From NCBI GenBank assembly GCA_963965975.1, contig OZ014425.1, positions 4,415,501-4,479,500 of the forward strand: a stretch of DNA of 64,000 nucleotides, read 5' to 3'. The notes below the pieces were generated by a model, which saw nothing but the letters and a program-made list of their open reading frames with translations, did no database searches and had not been told where the DNA came from. The translations under genes were made by a program, and so were the position numbers. Of the stretch, positions 1 through 64,000 are shown in pieces. Every line of letters starts with the position of its first letter. Position 1 is the first letter of the stretch. This stretch comes from Xestospongia bergquistia. Lineage: Eukaryota > Porifera > Demospongiae > Haplosclerida > Petrosiidae.

Positions 1-393
1 GTAGGAGTGAAGCATTGAGAGGAAAATTATCTATTATAAGTTTATAAGGATTTATAGGAGATAATAAGTGATAACTGGTACTTTGCATATAATCAATGTT
101 GCTATTTAAACTGCTGCCTATCACTGTCTATTACTGTCTATTATTAGCAGTTATTATCATTAATAGACCAATATATTGAAGATATAAAGATATAAAGATA
201 TAAATGATATTTAATATAGAGCTAGTCCCTAGCATAACAAATGGTCACAAGATATTGACAATAAAATAGAAAAGGAATGAAGTGGGTAGAAACTATAGTA
301 CTGTGAATGAAAGATAAAGGGGGAAGACACGGGAATTTGAAGTATAAAAGACAATAGTGTTGCTATGAAAACAGTTAAGTCAAAACAACTCAC

Positions 394-1130
394 AGCTAAA
401 TTAACAGCATTTGAAGGATCAGGTTCATCTCTACAGATAGCACATAATTCTTCTAATTCTACAATCACCTCTGCTATTTTTGTATCTGGAGTAGCACGAT
501 CCATAATTTCAACCTAAATAAACAATAAAAAAACATTGGTTGTGAAATAAAGATCTCTCTTCACTAATCTTAATTCCAATTAAAGGATTGATACATTTAA
601 TAAAATGAAGACTGACATTAAATTCCATACATTTAAGTCTGTTATAAAGGTATTATTGGTATGTTTTTGTACATTCATTTTTAATAGCTAGATTGTTTAT
701 GTTGATATTCTAGCGTTTTTGGCCAATACATTTAACTGAACAATCCCCTCATAGGCCCTGCTATTGTTTGCCTGATAATAACATTTAGCACCCCTTGACA
801 AAACATGCTACTCAAAGCAATATTTCACTCAGATAATTTACTATTGATATTCTAGTAAATCGGCTTCAAATTGTTATCCTTGCCTCAATGGATCCAGTGC
901 TTATGATATTTACAAGATGTACAAGGCAAACATACCTGCATTCGTCGTCCTTGCAAAATGTGCGAATCAAAACACTTTCCCCAGTCTGGATAGAACGTCT
1001 TCTTCTTCTGCATCAACTTCATGCCCTCGCCAGGAGAATGTATAGCATCTTTGATACTCACTGAACAAAAGGATTCACGACGTTTATCTAGTTGACATTC
1101 AAGCAATCGAATACGTAGAAAAGCAGACAT
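394..1130 (-). CDS. PRKCD-like: Novel protein kinase C (delta/theta type), 5' exons only
   Basis: Two coding exons are visible, 1130-936 (65 codons, opening MSAFLRIRLLECQLDKRRES) and 513-394 (40 codons), with GT-AG junctions. The rest of the gene lies beyond the left edge. The start MSAFLRIRLLE, the block FCSVSIKDAI, QKKKTFYPDW and FDSHILQGRRMQ follow the N-terminal C2 domain of PKC delta/theta (MAPFLRIAF..., FCAVKMKEAL, QKKPTMYPEW, FDAHIYEGRVIQ). In this family the C2 domain is calcium-independent and works in protein contacts and phosphotyrosine binding; the C1 and kinase domains follow and are not seen here. The second exon (MDRATPDTKIAEVIVELEEL) continues the C2 beta-sandwich. Same strand as WASHC4, about 330 bp downstream of its stop. 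Subtype delta versus theta cannot be separated from the C2 domain alone. Confidence 0.82.
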
Positions 1131-1260
1131 AGTATGATAGTTTGTAGAAAATACTAAATACAGGAGAGTCCAAACTGTCTTTAGCCACTCAGTCAGTCAA
1201 AGATCGTATTTGAAGCTGCACTGGTCTGCTTCTTCAGCTTATAGCCGTAATATAATACGA

Positions 1261-1457
1261 GCCACGCCCACAAAGTTATTAGCTATTGTCAAAAAACGTC
1301 ATTATTTCATTATTATCATAACTCTTGTTATATAAGATCTATAATACATAAGCAAATACACGCACACACATATATTATTATTTAGAACAGACATTATTAT
1401 TTAGAACAGGTATTATTATTTAGAACAGTCTAATCAATCACTCTAAACAGGTCTCCC
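1261..1457. other. Spacer between PKC start and WASHC4 stop; 20-bp repeat x3
   Basis: This short stretch holds the WASHC4 3' UTR and the PKC upstream region. Three consecutive copies of a 20-bp unit containing ATTATTATTTAGAACAG lie at about 1373-1430. A CCACGCCCA sequence at about 1262, the usual KLF/SP target core, lies 5' of the PKC start; its use is not shown. Confidence 0.5.
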
Positions 1458-9241
<7,784 letters not shown>

Positions 9242-9408
9242 ATTTCTTCTAATGTAATGACGATCACTACAACACAAAACTGACTTCTCCTCTGCTTTTG
9301 ATCTTGATAGAAGAAGGAGGGGCTGCTTTCCAATCATGTGACTAAGTGAATAAAGGGTTAAAAATCTAAACTACTTATGCTTTAATTGGCGGGGCTGTTT
9401 GTCAACAA

Positions 9409-9414
9409 CACGTG
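9409..9414. promoter_or_regulatory. E-box CACGTG, WASHC4/REDIC1 bidirectional promoter
   Basis: Palindromic CACGTG in the context AACACGTGGA, 41 bp before the REDIC1 start and 168 bp before the WASHC4 start. An inverted CCAAT (ATTGG, 9385-9389) lies beside it. The same context recurs at three other divergent promoters in this window. Confidence 0.5.
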
Positions 9415-9454
9415 GAACCATCTGGCATCTGCAAGTTCATGTCGAGGCTAGAAA

Positions 9455-12291
9455 ATGAATTGGGTTGGTGGAGCAAGGTTTGATTGTCCATATTTAATGA
9501 ACAATTAAGGTATCTTATATATAGGAGTCGTGTACGACAGCAAAATGAAAGAAAAGTTCAAAAGGTAAGTCCATGGACCATAGACTCTCTACTTTTTATA
9601 AGTGCACAGTGACTTTTTGTGGTCATTTGTTTTATAGGAATTCTTTGAAAGGAAGCGTTTGCTGGGGGTACCAGCTAAACGACCTCATTCTTCTACTTCT
9701 CCAATGGTTGTAAAATACAAGAGATCGATCAGTCAAGATCTACTGTCTCTGAAGGCACTCAGTGATGCTTTTGATGCTAACACTAATACTAACCAGGTTT
9801 ATAGTTTATGACATAATACACTTGTACATGTATTTTATGTTAGGACATTAAAAAACCTCAAAAAGTTAGTTTAGCTGGGCCCAAGCAAGGAAGAAGCTAT
9901 GACTTTAATCTCGAACTACCTATGTCACCAATTACACAACCTTCAACACTTGAATTTCAAGATGCTAGCTCAGGGGGCGTGTCATTTTATGAGACCCAAC
10001 CAAGAGTATCAACATCAAAAATCCCTACTATCCATTCTCAACAAAAACAACTAATACAAATGCCTTCTCCAACAAAACCATTAATTACCACTAACAAGTT
10101 TAGTTTTAATTCAACACTAGACATCGAAGATACAACCAATACATCTGCACTAACAGAATCAATCTTCCCCATGCATAAAAAACCTCATACAAAATCAAAC
10201 AGTCAATTTGACTATACAATGAAATCTGGTTACTCTGAACTTCCTGTGTTACTTGATAAGAGACCCAAGCCTCCTCCTTTTTCACAAAGATCAATGTTGG
10301 ATACAGAGAGACCAGTATTTGATGTTGGTGACCATCGAACAAAGCCAAATTCATTATATAGCTGGGAGGAAGTAAATTGGTATGGACAGAAAGGAAAAAC
10401 AAAAAATAATCCACCTCAAGATCATGTTTTGAAAAAAGCACCAAAGAGTTATCACGATAGAGAGGTAAGGATTGATGTACTTACTCATTCCAATTGTTGG
10501 TTTCTCTATGCTTGTAGACTCCATTTCCGACTACAGCTAAAGCAACTCATCGTCTATCACTTGTTGACTTTCATAAGACTCAACATAATAGTAGTCCTAA
10601 TAAATGTCTCCATCATCAGCAGTACCCTCTATTAGACAGAGATATTACTAACAACAAAGCTATAACTGGCGCTAATCTGTTAAGCAAGAGTCAATGGTAA
10701 GGCGTGATTACACGTCAACATTATGTTTTTTTATTAGTTCTAGTATCTCATCTCTTTTAGATGAAGATCCTGTAGGATGGTTTACTCCTTTAACTAGTTC
10801 ACATCAGGTGATTAATTAATTCTTTGTTGTTACATTATCTTCTTTAATGAAAGAAGCATACCTCGTCATTAAACTCATCTCCTATACAACAAATTCATTG
10901 TGAACAGTCTATTCCACACTCATCCACTCTTGAATCTGATTATAAAGAAATAGACAGTTCTCTTCAGAAGACAGTCTCTCCTGATACACACGTCCTACAC
11001 AAAGATTATTGTTTCAAGGAGGCTATTACCAACAAACCAATGAGCGCTTTTGAAGTTATGATCCAATCATTAGAGAGGTCTCAAAATACACAGAACAGTG
11101 ATGTTCCTAATAAAATTACAGATTCACAAGATAAGAGTGATGAGTGTATTGCTCAACATAATAAATGGATGGATTTCATTAATGGTTCAAGACTAGTTCA
11201 AGAAAAAGTGGATGACCTAAGTCTTGTGAGTATCAAAGTAACCAAATAATAGATTATTTTTTATTTTATAGGTCCCATCACACACAACACTCAGTAAAGA
11301 TGTCACTAACACTATAGGAGGTATAATTTGTGATCTTATGTTTTTTACTTTGTGATACTTTTAACTAGAGGATGAAGAGACTGTGTCCTCATTTTCAAAT
11401 GAACAAATGAAGGTATTCAACTACAATGTTATTGATAATGTAATATAATATTACATTATCTTAAAGGTTCCTAACTTGCAAGACTCTATTACTGATGCAT
11501 ATGAGATGGAATCAAACATACTTCTCTCTCAAGATATGGCATTTTCAACTCAAAATTTCGAAATTACAGGTAAACATAATCATGTGATACTTTTTATATT
11601 GTTGTTATTAGATCATAAAGAACAATGTGATGGATCATCCATTGTTAACACAATCAAGTTTTATGAAGATGATTTCAGTCTTGACAAATATCTCAGTACT
11701 CCACTCTTTGTACAATCATATAACAGAACAATAGATAATGATGTTCAAATGGTGACTAAACCATTAGATGATACTATAGACACAGATACTGCTCCTCCAG
11801 TTAGTGAGAACAACACTACTTCCACTACTGTTGTGTCTACGCAGACTGATGTCATAGCAGTCTGTAATACTGAAGTCCAGACAGATGTATTTCAACTGTG
11901 TGATATGAACATAAAAAATGACTGTGCTTTGGAAACACAATCTAATACAAATTATACTGATGCAGTAATACAAACTGATCAGTTAGACTGTTATGACATG
12001 GACGTGCAGACTGATACAATTCATCTCCTTGAAGCACCAATACATGCTCAGAAACCATCAAGTACCATCTTACATCTTAACTCTGTGGAAAGCCAATTGT
12101 TATCGCTTACTAATAATATAGCACAAGAAATGGTCTCTTTAAATGAGGACATAGCTTCTGATATTGCTACAAGAGACAATGGTTCCCTTTTAGCAAAGAC
12201 TAATGAACTAATATCACTACTGGATAAACGGCAGAGTGACTTGATTTGGTACTCTCTAATGTTGAAATTGATGCAGATAGACAACAATTAA
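9455..12291 (+). CDS. REDIC1: REDIC1 / C12orf40-like meiotic recombination factor
   Basis: Spliced gene. Exons: 9455-9477, 9525-9564, 9638-9796, 9844-10464, 10518-10696, 10738-10807, about 10859-11225, then several short exons and a last large exon ending TAA at 12291. The first two exons encode MNWVGGARSRVRQQNERKVQ, which continues with KEFFERKRLLGV; this closely follows the vertebrate C12orf40/REDIC1 start (MNWVGGSRSRV, then KEYFEKHRL). NLELPMSP also matches human NLELTMSP. REDIC1 is known as a regulator of class I crossover intermediates in meiosis. The rest is long, polar and probably disordered. Near the C-terminus are four QTD motifs (STQTDV, EVQTDV, VIQTDQ, DVQTDT) that resemble LC8 dynein-light-chain binding sites. 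The start is fixed by the conserved first residues. Divergent from WASHC4. Confidence 0.85.
11434..11460. repeat. Perfect 12-bp inverted repeat filling a small REDIC1 intron
   Basis: GATAATGTAATA, three bases, TATTACATTATC. The arms are perfectly complementary. The intron (GTATTC at about 11413 to AAAG at about 11467) is only about 55 nt, so the hairpin occupies half of it, next to the 3' splice site. Confidence 0.8.
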
Positions 12292-15114
12292 TTGAATTTC
12301 TTACTAATATATTTTTGACATAATGTTGTATACTTAACTAAACTTGTATCCTGTACTTGTGCAACTATAATATATATCACAATAACTACTACTTAATTTA
12401 ATACCTGTAAGGGGAACAAAGTTAAAAAAAATATATAAAAAGATCCAAAAGGCAACAATGAATATAATCATTATTCACATTTTGAACATATTTCAATCAT
12501 TCATTATCATGAATAATATTAATACGCCCCCTCAGTTATTGACACACCCCTCACTTCTGCAGACTGAGCCCAGCCCTAAACAGGAGCTGTGCAGCAAACG
12601 AGTGTCCCTATTTTACTCTGCTCTTATACTTTACTATGGCTATATTAGTGTACCAATAGTTGCTTTTCTGCTTGCAATGGAAATTCGATTTCTTTTTTGA
12701 GCCATTTCATTGCTGAAGAAGGTGATTTAATTGGTGTTTTGTGCAAAACTGCATTAGATCAGCCACACCCCCAGTCAATCTAATCCATTCTCTCACAAAT
12801 GCAAGGTCAGGATCATTATTTTTGCTAACTTATCTACATTAACTATCGATAAATTGTTGTCAAATTAATAAAAAGTATACTCTTTGTATTTTATAAATAT
12901 TTTTGTAAATAAAGAAACTTACAGCAATAATTAAATATATTCATGCTGCTAACCACAATGAGTTAAACATAGATCCATGAATAATTGAATATTGAAAAGA
13001 CACAGGTAAAACCCTCTCATTTCATTAAAAATTAGTTTCATAATCTCCTCCTACTTATTATTACCAAATGCTGTTGTGTGTGTGGCTAAATAGTTGACAT
13101 CATAAACAGTACATTAAATATTAGTAGTAGTAAGTAGAATAGTAGTAATGCTGATAAGCTAATAGTAACACTATGTATGTACTTCATATATATTGTGACA
13201 TTAGTGTTCTATCATCATTAAATGACTATGAAATGTCTCTAGATACAAGTCTATAGCCAATGGTGCACACAATAACATAGTATTGTGGTCTAGTAACATC
13301 TGTACTCTGTTTGCATAACATCCTGACTGACTCACTTTATGGTTTTCTTTTAAAAATAATACATAGTTCTCAGAACATATCATAAAATCTTCTAAAAATA
13401 ATGCAGTGTTCTCAGAAATGAGGCATATTCTTGCAACCATAATTATTGTGCCTAGCACACCTGCTTTGGTTTTTGTTTAAAACCATTTCTTGAAATCCTC
13501 ATTGAAAGCCATAACAACGATAAGGTATTTGAATATAAATTTCTAATAGTACATATAATCACTAACTCACATTCCCACACAACCTTGTATATATTGTTTA
13601 TACACTAGTCTAGAGGTCATCATAGTATAACAACCAGAGGTTTTACTAGTTTTACTATGCTGTTATAATGAGATTTTCTCTCAGTTTGCTTCCCAATAGT
13701 GATTAAACCACTGTCTTTGGTCTTTTAGCCAGTATGGACACCTGATAATATACCATCTAATGCATTAGGCTTTTACTGTCAGGATGTTAGGACAGTACAT
13801 AATATGGTATTAGCACTTTAGGCTTTTTCATATCAACATTCTTTTCTTAACACCACAATGTCAGCCTCCTGAAATGGGTGTCCATCTATCTGGTAGTTGA
13901 TATAATTATGGTCCTTCTTTTACAATAATAATAGTAGTAGCAATATGCTTGAAATTCGGTGAAATTTGAATGTTTATCAGTAACTAGACATGTGGTAGGT
14001 CCATCTACAAAGACTGCATGTCAAATGAATAACAATATTGTCATAAATATTTGTAAGGTCAGACTTATGAATACAAGCTAACAGAGGTTGTGTATTGAAT
14101 TCTAACCATGCTCAGGTTTCCACTTGGGGAGGCAAGGGAGCATGATTGTCATTGAGCATGAATTTTTCCCTCTGATTCACAGCCCTTTTAAACATATTCA
14201 ATACCTGCTATGTCTTATTCACAATATATCTGTATCATATTACACAGTGTTAGCAATGTATATTGAAGATTATCAGAAATGGTCCACGGATTGCCTTACC
14301 TATTTTTTATGCTTGCATTGTTCACGTACTTGTAAACATCGTTCAATCTCATAATGACGTCAAATGATATTAGGTTACCAAAACCAAGTAGACCTCTATT
14401 AACATGATGCAGCCAATAATACCATCTAGATATATATTGTTATAATTTTCGAGAGTTAATCTGATTGTTTTTCTAGTGACTTAAATGCTTGGTATTCACT
14501 TCAATTGTTTGGACGCAGTATATGTGGCAATAGAATTTTCATTGACATTAACTTTTTTTAAAAATCATCTTTCGATGTACAATTAAAAATAGATCAATTT
14601 TTAAGTGAAAAATGTGCAATATTTGCAATAAAGAAATATATTCTATACAATATGAATTATAGTACAAATTTTTGTAGAAAAGAAAAGGAGAATGAAATAT
14701 GCGATATATTTTTAGAAAAACAGTTAGTGATCATGAAATCTGTAACAAAACTTTAAAATGTTCTTTGCAGATCACTTGTAAGATGATAGATTATTTCTAA
14801 AACAGAAATTTGGGAGTGTAAATTTTTGTAAAAAGAAAGATATTGAGCAGTGAATTTGAGAAACTATAATAGAGTGAAAACTTAAAACAACAATAAGTAA
14901 TTTGCATGATATAAATTTATAATGTGAGAGACATTTGATATAACAATTTCCTTTAATATTTCAAATAATATAATATAATTACGATAATTGCCAAATCTCA
15001 CCACCAAGTGATCCATTAGATTTATCTTGATCTGCAATGCTAAGGGTAGTCAATCTATGGTGCCTGTGAGTTTTTTTTTTAATGTGAATAGATTCAATCT
15101 ACGTGTAGTAAGTT
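12292..15114. other. Intergenic, 3' ends of REDIC1 and KLF15-like gene
   Basis: 2.8 kb between two convergent genes. It is AT-rich with frequent stops in all frames and no exon I can support. A diverged short duplication lies at about 13,345-13,415 (two copies of an AAAATAATNCA...GTTCTCAGAA block). Part must be 3' UTR of both genes. The stretch 12,520-12,680 is less AT-rich but shows no recognisable product. Confidence 0.5.
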
Positions 15115-16323
15115 TTAATTCTCATAGAAAACATCAGATTGTGGTGGTGAAGTTGAAAGTGGAGATGTACAGTCCTCAATGCTTGACATTGAATTGAGTT
15201 GTGAGCGACGGCGATTGTTTCCTCCACGAGGTTTACGAGGACGAAAGTGAATCTTGACATGCTTTGAAAGGTGATCTGATCGAGTGAATTTCTTTCCACA
15301 AATAGTGCAACCAAATGGCTTTACACCAGTGTGTTTACGCTCGTGCCTTGCTAATTCATCTGAGCGAGAGAATCGCCATTCACAGCCAGGCCAATTACAC
15401 GCAAAAGGTCTTTCTCCTGTGTGACGACGTAGATGAGCTTTGAGGTGTGAACTTTTGGAGTATGATTTGTCACAACCAGGATAACTGCAAAGATATATTC
15501 GTGTGTTTCCATTTGGAGAAAGAACAGGCTCATTGAGTGATGGAGAGCTTGAAACATCTTCACTGTCACCATCAGATTTACCAGTAACATTGATTTTAGT
15601 TGTGTCATCTCGTGATCGCTTGCGACCTTTGGTTGTTTGATCAGGGCGGGTTTTACCTCCTCGTCTACGAGCAGGAAGGACTGGTTCCAAAGGTAACGGA
15701 GTGATGGTAGAGTGTGGGTTTTTCACAATTATTGGAATGGGTTCTGCATCTTGAGACTCAGAGTCAGAATCAGTGTGATTTGCGAGTATGGCAGGAATAT
15801 GTGGCATGGTTGGAGATATGTCATCTACTGGGGGTATATTGTCAAGATCCATGCCACGAAGGCAATCCACAAAGCTAGTGTCATCAAACAATGGTTTTGT
15901 GTCATTGAGGTCAACTAGAGGAGGTAGATCAAAAAGACCATCAAATTGGAGATCATCTCCTGGGGTGCATGGAGTCGTTGGAGTGAAAGGTGTTGTACTT
16001 CTGTATGGTGGATACAGGAATGGTTCAAAACCTGGAGTAAATGTGGGGAGTTGACCAACAGGACGGATTGGTGGAGGGCATGAGTAAGTGTCTGGAATTG
16101 AAGTAGGAGGCTGTTGAGATAATGATGTTGCCGTTACTGGAATCGAAGAAGTTGGTATGAGATGAGGTGGTCTGGTACCAACTGTTGGTTTGGTTTCCAT
16201 GAACGGTTTCATGGTCACAGTACCACTATATTGCATAGGATTGTTAACTGGAGCAGGGACGGGCATCATCGAACAGTGCACGTTTCGAAAGGTCATAGGA
16301 GAAGGCTCTAGTCTGCATGCCAT
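15115..16323 (-). CDS. KLF15-like: Krueppel-like factor, KLF15-like, single exon
   Basis: 402-residue transcription factor without introns. Three C2H2 fingers lie at about residues 277-301, 307-331 and 337-359, with KLF spacing and linkers HTGERPF and HTGVKPF. Fingers and linkers follow KLF15 more closely than other KLFs: [53 protein letters not shown] and the basic FRPRKPR that follows. KLF15-type factors bind CACCC/GC boxes. The N-terminal half is rich in Pro/Thr/Ser, with an acidic stretch near 140-170 that could activate, and a basic RRRGGK segment near 220. The start is the first in-frame Met after an AT-rich leader. A CCAAT box lies 162 bp upstream. The assignment to KLF15 rather than another KLF rests on the fingers only. 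Confidence 0.88.
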
Positions 16324-16484
16324 GCTTTTACTATCTAGAAATATACGGAGTTTGGTTGAAGGCCAGTTGAGGTTTAAATTTGCTTTAAAAGTTGAAGATT
16401 TGTAGCAGTGATCAAGCTAAACTTAACTTGCTCTTGCGGGCTGCTTTTATTTCATGCTTCAGCCTCGAGGCCGAAAGATATTGA

Positions 16485-16489
16485 CCAAT
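16485..16489 (+). promoter_or_regulatory. CCAAT box upstream of KLF15-like gene
   Basis: GACCAATCAGA, a full CCAAT-box match to the NF-Y preference, 162 bp upstream of the KLF15-like start codon. Supported only by sequence and position. Confidence 0.4.
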
Positions 16490-16585
16490 CAGAACACAGC
16501 ACAGTAAAACGTGGCGGCGTATCACAATTATTCATAAATAAATTAAAATAATTAACGTGAATTTAAATAATAAAGTACGGCAGTA

Positions 16586-19500
16586 TTAACTAAGAGAGTC
16601 GATATCTCCTGTAAATTCACACATATGATCATAGTCAATAGTGAGCAACTCATCATTTTGAATAAGTTTAACAAGTGCTTGACATTCTTTGCTATTTCTT
16701 TCCACAATTATAGCAAGCTATGAAAAGAAAGAAAAAATATATAAGCATTTATACTTTATATATTCTTTGAAATTATTCCATACTATACTGAAGGAAACAT
16801 AAAAATATAATATCAATAAACAACTAAATATTTGTACTTTAATTAACAAAACAAAACTAATTAACTAAAAGAATGGATTACTTGTAGATCAAATTTTCTG
16901 TATATTAAAGGTAGTTTGTGTTATTAATTTTGTATCTATTAGCATTAAAAAGCTCTTTATTGATAATAAGAGTAAATATATAATAGTAAGTGTTTCATTT
17001 AATGTCAATCAATCGGTCTCTTTTGCAGCTAACATCTGGCTACTTCCAAGATTCTGCGAATTGTATTACATTATTAAAAGAAAGCTAAAAACAATTGAGA
17101 GATTACAAAAGAGCCATCTGGTATGGGAATGTATTATTTCTTTTATTAACAGTTAGACCACAAGCTATCATAAACCTTCTATATGGATGGAGCTAAGACT
17201 ACAGTTCATTTCTAGGAACAGTACAAAAACCATGAATTAAAGAAACTTATTATTATAAGACACAAGGAAGCTCCAGCCACATGTATAACAAGAAAAAGAT
17301 AATGACTTCAAATATTGAATTATAAAACTAAGAGACCAGGTGTGAGGACAAGAGAGGGAAGTCTCAAGGACCCTGCCCTCAGGCTAACAGTCCCCTAAGC
17401 ACTTGAAATCTCTTAAAAGGCCAACCCATAACAGTTACTGTTCAAGCCCATTGTCTTCAAGTGTTGCCACAGGCATGTATGTTGTCACATCAGTTGAAAA
17501 GCCAGAAGGAGGTTTCATGAGGTTGGTTAGACCGTCCTGATAGGAGGGTTAAGATGGGAATGTTTAGTAGTTGTGACTACTTCTTCCTTCCTCCTATAAA
17601 CAGCTAGCTGATAAACAGTGTCTTCTTTTAACTAAATGTTGGATTGTATCACATAGAAATGACCATAGTAGTCCATAAAATAAATAAAAGAAAAAGGTTG
17701 CAAATTATAATGAGGTATATTAGCAAATTGGATCTCTTCTATGCTGCAATGTAACTTGATCCATTTTATCAAATATCATGTAATTAATATTTCCATTCTT
17801 TCTTAGTGTTGACAATTAAGATCTATTGTATAAACCTATTGTCTCTCATTACAACAAAATTAACAAAAACTGCTTCTACTGTTGCTAAGAGTTTAGACTA
17901 GAACAAGAAATAATGATCATAACAAAAACTTATACTCCATCAGTTTCCAATAGATGCCAAAAATTAGCTAGGATCATATTACTGTATATGATGCATTGAT
18001 AAAACTCTTTACAATGTAGTAATGACATTAGAAATACGACAAGATATAAAAGCATTCATAATTAAATATCTTATTCTTACTTATTCCTTTTCTTGCTTTG
18101 TAACCCACTTATCGTTACATCATGTATACACACCCATTGGACAGTTACATATTTGAGCCAGCTGGTCAGGCACATGAAAATTCAATAATTACATAGATAA
18201 TTTTAAATCTGGTAGCTAGTGCTAATCAAATTTGAGAGATTTATTACTCAAATTAGCATTCAAGTGGATGCTATACCAAGACAGTGTTGATGTTAAGAAA
18301 ATATTCCAAGTGACAATGTGACTTTGTTTACTTGTTTGATACAAGATTGTTTACAAGAGAGTGGTTGAGTTATACACATGACTCCTTGAAAAAAGTGGTT
18401 AATGAAGTGTCAAATACAATTAGTTATAATTTAACTTGTATATATTATTAGCTCCTTAAGACAAGAGGTTTCTAGGTAGACCACTTGTTTTGAGAGCTCT
18501 CAGGTACTCAGAAGTGAATTGTAATATGATACTGACTGTTAGACCAAACACTTAATGATATTCACAGCTCCATCTTGCAAGATAAATAAATCACATGAGA
18601 CCCATGTGACAAGTGAACTGTGATCTGATAGGTCAATGCACATATCAAAGCCAAGCCTTTTGAGACTTATAAACATGTTTACACTTAAGAATATTGATAA
18701 AGGTCTTCTCATAGATACTTAATACCCAACTGGAGCCAAATTGACTGACGCAAATTGCATAACAATGTCTCAGCAGGTTCAGAGAGAAAGAGATCAAAGT
18801 ATTATAAGACTGAGATTTCAAACAAGTTTTAATCAAAACAAAACACCTACTGAACTGTGTACTCTCTTTATCTATTATTTGCTAACTTAGAATAATGATA
18901 AAGTTCTTCTTATAGATACTCAATAGCCTAAGTGGAGCCAGATTGGCTGATGTGCAATGGATAAAGATGTCTCAGCAGGTTCAGTAAAGAAGACATCAAA
19001 GTAAAGTGTTGTGAGACTGACATTTTTAAAACAAGCTTTAATCAAAACATGAAACACCTACTGAACTGTGCACTCTCTTTTATTTATTACCTGTATTGTT
19101 AGCAACTTAATAGTTAATGAATGCAACTATTTTTATTAGTTCAATATTCATATTTTTGGTTAAGTATTGTTTTGCGCTTATTGTTTCAAGTTTGTCAGTG
19201 AGTTTTAACATTAACTGTCTAACCTGTCCCTTTCTCTTTCCTCCTACAATCATCACAGTTGCATTGGGTGCTTTAGGTATAACTGTCTCTAACATTCTCT
19301 GTTGAACACCTTAAGAGAAACAAGCTGATAGACTATTTGCTTCATACGCATTTCTCAAAATACCTTCTAGTAGCTTGCCTTCTTCAGTCTGACAGATACA
19401 AGTTTCAAGATCAACTACGTCAACAATTGTAACCTACAACATTAGATCATTAAATCAATTTTAATCATTACTTGGTAAGAGTATCATATGTACACATGTA

Positions 19501-21890
19501 CAACATCAGTTCTATAAACAAATTTTAAAAATACATTATCAATAAAATCTTAATTCTAGATATTACATGATGTAAACTGACCTTCATGTTGTAATAACGT
19601 CCTTTCTTAAAGTTTTGATCAACAATACGTACTCTAATACTGGGAACTATCCAATAATCAATCTTGTGAATACTTTTAGAGTCTTGCTTAGACTTTTTGG
19701 ACATAGCCTCTTTGTCTCTCCTGTGACTATAGTGATCAGTAGTAGAATGACGACATGACATATCTTTAGTATCATCAAGTTTGGCTTGGTTAATTGTCTT
19801 AGCAGATATTTTATGTCTGTCATCTTTGTTTGATGACTTGACACGTTTTTCTGGTTTATCTATCTCACGTCCTTCTGATCTTCTCTTTCTGTGGTGATCG
19901 CTATTATGTGAGGAGGGAGGAGGAGAGTGCGCTTGTAATGAAGGTGAACTAGAGAGAGACATTATACAATTAACACTGAAAACATTACCAATATACAGAT
20001 GAAATATACCTTGATTTTTTTGAAAGTATTAAACCATAACCTTTTTTAGTCGTTATTTGATGCTGTCCTATGAAAACAAGTAATAAAATATTACAGTCTA
20101 GTAGTATAATTTGTCTGTTATACCTGGAGTAATTCTACCATGTCTCTTGTAATCTTCTTCAGATACTAGTTCAAGATGGTACTGACTAAATGTCATGTTC
20201 TATAGTAAAAAGGAATGATTTAGTAAACATTTTATAAACACACACAGTACATTACACAAGTAGTTATATATTACATTGTCCATACTTAATTCTATAGAAT
20301 AGAATAACCCATTCCATTCACATAATATTATTACAATTAACTACACTCACTATATATAATACCCTATTCATTAACAAGTTATAATATTGTTTTAATGAGG
20401 CTCAAATCTTTAATGAATGCACTCCATTATAATATTAAATTGAAAACTTGCGACTTTAAAAAAATCAAGCTTCAATTAACTTTATAACTGTGATAAATAA
20501 TAACAGGTCATAATAAATAACACTTAATATCATCTATAAGGACCACAGCTGTTCTATCAGTAACAATGAATTCCCAAACAGAGAATGCTCATGTTACATT
20601 AAAAATAGCAGTATTTAACAATAAAGGAACAGCAGAAGACACACACTCTAACTATTGTCTCAACAATGTTATCTCTTAGCCATGAATATAAGATATACAC
20701 CCATTGCTTGAAACTATATTTCATACTTCGCAATACAACAATATACAAGCATGATATAACTGATGTTAGGGCCTATATTACTACATAACCTCATAAACTG
20801 AGTATATCAGACAGTACATATGTACATAGTTTTGTATTTATGCAACTGTTTATGCATAGTTCAATATTGAGTGAACAATGGACTATGAGAAGTGATACCA
20901 CTTATCACCTTCCTCCTGTTACCTAATCAATAACACCCATCAATAGTAAGGGACGTTCTGTGACTCGGGAGACACTGGAAAAGGAGGCGAGCCCACACAA
21001 TCTCAAATGTAGAGAAAAGATTGATATGGGATAGAATGTCATCCCCAATATCAAGATAGTAACTTATAGAGATAGCAGTCTTAATACCATGTAAAGCATT
21101 GTCAAGTTACTCTTTAGTTTGTATATAACAAAAATTGGAGCTACCTCTTTGAAGATAAGGTCATCAAAGATAAACAACAGCTCTGGGCAGTTAAATCCCC
21201 AACCTTCTTTAATATCCTATACCAAGCCCTCTTTCTCACCTGTCAAAGCTCAACAAATTAAGACATTCAAACATTATGGGCTACAAAAACAAATTCATGG
21301 TGAATGGAATGCTTTTGATTCCTTAGGAAGTCTAGCCAAAACCCCAAGGCCCTACCCCAGTATAGATTAAGAGTATGAAACAATATATATAGAACATATA
21401 ACCAGTACTACTTGTGTTTATACTTGAAGGAAGGGTTTCCCACAGCTTAAGCAAACCTTGTGCAATTAAAGTCACACACTATTTACAACTCCAATGCTAT
21501 GTACCAAATATCTCACATGTAAGGGAGGAGTTAATGTATAAGAGAAGGATGGCACTAGCCACAGGGAAAGTGTATTTAGTGGGTGCCAAAAGGGTGGCCT
21601 TTCAGATGAATGAATATGACTTTTGAAATTTGAGAGTATCACTTGAAATAAGAAGATTTAAGTAGTCATAATATACAGTACAATTGGGTCAAGGTTGAAG
21701 GACATTCACACAACTTAGATCTATTCCTTCAATATATAATACTAATGATGTCATTAGTATTAAATTTACATTCTATAGTAAACATGTTGATTTGAATTTA
21801 CCTCATCATTGATAGCTAATTTTAATACCACACGAGCACTGTCTTCATCTACTGCTATGATCTAAGAGTGTATGTGTGTGTGTGCGTGTG

Positions 21891-21932
<42 letters not shown>

Positions 21933-24707
21933 ATGCTGTAATTTATTTGTAAAATACCTTTCCATACAGATTGTTATGAGGTCCTTCACAAACTTGAGCA
22001 AAATTACCAGGATAAAATCCTACATGACATGTACATACAAATTATTATTCATGAATAATCACCATAGTTACATACATTAATTAACTAGTAAATATTTACC
22101 TTCGGGTCTCTGCTCTGGGATCTCCTCTCCAATTTTTTTAACATGCTTAACTCTGCCATCTTTATCCTTATATGGCATGGGTCTCTAAATGGATATATAC
22201 ATATGAGTAATGAATAAAAAATGGATGAATAATCGATAAATGGTCGACTAGACAGATTAATAGATATATGAATGGCTACAAGAATGTATGGACAGACAAG
22301 AATAGACAATAGCACATTATGAACGAAAACACAAGATACAATAAAATGGACCAAACTAAAATAAAGAATTAAACAAATGTCTATTATCATAACAATTTAG
22401 TGTTGTTTTTTATTCAACAATTGGTAAATGACCTGAAATACTGTCATATGATAACCTTATGTCTATTAACAATGAAATAATATAACCATTAATCTAGTTC
22501 TATTAATAATGATATTGTGCAATAGTTTATTTAACAAGATATGTTTGTCATATGAACACAAGAGACACTACTTTGTCCCAACCTGGATCTGTTCATCAAT
22601 TTACAGAAACTACCTTTTGTTCCACCTCTCCTGGCTTCCTTATCTTTTTGCTTTTCTTGGGATCAGGGGGACGTGGAGTTGCTCCTAAACCCAGACCACC
22701 TGGATGTGGAATGTACTCAATTGGCTCCAATAGACTAGAGAGAGGAGGAGATATATACACAAGGGTCTCATACAAAGTTGAGACAATATTATGTATGCTA
22801 TTCTAAGAACTGATTTGAACCCTGGACTTTTTAAAAAATCTTTTACATGAGATATTAAAAGGAAGGTTCTAGACTACATGTATCATAGTCTTGGTTCTAA
22901 ACTACATGTATCATAGTCTTGGTTCTAGACTACATGTATCATAGTCTTGGTTCTAAACTACATGTATCATAGCCTTGGTTCTAAACTACATGTATCATAG
23001 TCTTGGTTCTAAACTACATGTATCATAGTCTTGGTTCTAAACTACATGTATCATAGTCTTGGTTCTAAACTACATGTATCATAGCCTTGGTTCTAAACTA
23101 CATGTATCATAGTCTTGGTTCTAAACTACATGTATCATAGTCTTGGTTCTAAACTACATGTATCATAGCCTTGGTTCTAAACTACATGTATCATAGTCTT
23201 GGTTCTAAACTACATGTATCATAGTCTTGGTTCTAAACTACATGTATCATAGTCTTGGTTCTAAACTACATGTATCATAGCCTTGGTTCTAAACTACATG
23301 TATCATAGTCTTGGTTCTAAACTACATGTATCATAGTCTTGGTTCTAAACTACATGTATCATAGTCTTGGTTCTAAACTACATGTATCATAGTCTTGGTT
23401 CTAAACTACATGTATCATAGTCTTGGTTCTAGACTACATGTATCATAGCCTTGGTTCTAGACTACATGTATCATAGCCCTAGGTCTTATAATAATGTACT
23501 AATCAATGTCTTATAAAGTATGCTAAGGAATTAACTCAATGTTTGCATTTAAATGTTCATGTATCACATGATCACAACTATAATGTAGATTACCCTTTTT
23601 TATTGAGACCAATAGCTTGTCCAGGTTTCCAACCCATTCCCTTTAACATGGCTGAACCAAACTGACTAATAGGCATATCATCATAGTCGTCAAGTGTGCT
23701 CTGGAGAGGGAGAGAGAGAGAGAGAGAGATCACTGAAGATGTAAAGTCTATATACTTAACACTAACTTCATCAGGTCTGAATGGTAAGTCATTAAGCTTG
23801 TCTTCCTCAATTTTAACAGGTGGTTTGTTCTGCATCAGTAGAGGGATAACTGGTCCTTTGTCTCCACCCTCTTCATTAACATGATCACTTTGAAACTTAC
23901 CAGCTGCAAGATCTAAAGGTAAGAGATGACAACAAAAAATTATTTAAATATGAACACATTTAGAACTTGTTCAAAATTTATACTTGTCACAGTGTGTAAG
24001 TTACTCTAATTGAAATGACCACACCCTCATTAATAATTAATTGAGACTAGTCCAGATTCTACAACTTTGTCGTTAAATTCACAAATATTCTTACTATATC
24101 TTTAAAACACAAACCACTTTGATAAAACAATTATGAGTAAATAAACAGGAAGTTACCCTAAGCTGTTTCCTGTTAATATTTTAATAAACTTATTGTCTCC
24201 TTCCTTCTCAAAGTATCCTGTTTACATGTACTACAAATGAACCACATCGTGTTTACCTTCCAAGATGGCTGCCGCAGCTTGACTATCCAAGTCTACACGA
24301 GTGTTGTCTTCCATGTTATCAGTAGTATGGTTGGTCTTGTTATTAGATGTAGTGGGTGTGCGCCATTTATTGGTTTTAATAAGTGGTATAATGTACTCTC
24401 TAGCAACTGGTTTGGGTACAACACTAATGAAAGACATCAATACATGTCATTATGAAAGGTGTGGTCAAACATGAAGGCCACACCCCTAATCATTTTAAAT
24501 AATTTGTATGGTTAGACAGTTTTGATTAACTTACCTTTGTAGTTCTTTGCCTTCTACTGATACTAAGTAATCTTTGTCATTTTTTTCACTTTCTTTCTCC
24601 TTCACTATCAGTGATGGATCTAATTTACTTCCTCCAGTTGGTTTACTTAGCTTGAAGGATATTCCTGAGCTTGTTAATGTCTCCTGAAGTTTGCCATCTT
24701 CAGACAT
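16586..24707 (-). CDS. GPKOW: G-patch and KOW motif spliceosomal protein GPKOW
   Basis: About 14 exons: 24707-24535, 24423-24257, about 23912-23766, about 23702-23594, about 22736-22613, about 22195-22101, about 22018-21957, about 21862-21803, about 20201-20128, about 20066-20010, about 19965-19582, 19436-19366, about 19309-19236, and about 16716-16586. GPKOW is a spliceosome component that binds the helicase DHX16 through its G-patch. Visible in family order: ISFKLSK; KDYLVSVEGKELQ; IIPLIKTNKWR; G-patch AMLKGMGWKPGQAIG; first KOW segment GFYPGNFAQVCEGPHNNLYG; Arg/Ser/Lys-rich linker; DYWIVPSIRVRIVDQNFKKG; second KOW NATVMIVGGKRKGQ; and the C-terminal exon ERNSKECQALVKL...YDHMCEFTGDID. I start at the Met of MSEDGKLQ; an in-frame Met 15 codons upstream is less like the family. 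The last intron (~2.5 kb) is unusually long for this region. Divergent from MYCBPAP. Confidence 0.93.
16717..19235. other. Long last intron of GPKOW
   Basis: About 2.5 kb intron between KGQ and the final exon. It contains a diverged tandem duplication (about 18,685-18,880 and 18,885-19,085). A less AT-rich stretch at 17,340-17,600 includes an AGTAGTTGTGACTACT hairpin. No ORF is convincing; the content looks like relics of repeats that I cannot name. Confidence 0.5.
18685..19085. repeat. Diverged tandem duplication, unit about 200 bp
   Basis: Two head-to-tail copies share AAAG.TCTTCT.ATAGATACT, GGAGCCA.ATTG, TGTCTCAGCAGGTTCAG, TTTTAATCAAAAC and CACCTACTGAACTGTG. Divergence is visible throughout. 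The repeat sits in the GPKOW last intron. Confidence 0.8.
20202..21802. other. GPKOW intron, 1.6 kb, no gene seen
   Basis: AT-rich with some less AT-rich patches (20,940-21,600). Short open frames on the plus strand (about 60-85 codons) have no conserved look and no splice context. It may hold an old transposon relic. Confidence 0.45.
21866..21931. repeat. (GT)n(GA)n microsatellite at a GPKOW acceptor
   Basis: On the coding strand this is (CT)n followed by CA-rich sequence and then CTTAG before the exon encoding IIAVDEDSARVVLKLAINDE, so the repeat is part of the acceptor tract. Confidence 0.85.
22865..23480. repeat. 28-bp minisatellite, 22 copies
   Basis: 616 bp equal exactly 22 units of 28 bp, each GGTTCTA(A/G)ACTACATG followed by TATCATAG(T/C)CTT. 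The core contains the palindrome TACATGTA. Only two positions vary: A/G in CTARAC (G in units 1, 3, 21 and 22) and T/C in TAGYCTT (C in units 4, 8, 11, 15 and 21; unit 22 is degraded). There are no spacers, so this is not a CRISPR array. It lies in a GPKOW intron. Confidence 0.97.
23700..23728. repeat. (GA)n tract forming a GPKOW splice acceptor
   Basis: Coding-strand (TC)n, then CCCTCTCCAG, directly before the exon that encodes STLDDYDDMPIS. Third example of a CT repeat used as an acceptor tract. Confidence 0.85.
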
Positions 24708-24827
24708 GTCTCTTAAGTACGTAACTCTCGTGGGTAAATAGATGAATGTCAAGAAAACGTTGCTGTTAACAAAGGGTTAAAATAACTTTTGTCGCTAATT
24801 TGTCACAAAGGGTTAAAATAAATAATT

Positions 24828-24841
24828 GTTGCTATGACAAC
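24828..24841. promoter_or_regulatory. RFX-type X-box upstream of MYCBPAP
   Basis: GTTGCTATGACAAC fits the X-box pattern RYYNYY-N(1-3)-RRNRAC at every defined position. It lies 43 bp upstream of the MYCBPAP start codon, in the 177-bp divergent promoter with GPKOW. RFX factors drive ciliary genes through such sites. Confidence 0.65.
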
Positions 24842-24884
24842 TGAATAACCATAAGTCCAGATTGGGATTTGTCCTGAATAAACA

Positions 24885-27800
24885 ATGGCTTTTCGTGGGG
24901 GGTTCAAACTCAAGTCCTCTTCTAGTAAGAAGACAAGTAGTCCCAATGGCAGTTATTCTAATACTCCTACTAACTCTCAGTCAAGTATGGCTGGTACTGC
25001 AGACAAAGCTGAACTCATCATTGATGAACCATTACAAGGAAAAGAAATTGAATCTCTGAAAATTAAAGAAGAAGAACTGAAAAAGGTAATCATTTTTGAA
25101 TAACTGAACTTATTGAGTTAATGTATTATCTCATATAGCTCCACCCACAAAGACCTCACAACCAAGAACCAACATTACAACCAGTATTTGTTAAACACAT
25201 TCCTTCTAGTCCTTCACAAAAACGACCCAGTACAAGAAGGTACACATGAACTTAACAATCTACTACAAAATATATTTACTATATAACTATCATTCATTTA
25301 TCTGTCCATTCATCCATTTTTATTATTCTATAATTAGTGTTGCTGTTCTACATCCATTTCCTCATGGAGCTAAGCCTTCGAAAACTAAAATACTTGGTAT
25401 TAAAAACTATTATACAGAGTAACATATTATGTATAATATGTCCATTTGTTCAGGATCAGTTAAAGGAGGCCCACGATGTGACGAAGATGATGTATTTGTT
25501 GATCACAGTATCTTAGGAACAATTGAAGAATATGCTAACTCTAGAGTAGAAGATAGACAAGTAAAAAGGAAAATGGATTCGTATTTGAATCATCTGTCCA
25601 TTTATCAACCCATCTATCCATTTACAAATCAATCTGTCCATTAGTCTTCTTTATATCTGTCCATCATAGCTCTCTGTAGTCAGTGGTTTATCACAGATAC
25701 CACCTATAGTATTACCTGAACTACCAAAGAAGCAACCAGAGAAACAACCACTGTTAGCCTTAGTAAGGTTGATGCAGTAATTGTATAGAAATCAATGTGT
25801 CACATTTGTAGCCTCGAGAAACTAATGCTTTAGCTAACTGGGACAAAAGAATGGAGGAGAGAAGAAATCTTCAGGAAAAAATAGCTAGTAAGAGTACTAT
25901 CTTAAGAGAGTTGTGAGTGTGTGTATAATTTTAGAGAGAATAAGAGGCTCTTCTGAAACACTGACAATGAATCATGGAGATTTTTACAGAAGAATACAAG
26001 AAGAAAGGTGTATATATATAATGACTCCTGCATTACTAATCTCTCTATACACTAGATCTGCCATTGATCAAGCCATTCCAGCTATAGACAAAGGAAAAGG
26101 ATGTAAGTTCAGACAGTACAGTTTTAAATATCAAATCATTCCTCCTACCTACATGCCTTCTCTATCACATAGTCTATGTTGGGAGTGAGTTCTGGAGGCC
26201 TCAAGTGACTATTGGCGATGATTTAACTGGCATTAGGTTATTACACAATAAATAGTATCTCTTGTTATTGATATTTATAGGACTACATTGACTAAAACAG
26301 AAAAAGGATATCCACCTGATGTAGAGTTTGTTAGTACACCACATACATTGAAAGACAAGAGTAAATCCAGTAAGTGGACCAAGTCAGAGTATCTACATCA
26401 ACGAAAGGGAGACCTGGCTCAAGTAATATCAGAACTGCAACACCATTATCCTCCTGTAAGCCTTAATTTTAATCCTATTTTACATTGTACTTCCTTTCTC
26501 TCTCCATCTCCTCTTCTCTCTTTCTTCTGAAGGATATATCTTCTCTTCATGTAATGGGTCACAACTCACATCCCTCTCAAATGTCTTTCCCACGTCCACT
26601 CTCTCTAGATTCACTCGGAGAGAGCTCTCTAAGTGGTGATGACACAGATGATGATGATAATAGCTTGAGACAGTAAGTTTAGATATTGTAAGTGAACCTT
26701 TTGTCATTGATGTGATCATTGACACTGTTCAGGAGTACTAGTATTCTTGGCAGTCATCCTGATGTTGTTGCTCCACCTATGATTGGTCCTGGTCTTCAAA
26801 TGAATAAGAAACTATTGAAATGGGAGGAAACATCAGGTACTTCTGAGGAAAATGAGAGAGGAGTTGAGATAAGAGTCTTATTTGAGGCTGATGTTCAAGA
26901 GTCATGTAAAAGTGAAATTTTATTGGAGAATTGTGGAACTGTTGCTATCAATTTCTCATGGAAAGTTAGTACAACTGTTATGGTTATAATCCAATGATAT
27001 TGTGTACTTTTTAGCGTATCAGAAAAGCCAATCCACTGGGAACTCAACTAGCAGGACAGTCTCAGCGATTCTATTTCGATACTAAAGGAGGTCAGTCTTG
27101 ACATAGCATGCAGTTGTATTGTCACTGTACATTAATTTTGTGTACATGTAGGTGTTATATTACCAGGCAAACAGATGTCTCTTCCATTTATATTCAAGTC
27201 ATCAACTATTGGTATATATAGTGAATGTTGGGGATTTGAGACTAGACCTGTCCTGTGTGGTGGTAAGCCTGTGCTTGTCACTTTGAGAGGTGTAGCATTT
27301 CAACAAGACTTACAACGAACTAAGCGAGATGAGATTGAGGCAAGCAAAATTGTTGGTGTGTGTTATTGATTTAAAACATTACAGCAAAAACTGACTAACA
27401 AGATTATTGAAGCTTCTGCTAGGAGAATGGTAGAGAAAATAGTCACCACTATTAAAACACCACCTCGTGTTCAATCTCCATTACCAACTACAACACCAGT
27501 ATGGACAACAATTTACGTAATAATACAATCACTTAATGTCCTTTAGGAAGAGACTGAATTTCTCTTAAAAAATCCTAAAGTCAGTTATAATAATACTGTA
27601 TATTAATGATAATGATGTTCTAACAAATTATATAGGTGTTTTATCAATATAATATAGTCCAACAACTCAAGGCAATGTACTTGCAAATCCTTGCTCCTTC
27701 TACGTCTGACCAGTCAGAGGCTGATCCTTCCTCAAAGCCAGGTGGAAAGAAACTTGAAGACAAAGGCAAGAAGGAGAAAAGTGGCAAAGAGAAAAAGGAT

Positions 27801-29007
27801 GCTGGTAAGAAGACAACTGATAGTAGCAAGGAAGAAGCAGGTATAAATGTATTGCTGAGCTCTGTCATTACATTACAATATCATATTATAGATGTTCCTC
27901 CACCAGACTTAAATATCCCACCTTGGGATCTCTCATTAGAGAGTCTAGAAAAGGTACACATTAAAACATTAAATGATGCAAGCACTGATCAGTTTGATTC
28001 TTAGCTTGTGTTGACAATTGAAGATGCTGATCAGAGAGAAGAGAAAATGATTTCATTGAATAATGCCATCTCTTTGTTAACTCTTCCACCTCAACCAATA
28101 CCAAATTCTACAAATTATATAAAAATGTGAGGACAAAAATATCTATTATTTACAACATAACTACACAATTGTTTTTCAGTTATTCTTTGTTATGTGAGGC
28201 AGTTGATCAGATTGTTACTACAGCTGATCACCTCCGTCAAGTAATGGGTCTGCCATCAAGAGATATAGGAGTTCAAGATGAAGGGTCAAATGCTGAATTA
28301 GAACAACCTCCCAGTCAGCCATGCTCACCAGGTATAATATACTGATGTCCTACTATTTCTATGTATACATCATTATTAGCTCATGGAGGAAAAAAAGAGC
28401 AGGTGAAAAAAGGTGGAAAAGCTAAAGAGAAAGAAAGGGTGATTTATTACCACAATTGTTATGATTTTGTTTAATATTTTATATCTTTAGCCTCCAAGCA
28501 AGAAAGGTACTACTAAGGTAGGCAAGAAGGCAAGTAGTAAGTTCTGTCTACATTTGAAACAAATGTCAATATTCTCTTAGTAAAATCAGTCAAACAACCA
28601 CAAGCATCAAAAGCACCCTCTCCTGAGGTGAGTAAAATAGAGATGCCATCTCAATATTATTATTTTGCTGTGAACTTGACATTGTGTAGCCTGAGCAAGG
28701 AAAGGAGAGTACAATACCCATGTCTAAACCTCCTGAAATTGACCCAACACTGAATGAAAAGTACAAACAAAATCTACATTCAATGGTAAGATAGGGAGTA
28801 CACAATAAGCTTAGAAAAAAAAGTAGTCCATCTTGTCAAATAAATTCAGTGTTAAAGAAATGAATGCATAATTTAAGGAAGACAGTTTATGAATTTTCAC
28901 ATTTCTAAGATAATGCTTTTTAGAACTATCCCATTATATTCTACTTGTAGGCTCGTCACATTCTGGTTTCTACTGTGGAGCAAATGGCAGCACTAATGAC
29001 AATATAA
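24885..29007 (+). CDS. MYCBPAP: MYCBP-associated protein homolog (ciliary/sperm)
   Basis: Gene of about 20 small exons, start MAFRGGFKLKSSSSKK at 24885, stop TAA at 29005-29007. The recognisable core is in the middle. A region of MSP/ASH (immunoglobulin-like) type includes VRVLFEAD-like IRVLFEADVQ, LENCGTVAINFSWK, RFYFDTKGGVILPGKQ, FIFKSSTIGIYSECWGFETR and VLVTLRGVAFQQD. It follows human MYCBPAP (RFYFNNREGVILPGE, FFFKSLTAGIFRESWEF), then NPKVFYQYNIVQQL like human NPRLHYQHQVVQNL. MYCBPAP is a testis-enriched protein placed in the ciliary central apparatus. The C-terminal third is Lys-rich (GKKLEDKGKKEK, GGKAKEKER, KKGTTKVGKK). N-terminal exons contain HPFPHGAKPSKTKILG. Convergent with SPMIP1 (190 bp between stops). 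Start chosen as the first Met after the X-box; it gives an uninterrupted frame into exon 2. Confidence 0.88.
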
Positions 29008-29197
29008 CTGGCATATCAAACAACTCATTGATATACAATAATATTATTTACCATAATAAACACAAACCACTCAAACCAATTCAGATATTTTTTTAAGATC
29101 AAAATTCATAGTGTATATTTGACAGCTAGGTGAATTAACTACACAAATGAATTATTAATAAAAATTTACACATCTCTAATGATTAATTGTTGTCTTC

Positions 29198-29734
29198 TCA
29201 ACCAAGGCTAATGCCACTATTTCTATAGAAAGTGTCACGAATGACACATGTACGACCATAAGGTGAAGCCTGTGGCTCCTTGACATAATCTTTAATCTTC
29301 CAACCATAGAGACATGATGACAAGACTGGAAATTCGTACTTATGTTCTGGTATTAGAGTCTTTCGTTTCTTCAAATAGGCATATCTTCCTTCACCATGTG
29401 CACTAATACCATTATAAAGAAGAGCCTTTGTACGGACAGTGGCTGGTCGCATGTCTTGCAAAAGAGTTCTCTTGTCTGATTTTCTGGAAGACATTCGAGT
29501 CATTGGTTTTTCTTCTTCATGTTCTTTCTTTTCTTCTTCAAGTTTACGTATTTGGGCTGATATATTTGATTGAAAAGCCTTTGCGGGATCTTTTTGGACT
29601 TTCTGCTTTTGTTCTGTTTGTTTTCCAGAAATGTCTTTAGCAAACTTTTTACTGTATCGGAGTTGCCATGCAAATCTCAATGCAGCCTCCTTCTGAATAC
29701 TTTCGACCCAAAAGTTCTGCTGCTGAGTATCCAT
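29198..29734 (-). CDS. SPMIP1: Sperm microtubule inner protein 1 homolog (ATP6V1FNB)
   Basis: Single-exon gene of 178 residues if started at MDTQQQNFW (29734); in-frame Mets 4 and 30 codons upstream exist, but the vertebrate protein has QNFW close to its start. Matches to human SPMIP1: QNFWVESIQKEAALRFAW (human QNFWKEEYLREKMLRCEW), ALLYNGISAHGEGRYAYL (human ALLYEGISHDFQGRYRYL), EHKYEFPVLSSCLYGWKI, and TFYRNSGI at the end. SPMIP1 is a microtubule inner protein of axonemal doublets. The middle is a Lys/Glu-rich probable coiled coil (IRKLEEEKKEHEEEK). Divergent from PIERCE1, another microtubule inner protein, with a perfect X-box between them. Confidence 0.85.
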   Translation of the reverse strand: MDTQQQNFWVESIQKEAALRFAWQLRYSKKFAKDISGKQTEQKQKVQKDPAKAFQSNISAQIRKLEEEKKEHEEEKPMTRMSSRKSDKRTLLQDMRPATVRTKALLYNGISAHGEGRYAYLKKRKTLIPEHKYEFPVLSSCLYGWKIKDYVKEPQASPYGRTCVIRDTFYRNSGISLG

Positions 29735-29859
29735 AGTGATAGGCATGATGATGATGAACGGATTAGTTGGTAGTCTCCTATTAGGTGGCAAATATGAGCT
29801 TAACACATACACTAACGTAATCACATGAAATGGTGGCGTACAACTTTCGCGGAAGATTT

Positions 29860-29873
29860 GTTACCATGGTAAC
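29860..29873. promoter_or_regulatory. Perfect palindromic X-box between SPMIP1 and PIERCE1
   Basis: GTTACCATGGTAAC is a perfect inverted repeat and a full match to the RFX X-box (RYYNYY-N2-RRNRAC). It lies 30 bp before the PIERCE1 start and 125 bp before the SPMIP1 start, so one site could serve both ciliary genes. Confidence 0.75.
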
Positions 29874-29903
29874 TCGTGTCTTTAGTTACGGATAAACAAC
29901 AAA

Positions 29904-30418
29904 ATGGAAAAGGACTCAGTTGAGTCTCCAATAGACTCTTCTATTGAACAAAAAGAAGATCAAAAACCACAAAGAACGTCAGACTTTTATAAAACTAAAA
30001 ACCTTCCAGAAAGATTTGATAGACCAGGTATGTATTTGTCAGAATCATAGAAATAGCACTGATTTTGCAACTATTGTTTTAGACTTGTTACAAGGATACA
30101 ACAATAAACCTCAACATCCAATGTACAGAACTAGTACTGCAGTATATGGGTAAGTATAATAGAACATGATAAGATCTATATCTACATATCTCGGAATAGC
30201 TCTCAATCACCATCAGTACATACTATGCCAACAGAATTTCATGGCAAGTGCCAAAAGTTTTCAAAGGTAATATATATGTTATACAGTAATGGAAGTATCT
30301 CTCCATGACTGGCTTTGCTTATAATGAGGTTACTCATTTTTATTTGTAGAATTTAGGTAAATTTGGCATGTACAGAAATCATTCCTTGAACACAGCACTA
30401 GATCGAAGCAGAGTTTAA
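29904..30418 (+). CDS. PIERCE1: Piercer of microtubule wall 1 homolog
   Basis: Four exons: 29904-30027, 30083-30149, 30200-30266 and 30350-30418. PIERCE1 is a microtubule inner protein that crosses the doublet wall and is needed for outer dynein arm docking. Matches to human PIERCE1: PQRTSDFYKTKNLPERFDRP (human RTRTSDHYRVSADLPGRFNN), GYNNKPQHPMYRTSTAVYGS (human GYRTKEPVSVYRTSNQAYGS), SVHTMPTEFH, KFSK, and GMYRNHSLNTALDRS (human GMFRNNTLNVYLEKS). The protein ends right after this block, so the human C-terminal extension is absent. Convergent with the saccharopine dehydrogenase gene (98 bp between stops). Confidence 0.9.
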
Positions 30419-30516
30419 AACATACTTTAATGTATCCTTTAAAAAATAGTATGTTATATATGAATAAAAATTAAAACTTCTATTGAGAGGGAGATAATGT
30501 TATAATCTATTATTAA

Positions 30517-33334
30517 TCAGCTAAGTTCAACAACTTCAAGTTTGTAATCTATTCCTTCTTCTTTCAAGGCTTTTAAAGCAGGTTGATAAATATCTGCTGT
30601 TAGAGGTCGAATAACACCTTTCTGCTGTATCTGACCTATATAATAAAAATACATATTGGACTTCATTTAGACAAGTAATGATATCTACCTGATAAGACCA
30701 TTTTGGCAGCAATAGCTGCTGGCTTGCCTACAAGTTTAGCCATGGCTTTGAAGCCATCTTGCTCTCCATCCATGTGTAATGTTATACGATGTTCTTCCTA
30801 GCAAACAGTACAAAGAACAATCAAACATTGCCCAATTTATATGTAATACTCTGTCCAAGACTCATCACTACAAATTACACAAGTACCTTCTTTTTATCTA
30901 ATGTTTCAATACCGATTCTGTGCTGTAATATCACAGTATCATATTCATCAGAGCCTGAAGTGAAATAAAAAAGTTTCATACTTTCTATTGCAACTTTACC
31001 TAACTCTAATCTCTTCTCCAAATGAGCAGCCAATGCTTTCATAGGCGTGCCTTGTAAACTAACTGGTTCAGTTGAGAGAAGGCCAAGACTAGAGAAAAGA
31101 CAATTATTTCTATGAAAACATGTGTATTTCTTACTCATTTATAGCTTTGTATTTTTCTTTGTCTCCTTGGAGAGCTTCTAAAATACTTGATAAGAGATCA
31201 GACTGACGAATATCAGTCTGTGAGATTAGCATAGTCAGTAGATCATTCTGAAAAAAGGAAAGTCTCAAAAATTCACCACTACTATCATCACATTTGTATG
31301 TATACTTGTGAATTTTGTCATATTATTGCATTTAATATCAATGGTCTGTACTATCAAGGTGGTAAAGCCACCTGGCAGGTGGCTACTACAATCTTACCCA
31401 AGTAATTTTAGCAGCATCAGGTTGTAGTCTTGGCATCTGGTTGTCATTCAACAGTCCCAATTCGAGTAATGCATCCATTGTCTGGCAATAACCCTAAACA
31501 GATCATTCAGACAGTAAACACTAAACCCAGATCCAAATATTTTATGATGTCATCCTAATATTGGCTGACGATCTACTAGTCCACTATATACTGAGGATCC
31601 TAAAGTATTACATCTAAAGTGTGGATTAAATATTTGTACTAAATCATTCTAATTTATGTCTTCATCAAAGCAATTATGCAAACTAGAACTGACCAATGTC
31701 TGCAGTGACATCATTATATCATCCTCTAATAGACAATAATTTATTCTGTTATAGAAACCAAGGTTATACCACTTCAAGTGATCACCTAGGTAACATGGAG
31801 GTCATTGTACTCTAGACAATTAGGTCTCATTTCAAAGAGTTCTTATACCCCCTAATCATTAACACATACCTGATATCTTAAAGTGCCTCTAATCACAGTA
31901 TGAGCCTCTGGTATTCCATAAAGATCTCTATATTTTAGAGAATCACGATTTGGGTAACCCTCTAAAGGTATCAAAGACTCTTCAATAATATTGGGCATAA
32001 GTTTTGCTTCCTTCATCACTGCTCCACCATCAGATATTTCTACAACACGACCATGTGATAAATATTGTGCTGCATTGCAAGCAGACTTCAGTACACCTAA
32101 TGGATTCCAACTATAAAATGAATACAATCGAGCATAGCCACTATTAGCCAGTTCTAAAATGACAGTCACTTACCTAAACTTGTACCTAAGCGGATTATTA
32201 GCAAACTTAGCATGAGGCAGACCACCACACCATGATTCAAAGTACATAATCTAAAAGAGAGAGAGAGAGAGAGATTGTTGAAATGAAGCTATAGTATCAT
32301 AACAAAAGAAGGGAACAGAGATGGACTGAGGTATTTGATTGCTATAGCTGTTTGGAGCATTAATTTAATAGTGACAGGAAACTGTCAACATAGAAATATC
32401 CAATAGTTGGAGTAAACAGTTAGAAATTCTCACATCCTCTTGGAAAGCAGACAACATGAGTGTATACACATGCACTTACTGGCATACAAAACACACACAT
32501 TTCTAAAGTTTAATTTCAGTCATGCTTACTTGGCCATATGCTGCATGGACCTCATCAATGCAAACCATTGCTAGCATATGATCAATACCAGGATCAACAC
32601 CACATTCATTCAGTACACATATACCAGCTTCTTGTACAGACTCGTGAAGTGCAGCTAGATCAGAGCTTACATAACTAGCTGTTACCATGGGAACTCTGGT
32701 AGCTATGCATTGTTTGGCTATCAGTGGATGAAACTGGTTAGGTACCATGCTACAAGAAAAATGGATGCATGGATGAACAAATGGATGAAGAGAAGGATTG
32801 AAAATGGATGAATGAATGAAAGATGGATGAATAAATAAATGGTTAGACGGGTGAATGGACAAAGGTATAATGAATAGATAATTAACCTAATGACAAGATT
32901 GTGATCAGTTATAAGTTGAACAAGGTTGGTCTCTGACTTGACATCAAGTCCTGTAGCTGATGTGTGTGGGTATGTAGAGGCAATACTCTTGGCCTGGTTT
33001 ATTTCATCTGAAGCTATGATAAAAAGTGGCCATCATTAATAAATGGATACTATTAGGTTAATACCTGGCTACTAAGAGAACTGTTGACATTACAAGAATT
33101 CCAATCAATAAGCAATTCAACAATAAAAAAATTATTGATTATAAACATAACACACCCTACTCAATCACTCAAAGAAATCGTTCTTTCTACATTCTTAATG
33201 TAAGTCTGGAATTATGTCTTACCTACAGTCACCCTTAAGTATTCATCTCTTGTTAAGAGCTCAACAATAGGAGGACAAGTTCTTCCAGAACCCAATATTA
33301 ATACCTTCTGCAATGCCCTACCAGTAGCCATCAT
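30517..33334 (-). CDS. Stand-alone saccharopine dehydrogenase (AASS C-terminal half)
   Basis: About ten exons. Start MMATGRALQKVLILGSG at 33334 and stop TGA at 30517-30519. It opens with a Rossmann NAD(P) motif VLILGSGRTCPPIVELL. Then come IKDHNLVIR-type ITDHNLVIR, MVPNQFHPLIAKQC, TASYVSSDLAALHE, NECGVDPGIDHMLAM (dimer/active-site block), PLRYKFRWNPLGVL, EGYPNRDSLKYRDLYGI, IRGTLRYQGYCQTMDALLEL and the end block GVIRPLTADIYQPALKAL. This is the saccharopine dehydrogenase (glutamate-forming) half of animal AASS; the lysine-ketoglutarate reductase half is missing. The upstream neighbour's start codon is 58 bp away on the other strand, so no N-terminal half fits here. Reaction: saccharopine to aminoadipate semialdehyde plus glutamate (lysine breakdown). 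No clear mitochondrial presequence is seen. A CT repeat forms one acceptor (32,250-32,275). Confidence 0.88.
32250..32275. repeat. (GA)n tract forming a splice acceptor
   Basis: Coding-strand (CT)n then TTTTAG before the exon encoding IMYFESWCGGLPH of the saccharopine dehydrogenase gene. Confidence 0.85.
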
Positions 33335-33340
33335 TTCAAC

Positions 33341-33346
33341 CACGTG
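33341..33346. promoter_or_regulatory. E-box CACGTG, SDH/PDZ-C2 bidirectional promoter
   Basis: CACGTG in the context AACCACGTGC, only 6 bp upstream of the saccharopine dehydrogenase start codon and 46 bp before the divergent PDZ-C2 gene start. Confidence 0.5.
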
Positions 33347-33392
33347 CTGTTATACGCATGCTCAGTGCGAATATCACTTCTTTTATAGCACT

Positions 33393-36300
33393 ATGAAAAT
33401 CGTTGAATGTCCATATAAGAGACCTAATGCAGTCTTCACTGCTGAAGTGAGCTTGCCTACAGGCGAAAGAATGCCAGAACTTCGCACTGACTCTAATTTT
33501 ATTCCTACTTATAATCATATTATGGATGCAAGCGAATCTAAAATAAACGACGATATCGAGGCATTCTCAACTCTTCACGATGTTTCACTGCCTGACTTAA
33601 GTCATAGTCCATTGCCTCTCCAGTGTCTTGCTGCGGAAGCACTTCCGGATAATGTCAAACAAGAGATCGAAGAACTTACCAACTCATCTGTTGAAGAATA
33701 TAGACAAAACAGCAATGAGAAGCAGCAACACGAGAAACAGGTTGGAAATATGATATTATTGAGCTCTGCATGCTTGAATAAGTAGCTAGTAATTGTAGAT
33801 TAACTCTCCAGTAGTAGATTTATGTTAGTTACAAGCAGTTGCTGGTTGTGATGATATTAGATATTCTAGGACTTATATTAAACAGTAATAGTAGTGCAGC
33901 TCAAATTCAAATTTTAACACTTTCATCGTCTTCATTTACTTGCAGAAGCAGACTGGTACAGTTGCCACGGGCAAACAAGTCAAAGAATACACAGTCACAG
34001 TACCTCTACAATTTTTTACAAATGGTGAGAGAAGGAAATGACTAAGTGTATTGGCTTAAGACTTTATACAATATATATATGCATTAATAATAGTTACCAC
34101 ATTATCATAGATTACTCAAGCATTAATGCTTCCCTTTAGGTCACGGTCTAAGAATAGTAGGTGGCGTAGACTGCCAGCACACTGGAGAAAGACATGCTCA
34201 AATTGTCTGTCTAAAATTTGCTCAGGAAATCGACGAGAAAAAAGCAGAGGGAGGAATTAACAGGAGACCTGAATTATTAACATCACTTCATAATGGTCAG
34301 CAGTATTCACAAGCTAGACTATAGCATTCATAGTTTGAAGTGGTCAATAACACATGCTATAAAGTTATTCACTAGCTAAGTTCCCAACGACAGTACATTG
34401 CATTAAATAACATGATATATAAATTCATACCCCTTTGTGACGTATGAATATTAAATGAGGTCATAAAATTTACCCTTCCCTATAAAATTCTAGAGAAATG
34501 TAAGAAATGAATACTTGTAGTGAACACTTTTAAAGTAATCTTATCCATTATAGAATTCATTTACTACCCTCTTGTTTAGGCTTATGTGTTTTGGAGTTAG
34601 AAGGCCATTCTTTAAGAGGAGCCAGTTTTGAAGACGTCCGTAGGATAATGAAAACTATTTGTAGTGCTGTTGTGAAGCTTGTTGTCAAAGATTGCAAGTA
34701 AGTGTACAGAGCAGTAGAGTTAATTACTGTTTGAATATCTCCTATGTACAAGTACAAAATGATCTATAGTAGTTGTGTTCAGGTAGCAATCACCTGATGT
34801 TTGGCAATGCATTATTAATAACACAAAGCATGGTGACTACTCTCTTGCTTCTTAGTAATGAATAGATTGAGTAAATTTGGCTTAATGACCTCAGTTATTG
34901 CATAGATCTTAGCCAAATTTAATATTAAAGAGGATCATTGCTAGGTAATTGATTCAAAAATCTGACTTGTGCAGGCAACAACTGATGTAATAATCCATTA
35001 TTGCATTACCTGTTGAATATGTAAGTCATTGTTTATCCTAGCTCAAATATGGCTACATCTGCTCGCAAAGTGTTAATGCATTGAGTCATAATAGTACTTA
35101 TTTTGTTAGCAACTTGAAGTGCAATAGTGACACTATGATGTACATCTCCTATACTCTAGTCCAATGGGCTAGACCTCCTCCACACTACACAGCAATGAAG
35201 TAATTTGTAGGTGGTGTGGTCTTTTTCTCACTTAATTACTGGCACCACCTCTTACTAATTTGGAAATGTTTTTTTTTGATGTGCACCACACTTTGCTTAG
35301 TCAGTTGGTCATGGTAACCATACTGATTGTTTGATTGCATGAAAGTGTCCAACCTAATGATGTGTTTATAGTATTTGATAGAATAATGTATCTTATAGAC
35401 CATCCTTTAGATTTATACACTACCATATAAAGTAATCCTGTGTGTATAATGATATATACTATTATAATGTATAAATGATGTTGACTGATTTCATTTGTTT
35501 TGTTAACAGAGGCCTCTCAAACCACTTAGTCAGTACTAGCAGTGATAAGGGCATGCTTCCAAAAGGGAAACCTGAGCAGCCTCATATTCTGACTATGGTA
35601 AGCAAAGGAAAAACTTTACTACAAATCATGAGTATGGAGGTCTATTATCAATAACTTAGCATGGTATGACAATTTAGAACCAATATAGTGATGACTCGTC
35701 ATTTCATAATACCACTTAATATAATTCAATAAAGTTCATTTTTACAGTAAAATTGTAGAGTTCTTTTCTTAACTATATATTATGATATTCATATTGTTAC
35801 GCTGTTCTTTTTTCCTATAAAGAGAAGACAACATAGGACCAAACATATTCCACAGAGAAAACATGGGATAATATCATCTACATCAAATGAATGTCAGACA
35901 GGGAATACCAGATCACCTGAACACAAGCAAATGACCAAGAAAGTATCCACACAGTCTTTTGATAGTACAACTAGTCTTGGTAGTGAAATTAGCATGTCCA
36001 GTTTACTGGAAGAGTTCTGTTCAAATTTACCTACAGGAATGGTCAAGGTAAAATATAATGTTTGTATATAAATAATGTTAACATCGTGTAGTGATTATTG
36101 TTCTGACATATGATGTTATCTGTGGTTGGATCTTATGATTCATTAGCAGTTTTAGATGGAAGAGGAAATCAACATCAATATTTTATGTTTATTTCCTCTA
36201 CTGTCAAAAAAACCTTCCAAATATGACTGACTCTGTCATAAAGAGTCACTTACACCACGAAGATAGCATCATCATCTATGTCTGTCTTTCCTTCCTCTGT

Positions 36301-39300
36301 AGTTGGCACTGAGATATTCTAAGTCTCAAGAAACACTACATGTCAACTTGCATAAATTGAAGGGACAATCCAAAAGTAATCCCAAAGAACAATCCAGTGC
36401 CTTCTTGAATACCTACCTCTTCCCAGACAAAAGGTAAAGCATTACAATGTTAGTATTACTATCTGTAATATTATATATTGTAACTTCCTTTATGTAGTTA
36501 ACTGTATAACTAATAGTGACCAAAATATAGCTAATCTGACCTGTTTACATGTTAATTTGTTTTTAACAAATAACTTTAATTCATTTGGCAATAGCAAAGT
36601 ACTTTTTAACTCTATTAACCTTTGCATTTGCCAACACTCCCAACAGCAACTTCTTACCAGCTGTTCCACTGCCAAATGACCAAGCCTAGAAAGGTCATCG
36701 CTCACAGACAGTTGTTTTTATGTGAAAGACAGCTATTTGTTATGAGCATTGTTTTCTTACTAGTTAACTGATGACGGTGTTGTTACTATGGTATATTAAA
36801 TTATACCTTTAAAAGTCATTGCATATTTTATTTACAATTACTCTAATTGTGCAATTAATGGAAGTGTAAACAAGTTATTTCTTACTGATATGTTTATAAA
36901 CATTATTCAATATGTTAGGTCTCAAGGAGTTAAATATTGCAAATTAGTCCCTGCCAAAGCTAGTACTGATGACTTACTGGAAAATAGTGCCAGCTACTTC
37001 CTCAAAGAAGATGAGGTGAGCATAATATTTAATATTTGGTGAATAAAATCATTTATATCTCTGGTTTTTATGTAGCTGAGTGATCTCTCATTGCGTATTA
37101 TTATTTGGGAATCTGGTAATGCGATTCGTTCCAAGAAACCACAGTTTAAAGGAGAGGTATGACATGAGAACATCAATATTCCTTATCCTAACTTATATCA
37201 TGTAAACAGTTCATTGTTAACATAAATGACCCATTGACATAAGTATGCCTTCATGATTCAGATTAGGATCAATGTTAGCATGTGAAAGAATTTGAAGCAT
37301 CTTATAGAACTTAGTTAGTCATTGACAACATCCTGTTTATGAAGTGTTCAATAACAATTATATATGTTAATACGATGTCTTCTTTATAGGTCTTCCTTGA
37401 TATTAGTGATACTAATATAGTTAACTTGCATGGAGTACCACAATGGTACACGATCTGTCAACCTGATAGAAATCTTCCTGTTCTTCCAAAACCTTATCAA
37501 ATACAGCAACAAGGAACTTTGATCAAGAAAATGAAGGCCTCGTGGGCAAATACCACACAAACAATTGGCGTTATGACTTTACGACGCATGATAAAAGGTG
37601 ACAACAACTTAGGAACTTTTCGATCTCAAAGTCTTCAGGACATCTCTAAACAAGATCCCAAAGAAAAGATTAAAACTTTAAAGAAACTCACCAATTTTCC
37701 TGCTGTTTTGGAGCCTTTAAAAGAAGGCAATGTGTCTAGCAGTTTGTCTGAGAGTCGTCTTCCTTCTCGTAGCAGCAACAGAAGTTCTATTTTATCTGTC
37801 TTTGAACTTGGCAGGACAGACAAAGAGAAAGAAGAGTTATCCTTGATGCCACCACTCTCTCAACCTTTAGAAGATCCACCATCACCATTCTCTGACAGAA
37901 GAATGTCAATTTATGAGTTTCTAGAGGCTTTAAACACTGAATTTGTGGATTCAGAGAACAGTAGCAAAAATGAGGCCTCAAACCCCAAACATTCTAATTC
38001 TTTTCATAATGGTATCACTGCAAAACCTGATAGCATTAAAAGTAGCAGTTCTAGTGGTGGAGAGCCATGTTATCGGAGAATGTCTCTACTTTCATTCTTG
38101 GCATCTTTGGATCGTCCCAACTCTCAAGTTTCACAGACTGGATCTGAGTTTTCTCAAGAGTCCAGTCTCACTTGTAGCAGTGACAGTTCAAGTATCTCTT
38201 CAGTTTGTGCTTTTAAGAATGGTCACCTAAAGGGATGGTCTGAAGAAAAGCAATCAGAACAACCTTCTGAATCAGATTCTTCGACTCTTTCTCTATCCAA
38301 CTCAACTCAACATTCTATTATTTTTAGTAACCCAATAGAAAATTGTCACTCCTTTGTTGATTCTTTAGAGTTGGATGCACTTCTTTCCCTCTCACCTGAT
38401 ACGCCATCAGATGAAATATTTAAGCCAATAGCAACTAAAATGAGTACACCAGTGAAAAAGAACAGCAGTGATTGTCTCCCTCTTATCAGTATCAATGATG
38501 AACCACCTCATCGAGCTGGATCTATTCATAGCTCTACAGAGACTCTTATTTCTCAACAGCCAGTTGACACCAGCTCTGAATTTGAGGCAATGACTCAAAT
38601 AAGATCTGTTTCTTTAGACACTCCAACCAGACAGGGAGAGAACTCATTTGATAACTCTCAGAAAAGCAATCTTGGTTTGCGTTTATCAAAGAGTGCAGAT
38701 GATCTCACAGACCTGATGGAAGAAGACAGTCAAGTAATGGATCGTGGAGTGACTGAATCAACATTAGATATTGCTGAATATCAAAGGAATCGGCTTGACT
38801 CTTCAGATGCTGGGTCATCATTAGATAGGTCTGTTCCAAAGTCACACTCTGCTCACAACCAAAAACGAACTCTTCATGTCTTTCCTTCACCTACTCATGC
38901 GATTTCTGAACAAAAACAAATTTCAAATGATAAATTTGTCGACATAAAATCTGGTAAAAAACCTTCAAAATCATTAGGACACAAATGGCTATCAATGGAT
39001 AATTTATTACAATCTGCTACATCTGAAAAAGGTGCCACAAAAAAGTAAGTCCTGTTCTACAGTACAGTACAGTCCATGCTACAACACCACCAGTTCAAAT
39101 CCAAATTTACAAAGTCCTAAAGTGTCCAATATAATGTTTGAACTGACTTTAATAAGCATTGATTAAATATAATACTTCACTCAAACTATAGGGTACACAA
39201 AAGTCAACAGAAGAAGAGAGACAACGTTGGTACGATAAGAAGACTAGTTCATACATATGAGACAGGTATTTATTGCACTACTTAATAATTGTTCTAAAAG

Positions 39301-39877
39301 CAAATACTAAATTTAGTCTCTTGTATTTTTTATTTATCTTATCTTTAGGCAAACCAGTTGGTAGTGTTAATTTGCAATTAACAGCAAAATATGTAGCAGG
39401 AGAGTTTTCAGTCAAAGTCCTTGATGTTGTCTTCTTTAGCAATAAATTAATGAATGCAGGTGAGTTGTTATATCCTAAATTATTATCCCTAGAAACTCTT
39501 GGTACATTGTTTACTTATCATATTCATTGATTTCTCTGATAGATTTTGTAGTGAATGTGAGCCTATACAATCGTTTCAGCGAAGAATCTGAAATATCCAA
39601 AAAGGATCACATGGCCATCAGAAAAAACGGGATGTTTGAGAGCAAAGAAATTCCTTCTATGTTTGAGTTTAGCGGTAATCCATCTGTTTATTTTGTTCAG
39701 GTAAGTAATATAATATAGTGTGGTATTTTAATATATGTATTTCTTCTTCAACAGATGATCTTTCAAACTGGCAGTCGTATCTTTGGTCATAGATCGTATT
39801 ATACTATGATTGACATTAAAGAAACAATCTCAAAGAGTGATGCCACCATGTGGTTTCAACTTAGCAAGTTATCTTAG
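33393..39877 (+). CDS. PDZ domain protein with two C2 domains (RIM-like layout)
   Basis: About 16 exons. Start MKIVECPYKRPN at 33393 (first exon ends 33740) and stop TAG at 39875-39877; roughly 1,150 residues. A PDZ domain lies at 33.9-34.7 kb: EYTVTVPLQF, HGLRIVGGVDC, then GLCVLELEGHSLRGASFEDV and AVVKLVVKDC. A first C2 domain lies at 36.3-37.5 kb: LALRYSKSQETLHVNLHKLK, YLFPDKRSQGVKYCK, LSDLSLRIIIWESG and GEVFLDIS. A Ser-rich, probably disordered linker of about 550 residues in one exon follows (37.4-39.0 kb), then a C-terminal C2-like domain (GEFSVKVLDVVFF through MWFQLSKLS). PDZ-C2-C2 is the order in RIM active-zone proteins, but the N-terminal Rab-binding zinc finger is not seen and residue-level similarity is weak, so I give no symbol. 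Calcium-binding aspartates are not obvious. The linker repeats an RRMS..FL motif. Confidence 0.7.
34697..35510. other. Intron of the PDZ-C2 gene, about 810 bp
   Basis: Longest intron of this gene, between the PDZ end (VVKDCK) and GLSNHLV. AT-rich, with no ORF or RNA gene that I can support. Confidence 0.5.
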
Positions 39878-40280
39878 CATTAATAAAATGCTTTATGTTA
39901 TATTGTGTCATATTTATAATCACAATCACACTGACGGTCACCTGGTTCTCTTTTCAATGACTGCTATACACAGTACTTTTTCATAAATTGTTCTGATATT
40001 CATAATTTTATCCTTTGTTCTGTTTACAGATGTATATTTTTTGAAATATTTAATTTGAAGTATTAATGTATTTTTAATAATGGCGGTGTCACAGTTGCCA
40101 ATGATAATTTAATTCATGATTTTCACTAATTAACAACCAAGGTGCATATTGGTTGCAAGAGAACACAGAAGCAAACATGCTGTCTTCATTCAATCATTAT
40201 TATCAACAATGCAATCAGATAATTATGTATATACAAAAGAGTGACCAATTCTTCTTATAAATAAGAATAAAAAAAATAGT
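39878..40280. other. Convergent intergenic spacer
   Basis: 3' ends of the PDZ-C2 gene and the nucleotide-sugar transporter gene. AT-rich. AATAAA-type signals are present on both strands close to the stops. Nothing else seen. Confidence 0.5.
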
Positions 40281-41379
40281 TTATACATTCTGTTCTGGTT
40301 GATTTTTCTGATCATTTTTGGGTATCACTTCAGGCTGGTATCTTCCATAGAGATATATTGCTAAAATAACCAGTATAGTCCCTATCACAAATTGTAATGT
40401 AATAGTGTAAGAAAAGAGAAAAACAGATGCCACACAAGATATGATAATAGAAAGAGACGTAGAGAATCCCTTTAGAATATTATCAGCATATTTGACGACT
40501 AAAGACACAATAATTCCACCAAGTGCTTGTTGAATGATTACAAACCAAACCATTACGTTATAGCCATGAAAGAATCCTTTACTATGTACTATGTTACCAT
40601 CTGTAACCCACATACCTATTACAGCTGTTAAAGCACAAAATAAACTCAGCTGAAGATTTCTTAAAAACAAAAATGAATCAGGGGATCCTTTAATTACTTT
40701 CTCTACATAGACTCCAGCAAATCCAGATGACAAGCAAGAAATAATAACAGAAAGAAGACCAATGAATTGGTTCTGAGGATGTATGGAATCACTTGATGTT
40801 GTTTTTTGAACTTGTACCAATGCTACACCTAAGAATAATGTCACTAATGACCACCATTGTATTGTAGAGAGTTTTTTGTTTAGCATTAAAACAGAGAAAA
40901 CAGCTGTAGTCAAAATCTTGAGCTGATATGTTACCTAAAATTAAAGAGAACGGAGTTAAGAGCTGACTAAAATTGTTGACTTTCTCTTATACCTGAAAAA
41001 CTGCAGCTTCAAGATTTGATACAGCAACATACTGCAAATTATTTTGAATCATATAAACTAGAGCAGGTACAGAGAGTTTGAGTGTATCTTGCCAATTTAA
41101 AATTATATTTTGACAAAGAAAAAGAAAATATTGTTGTGGAGGTTGGTTCTGAAAGAAGAGGACTAGTAAACAAATAAGAATTTTTATTGTCTCAGAGAGA
41201 ACAACTGCTGTTGTTGTGATGTACATGTCTCCTGACTGGACACGAGTGTAACGCATTGATAAAATAAGGAGAGAATTTTGTATGGTAAGAACAGACAGAC
41301 TACCATATTTGTACAGTGCAGATGAGAAGACTATCAGCCGAGAGTAACATAAAGGAGTAGAATAAAGAGAGGTCATCAT
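40281..41379 (-). CDS. SLC35A-like: Nucleotide-sugar transporter, SLC35A2/A3 type
   Basis: Two exons, 41379-40993 and 40934-40281, giving 346 residues, the usual length for the family. About ten hydrophobic segments. Diagnostic blocks follow SLC35A3/A2: MRYTRVQSGDMYITTTAVVL, QNNLQYVAVSNLEAAVFQVT, YQLKILTTAVFSVLML, SSGFAGVYVEKVIKG, SFLFLRNLQLSLF, GFFHGYNVMVW, QQALGGIIVSLVVKYADNIL and KGFSTSLSIIIS. These Golgi antiporters import UDP-galactose, UDP-GlcNAc or related sugars in exchange for the nucleoside monophosphate. Which sugar is carried cannot be read from sequence. Start is the first of two adjacent Mets; the N-terminus (MMTSLYSTPLCYSRL) is longer than in human A3. Divergent from the small TOMM6-like gene (179 bp). 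Confidence 0.92.
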
Positions 41380-41545
41380 TTACAATTTTAAAGAAAAAAG
41401 AACATTATTTGATTGATATTACATACTTGTTGACTTATTATTTTCTTTCATGTTGATTTCACAAACGTATCAAGTCTTGACTGAGAGTCTTTGTGTTAGA
41501 GCTATACCTGTAATTAAAGCATAATAATAAATTGCGGTATTGAAA

Positions 41546-41551
41546 CACGTG
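41546..41551. promoter_or_regulatory. E-box CACGTG, SLC35A-like/TOMM6-like promoter
   Basis: CACGTG in the context AAACACGTGGAA, 7 bp upstream of the start codon of the small plus-strand gene; same core context as three other divergent promoters in the window. Confidence 0.5.
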
Positions 41552-41558
41552 GAATATT

Positions 41559-42111
41559 ATGGCTGAAGTAGCACCAGTTGGTACTGCTGAGGAAGTTCCT
41601 AGGCCTTCTTTTGGACGAGGACTGAGTAGACAATATTCTCTTTATCCTAGTAAACCACCACTAAAGTCATGGCGGGGTGCTCTAACTGCAGTTCTTGATA
41701 CTGTTAAATTTTTGTACACCAATGACTTCACAAGGTAAATTTGTAACCACTAACTTTAACAATAAGTGACACTACTAGTATCACATAAGCATATTAAGTG
41801 GTACGTATACCTGGTTAGTCTTGCCCCCAGACTTCCTAACATTTGATGTCCAAATGTCAGGGCTCTGGAGACCAGACTAGTGCCAGGTAATCTCTCCATG
41901 GTATTAATGGAGAAAGTGGAGCTATAATAATTATTATGAGAGAAATATATTAGTTGATGAATATGAGAATGCTATGTCAGCTCGTAATTTGTTTATTTGT
42001 AGAGGGATTGGTCGAGATATTCTCTTCTTCAGTGGGTCAATAATATTTATACGTATGGTAGTTAGTGCTCTCCAAGAGGAGGCTACTGTACCAGTGCCAG
42101 GAAAACTATAA
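41559..42111 (+). CDS. Small single-pass membrane protein, possible TOMM6
   Basis: Two exons, 41559-41734 and 42003-42111, encoding 94 residues. A Pro/Ser/Arg-rich N-terminus (MAEVAPVGTAEEVPRPSF) is followed by SWRGALTAVLDTVKFLYTND, FTRGIGRD, one hydrophobic segment (ILFFSGSIIFIRMVVSAL) and a short tail ending PVPGKL. The order W..G.....F.T.NDF.R, transmembrane helix, P-x-P-G at the end resembles human TOMM6 (W.RGVYRFATDRNDFRRN... APQPGV), a small subunit of the mitochondrial outer-membrane import pore. The similarity is short and the protein is longer than TOMM6, so this is a suggestion. The intron holds a 78-nt hairpin. Divergent from the SLC35A-like gene. Confidence 0.6.
41810..41887 (+). 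other. 78-nt imperfect hairpin in an intron (miRNA-like or foldback)
   Basis: The arms pair from CCTGG...CCAGG at the base through TAGTCT/AGACTA and CCAGA/TCTGG to CATTTG/CAAATG around the 5-nt loop ATGTC, with small internal loops. The size and bulges are like a miRNA precursor. It lies in sense orientation in the intron of the small membrane protein gene. A decayed foldback transposon is an equally simple explanation. Confidence 0.45.
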
Positions 42112-42686
42112 TACTATACTATAATACTAATAATTACTATTAATTATATTATATTATCTAATATTATTATTTAACACATAATTTTACTAAACTATAGGAC
42201 ATTGAAATTGCTTGCGTTTAATCTATCATTAATTCAAATTATCTTCAGTGCTTAAAACTTGGTCTTGGTTTTTTTGAACCACTCAGTATAAAAAATATAC
42301 ACCAGCATGCAGGACTAAAATTTTCTGGATGATCTTTATAAATTTTTTCTTGATACATGCAAAGTTAACAAAAATATGATTATACAATAAGTATATGTGA
42401 CCATAAATACGAAAATGGTACCTGTCACACAAACGAATTTCGAATGAACACTTGTGTATAAATTGTTGCTATGCAGCCATCTTAAACAGGAAGTTATTAA
42501 TATTCAGTACGTGACAAGTTCAATGATTGCGTGTTAGGTACCATTTTTGTATTTATGGTCACATATATTATGCTTTGTATTTTTATATGGTACAAATGTG
42601 TTTAACATTTCTAGCTGTATCTCATTCACTAATAGATGTAATGTTCAATTATAGCAATAATTTGATTAATAAGTGATTGATAAAGT
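42112..42686. other. Convergent spacer holding a MITE-like element
   Basis: Between the small membrane-protein gene and NUBP1 (both 3' ends). Besides the inverted-repeat element at 42392-42568, only AT-rich sequence is seen. Confidence 0.6.
42392..42568. mobile_element. MITE-like element with ~31-bp terminal inverted repeats
   Basis: Left end TATATGTGACCATAAATAC, then GAAAATGGTACCT; the right end is its reverse complement (AGGTACCATTTTTG, then TATTTATGGTCACATATA), with one mismatch over about 31 bp. The interior is about 115 bp and has no coding capacity. Flanking duplication is at most TA. Size, long TIRs and lack of a gene fit a non-autonomous DNA transposon; no second copy is seen in this window. 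Confidence 0.75.
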
Positions 42687-44239
42687 TTAATTCTCATGTA
42701 ATTTCTTAGCTAAATCCATCATGGCTATTGCAGATGGTGAACTGGGATGTTCCACAAATATACTCTTGCCTTCTTCACAGCATTGTACCAAATTCTGTAC
42801 ATTTGTGATTAAAGAAAAGAGATCTCAAACTTACAGGATCCAGTGGTAGTCTCCCTAACAATGGAAGCTGGTACTCCATAGCAAGTTTTACAGCTCCACC
42901 TTTTGAAAACAGCAAAGACAATTCCTAAGAATGCATCATTTATGTATATCACGTGATAGTTGCATGATACGCACTTGACAACATGGACAAACATAGCCAC
43001 TCATGTTCTCAATAATACCAAGTATTGGCATACCCATTTTTCGACAAAAATTAATTTCTTTTTTAATGGTTGTCAAGGCAACCTCTTGAGGTGTACTAAC
43101 AATGATTGCACCTTCTGGTCGGGCATTCATTAAGAACTTAACTACAGAGAGGTGTTCATCTGATGTTCCTGGAGGAGTATCTAAAGATTAGTTAGGGAAG
43201 CATTTGGTTAATACAACATATCACTGCTTTTTGTAGATACCAAACAAAAGATAGTCCAATCGTCCCCAGAAAGTGTCCTTGACAAATCTCTTGATGAGTG
43301 CTATATTGATGACAATATAAACTTTAAAACAAGTTATTAAAACCTGTTTTTCTAGGACCTCTCCAAACAATCCTTAACAAAACAAAGCAATAACTTAATA
43401 TAGTCTAATTTTACATACGCTGTGTCGCTCTCTTCTAATAAAGATCCGGCTGACATTATCTTAATCCCTCCATGAGGTGACCTATAATGAAACACAAGTT
43501 CACTTGTTTCTTTCAAGTTCTTACTGACAGCAATGGTGTCCACCCATACTCTGTATTCACCACAGTCAATTTTTCAACATGTAATAATTTTGGAATGCTG
43601 GGACCACATATATCAAGATCAACAATACCTACCTGTAAAAAGGTAAGAGGATAAATAGTGCTAGTTAGCAAAAAGGGATAGAGAACCTTTCTGTCTCCAC
43701 ATAATTGAGCTAAAGCCATTGAGAGAGTAGCTGCTATACTGGACTTACCAACTCCTGTAAAAGTAATAGAAATACTGAGAATATACTGGATACTGGAAGT
43801 GTTATATCATGTGTTATTGTGAAGTTGTTATTACTTATGTAGACCAAATTAAGCTCTTGATTTTTTAGTATAATGATTTCAAATTGAAGCATATTTATGA
43901 TTCTTGCTGTGTGTACTCTAATCTTACCTCCTTTTCCTGAAAGAATTAAGATCTTTCTTTTAATAGCATTCATTCGAATATCAATAAACTTTTGATCAGG
44001 ATCAGCACCACCTATTTTAAACAAAACACAGACTTTATCTCGTAAACTAGAGAGTGGAAAACTCTACTTTGGTTTAGACATAATTCCCTTCCTGGACATC
44101 CCATACAAACATCAGCTCTACCAGCAGACCCCTAGAACCATAGATCAAATTATGATTATGACTGTATCTTACTTACTTTCTCAGAAGGGCAGCCCACAAC
44201 AGTAGCAGAAGAAGACTCGGAGCATAAAGGCAACTCCAT
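42687..44239 (-). CDS. NUBP1: Cytosolic Fe-S cluster assembly factor NUBP1
   Basis: Multi-exon gene. Start [20 protein letters not shown] at 44239 and stop TAA at 42687-42689. NUBP1 (yeast Nbp35) is a P-loop ATPase scaffold that assembles 4Fe-4S clusters in the cytosol with NUBP2. The N-terminal cluster-binding cysteines are present (GCPSEK... [11 protein letters not shown], like human CPG... CQGCPNQRLC). Then [12 protein letters not shown] with VGKSS (deviant Walker A), [70 protein letters not shown] (bridging CxxC) and the C-terminal exon [17 protein letters not shown] with SSPSAIAMM. Every catalytic element expected is there. Its start codon is only 25 bp from the divergent start of the next gene. 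Confidence 0.92.
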
Positions 44240-44264
44240 CCTCTAGCCACACCTTCTGATTTAC

Positions 44265-45079
44265 ATGTTCATGGCAGGCTCGAGGGCAGGTGATATTTCT
44301 CACTTTGTTTACTATAGTCTCGATCTTTCTTTAGGTATAGAAGTATCCAAAGATGTCACTGCTTTAGTCAAGGGTTGGTTACAACGGGAAGATGATCAAA
44401 AAATGAAGTTGCCAACTCCACCTAGAATAAAACACTGGCCTGAAAGGTGTGAACCATATCATCTGATGTACATTGTGCTGATGATATCAGAGATATACTT
44501 AATCCTTTCTTTATTAGGCAAGGACTAGGAGCAGAAGTTTTGCAGGAGACTAAGATCCAACAGAAGCGCTCTGCATTGCATGCTAAGATAAAACGAAAAT
44601 TAATGAATGCTAAAAGAAAGAGAAGTAACTTTGTGGGGTTATCACAGCAGTTATCCTCGAGTTTTGCAGTTGTACAGCCAGTAGAACATAAAGACTCATC
44701 ATCAGATGAGGAAGAATGCAGCAAAGCTAACACCGTCTTGTTGTCAAGGAAGAGAAGTCTTACAGGCATCAGTAGTATCCATAGTTACAACAGGAAACGC
44801 AAAAAGACCAGAACTAGTTCAGGTGTTAGAACTGCTGTCAAATTGTTGAACTCAGCTAAACATTGTAATGTTATGACTGTTTCAAATGATGATGATGGCA
44901 CTCTTAGAAACCAAATCCTTGGATGCAGTAGGCAGAAAGATTGTCATGTGAATAAAAGCTTGTCACAACAGAAAAATACAGTAAGACATAACATTATAAG
45001 AATGAAGCTACACTGTTCTGCAATTTAACTAGGTAAAGAAGAATAAGAAGAGATTGAAAAATAGTAAAAAGGGTACATA
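44265..45079 (+). CDS. Unknown basic, probably nuclear protein
   Basis: Four exons. Exon 1 starts ATG 44265 (MFMAGSRA) and is spliced through a ~52-nt intron to GIEVSKDVTALVKGWLQRED, then DQKMKLPTPPRIKHWPER; exon 3 gives QGLGAEVLQETKIQQKRSAL, then KIKRKLMNAKRKRSN. A Ser/Asp/Glu patch (DSSSDEEE) and basic clusters (RKRKKTRT) follow, and the gene ends KKNKKRLKNSKKGT, TAA near 45079. Alternating acidic and Lys/Arg-rich segments suggest a nuclear or nucleolar protein. I do not recognise the family. The splice sites are good and the C-terminal exon keeps frame, so the gene is real. Confidence 0.65.
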
Positions 45080-45330
45080 ACATCAACAACAAAATGCTGT
45101 ATTCAATCTATCAGTTTAATTTGATATTTTATTCTGAATTGTTATTGAACTCATTTTAGAGTGGAAAAAGTGATTGTTAAAAACCAACACATTAAGTATT
45201 AATTTAGATATAAAAGGAACAGAAAAATAATTATTAAAATTTTTTGCATACAAATGCCAGCATTAGTATTAATCTGTAGAATAACTTTAAATAACACAAA
45301 TGGCACAAATTATAATCAACACTCGTAAAG

Positions 45331-47517
45331 TTAGGAAAAATATTTTTGTAATGGTTGTTCAGTTTGATGGTGTCCTAAAGAGACGTCCATTAATGCCTCA
45401 TACCACTAGAAGAGAAAAAACAATTTGACATTGTGTGTGGTGTAATATTTCATAGTAGTGGTAAAACTATATTATAATTATCCAGTTCTCAAGGACATGT
45501 GCAAACACTTTGACAATACATTGCAACACATTGACTTGGCATGGTCTTCCCTCACACAGAAATATATTAGCTTCTTAATTACAAGCTGTGTGCTCACTGA
45601 GATACACAATATAATATTAAAAGGGACCAAACTGTCCAAAGATGCTGATCAACTTGTTAAAGTGTGTGCAAACAATGACACAAAGTTGTGTTGATGCTGC
45701 TAAATGTAGATCTAGTGGTCACAAGAATTGTAGAGGACTTTCTCCCTTTATAAACTTTGTGGCTCTCAACTTTTGTGTAGTGTTTAGGGACTTCTTACCA
45801 AATTGAGACATTCAAAAAGTATATTGATATACATAGACACCATTACCAAATTGAGACATTCAAACTATATTGATATACATAGACACCCACATTACAGAGG
45901 GTTATGCACTAAAGGGAACTAATTTATAGTAAATAGAATACCCATTAGTAAACTGATACATACATTTATGGTAATTTTGATCTGATATATTATACATCTT
46001 GTGACATATGACTAATTCTGACCTCATTACGACCGTCGTCTGTTCTGAACTTTATGAAAAATACACTACTTTCATCATCTTTGTCCCAGCCAGCTCTTCT
46101 AGGGACAGGTGGAGTGATTTTTAAAATCCTTTTTGCAAAAGGCAGTGATATTCTTTCGATAATTGAGTCTAATAAGATGAGAAAAGCATGACTAATTAAA
46201 TTGACTCCCAATGCAGTTGTACTACAATGCTTATATTTATACATGACATGTTTACTGTAGTGCTCTTGTTCATACTAAGGAAGCACAATCCATTTTTAGT
46301 ATGTATGACAACAAACTCTATACTAAATAGTGCCTGTAAGTCAAGCAGAAATGAAGTACTGTCATTAATGCTGTAGTGACAATGGTACTAGTCGTGCCAA
46401 ATCCATGGTGATAATGATATTAATAGTCAAAGCATCACACAACTAAAGTGGGTCTTTTATGTGTGGCATGACACTTGACTCTATTATAGAATTACAATGA
46501 CATCAAGTTACGCATAACAAAGTCTTGATTCACTGTAAACAAGTTGCCTTTAACAATGACTATTTTTAGTATATGATTGAATTACCACTTAAATGACTAT
46601 TAACTACTAACAAGATTCTTACATTGGTATATGACCATACCTTTGATATATACACCACCTAGGACTGGAGCAGATGCCATGGGCTAATATGGAAAAGGAG
46701 GAAAAGTGCTAAATTAGTAAGTTCAAATAAAGGTACTTAATATGGCATACCTTGTCCACAGGATCAAAATAAAATAGGAAGTTATCTAGTAAACCAAAAC
46801 AAGTAATAAAACAATAGTACATATAATAATGTTGTCTTACCTTTGAGCACAAACACACGTCTCTTCCATTTATTTAGCCATGATGTTGAAGGGCCTAAAA
46901 ATTAATAAATTCCAATTAATTATAAACGTAATTCTGCCCTTATTGACTATATGGTATCTGTATTTTCATATTGATACTATATTACATTGAAATATACCTG
47001 TTTTTGACATTATGCCAGTCTTTTTGATGTCCTTTGTAAGACCAAGTTGTGCAAATGATGGCTGCATGGAAAGAGACTAAAACCAACCTCTCTTTTATTT
47101 TATAGTATATACCTTTCCCAATTTTGATGAAGTAGAGCCTAATGAATTGTAAATAGATTGATCACGAGGGGACATGACAGAGTAGCTTGATCTGAGGGCT
47201 CCTAATATTGGGCTGGATGGAGCTGATACACTAGGCATTCGTGTACATGTTGTTGGATTGACAGTCCTAGCACTTGCTCCAACCAAAGCATCAGTTGTAG
47301 AAAACTCACTATTTTCTTGATATGGCGTTTTCCATGCATTGTTGGTACAGCTATTACTTCGACGATGCGTTCTGACTGGCCTAGGCACATCATAGTGGTT
47401 TTCAGGAAGAGAAGACGGACAGTTAGTTGTAGAAAGAGGCTGGACTACCCGTAGATCCCTGAGGTTAGAGTAGCTTCTGCTACCAGCTAAACTGTAGTTC
47501 ATTTTGTGCTTACGCAA
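45331..47517 (-). CDS. PH-domain protein of unknown family
   Basis: About eight exons. Start at 47517 (MRKHKMNYSLAGSRSYSN) or at the second Met, 47502; stop TAA at 45331-45333. The N-terminal ~135 residues are polar, with SH2/SH3-type motifs (NHYDVPRPVRTHRR) and many Ser. A pleckstrin-homology domain follows across five exons: STSWLNKWKRRVFVLKDNF, LFYFDPVDK, LGGVYIKDSIIERISL, SSVFFIKFRTDDGRNE and the C-terminal helix exon WYEALMDVS. The conserved Trp of the last PH helix is in that exon, after a ~600-bp intron (45,405-46,020). The protein ends TEQPLQKYFS. Such proteins usually bind phosphoinositides or partners at membranes; the partner is unknown. The YDVP motif would suit Crk-type SH2 domains if phosphorylated. 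Confidence 0.75.
45796..45890. repeat. 48-bp tandem duplication
   Basis: Two copies of a unit beginning TACCAAATTGAGACATTCAA and ending ATATACATAGACACC, period 48 bp. It lies in the last intron of the PH-domain gene. Confidence 0.85.
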
Positions 47518-47868
47518 TTAGGACTTTGACAGCGACAAAGCATCTCCACTTATGGAGGATGCTTATATATATAGGCAGACGACCCACCCACCAGCATGTA
47601 GTCCGCTGTCATCTTGTGGCTTCTGTCAAAGTTGAGCTTTGTCTAATTTTTGGGACTGATCCAAAAGTTGCAAAGGGAAAATAACACTGTTGTTTGCGTC
47701 AAAACTAATTTAAAGAGTGTGCATGCTATTATGGTCATATAGAATACTTACTAATGTGTTATGAGGAAGAATTGAATTTAAAATAAAAAATACTTGACAT
47801 TTACAGCAATTTTAGATAACAATAATTGTATTTACAAATAAGGTCACACACACTGTGTTATTAAGATA

Positions 47869-48778
47869 TTAGGTTATATCATCATTATCATCAATTAGTT
47901 TTATTCTGTCTTCATCTTTTGTGGACTGATGTTGAGTAGAAATTATTGGAGAATTGTTACCTTCATCTTCCAAGAGCTGTACAACAATACAACAGTTATT
48001 ACTTTAGTTGTATATGAATAAGTAATTGAGTGATGGATGGATGGATGAGAGCATAGATGAATAGACAGATTGAATAATGGATACTGACCTGAAATCCTTT
48101 GTTAATAAGACTAGCTTTTTGTGGTAGATGTGTCTCACCTATTTCTTCTTCTTCTTCTTCCTCTTCTTCCTCAGTAAATACCAAATGACTAGTATTTGCA
48201 CCAGACCTAATAACAGAACAATAAACCTTCCATCTGACCATATTTCCAATCCCTCATACCCTCTTGGCTCTGTTGTAAAGATCTCTTCTTCACTATCCGA
48301 TGAAACAGCTCTTGTTCTAACTACTAAATGTCCATCATAGTCATCATCTCCTTCTCCTTCACTCTCCATTGACAAAGCTTTAAACTGATTCATTACATGA
48401 GCATCTTTATACTTCCTAAAAAGAGCCATTAGAGTGGATGGTTATAATTAATAATAAACTTCCAAACTTCCTCCTAGTCAAATTACTTGCATTACATTAC
48501 AGAACAATCCTTTCTATTCCAGCATCCGCAGCATAGGACAGTCAAATCAGTAAAATTAACCTTATTTACATATGATTTATTTTAAACCCTCCTCTATCTA
48601 TTAAATTCCACTGAAAACAATGTCTACAAGTTTAAAGATATGATCTCTAGATTCTGTGTCATTGCCATCTTTTTTATATTAGCTGATCAACTTACCATGA
48701 CTTCTGGGGCCTATATTCAAATCGTTTGTTTCCTCTGGAGCCTGTCTGGCCTCCTCTTATTCCAAAACATTGACCCAT
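47869..48778 (-). CDS. Unknown acidic protein with MGxC N-terminus
   Basis: Four exons. Start ATG 48778 (MGQCFGIRGGQTGSRGNKRF), second exon WKYKDAHVMNQFKALSMESE and GEGDDDYDGHLVVRTRAVSS with DSEEEIF, third SGANTSHLVFTEEEEEE with QKASLINKGFQ, last LLEDEGNNSPIIS ending DDNDDIT, stop TAA at 47869-47871. About 145 residues. Gly2 and Cys4 suit N-myristoylation and palmitoylation, so it may be membrane-anchored. A D/E-rich middle and the motif KGFQLLEDE are the only other marks. I do not recognise it. Divergent from NOL9 with 76 bp between start codons. Confidence 0.65.
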
Positions 48779-48838
48779 TATTCTTTCAACTCAATAAATA
48801 GGCGTGGCTACATGATTAACCAATCAAATAGCACTAAC

Positions 48839-48844
48839 CACGTG
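48839..48844. promoter_or_regulatory. E-box CACGTG and CCAAT box, NOL9 divergent promoter
   Basis: CACGTG in the context AACCACGTGGA, 10 bp upstream of the NOL9 start; a CCAAT box (48820-48824) lies 14 bp further upstream. The promoter is shared with the minus-strand acidic-protein gene. Confidence 0.5.
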
Positions 48845-48854
48845 GATTTAAAAT

Positions 48855-51744
48855 ATGGCTACAGGTGGTTCAGTTGGCCTATTGCTCTCCTTAGAACACA
48901 GATGCCCAAAGACATTTATTGGCCTGTTTAAGACTGGAGCAGTAAATAAAATGCTGCTATTTATGTTACTATTGTCTTGTTTTTATTAGACTCTGTCATT
49001 TGAAGGATGTACCCAAATAAGAATGTTAGCTGGTGTTCTCGAGATAGAAGGTCACGTGATCAAACCCACCACTACATTTCAAACTCTTTATTCACCAACA
49101 ACTAGTGCTAGGATAGTCATCTCCTCATTGAGTCCTGATTCCCATGACCACAGTGTGGTAAATTACCTTAAGCCTCTACAAAGAAAACCTGTTTACCTAC
49201 TTGATCGTAATTCAGAAACTCCAGAAGCATTTCCTGAAGATTACGTAACTTTAGATCTCAGCTATGAAGATGTAAGGGTGAGTTATTGTAGATAGTTGTG
49301 TATTAATTACTCTCTCTTTCTTTCTTCAGCAAATATATGGTATTCTAAATTCGAGTGAGTGGCAAAAAACACATCTTTCAGCTATTGTGTTGCTTAGGGA
49401 AACAGATAACACACTGTTACAAGCTCTATTGTATCATCATGCAACACAGTCAGCATTTGATACGGTACAGTAAATTATAATTATATCTCCTTATCTTCTT
49501 TTTATTAAGATACGTTACATGACGCAGGATTGTCCAATGAGAAATTTAAAACTAGTATGTCAAACAAGTTTGTGGGTTACAGCTATTGTTATAATATTTG
49601 CAGATAAATAAACTTGATAATGGTGTGATAATACCAGACTCGTACCGGCAAATAGCGTTAGACATAGCTACAACGACCAGTCAGTCTGTACAAAGAATAA
49701 TTTAAATGTCCTTTAGATTCTATAGTTTTAGTTTGTGGAGAACAGAATTCTGGCAAGAGTACTTTATGTCGTGTGTTTATTAACCATTTACTAAACAGGT
49801 CAGTGATTAATGAATTACCTGATATGATTTTGTCTTTAGATTTCCTGCTGTGTCATTTTTAGAATGTGATGTTGGACAATCAGAGTTCACGGTATCCGGA
49901 GTAGTTGCTCTCCATTGTTTAAGTGAACCTGTTTTCGGTCCTTCATTTGTTCACCTACAGAATCCTGAAAAGTTAGTTATATTATAGTTAAATAACTTGG
50001 CTTATTTTTAGTCATTGTAGAGCTTTTGTTTTTGGTGATACATCACCAAAATACCAGCCAGATTTTTATATTAACTTGATTCAATTATGCATGGAACACT
50101 ATCGTTGTCATGTAATCACTCAACAGCATTACAAGGGTTGCCCTCTGGTTGTTAATACATGTGGTTGGGTTCAAGGTAAGAGCAGTCCTTATGTTGTTGG
50201 TAATGCTGTCTTCTTTAGGTCTTGGTGTTCCACTGTTTCTGGACATTGTTCGTACTGTTTCTCCAACTTTTATAATTCAATTGTTACACACTCCCTCTAT
50301 CTACAGTAATGATGCATCATCTTCACTACCACCATTGACACCACAATTCCTTAGCTCCAGTCCTGGGTTGAGTCTGAAGCAAGAACAAATGTCCCAACCA
50401 CAGCAATTGGTTTCTGATATTGGGTTTTTCTCATGCTCTAATCTTGATACTTTGAAAAGTCTTCGATCCCAAGGTACCTCAAGTCCTATTTTAGTCTCTT
50501 CAGCAACTGAAGAAGATGAAGGTGCGTCCAGTGGTAATGAAAGTGACTGTGAAGAAGTGAATGAAGCACTACAAATTAATGATGATACTGGTATTGTTAG
50601 TAGAAAGAGATTACAAACTGACAGTGGGTCTTGTGGTATTAAGAAAGCTCGATTTGATTTAAATATAGGCAGAGATGTGGGGAGTGTTGTAGAGAGAGAA
50701 TGGTCATGCAGCCTGCAGTGCAAGTTATATGTAATGAGATCTTTCATGAAAAGTTCAAGAACTGCAAAGAAAAAGTCAGAATTTTCTATTATAGTATCAG
50801 TAATTATCACCACTCACACACACACGCACACACTCTTTTTCTCTCTCATTTAGAGCTCCACTACATCGTTTGTTGGGATATGTAGCATATTTTTCACCTC
50901 TACTTGAGTCTCTTTCTCCTCAACAATCTCATATCAAATCAAATTTTATTATGGCTGCCACTCCCTATCAAATTCCATGGGAGACAATTGCTATTCATTG
51001 CATACACAAGAAAGTGAGTAGTATATATTAAATGTATTATTATTATTAACTAACAATGAAAGGCTAGGTTTTAAACAGAATTAAAAATAATATTTTATTT
51101 ATGATACACTTTTTGATGGCAGTTGTACTTTTCAATAAGTCTTTTATTCACCCATTCATATATACTGAGAATGTCTCTCTATGTTAAGGATACCGACATT
51201 ATGGAGATGTTTCTCTGTGGTAATATCAATAATATCAACTGATATTTTTCAGGTTCCATGCAGTCAATTGTTGTATGCAATAAATGGCAAATTTGTATCA
51301 TTAGCTCGAGTAAAAGAAGAAGAGGTTTGTAATAATATCTAATTAATTGCTAACAGTGTGTTCATTAGATTATTAACCAAGGTGATGGAATTGTTAAAGT
51401 TATAAAGTCCTTTTTACCTAAGGCAGAATTCTTAGGTCTTGGTAAGTATTAGGGTAACTGTATTTTATGCATCATCATGGCATCTCAAAATATCTTTGGC
51501 GTTTATAAGATGTCATCTTTTGTTTTAAGGTCTTGTACGTGGTATAGACCCAGTTAAAAGGTTGCTCTTTGTTACAACACCTGAATCTTTGAGACAGCTG
51601 TCTCGCGTAAATTGTTTGATCTTGGGTAATGGTGAGCGTCCTTCTGATCTTATCTCTCAACATCATGTTCTATCTCAGTGTCCGTATATATTGCAACATT
51701 TTCAACATAAAAATTATGGTCGATTAGGATGGACTGTATCATGA
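48855..51744 (+). CDS. NOL9: Polynucleotide 5'-hydroxyl kinase NOL9
   Basis: About twelve exons. Start MATGGSVGLLLSLEHRCPKT at 48855 and stop TGA at 51744. NOL9 (yeast Grc3) phosphorylates the 5'-OH of the 26S pre-rRNA after ITS2 cleavage by LAS1L in the nucleolus. Walker A is intact in LVCGEQNSGKSTLCRVFINH; then FLECDVGQSEFTVSGVVAL (family ECDLGQTEFTPPG), AFVFGDTSPKYQPDFYINLI, PLVVNTCGWVQGLGVPLFLD (family PLIVNTMGWV), a poorly conserved acidic insert, then HRLLGYVAYFSPLL, TPYQIPWETIAIHC, LLYAINGKFVSLARV, FLGLGLVRGIDPVKRLLFVT and the end VNCLILGNGERPSDLI. One acceptor (50,812-50,852) is a CA/CT repeat. GPATCH2 starts about 100 bp downstream on the same strand. Confidence 0.92.
50816..50852. 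repeat. (CA)n/(CT)n tract forming a NOL9 splice acceptor
   Basis: CACACACACACGCACACA, then CTCTTTTTCTCTCTCATTTAG, directly before the exon beginning AGCTCCACTACATCG. A plus-strand example of the same arrangement seen in four minus-strand introns. Confidence 0.85.
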
Positions 51745-51845
51745 TTGACTTGCCAAAATAAAAATATTAATTGCGTGGGCGTCACAACACGCTTTAAATT
51801 ACAAGCAAAATGGTGGCGAGAGAACGATAAACAATAAACAACAAA

Positions 51846-53637
51846 ATGGGACGTCGTGCTGCTAGAAGACGTCGTTTTAAGGCCCAGAAACGTTCTGGTA
51901 GGTGCAGTGATCCTGAAGACCACGATTACGTGAAAAATACGAATAGAACCGAAACCATAGACGAAGATAATAGTGGTTGGGATAGTCTTGATGACCAAAC
52001 TTTATTGGATTATGCCGAAAATGCGGCTGCTAATGATCCATCGACGTTGCTAGATGAAATGGAAGTCACAAGAAGATTATCAGGCTTAAATGTGTCCGCG
52101 ATCGTTGAGTTACCTGAAAGTAGTATAGTGACTAGTGATGTAGAAACTGTCTTTTCAGAATTGCCATCTACCATCTTGTTGGACGATCCTGGCGAGACAG
52201 AGACCCTACCTCGTCTCGAGGAACGATACTGTAGAAAACGGAATTCTAAACGTAACCGGAAACGAACTAAAAAAGTAAAAATATTACCCCCTGAGTTAGA
52301 GGAAGGAGAAAGCATGGCTGAACGCGTTGGGGGAAAGTACAAGAGGGTATCATACGTGTCCAAACTACGTTTCAATCCAATATCTTGGTGTAAGCAGTCT
52401 TCAGTATTGACTGATGATAGCCAGCAAGGGCTGACAACTGAGCCCGATCACACAACAGGACTTGTAGGCCCTAGTGATACTAGTTCTCGTGCTCTGACAG
52501 AGTCTGACTCTCCCACAGTAGACGATATTATTATGTTAGATGAGGCAGGCAGAGAAGATGAAGTTGAAGGTAAGTCAGCATACTTTAATAAGAGAGCAAT
52601 CCAATGCTAATATGATTATTCCCAATTTATCTCCAGGCTTTTCCATCATGGACGCTCACGAGAATTGTACCTTGACTGAACACAATATGGGGCTAGGTAC
52701 CACAGTAGAGTCTTCCACATTAGCCTCTCAGTCTAATAGTGAGAGTGAGTTAACTGAGACCTCAAGTGACAGTGGCTGTGATGGAGACGATGAGGAAAGT
52801 AGTGTAGAGATATCTGGAAGTCTCAAAGTGAGCAGAACTGCCTATACTACTAGCATGAATGCCAATGGATGGTGGGATAATTGTCAGTCAAGTGCTGATG
52901 AAATGTTTGAAGATGAGGTGCATTTTCGGCAGATATTTGCAGGTTCGTTTCCACTCTTAAGCCCAGAGGGACGGAAAGCAGTGAGTTTAAATGTGAAAAC
53001 ACAAATCGGACAGGACAGTGAGTTTAAACATCCTCAATTATGTGGCATTCAAGGGAGAAGAGATAGCCGCAAAATGCGCAAGAAACCTTCCATGTCTTAC
53101 ACTATTACCACACCTCGAGATTTAAGCCAAAGAATCAGTGATTTTATTCAACGTGAGGCAGACATGGAGCTTCATTTGCCAATGTTAAGTCGACCATTAT
53201 GCCGAACTGCATCAAATTTAGCTCAAGCACATTCTTTAGAATGTATGATACATCAGAAAAGACGCCTTCCAGTAGCTGCTCCTTTACTTAAAAAAAACAG
53301 CTCTACACGGTTAGCTAGCAAAGCTGAAATAGAGGCAGTCTTGCGTGATCATCAAAGAGAATTGACTAGTCCTATATTATGGACCAAGAGAACTAAAAAA
53401 CATCCTCGTGTTTTACCTGTACGGGTACCTGTGTCCGCTCTTTGTTGTCAAACTGAATCAATGACAGTTGTGGGCGGGGATGCACCTCCCATTAATGAAC
53501 ATAATATTGGCAACCAGATATTACGTAGTATGGGATGGAAACCTGGATATGGATTAGGGGTTGATGAAAATGGAATACGCCATCCAGTGTTAGCTAACCG
53601 AAGACCAAAGCTTGCTGGTTTAGGATATACTCAATGA
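51846..53637 (+). CDS. GPATCH2: G-patch protein GPATCH2, with R3H-like domain
   Basis: Two exons, 51846-52569 and 52637-53637, 574 residues. The C-terminal G-patch (about residues 529-574) reads NIGNQILRSMGWKPGYGLGV, then RRPKLAGLGY, close to human GPATCH2 (NIGNRMLQNMGWTPGSGLG). The block FRQIFAGSFPLLSPEGRKA matches human FESILTGSFPLMS. GPATCH2 proteins are nuclear and stimulate the helicase DHX15 through the G-patch. The N-terminus is Arg-rich (MGRRAARRRRFKAQKR), followed by acidic stretches. Residues ~405-465 (RISDFIQREADMELHLPMLS, then NLAQAHSLE) fit an R3H-type fold, though the R-x3-H signature reads RTASN, with Asn for His. Copies of the last part of this gene recur downstream as broken fragments. 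Confidence 0.88.
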
Positions 53638-53814
53638 TTTATGTTTTATTATGTTTGTTAATATCTACATAATATATTATTCTCATCTTTTGTTTTTAAT
53701 TAAATAACTTTGTACATTTTACAAAATCTTAATATGATTAAAGACTACTTTCAATGGATTACAGTTACTGAGTTTTAATGTATTCTAAATAGTATGATGA
53801 GTTGTAATCAGTCT

Positions 53815-55671
53815 TCAATCTTCAAATTTTATTTCTATGTATTCTTCTGGGGATAATTTTCCATACTCCAGCTGAAGGTTATTAACTTCAGCAAAGTCAT
53901 CAGGAGTGTATTCATCTGAAGGTTTTTTCTCATCTGTATGTGTATGATTAAATGAGAGAATTACTACTTATTCTATATGGTGGCATTGCTCACTTACTCA
54001 ACAGGCCACATTCTTGGTAGGCATGTGCAACAAGCTCACTGCAGAACAAACTGCTGATGTCTTCATCTTCACTTTTTAGGAATTTTATATAATCCTCACA
54101 GAAATCTAACCCTGCTAGTGCAAGATCAAAGAAGCTCTTTTCATAAAGTCTTCCCTCCAATGTTTTGGTTAACTACATGTAGGTTATTTAGACAATGGAC
54201 CAGTGTGGCTGAATGCTCACTTCCATCATCTTCTTATGAATTGCCTCCCTCTGTTCATCTGTTATACCAACTAGCCTCCTTATAGCTACTTGATCATAGA
54301 AACCACTTGATATCCTTTTTTGTAAAGGAACTATTTCTACTCCTTTATTTATTTTGCCAGTTGTGACATCCATAATACCTAAACAACAAATGATACAGAC
54401 AATTATTAATAGATTCCCTTATAATATTTTTCTTACTAGTAGTATTTGTTTGTGATTCCCACAGCATCAGCACTTTTGTTGCTTTAGGACGGAGGACCTA
54501 TGTAATATCAATATTTTTATAGCCAAGCATGTCATTATTTAAGTTAGACATATTATTTGATGAACAATTTTACATGACCAAAAATTAATATTAAAATCTC
54601 ACTGAGGTAGCTGATGACTTTAATTATGTACTTTCCTTGTGTTCTTGTATATTTGTTACCTAATTTACACTTTTATAATTAAAACTTTAACACAGAAATC
54701 ACATTTGTTACCATTACACTTGTCCATTCAAACTTAGTATGATAACCAAATTTCAAAGACGATATATTAAATTAAACTGCATACAATTATAGCCAAAATA
54801 ATCATTGATATTTTACTTGTTATTAAAAGTGTTGGTTCTCCTTACTATTCCTACATGAGAATAATCAGAAGTGGTAAACATTTTAATGGCCCATCCAGTC
54901 ACACCAACTCCACAAAACAAGACAATATCTCCTGTGTTGAGTGTGTCTTTAATCTGACTATATTTCTTTACGGGTGTATGTCTGGGCACAATACTTCCAC
55001 GTCTATATGAAATAAAATGGACGACATTGAGTGATGCATGCATGCAATACTCCTTACAAAATTTTATTCATTAAAGGTGGCTCATCTCCCTTCATTGGTC
55101 CTTTTTGGGGTGGTGGAACTTTGATGAATATTGGGTCTTCAACAGGCAAGATTGTAGGCCATTTATCGAAGATATCTTTTGCAGATTCACATATGACTCC
55201 TAACTTTTTGTAAAGATAACCCAGATCAAGTATGGTTGCTTTGATGTTACGAATGAAAGGAGTTTCAGCATCTTCGAGAATTTTTAGCTCATCTTTGTTA
55301 TAAGGCTCTTTGTCAATATCATCTATGAGATCCAGTGCAGCTGTTGCTGATATGGGTTTATCATGTTTCAGTCTGGACACAGATGCACGCTTTAAATCTC
55401 CATAAAAAATACGAACTGTTGCTGTAAATGTTGTGAGGTTACGCTTTTTATTAAATTCCTTTGGTGGTTTGGTGACACCTGTTGCAAGAAGAATAGGGAA
55501 GAATTCCTCATTCTCTGAATTATTGATAATCATGCCATAATTAGGTACATCACTATCACCACGATAGAGAGTTACAAGATCTCCTGTTTTGAGACTGTCT
55601 TGAATATCTCCAAAATCAACATCTGTAGATGGTTCTTGTGAAGGGAAGAAGTAACTGAAAAATCCACCCAT
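53815..55671 (-). CDS. Double permuted NlpC/P60 (peptidase C92-like) protein, copy 1
   Basis: Six exons: 55671-55058, 55002-54846, 54497-54437, 54378-54221, 54172-53998 and 53933-53815, 427 residues. The C-terminal domain has the permuted NlpC/P60 order. First LNTGDIVLFCG, then TTSDYSHVGIV with the candidate catalytic His. Then VLMLWES, and much later SSLFCSELVAHAYQECGLL with the candidate Cys, and DEYTPDDFAE. This family (YiiX/C92-like) includes hydrolases or acyltransferases acting on amide or thioester bonds; the substrate here is unknown. The N-terminal domain (exon 1) starts the same way (LKTGDLVTLYRG) but has PNYGMII where the His motif should be, so it looks inactive. Starting at MGGFFSYF gives Gly2 and Ser6, a good N-myristoylation signal. 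A Met two codons upstream also exists. No transmembrane helix. Confidence 0.82.
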
Positions 55672-56749
55672 GATCACTTCATATACTGATTGGTACTAAG
55701 ACATCAAGTGTTGCATTGACTTTTATAGACCTAGTTAACTATTAATATTAATTAATAACTGGTTGTGTTTTTCAAATAATGATATAATGCTCAAATAGGA
55801 AGGCAATATATACATAGGGCAAGGATATACATAGATGTAACAATAGAAACTCCACAAATATATAATTAGTAATAGTAGAGATGTGTTAAAATAATGTACA
55901 TTTAACTGACTTTTAAATTGATTTACTAAGTTTAAATTTTGATATGAGATGGAACAATTAATTGAGCTAGGAAAAAGGAGTTTTAGTATGTGCTTGTGTG
56001 GCATATTAGGGACTTTAAATTAAGAAGAGGAAAGGATCAGAGTGTGTGTGAGAATGACTAAAGAAAGGATACTGCAGATTTAGGACTAAAACATTTGTGA
56101 TAAATCATTTTGTAGAGGAGGATATTTTTTTGAGGTGGTGCTTCAAAATGAGAGTGTTGGGATTTTAAAATGGTCAAGAAGTGTTAGGAGTGGGAGAACC
56201 TGTGATTTGTAGAGTTTAATAAGGACAGAGGTTGAAGAGTTTCCTTGCTTTGGAGCAGATACATTGGATAGTAGTATGTTGATTGGAATTGGCGACTTCA
56301 ATTGGCTTTATATCTTTTTTCATGAAATAAATCACTGACATCAACCATAACAAGCTATTTTCATTTATAGAAATCTGATTGATCATGTATGAAGTGATAA
56401 TGAGCTTTTAAAATATCTGTCTTTCTCTTTTGTTAAATGTCTTATGTAATATAATTATATTTCCTAAACATGCATAATAGTTTCCTTGTGTTAAGATGTT
56501 TATAAACATAAACACATTAGCTGTACAATAAAAACACTTCTACATTGTACAGTGTACAGGTAGTGTTAACTTAGTTTTCCATGTGACTTATATTTGTTAT
56601 ATGAGGAAATCCAGCTAACTATAGAATGACTAGTTTAGGGTCAGTGATCAACACAAGTGTTATGATCATAGTTTATTGGTAGAATAAAGGTGTATAAAGT
56701 TTGTTTATGAAAGGAATGACTTCACTAACTATTTTTATACTACACTTTA
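55672..56749. other. Upstream region of C92-like copy 1
   Basis: Holds the presumed promoter of copy 1 and the tail of unit 1. AT-rich. A minus-strand open frame at 55,735-56,004 recurs in the other units but differs by frame-breaking indels in copy 2, so I do not call it a gene. Confidence 0.55.
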
Positions 56750-56847
56750 GTATGGGATGTGGGTTAGGGGTTGATGAAAATGGAATATGTAATCCAGTTA
56801 TAGCCAACCGAAGACCAAAGCTTGCTGGTTTAGGATATACTCAATGA
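56750..56847 (+). pseudogene. GPATCH2 3'-terminal fragment, unit 2
   Basis: TATGGGATGTGGGTTAGGGG through GGATATACTCAATGA, matching the last ~33 codons of GPATCH2 (about 53,528-53,637) and its 3' flank. Relative to the parent it lacks 12 bases inside the G-patch (the codons for KPGY are gone) and has several substitutions. There is no upstream exon, so it is a broken copy carried along by the segmental duplication. Confidence 0.9.
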
Positions 56848-57024
56848 TTTATGTTTTATTATGTTTGTTAATATCTACATAATATATTATTCTCATCTTT
56901 TGTTTTTAATTAAATAACTTTGTACATTTTACAAAATCTTAATATGATTAAAGACTACTTTCAATGGATTACAGTTACTGAGTTTTAATGTATTCTAAAT
57001 AGTATGATGAGTTGTAATCAGTCT

Positions 57025-58873
57025 TCAATCTTCAAATTTTATTTCTATGTATTCTTCCGGGGCCAATTTTCCATACTCCAGCTGAAGGTTACGAGCTTCA
57101 CCGAAGTCATCAGGAGTGTATTCATCTGAAGATGTTTTCTCATCTGTATGTGCATGATTAAATGAGAGAATTACTACTTATTCTATATGGTGGCATTGCT
57201 CACTTACTCAACAGGCCACATTCTTGGTAGGCATGTGCAACAAGCTCACTGCAGAACAAACTGCTGATGTCTTCATCTTCACTTTTTAGGAATTTTATAT
57301 AATCCTCACAGAAATCTAACCCCGATAGTGTAAGATCAAACATGCTCTTTTCATATTGTATTCCCTCCAATGTTTGGGTTAACTACATGTAGGTTATTTA
57401 GACAATGAACCAGTGTGGCTAAATACTCACTTCCATCATCTTCTTATGAATTGTCTCCCTCTGTTCATCTGTTATATCAACAAGCCTCCTTATAGCTACT
57501 TGATCATAGAAACCACTAAATATCATTTTTTGTAAAGGAACTATTTCTACTCCTTTGTTTATTTTGCCAGTTGTGACATCCACAATACCTAAACAACAAA
57601 TGATACAGACAATTATTAATAGATTCCCTTATAATATTTTTCTTACTAGTAGTATTTGTTTGTGATTCCCACAGCATCAGCACTTTTGTTGCTTTAGGAC
57701 GGAGGACCTATGTAATATCAATATTTCTATAGCCAAGCATGTCATTATTTAAGTTAGACATATTATTTGATGAACAATTTTACATGACCAAAAATTAATA
57801 TTAAAATCTCACTGAGGTAGCTGATGACTTTAATTATGTACTTTCCTTGTGTTCTTGTATATTTGTTATCTAATTTACACTTTTATAATTAAAACTTTAA
57901 CACAGAAATCACATTTGTTACCATTACATTTGTCCATTCAAACTTAGTATGATAACCAAGACCATAAATTAAATTAAACTGCATACAATTATAGCCAAAA
58001 TAATCATTGATATTTTACTTGTTATTAAAAGTGTTGGTTCTCCTTACCATTCCTACATGAGAATATTCTGAATTGGTAAACATTTTAATGCCCCATCCAA
58101 TTGCATCAACTCCACAAAACAAGACAATATCTCCTGTGTTGAGTGTGTCTTTAATCTGACTATATTTCTTTACGGGTGTATGTCTGGGCACAATACTTCC
58201 ACGTCTATATGAAATAAAATGGACGACATTGAGTGATACATGCATGCAATACTCCTTACAAAATTTTATTCATTAAAGGTGGCTCATCTCCCTTCATTGA
58301 TCCTTTTTGGGGTGGTGGAACTTTGATGAATATTGGGTCTTCAACAGGCAAGATTGTAGGCCATTTATCGAAGATATCTTTTGCAGATTCACTTATGACT
58401 CCTAACTTTTTGTAAAGATAACCCAGATCAAGTATGGTTGCTTTGATGTTACGAATATGAGGAGTTTCAGCATCTTCGAGAATTTTCAGCTCATCTTTGT
58501 TATAAGGCTCTTTGTCAATATCATCTATGAGATCCAGTGCAGCTGTTGCTGATATGGGTTTATCATGTTTCAGTCTGGACACAGATGCACGCTTTAAATC
58601 TCCATAAAAAATACGAACTGTTGCTGTAAATGTTGTGAGGTTACGCTTTTTATTAAATTCCTTTGGTGGTTTGGTGACACCTGTTGCAAGAAGAATAGGG
58701 AAGAATTCCTCATTCTCTGAATTATTGATAATCATGCCATAATTAGGTACATCACTATCACCACGATAGAGAGTTACAAGATCTCCTGTTTTGAGACTGT
58801 CTTGAATATCTCCAAAATCAACATCTGTAGATGGTTCTTGTGAAGGGAAGAAGTAACTGAAAAATCCACCCAT
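57025..58873 (-). CDS. Double permuted NlpC/P60 (C92-like) protein, copy 2
   Basis: Same six-exon layout as copy 1 with all splice sites intact and no frameshift, start MGGFFSYF at 58873 and stop TGA at 57025-57027. The C-terminal domain keeps NSEYSHVGMV (His) and LFCSELVAHAYQECG (Cys). Differences from copy 1 include HIRN for FIRN, GSMKG for GPMKG, VISES for VICES, and GVDAIGWGIKMFTNSE for GVGVTGWAIKMFTTSD. The Cys-to-Ser change (VISES) falls in the degenerate N-terminal domain, near where its catalytic Cys would be. Changes cluster in the loop before the His motif, which may be under different selection. Confidence 0.82.
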
Positions 58874-60604
58874 GATCACTTCATATAGTGATTGGTACTA
58901 AGACATCAAGTGTTGCATTGACTTTTATAGACCTAGTTAACTATTAATATTAATTAATAACTGGTTGTGTTTTTCAAATAATGATATAATGCTCAAATAG
59001 GAAGGCAATATATACATAGGGCAAGGAATATATACATAGATGTAACAATAGAAACTCCACAAATATATAATTAGTAATAGTAGAGATATGTTAAAATAAT
59101 GTACATTTAACTGACTTTTAAATTGATTTACTAAGTTTAAATTTTTGATATGAGATGGAAACAATTCCATAAGTTAATTGAGTTAGCTAGGAAAAAGGAG
59201 TTATATAGTATGTGCTTGTGTGGTATATTGGGGACTTTAAATTAAGAAGAGGAAAAGGATCAGAGTGTGTGTAAGAATGACTGAAGAAAGGATACTGCAG
59301 ATTTAGGACTAAAACTGTGATAAATCATTTTGTAGAGGAGGATTATTTTTGAGGTGGTACATCGAAACGAGAGTGTTGTGATTTTAAAATGGTCAAGAAG
59401 TGTTAGGAGTGGGAGAACCTGTGATTTGTAGAGTTTAATAAGGACAGAGGTTGAAGAGTTTCTTTGCTTTGGACCAGATAAATTGGATGTGTGGAGACCA
59501 TGAAAGATTTGAAGTTAGTATTATTCCAAGATATTTGTAAGATGAAACTTGTTGAAGGCTACAACCATTGAGATATAAAAATGGTAAGGAAGTAACAAAA
59601 GAGTAAGATTTATAATATATTGATCATATATTTTGTTTTAGACGTTATATACATTAACTTTTACACAATAGTAGCATGTTGATTGGAATTATACAATTAT
59701 AGTTCCTAAATTAATATAACATTGTATAATAATTTCCTTGTGTTAAGATATTTACAAACATAAGCACATTAGCTGTACAATAAAAACACTTCTACATTAT
59801 ATAGCTAGTGTTAACTTAGTTTTCCATGTGACTTATATTTGTTATATGAGGAAATCCAGCTAACTATAGAATGAGTAGTTTAGGGTCAGTGATCAACACA
59901 ACTGACTACTGGTAGCTACTACACTGGCCAGCTTCACCCCCAGACAGAGAGGCAGTAAGAACTGTGTAATACCTTTTAATTAAAAATTCATGATCACATA
60001 ATAATATAAGAGCCTACACATACATGAATTGATAAAGAGCTTTCCAAATGTTATCCTTGTTATTGCTTAATCCTATCTAATAATGCACACACAGCATTTC
60101 CTATACATGCATAATAGTTTCCTTGTGTTAGGATGTTTATAAACATTAGCACATTAGTTGTGCAATAAAAACACTTCTACATTGTACAGGTAGTGTTAAC
60201 TTAGTTGATCATGTGATTTATATTTGTTATATTAGGAAATCTAGCTAATTATAGAATGACTAGTTTAGAGTCAGTGATCAACACAAGTGGCCTCTCCCAC
60301 AACTACATCAACTCATTATTAGGTTTGTTTAGTTGTCTTTACTAGTTTATTTTGCAGTTACTATAACTAGATAGCACATCCATAGCCTGATTTCTAAGCC
60401 CAAATCCTCATACTCATACTACATTTTGTACTATTGATTATTCAATTATAGTTATTGTTATTTGAATAAATGTCATCATGATAATTTAGATTGTCCTTTC
60501 TTCTCCAGAGTCCTTGAGTTCTTCTGACATTCAGTTCAGACCCTCTTAAGAGATTAAAGATACTGAACAACATTGACTACCACCTCCTGCTGAAAATCTG
60601 TTGT
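58874..60604. other. Upstream region of C92-like copy 2
   Basis: About 1.7 kb. Contains a ~190-bp segment (about 59,487-59,680) absent from units 1 and 3, and the ~380-bp internal duplication. No gene seen. Confidence 0.55.
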
Positions 60605-60609
60605 GTTCT

Positions 60610-60724
60610 CTCTTTGTTGTCAAACTGAATCAATGACAGTTGTGGGTGGGGATGCACCTGCTATTAATATTGGCAACCAGATATTACGTAGTATGGGATG
60701 TGGGTTAGGGGGTATACTCAATGA
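60610..60724 (+). pseudogene. GPATCH2 3'-terminal fragment, unit 3
   Basis: Begins further upstream in GPATCH2 than the unit 2 fragment (CTTTGTTGTCAAACTGAATC, parent about 53,440) but lacks six bases after CTATTAAT, the same 12 bases in the G-patch, and most of the last codons (GTTAGGGG runs straight into GTATACTCAATGA). Clearly non-functional. Confidence 0.9.
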
Positions 60725-60904
60725 TTATGTTTTATTATTATGTTTGTTAATATCTACATAATATATTATTCTTATCTTTTGATTTTAATTAAAGAACTTT
60801 GTACATTTTTACAAAATCTTAATATGATTAAAGACTACTTTCAATGGATTATAATTACTGAGTTTTAATGTATTCTAAATAGTATGATGAGTTGTAATCA
60901 GTCT

Positions 60905-62738
60905 TCAATCTTCAAATTTTATTTCTATGTATTCTTCTGGGGATAATTTTCCATACTCCAGCTGAAGGTTATTAACTTCAGCAAAGTCATCAGGAGTGTA
61001 TTCATCTGAAGGTTTTTTCTCATCTGTATGTGTATGATTAAATGAGAGAATTACTACTTATTCTATATGGTGGTATTGCTCACTTACTCAACAGGCCACA
61101 TTCTTGGTAGGCATGTGCAACAAGCTCACTGCAGAACAAACTGCTGATGTCTTCATCTTCACTTTTTAGGAATGTTATATATTCCTCACAGAAATCAAAT
61201 CCCATTTGTGCAAGATCAAACATGCTCTTTTCATATTGTATTCCCTCCAATGTTTGGGTTAACTACATGTAGGTTATTTAGACAATGAACCAGTGTGGCT
61301 AAATACTCACTTCCATCATCTTCTTATGAACTTTCTCCCTCTGTTCATCTGTTATATCAACAAGCCTCCTTATAGCTACTTGATCATAGAAACCACTCAA
61401 TATCATTTTTTGTAAAGGAACTATTTCTACTCCTTTATTTATTTTGCCAGTTGTGACATCCACAATACCTAAACAACAAATGATACAGACAATTATTAAT
61501 AGATTCCCTTATAATATTTTTCTTACTAGTAGGATTTGTTTGTGATTCCCACAGCATCAGCACTTTTGTTGCTTTAGGACGGAGGACCTATGTAATATCA
61601 ATATTTCTATAGCCAAGCATGTCATTATTTAAATTAACACAATTTTACATTAGCAAAAATTAATATTAAAATCTTAGTGAGGTAGCTGATGACTTTAATT
61701 ATGTACTTTCCTTGTGTTCTTGTATATTTGTTACCTAATTTACACTTTTATAATTAAAACTTTAACACAGAAATCACATTTGTTACCATTACACTTGTCC
61801 ATTCAAACTTAGTGTGATAACCAAGACCATAAATTAAATTAAACTGCATACAATTACAGCCAAAATAATCATTGATATTTTACTTGTTATTAAAAGTGTT
61901 GGTTCTTCTCACCATTCCTATATGAGAATATTCTGAAGTGGTAAACATTTTAATGCTCCATCCAATTGCATCAACTCCACAAAACAAGACAATATCTCCT
62001 GTGTTGAGTGTGTCTTTAATCTGACTATATTTCTTTACGGGTGTATGTCTGGGCACAATACTTCCACGTCTATATGAAATAAAATGGACGACATTGAGTG
62101 ATGCATGCATGCAATACTCCTTACAAAATTTTATTCATTAAAGGTGGCTCATCTCCCTTCATTGGTCCTTTTTGGGGTGGTGGAACTTTGATGAATATTG
62201 GGTCTTCAACAGGCAAGATTGTAGGCCATTTATCGAAGATATCTTTTGCAGATTCACATATGACTCCTAACTTTTTGTAAAGATAACCCAGATCAAGTAT
62301 GGTTGCTTTGATGTTACGAATATGAGGAGTTTCAGCATCTTCGAGAATTTTCAGCTCATCTTTGTTATAAGGCTCTTTGTCAATATCATCTATGAGATCC
62401 AGTGCAGCTGTTGCTGATATGGGTTTATCATGTTTCAGTCTGGACACAGTTGCACGCTTTAAATCTCCATAAAAAATACGAACTGTTGCTGTAAATGTTG
62501 TGAGGTTACGCTTTTTATTAAATTCCTTTGGTGGTTTGGTGACACCTGTTGCAAGAAGAATAGGGAAGAATTCCTCATTCTCTGAATTATTGATAATCAT
62601 GCCATAATTAGGTACATCACTATCACCACGATAGAGAGTTACAAGATCTCCTGTTTTGAGACTGTCTTGAATATCTCCAAAAACAAAATCTGTAGATGGT
62701 TCTTGTGAAGTGAAGAAGTAACTGAAAAATCCACCCAT
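60905..62738 (-). CDS. Double permuted NlpC/P60 (C92-like) protein, copy 3
   Basis: Same six-exon layout, start MGGFFSYFFTSQ at 62738 (an in-frame Met 15 codons upstream exists only in this copy) and stop TGA at 60905-60907. All splice sites intact; the exon 2 donor is GTGAGA instead of GTAAGG. His motif TTSEYSHIGMV and Cys motif LFCSELVAHAYQECG are kept. The sequence is a mosaic: HIRN and GVDAIGW as in copy 2, VICES and GPMKG as in copy 1. Unique changes are FFTSQ, STDFVFGD and KRATVSR. Confidence 0.82.
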
Positions 62739-64000
62739 GATCACTTCATATACTGATTGGTACTTAGACATCAAGTGTTGCATTGACTTTTATATACCTA
62801 GTTAACTATTAATATTAATTAATAACTGGTTTTGTTTTTCAAATAATGATATAATGCTCAAATAGGAAGGCAATATATACATAGGACAAGAAATATATAC
62901 ATAGATGTAACAATAGAAACTCCACAAATATACAATTAGTAATAGTAGAGATGTGTTAAAATAATGTACATTTAACTGACTTTTAAATTGATTTACTAAG
63001 TTTAAATTTTGATATGAGATGGAACAATTAATTGAGCTAGGAAAAAGGAGTTTTAGTATGTGCTTGTGTGGCATATTGGGGACTTTAAATTAAGAGGAGA
63101 AAAAGGATCAGAGTGTGTGTGAGAATGACTAAAGAAAGGATACTGCAGATTTAGGACTAAAACATTTGTGATAAATCATTTTGTAGAGGAGGATATTTTT
63201 TTGAGGTGGTACATCAAAATGAGAGTGTTGGGATTTTAAAATGGTCAAGAAGTGTTAGGAGTGGGAGAACCTGTGATTTGTAGAGTTTAATAAGGACAGA
63301 AGTTGAAGAGTTTCCTTGCTTTGGAGCAGATACATTGGATAGTAGTATGTTGATTGGAATTGGCTACTTCAATTGGCTTTATATCTTTTTTCATGAAATA
63401 AATCACTGACATCAACCATAACAAGCTATTTTCATTTATAGAAATCTGATTGATCATGTATAAAGTGATAATGAGCTTTTAAAATATCTGTCTCTCTTTT
63501 GTTAAATGTCTTATGTAATATAATTATATTTCCTAAACATGCATAATAGTTTCCTTGTGTTAAGATGTTTACAAACATAAACACATTAGCTGTACAATAA
63601 AAACACTTCTACATTGTATAGTTAGTGTTAACTTAGTTTTCCATGTGACTTATATTTGTTATATGAGGAAATCCAGCTAACTATAGAATGAGTAGTTTAA
63701 GTCAGTGATCAACACAACTCACTACTGGTAGCTACTACACTGGCCAGCTTCACCTGCCAGGCAGACAGGCAGTAAGAACTGTGTAATACCTTTTAATTTA
63801 AAATTCATGATCACATAATAATATAAGAGCCTACACATATATGAATTGATAAAGAGCTTTCCAAATATTATCCTTCTCATTGCTTAATCCTATCTAATAA
63901 TGCACACACAGCATTTCCTATACATGCATAATAGTTTCCTTGTGTTAGGATGCTTTACAAACATAAGCACATTAACTGTGAAATAAAAACACATCTACAT
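62739..64000. other. Upstream region of C92-like copy 3, open at window edge
   Basis: Closely similar to the region upstream of copy 1 up to about 63,500, then to unit 2's duplicated block. Similarity continues to the last base, so further repeat units may follow beyond the window. Confidence 0.6.

Follow-up and report, generated by a model that had tools for sequence, protein, structure and literature searches.

Introduction

To our knowledge, the YaeF/YiiX-like permuted NlpC/P60 enzymes (PF05708, MEROPS C92; YiiX 2if6, BcPPNE 3kw0) are poorly understood, even in bacteria. Their catalytic His, Glu, Tyr and Cys are defined in passages of PMC3142127. Permuted members act on or bind lipids, as far as the relevant sections of PMC3142127 and PMC10318531 describe them; the exception is the C97 (PPPDE) group, described in a section of PMC10318531 as deubiquitinases/desumoylases. 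LnsA of Staphylococcus, a protein of 189 residues, works with LnsB in lipoprotein N-acylation (PMC7387801). Here we describe tandem C92-type genes in a 64,000-nucleotide stretch of the Xestospongia bergquistia genome (OZ014425.1, positions 4,415,501–4,479,500; hereafter the window).

Three tandem genes encode two-domain proteins

Three minus-strand genes, A, B and C, are located at 53815–62738, and spliced translation of the six exons of each yields a protein of 427 residues. Gene A (53815–55671) consists of exons 55671–55058, 55002–54846, 54497–54437, 54378–54221, 54172–53998 and 53933–53815, which form an open spliced frame. Gene B (57025–58873) comprises 58873–58260, 58204–58048, 57707–57647, 57588–57431, 57382–57208 and 57143–57025, and gene C (60905–62738) comprises 62738–62125, 62069–61913, 61587–61527, 61468–61311, 61262–61088 and 61023–60905. 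Exon lengths are identical across the three genes (614, 157, 61, 158, 175 and 119), and all introns are GT-AG. Exon 1 (55058–55671 in A, 58260–58873 in B, 62125–62738 in C) encodes the N-terminal half, i.e., residues 1–204 and part of 205, with the MGGFFS start and a C92-like putative pseudo-domain. Exons 2–6 (53815–55002, 57025–58204 and 60905–62069, respectively) encode the C-terminal half, the predicted catalytic C92 domain with His254, Glu271, Tyr340 and Cys374 in gene A. The motifs (N/K)TGD(I/L)V, YSHVG or YSHIG followed by FCSEL in the C half, and PNYGMII in the N half were confirmed in genes A–C, as the original prediction had listed them; the six-exon structures likewise agree with its view that one exon holds the whole N domain and five the active one.

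Self-BLAST of the window matched 53545–56269 to 56755–59488 at 96.0% and 53623–56656 to 60710–63717 at 95.9%. This identity of about 96% across 2.7–3.0 kb is the basis on which the proposed expansion by local duplication stands. On the plus strand, the 3' end of an open frame at 52540–53637 encodes a G-patch domain (PF01585, E 2.7e-14), and truncated copies of this end are found next to genes B and C (56755–56847 and 60602–60700).

The genome also holds older intact paralogs and numerous broken relatives

Just beyond the window, at C15:4481597, lies an older tandem copy, the fourth (D), with 60% identity across most of exon 1. Two further intact paralogs, C2 and C6, are distant. These three older relatives have the same architecture as A–C and bring the intact genes to six; many broken copies occur elsewhere in the genome. 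The fourth tandem copy, the distant paralogs and the broken copies had all been missed earlier. We also looked at mid-chromosome repeats for which a viral nature was considered, and the few kb around them contain simple repeats along with broken copies of the C2-type gene. A genome-wide PF05708 profile search gave no match, probably because the exons are short, whereas a search with protein queries did find relatives.

Genes A–C might be recent, largely redundant duplicates that drift to pseudogenes, like many of the other genome copies. In line with this, dN/dS among A–C is about 1 in exons 2–6, and all 17 further aligned loci were partial or had stops or frame breaks. However, open frames, splice sites and all four catalytic residues are intact in A, B and C, and in the deeper pairs, between older paralogs, both domains are under purifying selection. 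We regard ongoing decay of A–C as rather unlikely.

An MGxxx[S/T] start is an N-myristoylation motif. It is present in all six intact genes, in four distinct sequences, which supports the likely myristoyl start predicted from A–C. In five genes no in-frame ATG precedes it within the open stretch; gene C has two such ATGs upstream.

The C-terminal domain retains the C92 catalytic residues

The original prediction had proposed an HMM search of the spliced proteins against the C92 profile. In this search, the C-terminal half of gene A was assigned to Peptidase_C92 (PF05708, E 2e-7) with 31.6 bits for the whole protein and 34.7 bits for the domain alone, above the curated Pfam cut-off of 27 bits. 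All four distinct paralog C domains matched PF05708 at E up to 10, the best at 2.3e-8. His254, Glu271, Tyr340 and Cys374 were kept in permuted order in six of six C domains in three MAFFT modes; the description of this domain as live-looking is supported. In PHROGs, 4/4 C domains matched phrog_1128 (E 6.2e-15), named enoyl-CoA hydratase/carnitine racemase-like; we presume that this name stands for a family that is longer or wrongly named. The C domain is probably a working, bacteria- and phage-like enzyme domain of the lipid type.

Antibacterial or peptidoglycan/protein amidase activity, i.e., a role as immune effector instead of lipid enzyme, appears very improbable to us. A precedent exists in a tick that has put a Tae2-like bacterial amidase from the wider NlpC/P60 cluster to its own use against microbes of the skin (described in part of PMC10318531), and one phage relative (L094) follows an endolysin-like gene. 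Yet a start of the myristoyl type suggests a cytosolic protein, inspection by eye showed no secretion signal, and the lipid-related functions given for permuted members other than C97 in sections of PMC3142127 and PMC10318531 also speak against an amidase.

The predicted catalytic domain resembles bacterial and phage proteins

Bacterial and phage proteins share the conserved motifs of the C domain and reach up to 46% identity with it over most of its length. In a midpoint-rooted tree the paralogs formed one clade (100/99) among the bacterial and phage rows, with no supported sister. The search for a donor, in which the branch from the animal clade to its neighbours was supported 89/15, did not identify one, and tblastn of an annotated phage collection with the C domain gave no match at 1e-5. 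Among 51 distinct bacterial and phage C92 proteins, 48 are below 300 residues and therefore too short to hold two such domains; the other three have 780–920 residues. A literature query combining 'Amphimedon queenslandica' and 'Peptidase C92' was without match, and the terms looked for were absent from the main text of PMC4784904 on prokaryotic genes in this sponge.

That the gene is old, vertically inherited and eukaryotic, and was not acquired from bacteria or phage, is a serious possibility, to which we give somewhat less than even weight. The multi-intron structure is common to the paralogs, a section of PMC3142127 reports that BcPPNE has a homolog in Plasmodium, and the eukaryotic side of our comparison consisted of the window's own genome. 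Against vertical descent stand the level of identity to bacterial and phage proteins and the position of the paralog clade among them, although its sister is unsupported and the root a midpoint.

A diverged C92 domain forms the N-terminal half

Aligned with C92 by hhalign, the N half scored 60.7 and 65.5, and column shuffles (60 each) reached at most 24.6 and 25.2. As these scores are far above every shuffle and the tandem units are about 96% identical, chance is excluded for both the N/C relationship and the gene cluster. By profile-profile homology the N half is clearly recognizable as a diverged C92 domain, and its predicted fold is of the permuted papain-like type; the proposed double permuted NlpC/P60 architecture is supported. 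PF05708 itself matched none of the four distinct N domains at E up to 10, where weak, unrelated matches to SH3_CYT4 (0.01) and DUF5866 (0.035) were the sole ones. A PDB profile search gave chance-level matches only (1y82, unrelated, E 0.092; MepS, 0.16; Spr, 0.17). In the printed MepS alignment, His-Val-Gly of MepS is opposite Asn-Tyr-Gly of the N domain. An N-domain pattern scan of viral contigs returned 86 matches, no relative among them.

In the MAFFT alignments, the N domains of the six genes keep His in one, Glu in none, Cys in two and Tyr in all six. The variable Cys of VICES/VISES (residue 161) had been taken as the active-site position, and here the original prediction must be corrected: two profile-profile alignments and three MAFFT modes place the equivalent in the preceding helix, where the column holds Thr146 in A, B and C, Ala in D and Cys in C2 and C6, so that Thr146 is the likely counterpart. 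The alignments disagree in part, as another MAFFT alignment leaves the His and Cys columns empty for the N domain and one of the two profile-profile alignments leaves its His segment out of register.

The N domain may be no pseudo-enzyme in general, and instead a second, perhaps different active site in some paralogs that was lost in others, including A–C. C2 keeps His, Cys and Tyr at aligned positions, its acidic residue being gone, and C6 keeps Cys and Tyr; LRAT mutagenesis, in a passage of PMC3142127, suggests that the third residue may be dispensable. We nevertheless judge a second active site decidedly unlikely, given that the Glu position is non-acidic in 6/6 N domains, that A–D lack both His and Cys, and that the N domain lacks some 12 residues that separate the TGD strand from the His, a segment that forms a helix in the structure model made of a bacterial homolog 44% identical to the C domain. 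The N domain is degenerate, as its description as dead-looking implied, but not uniformly dead, as C2 illustrates. In A–D it appears to be a homolog of the C92 fold and not an active member.

Discussion

With slight preference over its negation, we propose that these genes encode a myristoylated, membrane-tethered C92 lipid acyl-hydrolase or acyl-transferase of prokaryote-like type with a regulatory pseudo-domain. An N-terminal myristoyl group would tether the cytosolic enzyme to membranes, where the YiiX-like C domain would act on membrane lipids or lipidated proteins, attacking their ester or amide bonds to fatty-acyl groups via a Cys374 thioester, assisted by His254, Glu271 and Tyr340. The N domain, a presumed duplicate of the same fold whose His, Glu and Cys were lost in A–D, may have been retained for regulation, docking or fold stability. 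In the animal lineage, the catalytic domain, of prokaryote- or phage-like type, would have been doubled, anchored and recently amplified in tandem. The furthest-reaching version is unlikely in our estimate: a C92 enzyme from bacteria or phages would have been taken up by an animal lineage and duplicated within one protein, one half then becoming an internal regulator of pseudo-enzyme type, while myristoylation fixed the protein to the inner face of membranes. Lipid-modifying enzymes of a new family, with roles in signalling or defence, would be the result.

The N domains range from retention of both His and Cys, through Cys only, to loss of both, a natural series for studying the control of an active domain by its degenerate counterpart. 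The genes are also a candidate case of animals having domesticated an enzyme from bacteria or phages.

Among known systems, LRAT/HRASLS acyltransferase-phospholipases (H-REV107, AdPLA) have His as third catalytic residue (stated in part of PMC10318531), in contrast to Glu in the C domains described here, which thus lack the Cys-His-His triad of the LRAT family and gave no PF04970 match at E up to 10. The genome holds a separate LRAT-family match. LnsA, likened here by description only (PMC7387801), has the permuted NlpC/P60 superfamily and acyl chemistry on a lipidated protein in common with our proposal, but is bacterial. Bacterial and phage C92 proteins (e.g., L057, L058 Entotheonella, L088) carry the same motifs as the C domain. 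With the YaeF/YiiX-like enzymes, the C domain shares the permuted order, the four catalytic residues and, for gene A, the Pfam match, and the N domain the predicted fold; the sponge proteins differ in having two domains per protein, a degenerate N domain, a myristoylation-type start and introns. To call this an undescribed system was too strong: the enzyme family is known, and new is its unusual double-domain, likely anchored eukaryotic arrangement.

Three tandem genes combine a C92 domain with a diverged related half

The genome (G000) comprises 146.5 Mb in 21 contigs, and the window, on contig C15, contains eukaryotic genes, e.g., for a sperm microtubule inner protein and a nucleotide-sugar transporter, as found in a Pfam scan of open frames (matches in five of eight scanned). 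Genes A (53815-55671), B (57025-58873) and C (60905-62738) lie on the minus strand. As the original prediction had it, they form a tandem of three 427-residue proteins: each gene was spliced from six exons with GT-AG introns, exon lengths are identical across the three, and the tandem units containing them are about 96% identical. The units of B and C also carry the truncated 3' end of a neighbouring G-patch gene.

The C-terminal domain was confirmed as permuted NlpC/P60 (C92), since gene A exceeded the PF05708 cut-off (E 2e-7). Gene A also matched NCBIfam YiiX (E 9.6e-10, far under that model's equivalog cut-off). A profile built from four C domains (A and the paralogs D, C2 and C6) matched the solved structures 3kw0 (BcPPNE, E 1.3e-5) and 2if6 (YiiX, E 5.5e-5); a polymerase subunit, the third match, was rejected as chance (E 0.91). 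PHROGs assigns the domain a different name, phrog_1128. The residues His254, Glu271, Tyr340 and Cys374 (gene A numbering) are kept in all six C domains in MAFFT alignments. The architecture is real, coherent and unusual; the enzyme family is already known, and we describe a known family in an unusual architecture rather than the proposed undescribed system.

Intact paralogs share the protein start

A protein search of G000 gave at least 106 matches, of which the six intact genes and loci L034-L050 were inspected singly, with exon models from a custom homology-guided aligner. Besides A-C, intact genes are D (C15, 4.482 Mb; 446 aa, six exons), the C2 gene (contig C2, 124 kb; 445 aa, five exons) and the C6 gene (contig C6, 8.82 Mb; 526 aa, five exons), each with its N domain contained in a single exon. 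Every one of the 17 other aligned loci was partial or had stops or frame breaks.

All six intact genes start with the myristoylation-type pattern MGxxx[S/T] (MGGFFS, MGNFLS, MGNKCT or MGNKNS), found in 9 of 1959 ATG hexapeptides of the window, including the three from A-C themselves. In A, B, D, C2 and C6, no earlier ATG precedes its Met within the open stretch; gene C has two in-frame ATGs upstream. N-myristoyltransferase had one match in the genome.

Copies of the C2/C6-type gene (L032, L033, L035-L042, L044-L047, L049) lie about 1-165 kb from the ends of C2-C10, C12 and C13, looking subtelomeric; among those aligned, only the C2 and C6 genes are intact, the rest being partial or broken. On C4, C5, C6, C7, C10, C11, C13 and C15 (L015-L030 sampled), and on C14 by protein match only, there are repeated copies of a 3.5 kb segment that contains a broken gene of the C2 type; rows spanning the segment are 95-100% identical. 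It forms a single cluster per contig, roughly between one third and two thirds of the way along those contigs whose length was known. Neighbouring copies are mostly about 65-225 kb apart, a few gaps being wider or narrower. They make up giant repeats whose location is possibly pericentromeric.

The N domain has lost active-site residues to different degrees

Active-site positions of the N domain were read from three MAFFT modes (34/39 proteins plus 12 domains), which at Glu disagree by a single column. In the order A, B, C, D, C2, C6, the His position holds N, N, N, N, H, N and the Cys position T, T, T, A, C, C; Tyr is present in all six, and the Glu position is acidic in none. One hhalign alignment concurs on His, Tyr and Cys, a second on Tyr and Cys only, with its His segment out of register, and another MAFFT alignment leaves the His and Cys columns blank. 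Because of these disagreements, the equivalence of Asn44 to the active-site His and of Thr146 to the active-site Cys is the best supported, though not certain. The VICES/VISES cysteine, initially taken as a variable active-site Cys, is residue 161, 15 residues past the aligned Thr146, and had to be discarded in this role. A dead-looking domain fits A-D, where the loss is complete; it is partial in C6, and in C2 the acidic residue alone is missing.

By Nei-Gojobori, dN/dS was 0.41 (C2/C6), 0.39 (A/D) and 0.42 (B/D) in the N domain, and 0.19, 0.35 and 0.39, respectively, in the C domain; three more distant pairs near saturation were set aside. Among A-C, exon 1 is nearly invariant: any two copies differ there by 0-2 synonymous and 4-6 nonsynonymous changes, which does not suffice to compute a ratio. 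Divergence is greater in exons 2-6, where dN is near dS, and residues 205-427 hold 31 of the 38 variable residues. As dS is lower in exon 1, and also in the N versus the C part of C2/C6 (0.30 vs 0.66), this hints at gene conversion, or recent unequal exchange among A-C. Residues 238-257 around the catalytic His, a region picked post hoc, hold 8 of the 38 and are possibly the substrate pocket; they are encoded in exon 2 (54846-55002 in A, 58048-58204 in B, 61913-62069 in C).

Relatives occur in bacteria and phages

C domain relatives at 24-46% identity were found at 32 loci in genome_contigs and 33 in viral_contigs, several of the latter mutually identical. Read as open frames from the first ATG or else the match start, 66 loci gave 51 distinct sequences, 48 of them below 300 residues and three (L084-L086) of 780-920. 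In L058, L095, L116 and L120, 30-65 residues precede the match; L074 is truncated by its contig end.

In a midpoint-rooted tree (rooted for display) of these 51 and four animal C domains, with no other eukaryotes, the animal domains fall among rows from bacteria and phages as a single clade (support 100/99), and no sister group of this clade was supported among the 55 rows. With this sampling, transfer is plausible.

Ten neighbours were scanned at four loci. At L094 (2546-6105), the phage C92 gene comes directly after a gene for an endolysin-like peptidase, and a pair encoding a DNA-binding protein and a terminase lies two genes further on, an arrangement that resembles a lysis cassette. The same C92 protein occurs in Pacearchaeota-titled genome records and viral contigs (L059, L060, L075, L093); since L075 and L093 agree in contig size and range, a viral contig seems to have been placed in the archaeal bin.

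Comparison with characterized permuted NlpC/P60 proteins

Tox-Act1, a permuted NlpC/P60 protein, has phospholipase activity according to PMC12994826; for TseH, the mass-spectrometry assay used for Tox-Act1 gave none there, and a fluorescence assay gave some. LnsA is linked in PMC7387801 to lipoprotein N-acylation, its catalytic role being unproven. PMC10318531 terms C92 proteins lipid amidases and describes the permuted family C97 as deubiquitinases/desumoylases. In view of these functions, of those given for YiiX below and of the myristoyl-type start, we favour a putative acyl enzyme that would act on membrane lipids or lipoproteins at the cytosolic face. The N domain, conserved without the catalytic set, may be regulatory. 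For YiiX, PMC3142127 describes a fatty acid in the pocket and proposes fatty-acyl amide cleavage; the catalytic set given there for BcPPNE and YiiX, His, Glu, Tyr and Cys, comprises the same four residues as the sponge C domains.
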